Shown here in pieces: positions 1 to 11,849 of a stretch of DNA of 11,849 bases (position 1 is the stretch's first letter; each line of letters opens with the position of its first letter). The stretch spans positions 1 to 11,849 of the forward strand of contig CAKZQX010000783.1 of the NCBI GenBank assembly GCA_937141995.1, given 5' to 3'. The notes under the pieces are model-generated. The model saw only the letters and a list, made by a program, of their open reading frames with translations. It had not been told where the DNA came from and did no database searches. The DNA is from an uncultured Chloroflexaceae bacterium (GTDB lineage: Bacteria; Chloroflexota; Chloroflexia; Chloroflexales; Chloroflexaceae). The position numbers were made by a program, and so were the translations under genes.

Positions 1-143
1 ACGTTTTTTCTTTTTCACACCATGTTTGCACTAAGTGCAAACATGGTGTGAAAAAGCATAGAATCTTCCGCTCTGCCGGAGGCGAATCGGGCCGGCTGTC
101 CAGGTAGACACCGGGTTTGGAACCGACCGCGTAACTCCTGTCA
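1..143 (+). repeat. Dispersed hairpin element, copy 1 (left end cut by window edge)
   Basis: This is the right-hand part of the dispersed element described in the summary. It contains the central hairpin (10-56), the inner inverted-repeat half CTGCCGGAGGCG at 73-84, the body with the GGTTTGGAACCGACC-like block, and the right terminal repeat CGCGTAACTCCTGTCA at 128-143. The left terminal repeat and left inner arm lie outside the window. No coding potential is seen. The assignment rests on similarity to copies at 3135-3334 and 9334-9593. Confidence 0.75.
10..56. repeat. Perfect 22-bp inverted repeat (hairpin) of copy 1
   Basis: Arms 10-31 and 35-56 are exactly complementary around the loop TAA. 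The ends are CTTTTTC and GAAAAAG and the loop is closed by GCAC/GTGC, as in the hairpins at 3199-3251 and 9461-9507. The middle of the arm (ATGTTT) differs from the other copies. The 3' side is followed by A-rich rather than T-rich sequence, so it does not look like an intrinsic terminator on either strand. Confidence 0.85.
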
Positions 144-166
144 CTGAGCAGATTTTTGAAAATAAA

Positions 167-252
167 GGTAACCCGGCATCATGCTACCACAGCCGAACCG
201 GCTTCCATCCGAATCAAGCGTCCGGGTTGAACATTGACCACGTAACTCTCTG
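167..252 (+). repeat. Dispersed hairpin element, copy 2 (degenerate, hairpin lost)
   Basis: This degenerate copy follows copy 1 directly. It shows a GTAACCCGGCATC left-like piece, then ATGCTACCACAGCCGAA, CCGGCTTCCATC, GCGTCCGGGTT and the right terminal CACGTAACTCTCTGG. These align in order with the right half of the copy at 3135-3334. The left inner arm and the central hairpin are missing, apparently by deletion. The boundaries are approximate. Confidence 0.6.
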
Positions 253-269
253 GTAGCGATTATGATTTT

Positions 270-298
270 TTGACATGCCCGCGCTATCATGCTATAGT
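270..298 (+). promoter_or_regulatory. Strong sigma-70-type promoter upstream of the FKBP gene
   Basis: A consensus -35 TTGACA (270-275) is followed after exactly 17 bp by TATAGT (293-298). The -10 is preceded by TGC, which makes it an extended -10. The start of transcription is expected near 304-306. It begins about 17 bp beyond the right end of repeat copy 2. The next gene on this strand is the FKBP-type gene at 614, so this is its best visible promoter. Confidence 0.7.
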
Positions 299-304
299 CA
301 AATA

Positions 305-613
305 ACATCTTCTCATGGTGTTGTTGTTTATTACTAAGTCTGATTAGTGTGACACGTACGGATTTGGATCATGAAATGCAAGCGCTCCGGTCACCTGGTG
401 GGCCGTCTATCATTCTAAGGTTGCGCCAATGCGCCACCAGTAAGGATATCGTATGGATCTGAATGGTTCCATCAATCACCCTTGATGCGTGTAATAGAAG
501 CCACGAACTATGACAATGGCTTTGGCTGTCCCGTCATACGTTTGCTGGCTTTTTGCTTTGGAATGGTACGCACTTTTCCAGAACCGGGGCCAATAGAGCG
601 AAAGGAGCCTGAG
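305..613 (+). other. Long untranslated leader of the FKBP gene, no gene seen
   Basis: If the promoter at 270-298 is used, about 300 nt precede the FKBP start codon. No convincing ORF is present: the in-frame ATG at 485 has no ribosome-binding site and the sequence after it is unlike the SlyD N terminus. A 7-bp stem CTGGTGG (395-401) with CCACCAG (434-440) is the only clear fold. No riboswitch class is recognised. A second, nearer promoter cannot be excluded. Confidence 0.35.
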
Positions 614-1042
614 ATGGCAGAGGCAAAGCAAGGCGATACCGTCAAGGTACACTACACGGGCAAACTGGAGGATGGAACGGTTTTCGATACATCGACAGAG
701 CGTGAGCCGCTGCAGTTCACCATCGGTCAGGGGCAGATTATACCCGGGTTTGAAGAGGCAGTGGTCGGTATGAGCGAGGGCGAGTCGAAGACAACGCAGA
801 TCCCCTCTGATAACGCATATGGTCCTCATCGCGGTGAGATGATTGTTGAGGTTGATCGTTCGCAGTTTCCCCCCAACCTTGATCCCGAGGTTGGGCAGCA
901 GTTGCAGATTCGCCAACCGGACGGGCAGGCCATTGTTGTCACTGTAACGGATCTCTCTGATGAGAGTGCAACCCTGGATGCCAACCATCCGCTGGCCGGA
1001 AAAGATCTGACATTCGATATTGAGCTTGTCCAGGTTGTCTAA
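614..1042 (+). CDS. FKBP-type peptidyl-prolyl cis-trans isomerase, SlyD-like
   Basis: This encodes a 142-residue cytoplasmic protein. It should catalyse cis-trans isomerisation of prolyl peptide bonds and may act as a folding chaperone. The start is ATG 614, preceded by AAAGGAG at 601-607; a longer in-frame ORF from 482 has no ribosome-binding site. The FKBP core is visible as VHYTGKLEDGTVFD (about residues 12-25) and GQGQIIPGFE (39-48). The YGPHRGEMIVEVDRSQFP segment (about 69-86) begins the insert-in-flap region typical of SlyD, and the strand LTFDIELVQV closes the FKBP fold at the C terminus. Unlike E. coli SlyD there is no His/Cys-rich metal-binding tail, and there is no signal peptide. 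The gene stands alone, with a promoter-like site at 270-298 and a terminator hairpin at 1269-1294. The family call is secure; client proteins are unknown. Confidence 0.93.
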   Translation: MAEAKQGDTVKVHYTGKLEDGTVFDTSTEREPLQFTIGQGQIIPGFEEAVVGMSEGESKTTQIPSDNAYGPHRGEMIVEVDRSQFPPNLDPEVGQQLQIRQPDGQAIVVTVTDLSDESATLDANHPLAGKDLTFDIELVQVV

Positions 1043-1064
1043 TGTGGCCGGGGAGCAATGCCTC

Positions 1065-1231
1065 CAGGTGACAGGAAGTACAACACCGTCTTTTCCAAGC
1101 GGGTGCCTTGCGCCTCCGGCAGTGGAGCATGTTTCTTATTTTTTACGAACCATGCTGCCGGAAATGCGACCGAAACAGTGGTCCGATTAAGCACCTGGTT
1201 TGCAGAATACCGTGTAACTCCTGTCAGGTGA
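1065..1231 (+). repeat. Dispersed element, copy 3, with terminal inverted repeats and 7-bp flanking direct repeat
   Basis: TGACAGGAAGTACA at 1069-1082 and TGTAACTCCTGTCA at 1213-1226 are inverted copies with 12 of 14 matches. The inner arm CGCCTCCGGCAG is at 1111-1122 and a decayed partner CTGCCGGAAATG at 1155-1166. The central hairpin is reduced to an imperfect fold around GCATG (1128-1132) and CATGC (1151-1155). CAGGTGA occurs at both edges (1065-1071 and 1225-1231), which could be a target-site duplication partly overlapping the terminal repeat. The copy lies just after the FKBP stop codon. Confidence 0.7.
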
Positions 1232-1268
1232 TTTGCTGAATTTATGGGCCGGGTGGCCCGATCCATGC

Positions 1269-1294
1269 GAGGGCGCGATATTCGCGCCCTCTTT
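1269..1294 (+). terminator. Intrinsic terminator-like hairpin after the FKBP gene
   Basis: GAGGGCGCGA (1269-1278) pairs perfectly with TCGCGCCCTC (1282-1291) around a TAT loop, giving a GC-rich 10-bp stem followed by a short run CTTTG. The T tract is weak. The position, between the FKBP gene and the asnB promoter-like site, fits a terminator for the FKBP transcript that reads through repeat copy 3. Confidence 0.55.
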
Positions 1295-1365
1295 GCGTGT
1301 CTGCGGGATGCCTGGACCTGGCCGGTTGCGCGGGAATTGAATTGCAATCGATCTACTTCCCGGCA

Positions 1366-1394
1366 TTGCTCAATTCCTGTGATCCGGCTACAAT
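1366..1394 (+). promoter_or_regulatory. Sigma-70-like promoter upstream of asparagine synthetase
   Basis: TTGCTC (1366-1371) is separated by 17 bp from TACAAT (1389-1394). This is a reasonable match at both hexamers with ideal spacing. It would give a leader of about 150 nt to the asnB start at 1553. No operator is recognised. Confidence 0.5.
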
Positions 1395-1552
1395 GATTGA
1401 ATTCGTATTGCCCGGCTACAGCGCTATGACCATCTGCAATATTGTCTGGTAGTCATGCGTTATCAGGACAGCAGGAGCGTACTGGTCTGCCTACATTGCG
1501 GCGATGGCGCGGATCATATTGCGCCCTACTGGAGAGAAAGGAAAGCTGCGCT

Positions 1553-3079
1553 ATGTGTGGAATTGCGGGAGTCTGGGGAGGAACCGACAAGACTTCGGTC
1601 GAGGATATGATCGGCAAGCAAGCCCATCGCGGCCCCGATGGGCGGGGCGTGCATGTGCAGGATAATCGGGGTGTGCTGGGGCATGTGCGGTTGTCGATTA
1701 TCGATCCGGCACGGGGCAACCAGCCAATGTACAACGAAGGACGCTCGACCATCATTATTGCCAACGGACAGGTCTACAATCATGCAAAGCTCCGCCGGCG
1801 ACTAATAGGTCCACACCAGTTCACTTCAACCAGTGATAGCGAAACGATCTTGCACCTGTTCGAGGAACAGGGATTAGGTACTACCGGGCAACTGGATGGG
1901 ATGTTCGCCTTTGCGGTGATTGAGGAAGATGAACTCTTCCTGGCGCGCGATCCCATCGGGATCAAACCACTCTACTATGGCATCGAGAATGAGGGCAGCG
2001 CCGAGCAGACGCTCTACTTTGCCTCGGAGTTAAAGGCCATCTCGCGCTGGGTGGATAATGTACGCGAGTTTCCGGCGGGAACCTACTACCACTCGCGCAA
2101 CGGCTTCCGTACCTACTACACCGTCCCTGATAATATTCCTCGGGCGATGCCGGTTGAGGTGCATGCACAAAATGTACGCCACACACTGGAAGAAGCGGTC
2201 ACCAAGCGCCTGATGAGTGATGTGCCGCTTGGCGCGTTTCTGTCGGGCGGGCTGGATAGCAGCGTAATTGCCGCGATTGCCCGCCGGCACAAGGATGAAC
2301 TGCACACCTTTGCCGTCGGCGTCGAGGGCTCGCGTGACGTAGAGGCAGCGCGGCGGGTAGCAAAGCATATTGACTCGGTGCATCACGAGTATGCTTACTC
2401 CATTGATGAGGTGCTGGAGAAGCTGCCCGAAATTATCTATTACCTGGAGTCATTTGACCAGGATCTGGTACGTAGCGCTATTCCGACCTACTTTTGTGCG
2501 CGCATGGCCGCTGATTATGTCAAAGTGATCCTGACGGGCGAGGGCGCCGACGAGCTGTTTGCCGGGTATACCTACTATAAAGATATTCACGACCCGGATG
2601 CGCTCCACAAAGAGTTGCGCCGCTCGGTCAATAGCCTGCACAATGTCAATTTGCAGCGGGTTGACCGTATGACAATGCGGCATAGCATCGAGGGACGGGT
2701 GCCCTTCCTGGACACGCAGATGGTTGAGATGGCGCAGACGATCCCGGCGGATCTGAAGCTGCGCGCCAATGGGAACGGCAAGCGGGTGGAGAAGTGGATC
2801 TTGCGCAAAGCCGTGGAGGATCTGCTGCCCCACGATATTGTCTGGCGCAACAAGGAGCAGTTTGACGAGGGCAGCGGCACAGTGGATATGTTGCAGGAGA
2901 TTATCGAGACGGCCGCCGCCTCGATTGACCCGGTTGAGTATGCGGCACGCTACCCACAGGATCGCCTGCGCTCGGCGGAGGAGTGTTACTACCACAAACT
3001 GCTGGTAGAGGCGTACGAGAAGCCCGAGGTGGTGCTGCGCAATGTCGGCCGCTGGCACGACCGGGAGGAGAAGGGTTAA
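1553..3079 (+). CDS. asnB: Asparagine synthetase (glutamine-hydrolysing), AsnB type
   Basis: This 508-residue cytoplasmic enzyme should make asparagine from aspartate, ATP and glutamine-derived ammonia. The start is ATG 1553 because class II amidotransferases need Cys2 exposed after Met removal (MCGIAGVWGG). AAGGAA lies about 9 nt upstream, and the longer ORF from 1442 would bury the nucleophile. The N-terminal glutaminase domain shows Cys2, HRGPDG (25-30), GHVRLSIID (43-51), ANGQVYNH (70-77) and a DSE motif. The C-terminal PP-loop synthetase domain shows SGGLDSS (231-237), GEGADELFAGY, and a late RVPFLD segment. The glutamine-binding motif is usually NGEIYNH; here Gln replaces the Glu at residue 73. 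The length is slightly shorter than E. coli AsnB. It stands alone; its stop codon lies inside a 14-bp tandem repeat (3073-3128). Specialised amidation rather than free Asn synthesis cannot be excluded, but the neighbours give no hint of it. Confidence 0.93.
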   Translation: MCGIAGVWGGTDKTSVEDMIGKQAHRGPDGRGVHVQDNRGVLGHVRLSIIDPARGNQPMYNEGRSTIIIANGQVYNHAKLRRRLIGPHQFTSTSDSETILHLFEEQGLGTTGQLDGMFAFAVIEEDELFLARDPIGIKPLYYGIENEGSAEQTLYFASELKAISRWVDNVREFPAGTYYHSRNGFRTYYTVPDNIPRAMPVEVHAQNVRHTLEEAVTKRLMSDVPLGAFLSGGLDSSVIAAIARRHKDELHTFAVGVEGSRDVEAARRVAKHIDSVHHEYAYSIDEVLEKLPEIIYYLESFDQDLVRSAIPTYFCARMAADYVKVILTGEGADELFAGYTYYKDIHDPDALHKELRRSVNSLHNVNLQRVDRMTMRHSIEGRVPFLDTQMVEMAQTIPADLKLRANGNGKRVEKWILRKAVEDLLPHDIVWRNKEQFDEGSGTVDMLQEIIETAAASIDPVEYAARYPQDRLRSAEECYYHKLLVEAYEKPEVVLRNVGRWHDREEKG

Positions 3080-3128
3080 CGGTTACGGGTTAACGGTTAC
3101 GGGTTAACGGTTACGGGTTAACGGTTAG
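3073..3128 (+). repeat. Tandem repeat, four 14-bp units GGGTTAACGGTTAC
   Basis: The units are 3073-3086, 3087-3100, 3101-3114 and 3115-3128. The first three are identical and the last ends in G instead of C. The asnB stop codon TAA (3077-3079) is in the first unit, so the last asnB codons overlap the repeat. Copy number could vary by slippage without changing the protein. Confidence 0.95.
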
Positions 3129-3134
3129 ATAAGA

Positions 3135-3334
3135 TAACACGAGTTACGCGATCACTGACCCGAAAGCGTATGTCGCCTCCGGCAGGGTGGAAGATTCCTT
3201 TCTTTTTCACAAACATGTTGCACGTTGTGCAACATGTTTGTGAAAAAGAAAAAAGGTACTATGCTGCCGCAGGCGAAGCCGGCTTCCGTCGGGTGAAACG
3301 TCCGGTTTGCATATCAACCGCATAACTCATGTTA
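3135..3334 (+). repeat. Dispersed hairpin element, copy 4 (complete, 200 bp)
   Basis: This is the best complete copy. The left end TAACACGAGTTACGCG (3135-3150) and right end CGCATAACTCATGTTA (3319-3334) are inverted with 14 of 16 matches. The inner pair CGCCTCCGGCAG (3174-3185) and CTGCCGCAGGCG (3264-3275) is complementary at 11 of 12 positions. The central perfect hairpin is at 3199-3251. To the right of the inner arm come CCGGCTTCCGTCG and GTGAAACGTCCGGTTTGCAT, shared with the copy at 9334-9593. TTAGAT flanks both sides (3125-3130, 3332-3337), a possible but weak target duplication. There is no ORF inside. Confidence 0.85.
3199..3251. repeat. Perfect 25-bp inverted repeat (hairpin) of copy 4
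   Basis: Arms 3199-3223 and 3227-3251 pair without mismatch around loop GTT. The core has the family ends CTTTTTC / GAAAAAG and GCAC / GTGC at the loop, with an extra TTT/AAA pair outside. The middle (ACAAACATGTT) differs from the hairpins at 10-56 and 9461-9507, while complementarity is kept. Confidence 0.9.
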
Positions 3335-3363
3335 GATGAAGTTTGAAAAAATAGTCCGGATAT

Positions 3364-3493
3364 GTGATTCACTGGCGTCCCGGCTTTAGCCGTACGTGAC
3401 TCACTGGAGTCCCGGCTTTAGCCGGTGGAATGCCTGCCAGGGCCGGGACATACTGCCGGGAACACCCGGACCGACTGAAGCCGGGACTCCAAT
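3364..3493. repeat. CCCGGCTTTAGCCG repeat, two direct copies and one inverted copy
   Basis: Two 29-bp direct repeats, 3364-3392 and 3396-3424, differ at two positions (3368/3400 and 3376/3408). They contain GTCCCGGCTTTAGCCG, whose end is itself partly palindromic. A diverged inverted copy lies at 3471-3493 (CCGACTGAAGCCGGGACTCC). The three together can fold into a large stem. This type of short repeat looks like a genome-wide intergenic repeat; no function is evident. Confidence 0.75.
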
Positions 3494-3555
3494 CCTGCGA
3501 TGTCCGGATTACAATTTCAAAGTTCGTCTAACAGGAGTCAGGCAGGGGAAGTTTG

Positions 3556-3661
3556 GAACGCGAAGGCCACGAAATAAGCGAAAGACGCGAAACCGCTGGT
3601 GTCGGCAGCGTTGCCACGCAGATTTCATGGCTTTCGCCCTCTTTCGTGACATTCGTGGTCC
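3556..3661. repeat. CGAAA-rich imperfect inverted repeat
   Basis: The left arm 3556-3593 consists of CACGAAATAAGCGAAAGACGCGAAA-like iterations. The right arm 3621-3661 is its imperfect reverse complement, with TTTCATGGCTTTCGCC and CTTTCGTGACATTCGTGG. About 27 bp lie between the arms. This resembles intergenic repeats built from short CGAAA modules. An ORF running through it into the downstream permease gene is judged an artefact. Confidence 0.55.
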
Positions 3662-3719
3662 GAGCCTCCCTACCGACCGACAGATGCCTGCATTACATAT
3701 CACGCAGCACGCAGCACAT

Positions 3720-4442
3720 ATGGTTTCTCTCCCACTAACACTGCTGGTCATGGCGATCCTCTTCTGCACGACCTTTACGCGCTCGACGCTGGGGTTTGGT
3801 GACGCGCTGCTCGCTATGCCGATCCTGGCCCTGGTGATCGACATCCGCATGGCGACACCGCTGGTGGCGTTTGTGGGCACAACCACCGCGCTGACAATCC
3901 TGCTCCAGGGCTGGCGTACCGTGGATCTGCGCGCCGCCTGGCGACTGATCCTGGCTTCCTTTCTAGGCATTCCCATCGGTTTGCTGCTGCTGAAGGGCGT
4001 CCCGGAGGGACTGGTCAAGGCGGTGCTGGGCGTTGTGCTGATTCTGTTCGGGCTGTACAACCTGGCACGACCGGAACTTCCGGCGCTGCGGTACGGCGGC
4101 CTGGCCTATCTCTTCGGGTTTATCGCCGGTATCCTGGGGGGCGCGTACAACACCAATGGCCCGCCGATTGTGATGTACGGCACGCTCCAGGGTTGGTCGC
4201 CGGAGCGGTTTCGCGCGACGCTCCAGGGCTACTTTGTGCCGACCGGCCTGCTGATCCTGCTGGGGCACGGGGCCGCCGGGTTGTGGACGCCGCAGGTCTT
4301 CTGGCTGTTTGGCTGCTCCTTCCCGCTGATTATGCTGGGCGTGTTCCTGGGGGGGCGGCTGAACCAGGCCATCCCGAAAGCGCGCTTCGAGCGGGTGTTG
4401 TATCTCTTCCTGATTGGCATTGGAATTCTGCTGATTGTGTAA
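3720..4442 (+). CDS. TauE/SafE-family (DUF81) membrane permease
   Basis: This encodes a hydrophobic protein of about 240 residues in the inner membrane. The family includes exporters or importers of sulfite, sulfoacetate and other organosulfur anions; the substrate here is unknown. The N terminus (SLPLTLLVMAILFCTTFTRSTLGFGDALLAMP) shows the family pattern of a first helix followed by a short G-F-G-D-A loop. About seven to eight membrane helices follow, in two halves, the second with GFIAGILGGAYNTNGPPIVMY, the typical G-G-x-x-N-x-x-G-P-P signature. ATG 3720 is chosen by length and hydrophobic onset. ATG 3684 is in frame and possible; neither has a clear ribosome-binding site. The ORF remains open upstream to 3396, but that part is translated repeat DNA. 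It stands alone between repeat-filled gaps. Confidence 0.85.
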   Translation: MVSLPLTLLVMAILFCTTFTRSTLGFGDALLAMPILALVIDIRMATPLVAFVGTTTALTILLQGWRTVDLRAAWRLILASFLGIPIGLLLLKGVPEGLVKAVLGVVLILFGLYNLARPELPALRYGGLAYLFGFIAGILGGAYNTNGPPIVMYGTLQGWSPERFRATLQGYFVPTGLLILLGHGAAGLWTPQVFWLFGCSFPLIMLGVFLGGRLNQAIPKARFERVLYLFLIGIGILLIV

Positions 4443-4450
4443 CCTCCACA

Positions 4451-4508
4451 GTGCCGGCAGGCGGCACGCTCTGCCCTATCCCCATGTCCGGGCAGCTTCC
4501 TCCCTTTT
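4451..4508 (+). terminator. Possible terminator region after the permease gene
   Basis: Two short stems follow the permease stop codon: GTGCCG (4451-4456) with CGGCAC (4462-4467), then CTGCCC (4471-4476) with GGGCAG (4490-4495). A pyrimidine-rich stretch ending CCCTTTT (4502-4508) follows. The stems are short and the T run is four bases, so this is only a plausible terminator. The rest of 4443-4710 shows no gene. Confidence 0.3.
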
Positions 4509-4600
4509 GACTAAGCGCTGTTCCTTCCTGAGACTGATTTCCGTCTATCAGTGTATTTTTACAATAGAGTTACCCATACACACATCACGGAACCCGTAAC

Positions 4601-4640
4601 GACAACTGGTCATACCGATGGGTTGTCATAGTACGACAAC
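4601..4640. promoter_or_regulatory. Cluster of GACAAC / GTTGTC half-sites, possible operator
   Basis: GACAAC at 4601-4606, GTTGTC at 4622-4627 and GACAAC at 4635-4640 form inverted pairs. The 4622-4640 pair is a 19-bp near-palindrome, symmetric except at one pair. It lies about 170 bp before the DUF418 gene, downstream of a TACAAT (4560-4565) that has no good -35. A binding site for an unknown regulator is possible; no known operator is recognised. Confidence 0.25.
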
Positions 4641-4710
4641 AGGATTTCTTGCTCATCGCAGAGACGCATCGGTATCAGCATCGGCTCCTGCTCTGCAGTT
4701 TACCAAAGGT

Positions 4711-4773
4711 ACACGGTTGCTCACCCAAAAGGAAATTTCGCCTCCGGCAGGGTGGAACCGGCTTTTGCGTCTG
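4711..4773 (+). repeat. Dispersed element, copy 5 (left half only)
   Basis: ACACGGTTGCTCACCC followed by GGAAATTTCGCCTCCGGCAG and GGTGGAA matches the left half of copies 4, 7 and 8, with the inner arm at 4739-4750. The hairpin and right inner arm are missing; the sequence jumps to CCGGCTTTTGCGTCTGG. It ends just before the ribosome-binding site of the DUF418 gene, and an apparent upstream ATG at 4752 lies inside it. Confidence 0.6.
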
Positions 4774-4811
4774 GCTTAAAGATTAGTATACCTACACAGG
4801 GAAGGAACATT

Positions 4812-6122
4812 ATGATAACTCATGAAGTAGCGCAACGCGGACAAACGCCGGCGCAGACGATTGCGCCAACCCAACCGCGCGAACGAATTGTGATCGTTGA
4901 TATCCTGCGAGGCTTTGCCATCTTCGGCATTCTGCTGGTGAATATGCTGATCTTCGCCGCGCCCGTTTATCAGTTTGTCCTGGAAACATCACCCTGGCCC
5001 GGCCCGGTTAATCAGGCGGCTGCGAGCTTCATTCGTTTCACGGCTGAGGGCAAGTTCTTCACCATGTTCTCGCTGCTGTTTGGGTTGGGCCTGACCATGC
5101 AAATGAGTCGGGCCGAGAGTCGCGGCATCCGCTTTGTGCCGCTCTACTTGCGGCGTATGTTCATCCTGCTGCTGTTTGGCCTGGCACATGTGCTGCTCTT
5201 CTGGCCGGGTGATATTCTCACCTACTATGCCATCCTGGGCACACTCCTGCTCTTCTTTCGCAAGCGCTCCCCGCGGACACTGCTCATCTGGGCCGTCATT
5301 CTGCTGATTATTCCAATGGTGCTCAACGCCGGTCTGTTCGGCCTGGTTGCCCTGGCAGGCAGCACGCCCGAAAGCGCAGCCATTGTTGATGAGCAGATGG
5401 CCCTGACCATCGCCGAGTATGAAACCAGTTACCAGGAAGCCCTGCGCATCTACACCGAGGGCAGCTTTGCCGAGATGGCGATGCAGCGACTGCAGGATTT
5501 TGCGTTTTCGACGATGGGAATCTTTCTGAATGGCATGTTCTTTGTCATTCTCGCCATGTTCCTGCTCGGTCTGTATGTGGGCCGCCGCCGACTGCTGCAC
5601 GATATTCCGGCCAATCTGCCCTTCTTCCGCCGGGTGATGCGCTGGAGTCTGGTGGTGGGACTGGTTGCCAACCTGCTGTACGTCTGGTTAAATACGCTTA
5701 TCAACCCGGCGGAGTTTTCGTTGCCCTTGCTGCTCTCGGTCGTAAGTTTTGTCATTGGTGCGCCCGCGCTCTGCCTGTTTTATGTGACGGCACTCATCCA
5801 GTTGACTCAGAATCAATCCTGGCAACAGCGGCTTATGCCGCTGGCGGCCGTAGGGCGTACCGCGCTCAGCAACTATCTGCTCCAGACCCTGGTCTGCACA
5901 ACAATTTTTTATGGCTATGGCCTGGGACTGATGGGACAGGTCGGCCCGGCACTCGGCTTGCTCTTGAGCATTACCATTTTCTCGGTTCAGGTGATCATTA
6001 GCAACTGGTGGGTGCGGCGGTTCCGCTTTGGACCGATGGAGTGGCTCTGGCGCACCGCTACCTATGGCAAGCTGCAGCCGATGCGGGTACAATCCCTGCA
6101 AGAGCGCCATGCCACGGGTTAA
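4812..6122 (+). CDS. DUF418 (YeiB-like) multi-pass membrane protein
   Basis: This encodes a 436-residue integral membrane protein. The family is widespread and its biochemical role is not settled; transport or acyl-transfer-like functions have been proposed from its remote relation to membrane acyltransferases. The start is ATG 4812, with GGGAAGGAA at 4799-4807 upstream. The in-frame ATG 4752 is rejected because it lies in a repeat. The N terminus is a short polar tail, then R-I-V-I-V-D-I-L-R-G-F-A-I-F-G-I-L-L-V-N-M (about 25-45), the hallmark opening of YeiB proteins. It is followed by GKFFTMFSLLFGLG and paired helices with FWPGDILTYYAILG. A less hydrophobic loop (about 175-235) precedes the C-terminal DUF418 domain with GRTALSNYLLQ (348-358) and the closing FGPMEWLWR (about 406-414). 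Roughly ten membrane helices are expected. No partner gene is adjacent; the 6244-6284 hairpin lies downstream. Confidence 0.88.
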   Translation: MITHEVAQRGQTPAQTIAPTQPRERIVIVDILRGFAIFGILLVNMLIFAAPVYQFVLETSPWPGPVNQAAASFIRFTAEGKFFTMFSLLFGLGLTMQMSRAESRGIRFVPLYLRRMFILLLFGLAHVLLFWPGDILTYYAILGTLLLFFRKRSPRTLLIWAVILLIIPMVLNAGLFGLVALAGSTPESAAIVDEQMALTIAEYETSYQEALRIYTEGSFAEMAMQRLQDFAFSTMGIFLNGMFFVILAMFLLGLYVGRRRLLHDIPANLPFFRRVMRWSLVVGLVANLLYVWLNTLINPAEFSLPLLLSVVSFVIGAPALCLFYVTALIQLTQNQSWQQRLMPLAAVGRTALSNYLLQTLVCTTIFYGYGLGLMGQVGPALGLLLSITIFSVQVIISNWWVRRFRFGPMEWLWRTATYGKLQPMRVQSLQERHATG

Positions 6123-6243
6123 CGTTCCGGTTCAGTTGATCACGCGGCTGTCGGCCCGGCGCTCCTCCGCGTCCGATTTTACAATCTCTTAGCATTCTGT
6201 TAACACTCTCATAGAGGAACCACAATCTTCGGGCGCTACGCTA

Positions 6244-6284
6244 ATACGGAACCGTGTCTGCATATCTGGGACGCGGTTTCGTAT
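6244..6284. terminator. Long stem-loop after the DUF418 gene, possible terminator
   Basis: Positions 6244-6258 pair with 6270-6284 (ATACGGAACCG with CGGTTTCGTAT plus four further inner pairs, including G-T pairs) around an 11-nt loop. This is a 15-bp stem in the gap between the DUF418 and PHP genes. There is no T tract, so it may be a factor-dependent stop, an mRNA-stabilising structure, or an upstream element of the PHP gene. Confidence 0.4.
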
Positions 6285-6304
6285 ACTCTACGACCAGACG
6301 ATGA

Positions 6305-6438
6305 TCAGACAGAGGAGCTATGCGGTTGGTTCCAAACCAGGCGTTTGCCTGGATGAATGTCCCGATTCGCCTGCGCCCTGCCGGAGGCGAAAATGCCTTT
6401 TGCGTCAGCAATCGCGTAACTCCTGTCAGACAGAGGAG
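6305..6438 (-). repeat. Dispersed element, copy 6, reverse orientation, hairpin deleted, flanked by 13-bp direct repeat
   Basis: Read on the minus strand this is a full-length element without the central hairpin. It has a left end TGACAGGAGTTACGCG, TTTTCGCCTCCGGCAGGGCG, then directly CAGGCGAATCGGGACA, and a right end CGCATAGCTCCTCTGTC. On the plus strand TCAGACAGAGGAG occurs exactly at 6305-6317 and again at 6426-6438, flanking the copy. The second repeat provides the ribosome-binding site of the PHP gene. This suggests insertion with target duplication. Confidence 0.75.
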
Positions 6439-6448
6439 GAATGATCCG

Positions 6449-7162
6449 GTGAATACATCCTGGAGCAAGGCTGATCTGCACATTCATACCAACTATAGCA
6501 GTGATGGAACGGCAAGTGTTATCGATATTCTGGAGTATGTCGCTGCCAACACCGATCTGCGGGTGATTGCCGTCACCGACCATGATCGGATTGACGGCGC
6601 GCTGGAGGCCCGGCAGATTGCCGGTTCCTACGGCATTGAAGTGATCGTCGGCGAGGAGGTTTCGACGGTAGAAGGTCACATGCTGGCGCTGTTTATCGAG
6701 GAGCCGCTGCTGCCGCACTGTCCCGCCGCCGAGACGATTGCTGCCGTACATGCGCAGGGTGGGTTGTGCATTCCGGCGCATCCCTACGGCTGGCGCGTGC
6801 CCTCGATGGGCCAGACGCGCCTGCACGAGCGCTGCGTTGGCCCCGACTGCGAGTGGCCGATTGATGCCATAGAGACGTTTAACGCGGGGCTCTGGCTGGC
6901 CCGGAACAATGTCCAGGCGGCTGCGGTGGCACGGCAACTGAACATGCCCGGCTGCGGTGGCAGCGACTCGCACCATCTGCCGACGCTAGGCCTGGGGGAC
7001 ACGCAGTTCCCCGGTACTACGGCCGCCGATCTGCGTGCGGCCATCAAAAGCGGCCAGATCCAGGCCGGCGGCATGCAGTGGACCCTGGGCCACAATGTCG
7101 AGTTTATCAGGCGCTGGCTGGTCGGCCAGACCCAGCGCGTACTCAGGCCGTCCACTCCGTAA
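6449..7162 (+). CDS. PHP-domain metal-dependent phosphoesterase (TrpH/YciV-like)
   Basis: This encodes a soluble protein of 237 residues. PHP proteins hydrolyse phosphoester bonds with a di- or trinuclear metal centre; TrpH-type members act on 3'-5' nucleotides or RNA 5' ends, and the substrate here is not determined. Metal ligands are visible as DLHIHT (9-14), TDHD (43-46), GEE (68-70), H77 in EGHM, PAHP (109-112) and GSDSHH (171-176). GTG 6449 is chosen: GAGGAGGA lies 8 nt upstream and the PHP motif follows at once. An in-frame ATG 6320 would add 43 residues encoded by repeat copy 6, preceded by a duplicate GAGGAG that is only 2 nt from the ATG. The two C-terminal thirds (CVGPDC and the RLNMPGCGG-like part) carry several cysteines. 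Its 3' end overlaps the convergent gene at 7143 by 20 bp. Confidence 0.88.
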   Translation: MNTSWSKADLHIHTNYSSDGTASVIDILEYVAANTDLRVIAVTDHDRIDGALEARQIAGSYGIEVIVGEEVSTVEGHMLALFIEEPLLPHCPAAETIAAVHAQGGLCIPAHPYGWRVPSMGQTRLHERCVGPDCEWPIDAIETFNAGLWLARNNVQAAAVARQLNMPGCGGSDSHHLPTLGLGDTQFPGTTAADLRAAIKSGQIQAGGMQWTLGHNVEFIRRWLVGQTQRVLRPSTP

Positions 7163-9107
7163 CAGCGGGGCCCGCTTCAAAGAAGATCGACGGCAGCAGG
7201 TTGAAGCGGCGATTCAGCCAGGGCAGCAGCAGCCGCACTGCCCGCTGGCGGAGCGGCGGGATAAACAACAGTGAGGCGACTGCCCCGGCAATACCGGCAC
7301 GCGGACGATCTTCATAAAAGAGCATAAACACAAGCACAGCCATGGCGATCATTCGTCCAGGGTGGCGTTGGCGTCCCCGGTGCTGCCGGGTTTGCAGCCG
7401 GTCCACCAGCATACAGGCCAGGCGTGTGCGCGCCCAGAACATCTTCGGGTGTCGCTCGAGGCTACGCAGGAAGGTAGCGATTTCTTCAACTTCGAGCGGC
7501 GGTAAGTCGGCGTTGCCCGACCAGGCTGCCTGGTGCTGCGCGATAACCTGGCGCACGCCGGGCGTCTCGGCGATCACGGCGCTCCAGTCGGCGTGCCGGG
7601 CAGACCATGCGGCAGCAAACATCCGCAGCATCAGCGCGCGAATCTGCCGGGCCACATTGAGCAGATCACAAAAGTAGTAGGCGCTCTCCACCACGCCGGC
7701 CGCGCGCGCATCCGCCACCGGAGCCAGGCGCGCTAACCGTTCGGCATGTCCGGCGAGGCATTCTGACGCCGCGGCATCCTCCCGCAGCAGCGTTTCCCGG
7801 TCCTCTATCGCGGTGGCAAGATAGGCCCAGATAACCAGCGAAGCCGTTGGTCGCATCCACCAGATCCAGAGGAGCGGCGGCAGGTAGATCGATCCCAGCG
7901 TACGCTTCCCGTGCGTGAGACGCCCGGGATACCAGGCCTGCGCGATCACCTGTGTTGAGTCCCGATAGAGATCGGCGACCGCCGCGCCGAACGGTTCGCC
8001 AAAATGTTCATCGCACCAGCGATAGACAAAGGCTGATGTATCCAGGTCAGGATTGTGAACCAGGGCCGCCGTCAGCGCGCTGTTGAGTTCCGTCCAGAGG
8101 CTCCAGCCCTCGCTGCCGAGTGCCGCTCGACCGCCGCCCCAGCCCCCGGTGCCATTCCAGGCCCAGACACCCGCAAACTGCCGGTTGGTTGCCGACGCAT
8201 GCTGGAGAACCGACTGGTGCAACTCCCCGATAGAACTGGGCACCATCCCAAAGAGTTCATACTCGCGCCGGTTCTGCATTTCAACGATCTGCGCCGGGCC
8301 GGGGAGGCCAAGCGTCGGGTTATGCGGCAGGTGCCGGAAGAAGTCCGAGGGACCATGCTTGATCGAGACCAGCAGATGCGGCGAGGTATAATCCGCGAAG
8401 GTGGCTCCATAGCGAGTGGGCGACCAGAGCAGATCCCCCAGTTCGCCAATGCCGATACTCCAGGTGCGGATGATCAGCAGCCGGTCGTAGGCTTCGCACA
8501 CCGGCAGCAGCGTAGCGATCAGACGGCGCAGGCTGTCGGCGGTGGTGTAGAGCATGTGGCCCATGTAACGCTGGCCCTGGTTATGCGCACCGCCCGTCTC
8601 CCCAACCCGCACAATCACCCCCCGCACCTGGGGCAGCAGCGTAAACAATTCTTCCACGGCCCAGCGGTTGATCTCCGCCAGACGTGGGTTGTGCGCTGTC
8701 ATCCGCCGGGCAAAGCGCCGCACAGGAGGCGTACTCCACTGCATATCGGTCGTCACAAAAACTTCCATGCCGCGCTGTACCGCATCCGCGAACAGCGGCC
8801 CAAATGCCTGACGGTATATCATCGCGCGCAGGCGATAGGGACTGTTGCCGGGGTAGATCTCAACCGGGGCCGTCTCAAAGCCAACCAGATGGGGCAGGTT
8901 ATCGATGACAATGCCGGTGTAGCCCTGCGCCTGAATTCGCTCAAGGTATGCGCCGGCCCGCGCCAACCCCTGCGCAAGCTGGGGCTGATCGACAAAGGGC
9001 ATCTGGGGCAGATCAAGCTGGTAAAACGGGAGGGAAGACCAGTTGCGGAAGGGTTTGGCCGGATCGTAAAACGGACCGCTGATATCGCTCAGGCAGCGAC
9101 GAGTCAT
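7143..9107 (-). CDS. GH67-like (alpha-glucuronidase-type) putative glycosidase with hydrophobic C terminus
   Basis: This is a 654-residue protein with no signal peptide. The central part (about 45-300) reads as a TIM-barrel glycosidase: alternating strands such as GIVIDNLP (65-72), GMEVFVTTDMQW (113-124), RGVIVRVGETGG (162-173), LLIIRTW and LLVSIKHGPSDF (245-256), then IVEMQNRREYE (274-284). The last three blocks resemble the GH67 pattern with its acid Glu, the K-N-G-P-x-D-F block and the E-F-Q block, suggesting E170, D255 and E276 as catalytic residues. This is recognition from memory, not a search. W/G-rich AGVWAWNGTGGWGGG follows. The last 80 residues hold two hydrophobic stretches (about 586-598 and 604-618), unlike classical GH67 enzymes. 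The start ATG at 9107 has AAGGAA 9 nt upstream; the longer start at 9158 would lie inside the promoter at 9149-9157. Alternative: a diverged TIM-barrel protein of unknown activity. Confidence 0.6.
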   Translation of the reverse strand: MTRRCLSDISGPFYDPAKPFRNWSSLPFYQLDLPQMPFVDQPQLAQGLARAGAYLERIQAQGYTGIVIDNLPHLVGFETAPVEIYPGNSPYRLRAMIYRQAFGPLFADAVQRGMEVFVTTDMQWSTPPVRRFARRMTAHNPRLAEINRWAVEELFTLLPQVRGVIVRVGETGGAHNQGQRYMGHMLYTTADSLRRLIATLLPVCEAYDRLLIIRTWSIGIGELGDLLWSPTRYGATFADYTSPHLLVSIKHGPSDFFRHLPHNPTLGLPGPAQIVEMQNRREYELFGMVPSSIGELHQSVLQHASATNRQFAGVWAWNGTGGWGGGRAALGSEGWSLWTELNSALTAALVHNPDLDTSAFVYRWCDEHFGEPFGAAVADLYRDSTQVIAQAWYPGRLTHGKRTLGSIYLPPLLWIWWMRPTASLVIWAYLATAIEDRETLLREDAAASECLAGHAERLARLAPVADARAAGVVESAYYFCDLLNVARQIRALMLRMFAAAWSARHADWSAVIAETPGVRQVIAQHQAAWSGNADLPPLEVEEIATFLRSLERHPKMFWARTRLACMLVDRLQTRQHRGRQRHPGRMIAMAVLVFMLFYEDRPRAGIAGAVASLLFIPPLRQRAVRLLLPWLNRRFNLLPSIFFEAGPAVTEWTA

Positions 9108-9148
9108 GGAGCACAATTCCTTCATCTCAGAATGATGCAACAGATAGC

Positions 9149-9157
9149 AGTATAGCA
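9149..9157 (-). promoter_or_regulatory. Extended -10 promoter-like site for the GH67-like gene
   Basis: On the minus strand TGC (9155-9157) precedes TATACT (9149-9154), an extended -10. The -35 region is poor, as is common for this promoter type. Transcription would start near 9142, about 35 nt before the chosen start codon at 9107, and downstream of the alternative start at 9158. This supports the shorter protein. Confidence 0.45.
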
Positions 9158-9269
9158 TGCTCTGGGCCGCATCCTTCCAGCGCTACCTGATCGCCCCACG
9201 AAACCAGGTATAATGCATACCAGCAGTGTTGCGTGAGATCATTGCATGTCTCAATTTTTGCCTGAGAAT

Positions 9270-9314
9270 GCATGCCGCCTCGTGGAAACAGCCGGGTTCC
9301 AGGAAGCGGCATGC
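9270..9314. other. 45-nt imperfect hairpin between divergent genes
   Basis: GCATGCCGC (9270-9278) pairs with GCGGCATGC (9306-9314), and on the same axis TGGAA (9283-9287) pairs with TTCCA (9297-9301) with two internal mismatches. It lies in the divergent gap between the GH67-like and MFS genes, six bases before a perfect TATAAT (9320-9325) that lacks a good -35. Either an operator for a regulator acting on the MFS gene or a repeat remnant is possible. Confidence 0.45.
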
Positions 9315-9400
9315 GTCGTTATAATTGGTAAATATACAAGTGACGCAGTTCCGTAACCCGGAAGAGAATTTCACCTCCGGCAGGGCGGAATCGGACATCC

Positions 9401-9443
9401 TTTTTGGAAAAAAGTGGCTCTCCGAGCCACTTTTTTCCAAAAA
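9401..9443. terminator. Perfect 20-bp hairpin with A6/T6 flanks, bidirectional terminator-like
   Basis: Arms 9401-9420 and 9424-9443 are exactly complementary around TCC. The core is six A, GTGGCTC, loop, GAGCCAC, six T (9408-9436), the form of an intrinsic terminator in both directions. It is embedded in repeat copy 7, upstream of the MFS gene, where it could stop or attenuate transcripts entering from the left, or insulate the two divergent genes. Confidence 0.6.
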
Positions 9444-9460
9444 AATCGAAAATAGAGCAT

Positions 9461-9507
9461 CTTTTTCAGAAAACATTGGCACAAAGTGCCAATGTTTTCT
9501 GAAAAAG
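9461..9507. repeat. Perfect 22-bp inverted repeat (family hairpin) of copy 7
   Basis: Arms 9461-9482 and 9486-9507 pair without mismatch around loop AAA. The ends are CTTTTTC and GAAAAAG, with GCAC/GTGC at the loop, as in the hairpins at 10-56 and 3199-3251. The middle (AGAAAACATTG) is specific to this copy. Confidence 0.9.
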
Positions 9508-9634
9508 GTAAAAAGAGGACTATGCTGCCGCAGGTGAATCGGGCTTGCATCGAGTGAAACGTCCGGTTTGCATGGCAACTGCGTAAGTTCTATCCAATAG
9601 AGTAATGATCAGAACTGTGTGAAAGGAATGTGCG

Positions 9635-11113
9635 TTGACCACCTCGAGTGAGCAAATGCGCCGGCCGGACGTTGACTATAGCCGCAAATGGTACGCAATG
9701 GCAGCCGTCGCCATGGGCATTTTTTTATCAACAATTGATGGCAGTATCGTCAATATTGCCCTCCCCACGCTGGAGCGTGAGCTAAACACCACCTTTGCCA
9801 TTGTGCAGTGGGTGGCGCTGGGCTATTTTTTAACAGTGACAATTCTGCTGTTAAGCGTGGGGCGTCTGGCCGATATTATTGGCAAGAAGCTGCTCTACAC
9901 GCTGGGGTTTATTATCTTCACCGCCGGTTCGGGATTGTGCGGGGTGGCGCCGACGATTGCCTGGCTGATTGGCTTTCGCGTGCTCCAGGCGGTCGGTGCG
10001 GCGATGATGATGGCGCTGGGTCCGGCCATTGTCACCGAGGCATTTCCGCCGAGCGAGCGGGGTAAGGCGCTGGGCATCACCGGGTTGATGGTCTCGATTG
10101 GGATTGTCGTCGGACCGACGCTGGGGGGTGTGCTGATCGAACAGTTCTCCTGGCACTGGATTTTCTTTGTGAACATACCGGTTGGTATTGTTGGTATCTT
10201 GATCGTGCTTCGGTTTGTGCCGGATACCCGGCCGCCCGGCGGGCAGCGGTTTGACTACCTGGGGGCCGTTACGCTCTGCCTCAGCCTGATCGGGCTGCTG
10301 TTGGGGATGACGCTGGGGCAGCAGTTTGGTTTTGATCAGCCGATAATTCACATGCTCTTTGCCGGTTGGATTATCTTTCTGCTCATCTTTATCTTCATTG
10401 AGTGGAAGAGCCGCCAGCCGATGGTCGATCTGACGCTGTTTCGCAATAGTCTGTTTAGCATAAATCTGATCAATGGGTTAATCTCTTTCATTCTGGTTGC
10501 CGGGAGCCTGATGCTGATACCCTTCTATCTGGAGAATATCCTGGGGTATGATACACAGCGCGTCGGGTTGCTGCTTGCGCCGGTACCGATTGCGCTGGGT
10601 GTGGCCGCCCCCATCGCCGGGGCGCTGTCGGATCGGGTGGGGACGCGTGCCATCACCATTGTCGGGCTGCTGGTGATGCTGGTCGGCTATGCCGGCCTGA
10701 TGTCGCTCGATACGCATACCAGCGTGCTCGGCTACATTCTGCGCTTTCTGCCGGTTGGCCTGGGGATGGGAATTTTCCAGTCGCCCAACAACAGCGCCGT
10801 GATGGGCACCGTACCACAGACGCGGCTGGGGGTAGCCTCCGGGTTGCTGGCGATGACGCGCACGCTGGGGCAAACGGTCGGCATTGCGCTGTTGGGAACG
10901 ATCTGGGCCGGCCGGGTGGCGGCTGCCGCGAGTGAGCCGTTGACAGGGCAGACAACGGAAGCGCCGCCGCCGGCTCAGGTTGCCGGGCTGCACGATACCT
11001 TCTTTGTCGCGGTGGTGTTGCTGCTGCTGGCGCTGGGGTTGAGCACCTGGGGCCTGCTGCAGGAGCGCCGGGCAACGCTCCGGCGGCGTGAGTCGTCCCG
11101 ACCGATTGCGTAG
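9635..11113 (+). CDS. MFS drug exporter, DHA2 (14-TM, EmrB/QacA-like) family
   Basis: This encodes a 492-residue inner-membrane protein. It should be a proton-driven exporter of drugs or other amphipathic compounds; the substrate is unknown. The start is TTG 9635 with AAAGGAA at 9622-9628; the protein then opens with a polar tail and helix 1. Seen motifs: LSTIDGSIVNIALP (31-44), the family's helix-1 acidic motif; GRLADIIGKK, the MFS cytoplasmic loop motif A; ITGLMVSIGIVVGPTLGG, the antiporter motif C; and the loop ending in FDYLGA before the two extra central helices of 14-TM members. A second GALSDRVGTR-type motif A repeats in the C half. The C terminus is short, basic and cytoplasmic. No EmrA-type membrane-fusion partner or regulator gene is adjacent. 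The stop codon lies in the 21-bp direct repeat that begins repeat copy 8. Repeat copy 7 sits directly upstream. Confidence 0.92.
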   Translation: MTTSSEQMRRPDVDYSRKWYAMAAVAMGIFLSTIDGSIVNIALPTLERELNTTFAIVQWVALGYFLTVTILLLSVGRLADIIGKKLLYTLGFIIFTAGSGLCGVAPTIAWLIGFRVLQAVGAAMMMALGPAIVTEAFPPSERGKALGITGLMVSIGIVVGPTLGGVLIEQFSWHWIFFVNIPVGIVGILIVLRFVPDTRPPGGQRFDYLGAVTLCLSLIGLLLGMTLGQQFGFDQPIIHMLFAGWIIFLLIFIFIEWKSRQPMVDLTLFRNSLFSINLINGLISFILVAGSLMLIPFYLENILGYDTQRVGLLLAPVPIALGVAAPIAGALSDRVGTRAITIVGLLVMLVGYAGLMSLDTHTSVLGYILRFLPVGLGMGIFQSPNNSAVMGTVPQTRLGVASGLLAMTRTLGQTVGIALLGTIWAGRVAAAASEPLTGQTTEAPPPAQVAGLHDTFFVAVVLLLLALGLSTWGLLQERRATLRRRESSRPIA

Positions 11114-11245
11114 GTCGCGTTACAGACCATGTGTTACGCGGTCGTTGACCCGGCAAGGAATTTCGCCTCCGGCAGGGCGGAACTGCTTTTCGAGGGATAA
11201 ATCCGCCGGTTTGAAAGCCGATCACGTAGGTCGCGTTACAGACCA
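11109..11245 (+). repeat. Dispersed element, copy 8, between 21-bp direct repeats
   Basis: An identical 21-bp sequence starting CGTAGGTCGCGTTACAG occurs at 11109-11129 and 11225-11245. Between them lie a left end GTTACGCGGTCGTTGACCCGG, GAATTTCGCCTCCGGCAG (inner arm 11164-11175) and GGCGGAA, then a short remnant without a hairpin ending GTTTGAAAGCCGATCA. The first direct repeat contains the MFS stop codon TAG (11111-11113). The second runs into the terminator hairpin at 11240-11282. Confidence 0.7.
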
Positions 11246-11282
11246 CGAAGGCTGCTGGTCGTCACAGCAGCCTTCGTGGTCT
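11240..11282. terminator. Strong stem-loop between convergent MFS and OsmC genes
   Basis: Arms 11240-11257 and 11265-11282 pair perfectly over 18 bp around a 7-nt loop. The stem core is ACCACGAAGGCTGCTG with its complement. No long T run follows on either strand (CTTGGCACTTT on the plus side). Its place between two convergent genes makes a bidirectional terminator or 3'-end-protecting structure the best guess. Confidence 0.6.
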
Positions 11283-11347
11283 TGGCACTTTCGCCCCATC
11301 CAAATCGTGCCTGAGGATATTGTAGCGCAGCAGGCCGGCAACGGTAA

Positions 11348-11363
11348 CTGGTCATTTGACCAG
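11348..11363. other. 16-bp palindrome CTGGTCA-TT-TGACCAG
   Basis: CTGGTCA (11348-11354) and TGACCAG (11357-11363) form a perfect inverted repeat, and another CTGGTCA half-site follows at 11372-11378. It lies 50 bp beyond the OsmC stop codon. It may help end the OsmC transcript on the minus strand, though no T tract is visible, or it may be a protein-binding site. Confidence 0.3.
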
Positions 11364-11415
11364 ACTCGCTCCTGGTCAGGTGACTGAAGGGGCGCTGGAC
11401 CTTTCTCCTACGCGG

Positions 11416-11826
11416 CTACGCGCCTTCGCCCTGTAGATTAACCTCGAATGTAAGAGCAATATCGGGTGAGAGTGACGCGCGCACCGAGCAATATTTGTTC
11501 AGCGCCAGATCAACCGCGCGCTCCAGTTGCTCGTGGCGCAGGTTCTGTGCTGTCACCTGAACGCGCAGATGGATGCGCTGGTAGGCCCAGGGCGGCTGCG
11601 GAGCCTGCTCACCCTCCACGGCAATGACCAGCCGCGCCAGGTGCGCCCGCTGCTTTTTGATAATCTCGACAATATCGTGAGCAGCGCATGCGGCCAGGGC
11701 AATCAACAACCCGTCAGATGGCTTAATGCCGATATCGTTAGGCGGCGAGAGGACAACCGTATGATTTGTACTGTCCACGGCCAGATAACGGTGTTCATTG
11801 ACCCAGGTAACTTCGATCTGTGACAT
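11416..11826 (-). CDS. OsmC-family protein (YhfA-like, probable peroxiredoxin-type thiol reductase)
   Basis: This encodes a soluble protein of 136 residues, the usual size of the family. OsmC/Ohr proteins reduce organic or fatty-acid hydroperoxides with two cysteines, and the YhfA-like branch is less well characterised. The two conserved cysteines are visible: C47 in LIALAACAAHDIV and C113 in LNKYCSVRASL. The K-Y-C-x-V-x-A-S-L form is typical of the YhfA-like branch rather than Ohr. An N-terminal strand region (IEVTWVNEHRYLAVD) and a central helix before C47 fit the swapped-dimer fold. The start is ATG with its first base at 11826; AGAAGGAG lies about 6 nt upstream on the minus strand. The promoter is outside the window. 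It converges on the MFS gene across a repeat-containing gap. Confidence 0.9.
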   Translation of the reverse strand: MSQIEVTWVNEHRYLAVDSTNHTVVLSPPNDIGIKPSDGLLIALAACAAHDIVEIIKKQRAHLARLVIAVEGEQAPQPPWAYQRIHLRVQVTAQNLRHEQLERAVDLALNKYCSVRASLSPDIALTFEVNLQGEGA

Positions 11827-11849
11827 GACTACTCCTTCTCTCTCGATTA

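Follow-up and report, generated by a model that had tools for sequence, protein, structure and literature searches.

A MITE family with matched but divergent foldback cores in an uncultured Chloroflexaceae bacterium

Introduction

Bacterial MITEs are short, non-coding elements with terminal inverted repeats and target duplications, and are present in numerous copies. All of these traits are shared by a repeat found in an 11,849-nucleotide stretch of DNA (the window) from an uncultured Chloroflexaceae bacterium. The repeat differs from bacterial MITEs in occurring once per 4.6 kb in the sampled contigs and in forming end-to-end arrays on shared duplications. A further, unexpected difference lies in its core, the arms of which stay matched within a copy, with mismatch far below that of the target duplications, yet diverge between copies. 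The family is not described in the titles and abstract openings listed for the string GTTACGCGGT, or in those listed, with few subscription papers among them, on Chloroflexi miniature inverted repeats, MITEs, IS701 and Kouleothrix insertion sequences (ISs).

The nearest described mobile elements belong to the IS701 family. The ends of ISDge5 are printed as CTCAGGAGTTGCACCT (PMC8533066), sharing CAGGAGTT with the ends considered here. The duplications printed for two IS701 members, 5 nt and nTAG (ISDge5, PMC8533066; strain DY59, PMC10017437), are 4-5 nt long, and are not matched by the 7 bp of the partner L244 or the 7 or 8 bp of the MITEs.

Spacer inversion and arm homogenisation are described as products of template switching at quasipalindromes (PMC8604942, PMC8794818). 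The cases presented there concern separate genes and RNA stems, whereas the action proposed here would run side by side in hundreds of copies of a single repeat. The explanation as a whole, a MITE mobilised in trans by an IS701-like enzyme with its arms subject to correction, is considered probable.

The family and its copy number

A profile of the family matches all eight places in the window where the initial annotation had listed copies of one element (Table 1). Since the window spans contig G000:C783 from end to end, copy A, listed at 1-143, is cut at the contig end and lacks its left part.

Table 1. Copies of the element in the window
Copy	Position	Strand	Features
A	1..140	+	left part lost at contig end; perfect hairpin 10-56; right end 126-140
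B	144..252	+	right-half fragment; weak right end 237-251
C	1072..1223	+	short core; duplications 1064-1071 / 1224-1231, 7/8 match
D	3138..3331	+	full length; perfect 25-bp stem 3199-3251; duplications 6/8 match
E	about 4703..4765	+	left-end fragment
F	6312..6425	-	short, without central hairpin; TCAGACA duplication 7/7 at 6305-6311 / 6426-6432
G	9335..9592	+	long; two perfect hairpins 9401-9443, 9461-9507; no target duplication seen (9337-9591)
H	11128..11235	+	short; TTACAGAC duplication 8/8 at 11120-11127 / 11236-11243

Further copies were found in the genome. Searched with a profile made from 50 near-full-length copies, 61 of its contigs, 40 of them picked for holding the element or an element end and 20 unbiased, returned 189 non-overlapping matches, and the same contigs reversed returned none. 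The unbiased set (every 50th contig number; 109,859 bases) holds 24 matches, which occupy 2.6% of its bases and scale up to approximately 1,180 per genome (bootstrap 614-1,796); the density in the window is above this average. The end motif occurs 545 times in the genome and its reversed pattern not at all. Paired ends (133 pairs) lie mostly about 100-280 bp apart. A complete element measures approximately 190-200 bp, and copies of 100-160 bp without the core are frequent. Mean whole-copy identity is 68% in one multiple alignment and about 75% pairwise in the flanks, the difference being one of method. These results support the view of a non-autonomous, inverted-repeat element of high copy number that encodes no protein. 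The element had no match among plasmids, and the 18 Rfam matches in the window up to E = 1 were all under the gathering score.

The suggestion that genes are avoided is roughly correct: an overlap of under 10% with crude gene calls is seen for 60% of the 189 matches and for 13% of random placements, but the mean overlap is still 33%. Some of the crude calls are ORFs within elements, for example at 1038-1347 and 9182-9578 of the window.

Palindromic, intergenic and numerous repeats also recall the REP/BIME type, whose mobiliser is a REP-associated tyrosine (Y1) transposase; the initial annotation had proposed a search for such a gene. Y1_Tnp matches turned up in 5 of 14 control genomes and not in the own genome, and clear target duplications of 7 or 8 bp are present. 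This reading is largely refuted and retains next to no probability.

Ends, target duplications and arrays

The element ends are 15-bp inverted repeats of the CAGGAGTTACGCGGT type. Flanking duplications were assessed in 82 anchored copies, drawn from 91 near-full-length ones (one was set aside for lack of 40-base flanks, and of the 90 left, 8 could not be anchored). The duplications are 7 or 8 bp long and exact in 28 of the 82, with a TNAN(N)TNA pattern in 24 of these 28. A match of at least 6/7 is seen in 31 anchored copies (4.9% of shuffled pairings) and of at least 7/8 in 20 (0.8%). Where the gap between neighbouring copies is below 60 bp end to end, it is exactly 7 or 8 bp in 42 of 44 cases; copies thus insert side by side. 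It is proposed that insertion duplicates the target site beside the element, and that later copies landing on it would generate the arrays.

Terminal inverted repeats, a target duplication of fixed length, many copies and the lack of an internal transposase are all features of a MITE, and the element is almost certainly a MITE family. An autonomous partner with the same ends was found in relatives (L206, L244) and none in the own draft.

The candidate transposase

The partner found in Kouleothrix aurantiaca (L206) is an IS with perfect 15-bp CAGGACTTACGCGGT ends around an IS701-like DDE transposase. A second, from an Ardenticatenaceae MAG (L244), carries perfect 15-bp CAGGAGTTACGCGGT ends around a transposase of the same kind, and is flanked by a perfect 7-bp target duplication, TCAGTAA; the flanks of L206 hold no matching duplication. 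The best NCBIfam and Pfam matches of the partner transposase are IS701_2 and DDE_5. The scores fall short of every IS701 cut-off (IS701_2, 125.8 and 151.9 bits vs 250), and the cut-off for the DDE_5-type catalytic domain is exceeded (PF13546, 40.8 bits vs 27). Against plasmids the transposase matched 58 records, each below 60% identity.

Neither the own draft nor any of the other seven genomes with at least nine end motifs yielded a close match to the transposase of L206 (the eight being G000, G001, G003, G009, G024, G049, G051 and G078). A copy in the own genome may have been missed because the draft is 86% complete. The proposed search for a transposase gene bounded by the same ends was thus answered in relatives and not in the draft itself. 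Mobilisation by something elsewhere in the genome was not borne out, as the draft holds only a 23%-identical IS701-like gene (L201, on contig C394), rejected as partner for its other ends. Nor was current or recent activity: the best pair among the 91 near-full-length copies is 93% identical, and the draft lacks a close transposase match. In four long end-to-end candidate spans inspected by eye, a recognisable transposase was absent.

Other mobilisers were considered. Among 30 PF01609 transposase loci in 11 genomes scanned for element ends, only L169 had an inward-facing end pair around the gene. L169 is one of the IS701_2 elements with TAGGACTTACGCAGT ends (with L185-L190 and L212), which resemble the partner group in their ends and have a related transposase (28% identity between the L169 and L206 types). 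Unlike that group, with 7 or 8 bp, they have duplications of 5-6 bp, seen in 5 of 8 true IS701_2 copies examined. The L169 element was rejected as mobiliser because of these duplications and because it had no match in most of the end-rich genomes (G001, G003, G024, G049, G051 and G078). L206 itself came out of the same search as this comparison. The ends of ISAs1 elements are CAGGG. An ISAs1 origin was also rejected, the sole PF13808 match of the own genome being a broken piece without element ends nearby.

An IS701-like transposase very probably moves, or moved, the element in trans, and the group represented by L206 and L244 is probably the one that moved the copies in this genome. A DDE transposase of this group, distantly related to IS701, would recognise the CAGGAGTTACGCGGT-type ends and cut the target at TNAN(N)TNA with a stagger of 7 or 8 bp.

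The foldback core

Among 85 stems there are 82 different hairpin arms, some differing merely in trimmed length; over the shared length they form 78 groups. Within copies the arms mismatch at 30 of 1,893 pairs (1.6%, a figure somewhat lowered by the stem finder, which trims at mismatches), and 64 of the 85 stems are perfect. In the 20 unbiased contigs alone, 6 stems were obtained, and 1 of their 129 pairs is mismatched.

These perfect stems, many in copies with good duplications, might suggest that only perfect foldbacks transpose, the stem being perfect at the start and receiving no later upkeep. The duplications of the same copies speak against this. In 55 copies they differ at 37 of 403 positions (9.2%) against 18 of 1,231 in the stems (1.5%; Fisher P 1e-11), a comparison that leaves out, from 75 copies, the 20 with at least three duplication mismatches; a stricter set of 46 copies gave P 1e-5. 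The 20 copies left out, some of which perhaps lacked a recognisable duplication from the outset, keep a stem mismatch of 8/438 (1.8%). Perfection at the start without upkeep is accordingly unlikely.

Alternatively, the hairpin could be functional at each site, as a transcript end, an mRNA protection or a protein-bound cruciform, with selection on structure keeping the pairing. The arms do remain paired though their sequence differs, and the copies lie mainly outside crude gene calls. Against this, copies between tandem flanking genes show no orientation bias (24 same, 18 opposite), and mismatches of the G-T and A-C kinds are equally common (11 vs 13), a weak test because copies occur in both orientations. 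No 12-pair stem is present in 14 of 99 centre-covering copies; by the authors' own reading, 12 have the core deleted or truncated, one is imperfect and one eroded, so that the hairpin is frequently lost. By eye, the 5′ flank is T-rich and the 3′ flank A-rich, the opposite of an intrinsic terminator. Selection on the hairpin is considered somewhat improbable.

The stems at first appeared hypervariable (ungapped identity 61%); this was rejected, as pairwise alignment of 68 copies gives a divergence of 24% in stems and 25% in flanks. In 37 pairs with 10-15% flank divergence the stems are clearly more distant (21%), whereas in 6 closer pairs they are not further apart (9%). Stem and flank distances are almost uncorrelated (Mantel r 0.08, P 0.09). 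One-sided stem changes are mostly transitions and two-sided changes mostly transversions, a contrast not predicted by the simple copying of one-arm mutations. The transversion excess weakens when alleles rather than copies are counted (21 transversion vs 9 transition alleles in at least three copies).

A step of the element life cycle that rewrites the foldback core as a unit, resetting both arms together, for instance by way of a hairpin intermediate with one arm as its template in transposition or repair, is quite unlikely. If it were true, each copy would carry a nearly unique self-complementary core with paired, transversion-rich jumps, cores would be exchanged between copies independently of their flanks, and the family as a whole would amount to an extensive natural archive of how palindromes are rewritten in a bacterium.

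In the preferred reading, the central foldback would be a DNA palindrome with arms kept identical once the element has inserted. The likeliest keeper of the arms is template switching, in which the polymerase crosses from one arm to the other during replication; this has about an even chance of being the mechanism. In one pair of copies the arms are identical and the loops are reverse complements of each other, an outcome that PMC8604942 describes for template switching; the same paper also cites earlier bacterial data in favour of transversions. Over all loops, reverse-complement pairs are not above shuffles (25 vs mean 21.7, range 16-26).

Significance

Judging by the partner enzyme, there is an IS701-like group whose target, a 7- or 8-bp TNAN(N)TNA site, is unusual. 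With hundreds of palindromes in one genome, many accompanied by a target duplication that serves as a rough clock, the family would make arm-to-arm correction in short inverted repeats measurable in nature.

Element structure and copy number

The eight copies listed in the initial annotation were all matched by the family profile, and the annotation's reading of them as a MITE was right. The outermost part of the element is a 15-bp inverted repeat, CAGGAGTTACGCGGT ... ACCGCGTAACTCCTG, followed inward by a subterminal segment and then by the inner arms CGCCTCCGGCAG and CTGCCGCAGGCG; at the centre lies a hairpin with arms of about 22 bp and a loop of mostly 3 nt. Paired ends are spaced 180-219 bp apart in 65 of 133 cases; where they lie closer, the core is wholly or partly absent.

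The draft genome (5.4 Mb, 1,122 contigs, 86% complete) includes the window as one whole contig. Searching with a profile derived from 50 near-full-length copies gave 189 non-overlapping matches in 61 of its contigs (457,067 b), 40 of which were chosen for containing the element or its end, and none in the same contigs reversed. An unbiased sample of 20 contigs, picked at numbers 1, 50, 100 ... 950 (109,859 b), held 24 matches in 10 contigs, amounting to 2.6% of bases. Scaled to the genome, this gives an estimated 1,180 or so matches (bootstrap 614-1,796); the 8 near-full-length matches among the 24 scale to about 395. This genome contains 545 instances of the end motif CASGASKTACGCGGT and none of its reversed control.

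Of 150 relatives, 22 carry the end motif, as do 43 of 400 genomes sampled from the phylum. In these samples, high counts were found only within the order; outside the class, 346 genomes gave 43 matches and the reversed control gave about 42 (counted by eye), which is background level. The sister genome, G001 (L068-L087), carries its own version with the same ends, a core ending TTTTCGCC/GGCGAAAA and frequent GTTCGACTGCGCTCAGGGC-type inserts.

Insertion sites and genomic context

Exact flanking duplications were found in 28 of 82 anchored copies (7 bp in 15, 8 bp in 13), 24 of them of the form TNAN(N)TNA. Flanks matched at 6/7 positions or better in 31 of the 82, compared with 4.9% under shuffled pairings, and at 7/8 or better in 20, compared with 0.8%. 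The mean number of matches in these copies stayed close to background at 6 bp (1.70 against 1.57) and at 9 bp (2.41 against 2.41). Elsewhere, perfect 7/8-bp duplications surround paired ends in G001 (5/22), G049 (1/5), G002 (1/1) and G024 (1/1), with 0/1 in each of G007 and G028.

Of the 124 neighbouring pairs, 25 have 7 bp and 17 have 8 bp between a right end and the next left end, and just two more are separated by less than 60 bp. Copies thus insert into the duplicated site adjoining an existing copy. Overlap with crude gene calls averages 33% for the 189 matches, against 82% for random placements, and is below 10% for 60% against 13%. Relative to tandem flanking genes, 24 copies have the same orientation and 18 the opposite. 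Neighbouring repeats are listed in the table.

Element copies and neighbouring repeats in the window, with similar blocks in fetched loci
Feature	Location	Observation
Copy C	1072-1223	Duplication 7/8
Tandem repeat	3070-3127	14-bp unit, GGTTACGGGTTAAC type; begins at stop of asparagine-synthase-like gene (named by eye)
Copy D	3138-3331	Duplication 6/8
Further repeat	3361-3491	CCCGGCTTTAGCCG-type copies, direct and inverted
Palindromic repeat	3550-3665	CACGAAA/GCGAAA; resembles (by eye) a block inside some long element copies
Similar blocks (by eye)	L067 from ~1500; L061 2314-2586; L107 2831-3072	
Copy F	6312-6425 (-)	Duplication perfect
Right-end-like sequence	11105-11127	Contains stop codon of transporter-like gene; shared 8-bp site TTACAGAC adjoins copy H
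Copy H	11128-11235	Duplication perfect
Inverted repeat	11240-11282	Perfect, 18 bp, 7-nt loop, immediately after copy H

Candidate mobiliser

Judged by sequence, a candidate mobiliser type with ends matching the element has been identified. Transposase loci fetched from relatives led to L206, a 1,274-bp IS of Kouleothrix aurantiaca with a DDE transposase between perfect CAGGACTTACGCGGT ends; an identical protein is recorded for K. aurantiaca COM-B. The flanks of this IS copy hold no matching duplication. A transposase 69% identical to that of L206 lies in a 1,267-bp IS of an Ardenticatenaceae MAG, which has CAGGAGTTACGCGGT at each end and a perfect 7-bp duplication, TCAGTAA. In another genome, G014, seven end motifs lie close to contig ends. 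Five of these stretches share the same 96 b, with 83% identity to the final 29 codons of the L206 gene, a pattern that a repeated IS would be expected to leave in a draft assembly. Relatives of the partner transposase numbered 1,215 among 8,000 scored candidates, and many among the 120 matches listed sit on IS-length contigs.

The best profile for the partner transposases was IS701_2 (125.8 and 151.9 bits, below the cut-off of 250), with DDE_5 also among the nearest. Passages on IS701 members print duplications of 5 nt (PMC8533066) and nTAG (PMC10017437), and of eight IS701_2 elements examined in relatives, five have 5-6 bp; the Ardenticatenaceae IS has 7 bp and the MITEs 7/8 bp. The mobiliser type therefore looks like an IS701-like group with a target rule of its own. 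The IS701_2 elements (L169, L185-L190, L212) occur in the same families, and their TAGGACTTACGCAGT-like ends differ from MITE-type ends at a few positions.

Searches for a close match to the L206-type transposase found none in the element's own genome, where the nearest gene (C394) is 23% identical with other ends, or in any of the eight genomes, this one included, with at least nine end motifs. Either repeated ISs are lost from draft assemblies or the autonomous copies are gone. The initial annotation suggested that the family is active or recently active; the closest pair among 91 near-full-length copies is only 93% identical, giving no sign of a recent burst despite perfect duplications in 27 of 75 copies.

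The hairpin core

Stems of at least 12 pairs occur in 85 of the 99 copies covering the centre, and 64 are perfect. The 85 have 82 distinct left-arm sequences, which fall into 78 groups over the shared length. Mismatches affect 30 of 1,893 pairs (11 G-T, 13 A-C, 6 others). The stem differs within a copy by 1.6%, compared with 17.7% for the two ends (75 copies) and 14.4% for the inner arms (77 copies). Between copies, stems diverge by 24% and flanks by 25%. For G001, 9 of 208 pairs are mismatched in the 11 stems listed, which include two end-to-end TIR pairs and a locus that appears twice.

Each copy's own duplication served as the clock. In 55 copies, duplication mismatch was 9.2%, a figure that misassigned duplications would raise, against 1.5% for the stem (Fisher P 1e-11; 1e-5 in a stricter 46), which suggests that the stems are kept paired once the element has inserted. 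Selection on the hairpin structure is one possible cause of this pairing. Polymerase template switching, proposed as a keeper of stems in PMC8794818, fits best. Arm homogenisation and spacer inversion by this process are described in PMC8604942, which cites earlier bacterial data showing a preference for transversions. Comparison of 191 close stem pairs, mutually non-independent, gave 429 two-sided differences, mainly transversions (350 vs 79), and 22 one-sided, mainly transitions (16 vs 6); template switching leaves these differing spectra unexplained. In one pair of copies the arms are identical and the loops are reverse complements of each other (GGA, TCC), but the whole loop set has no excess of such pairs over shuffled loops. 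It is this paired yet diverging core that merits specialist attention.
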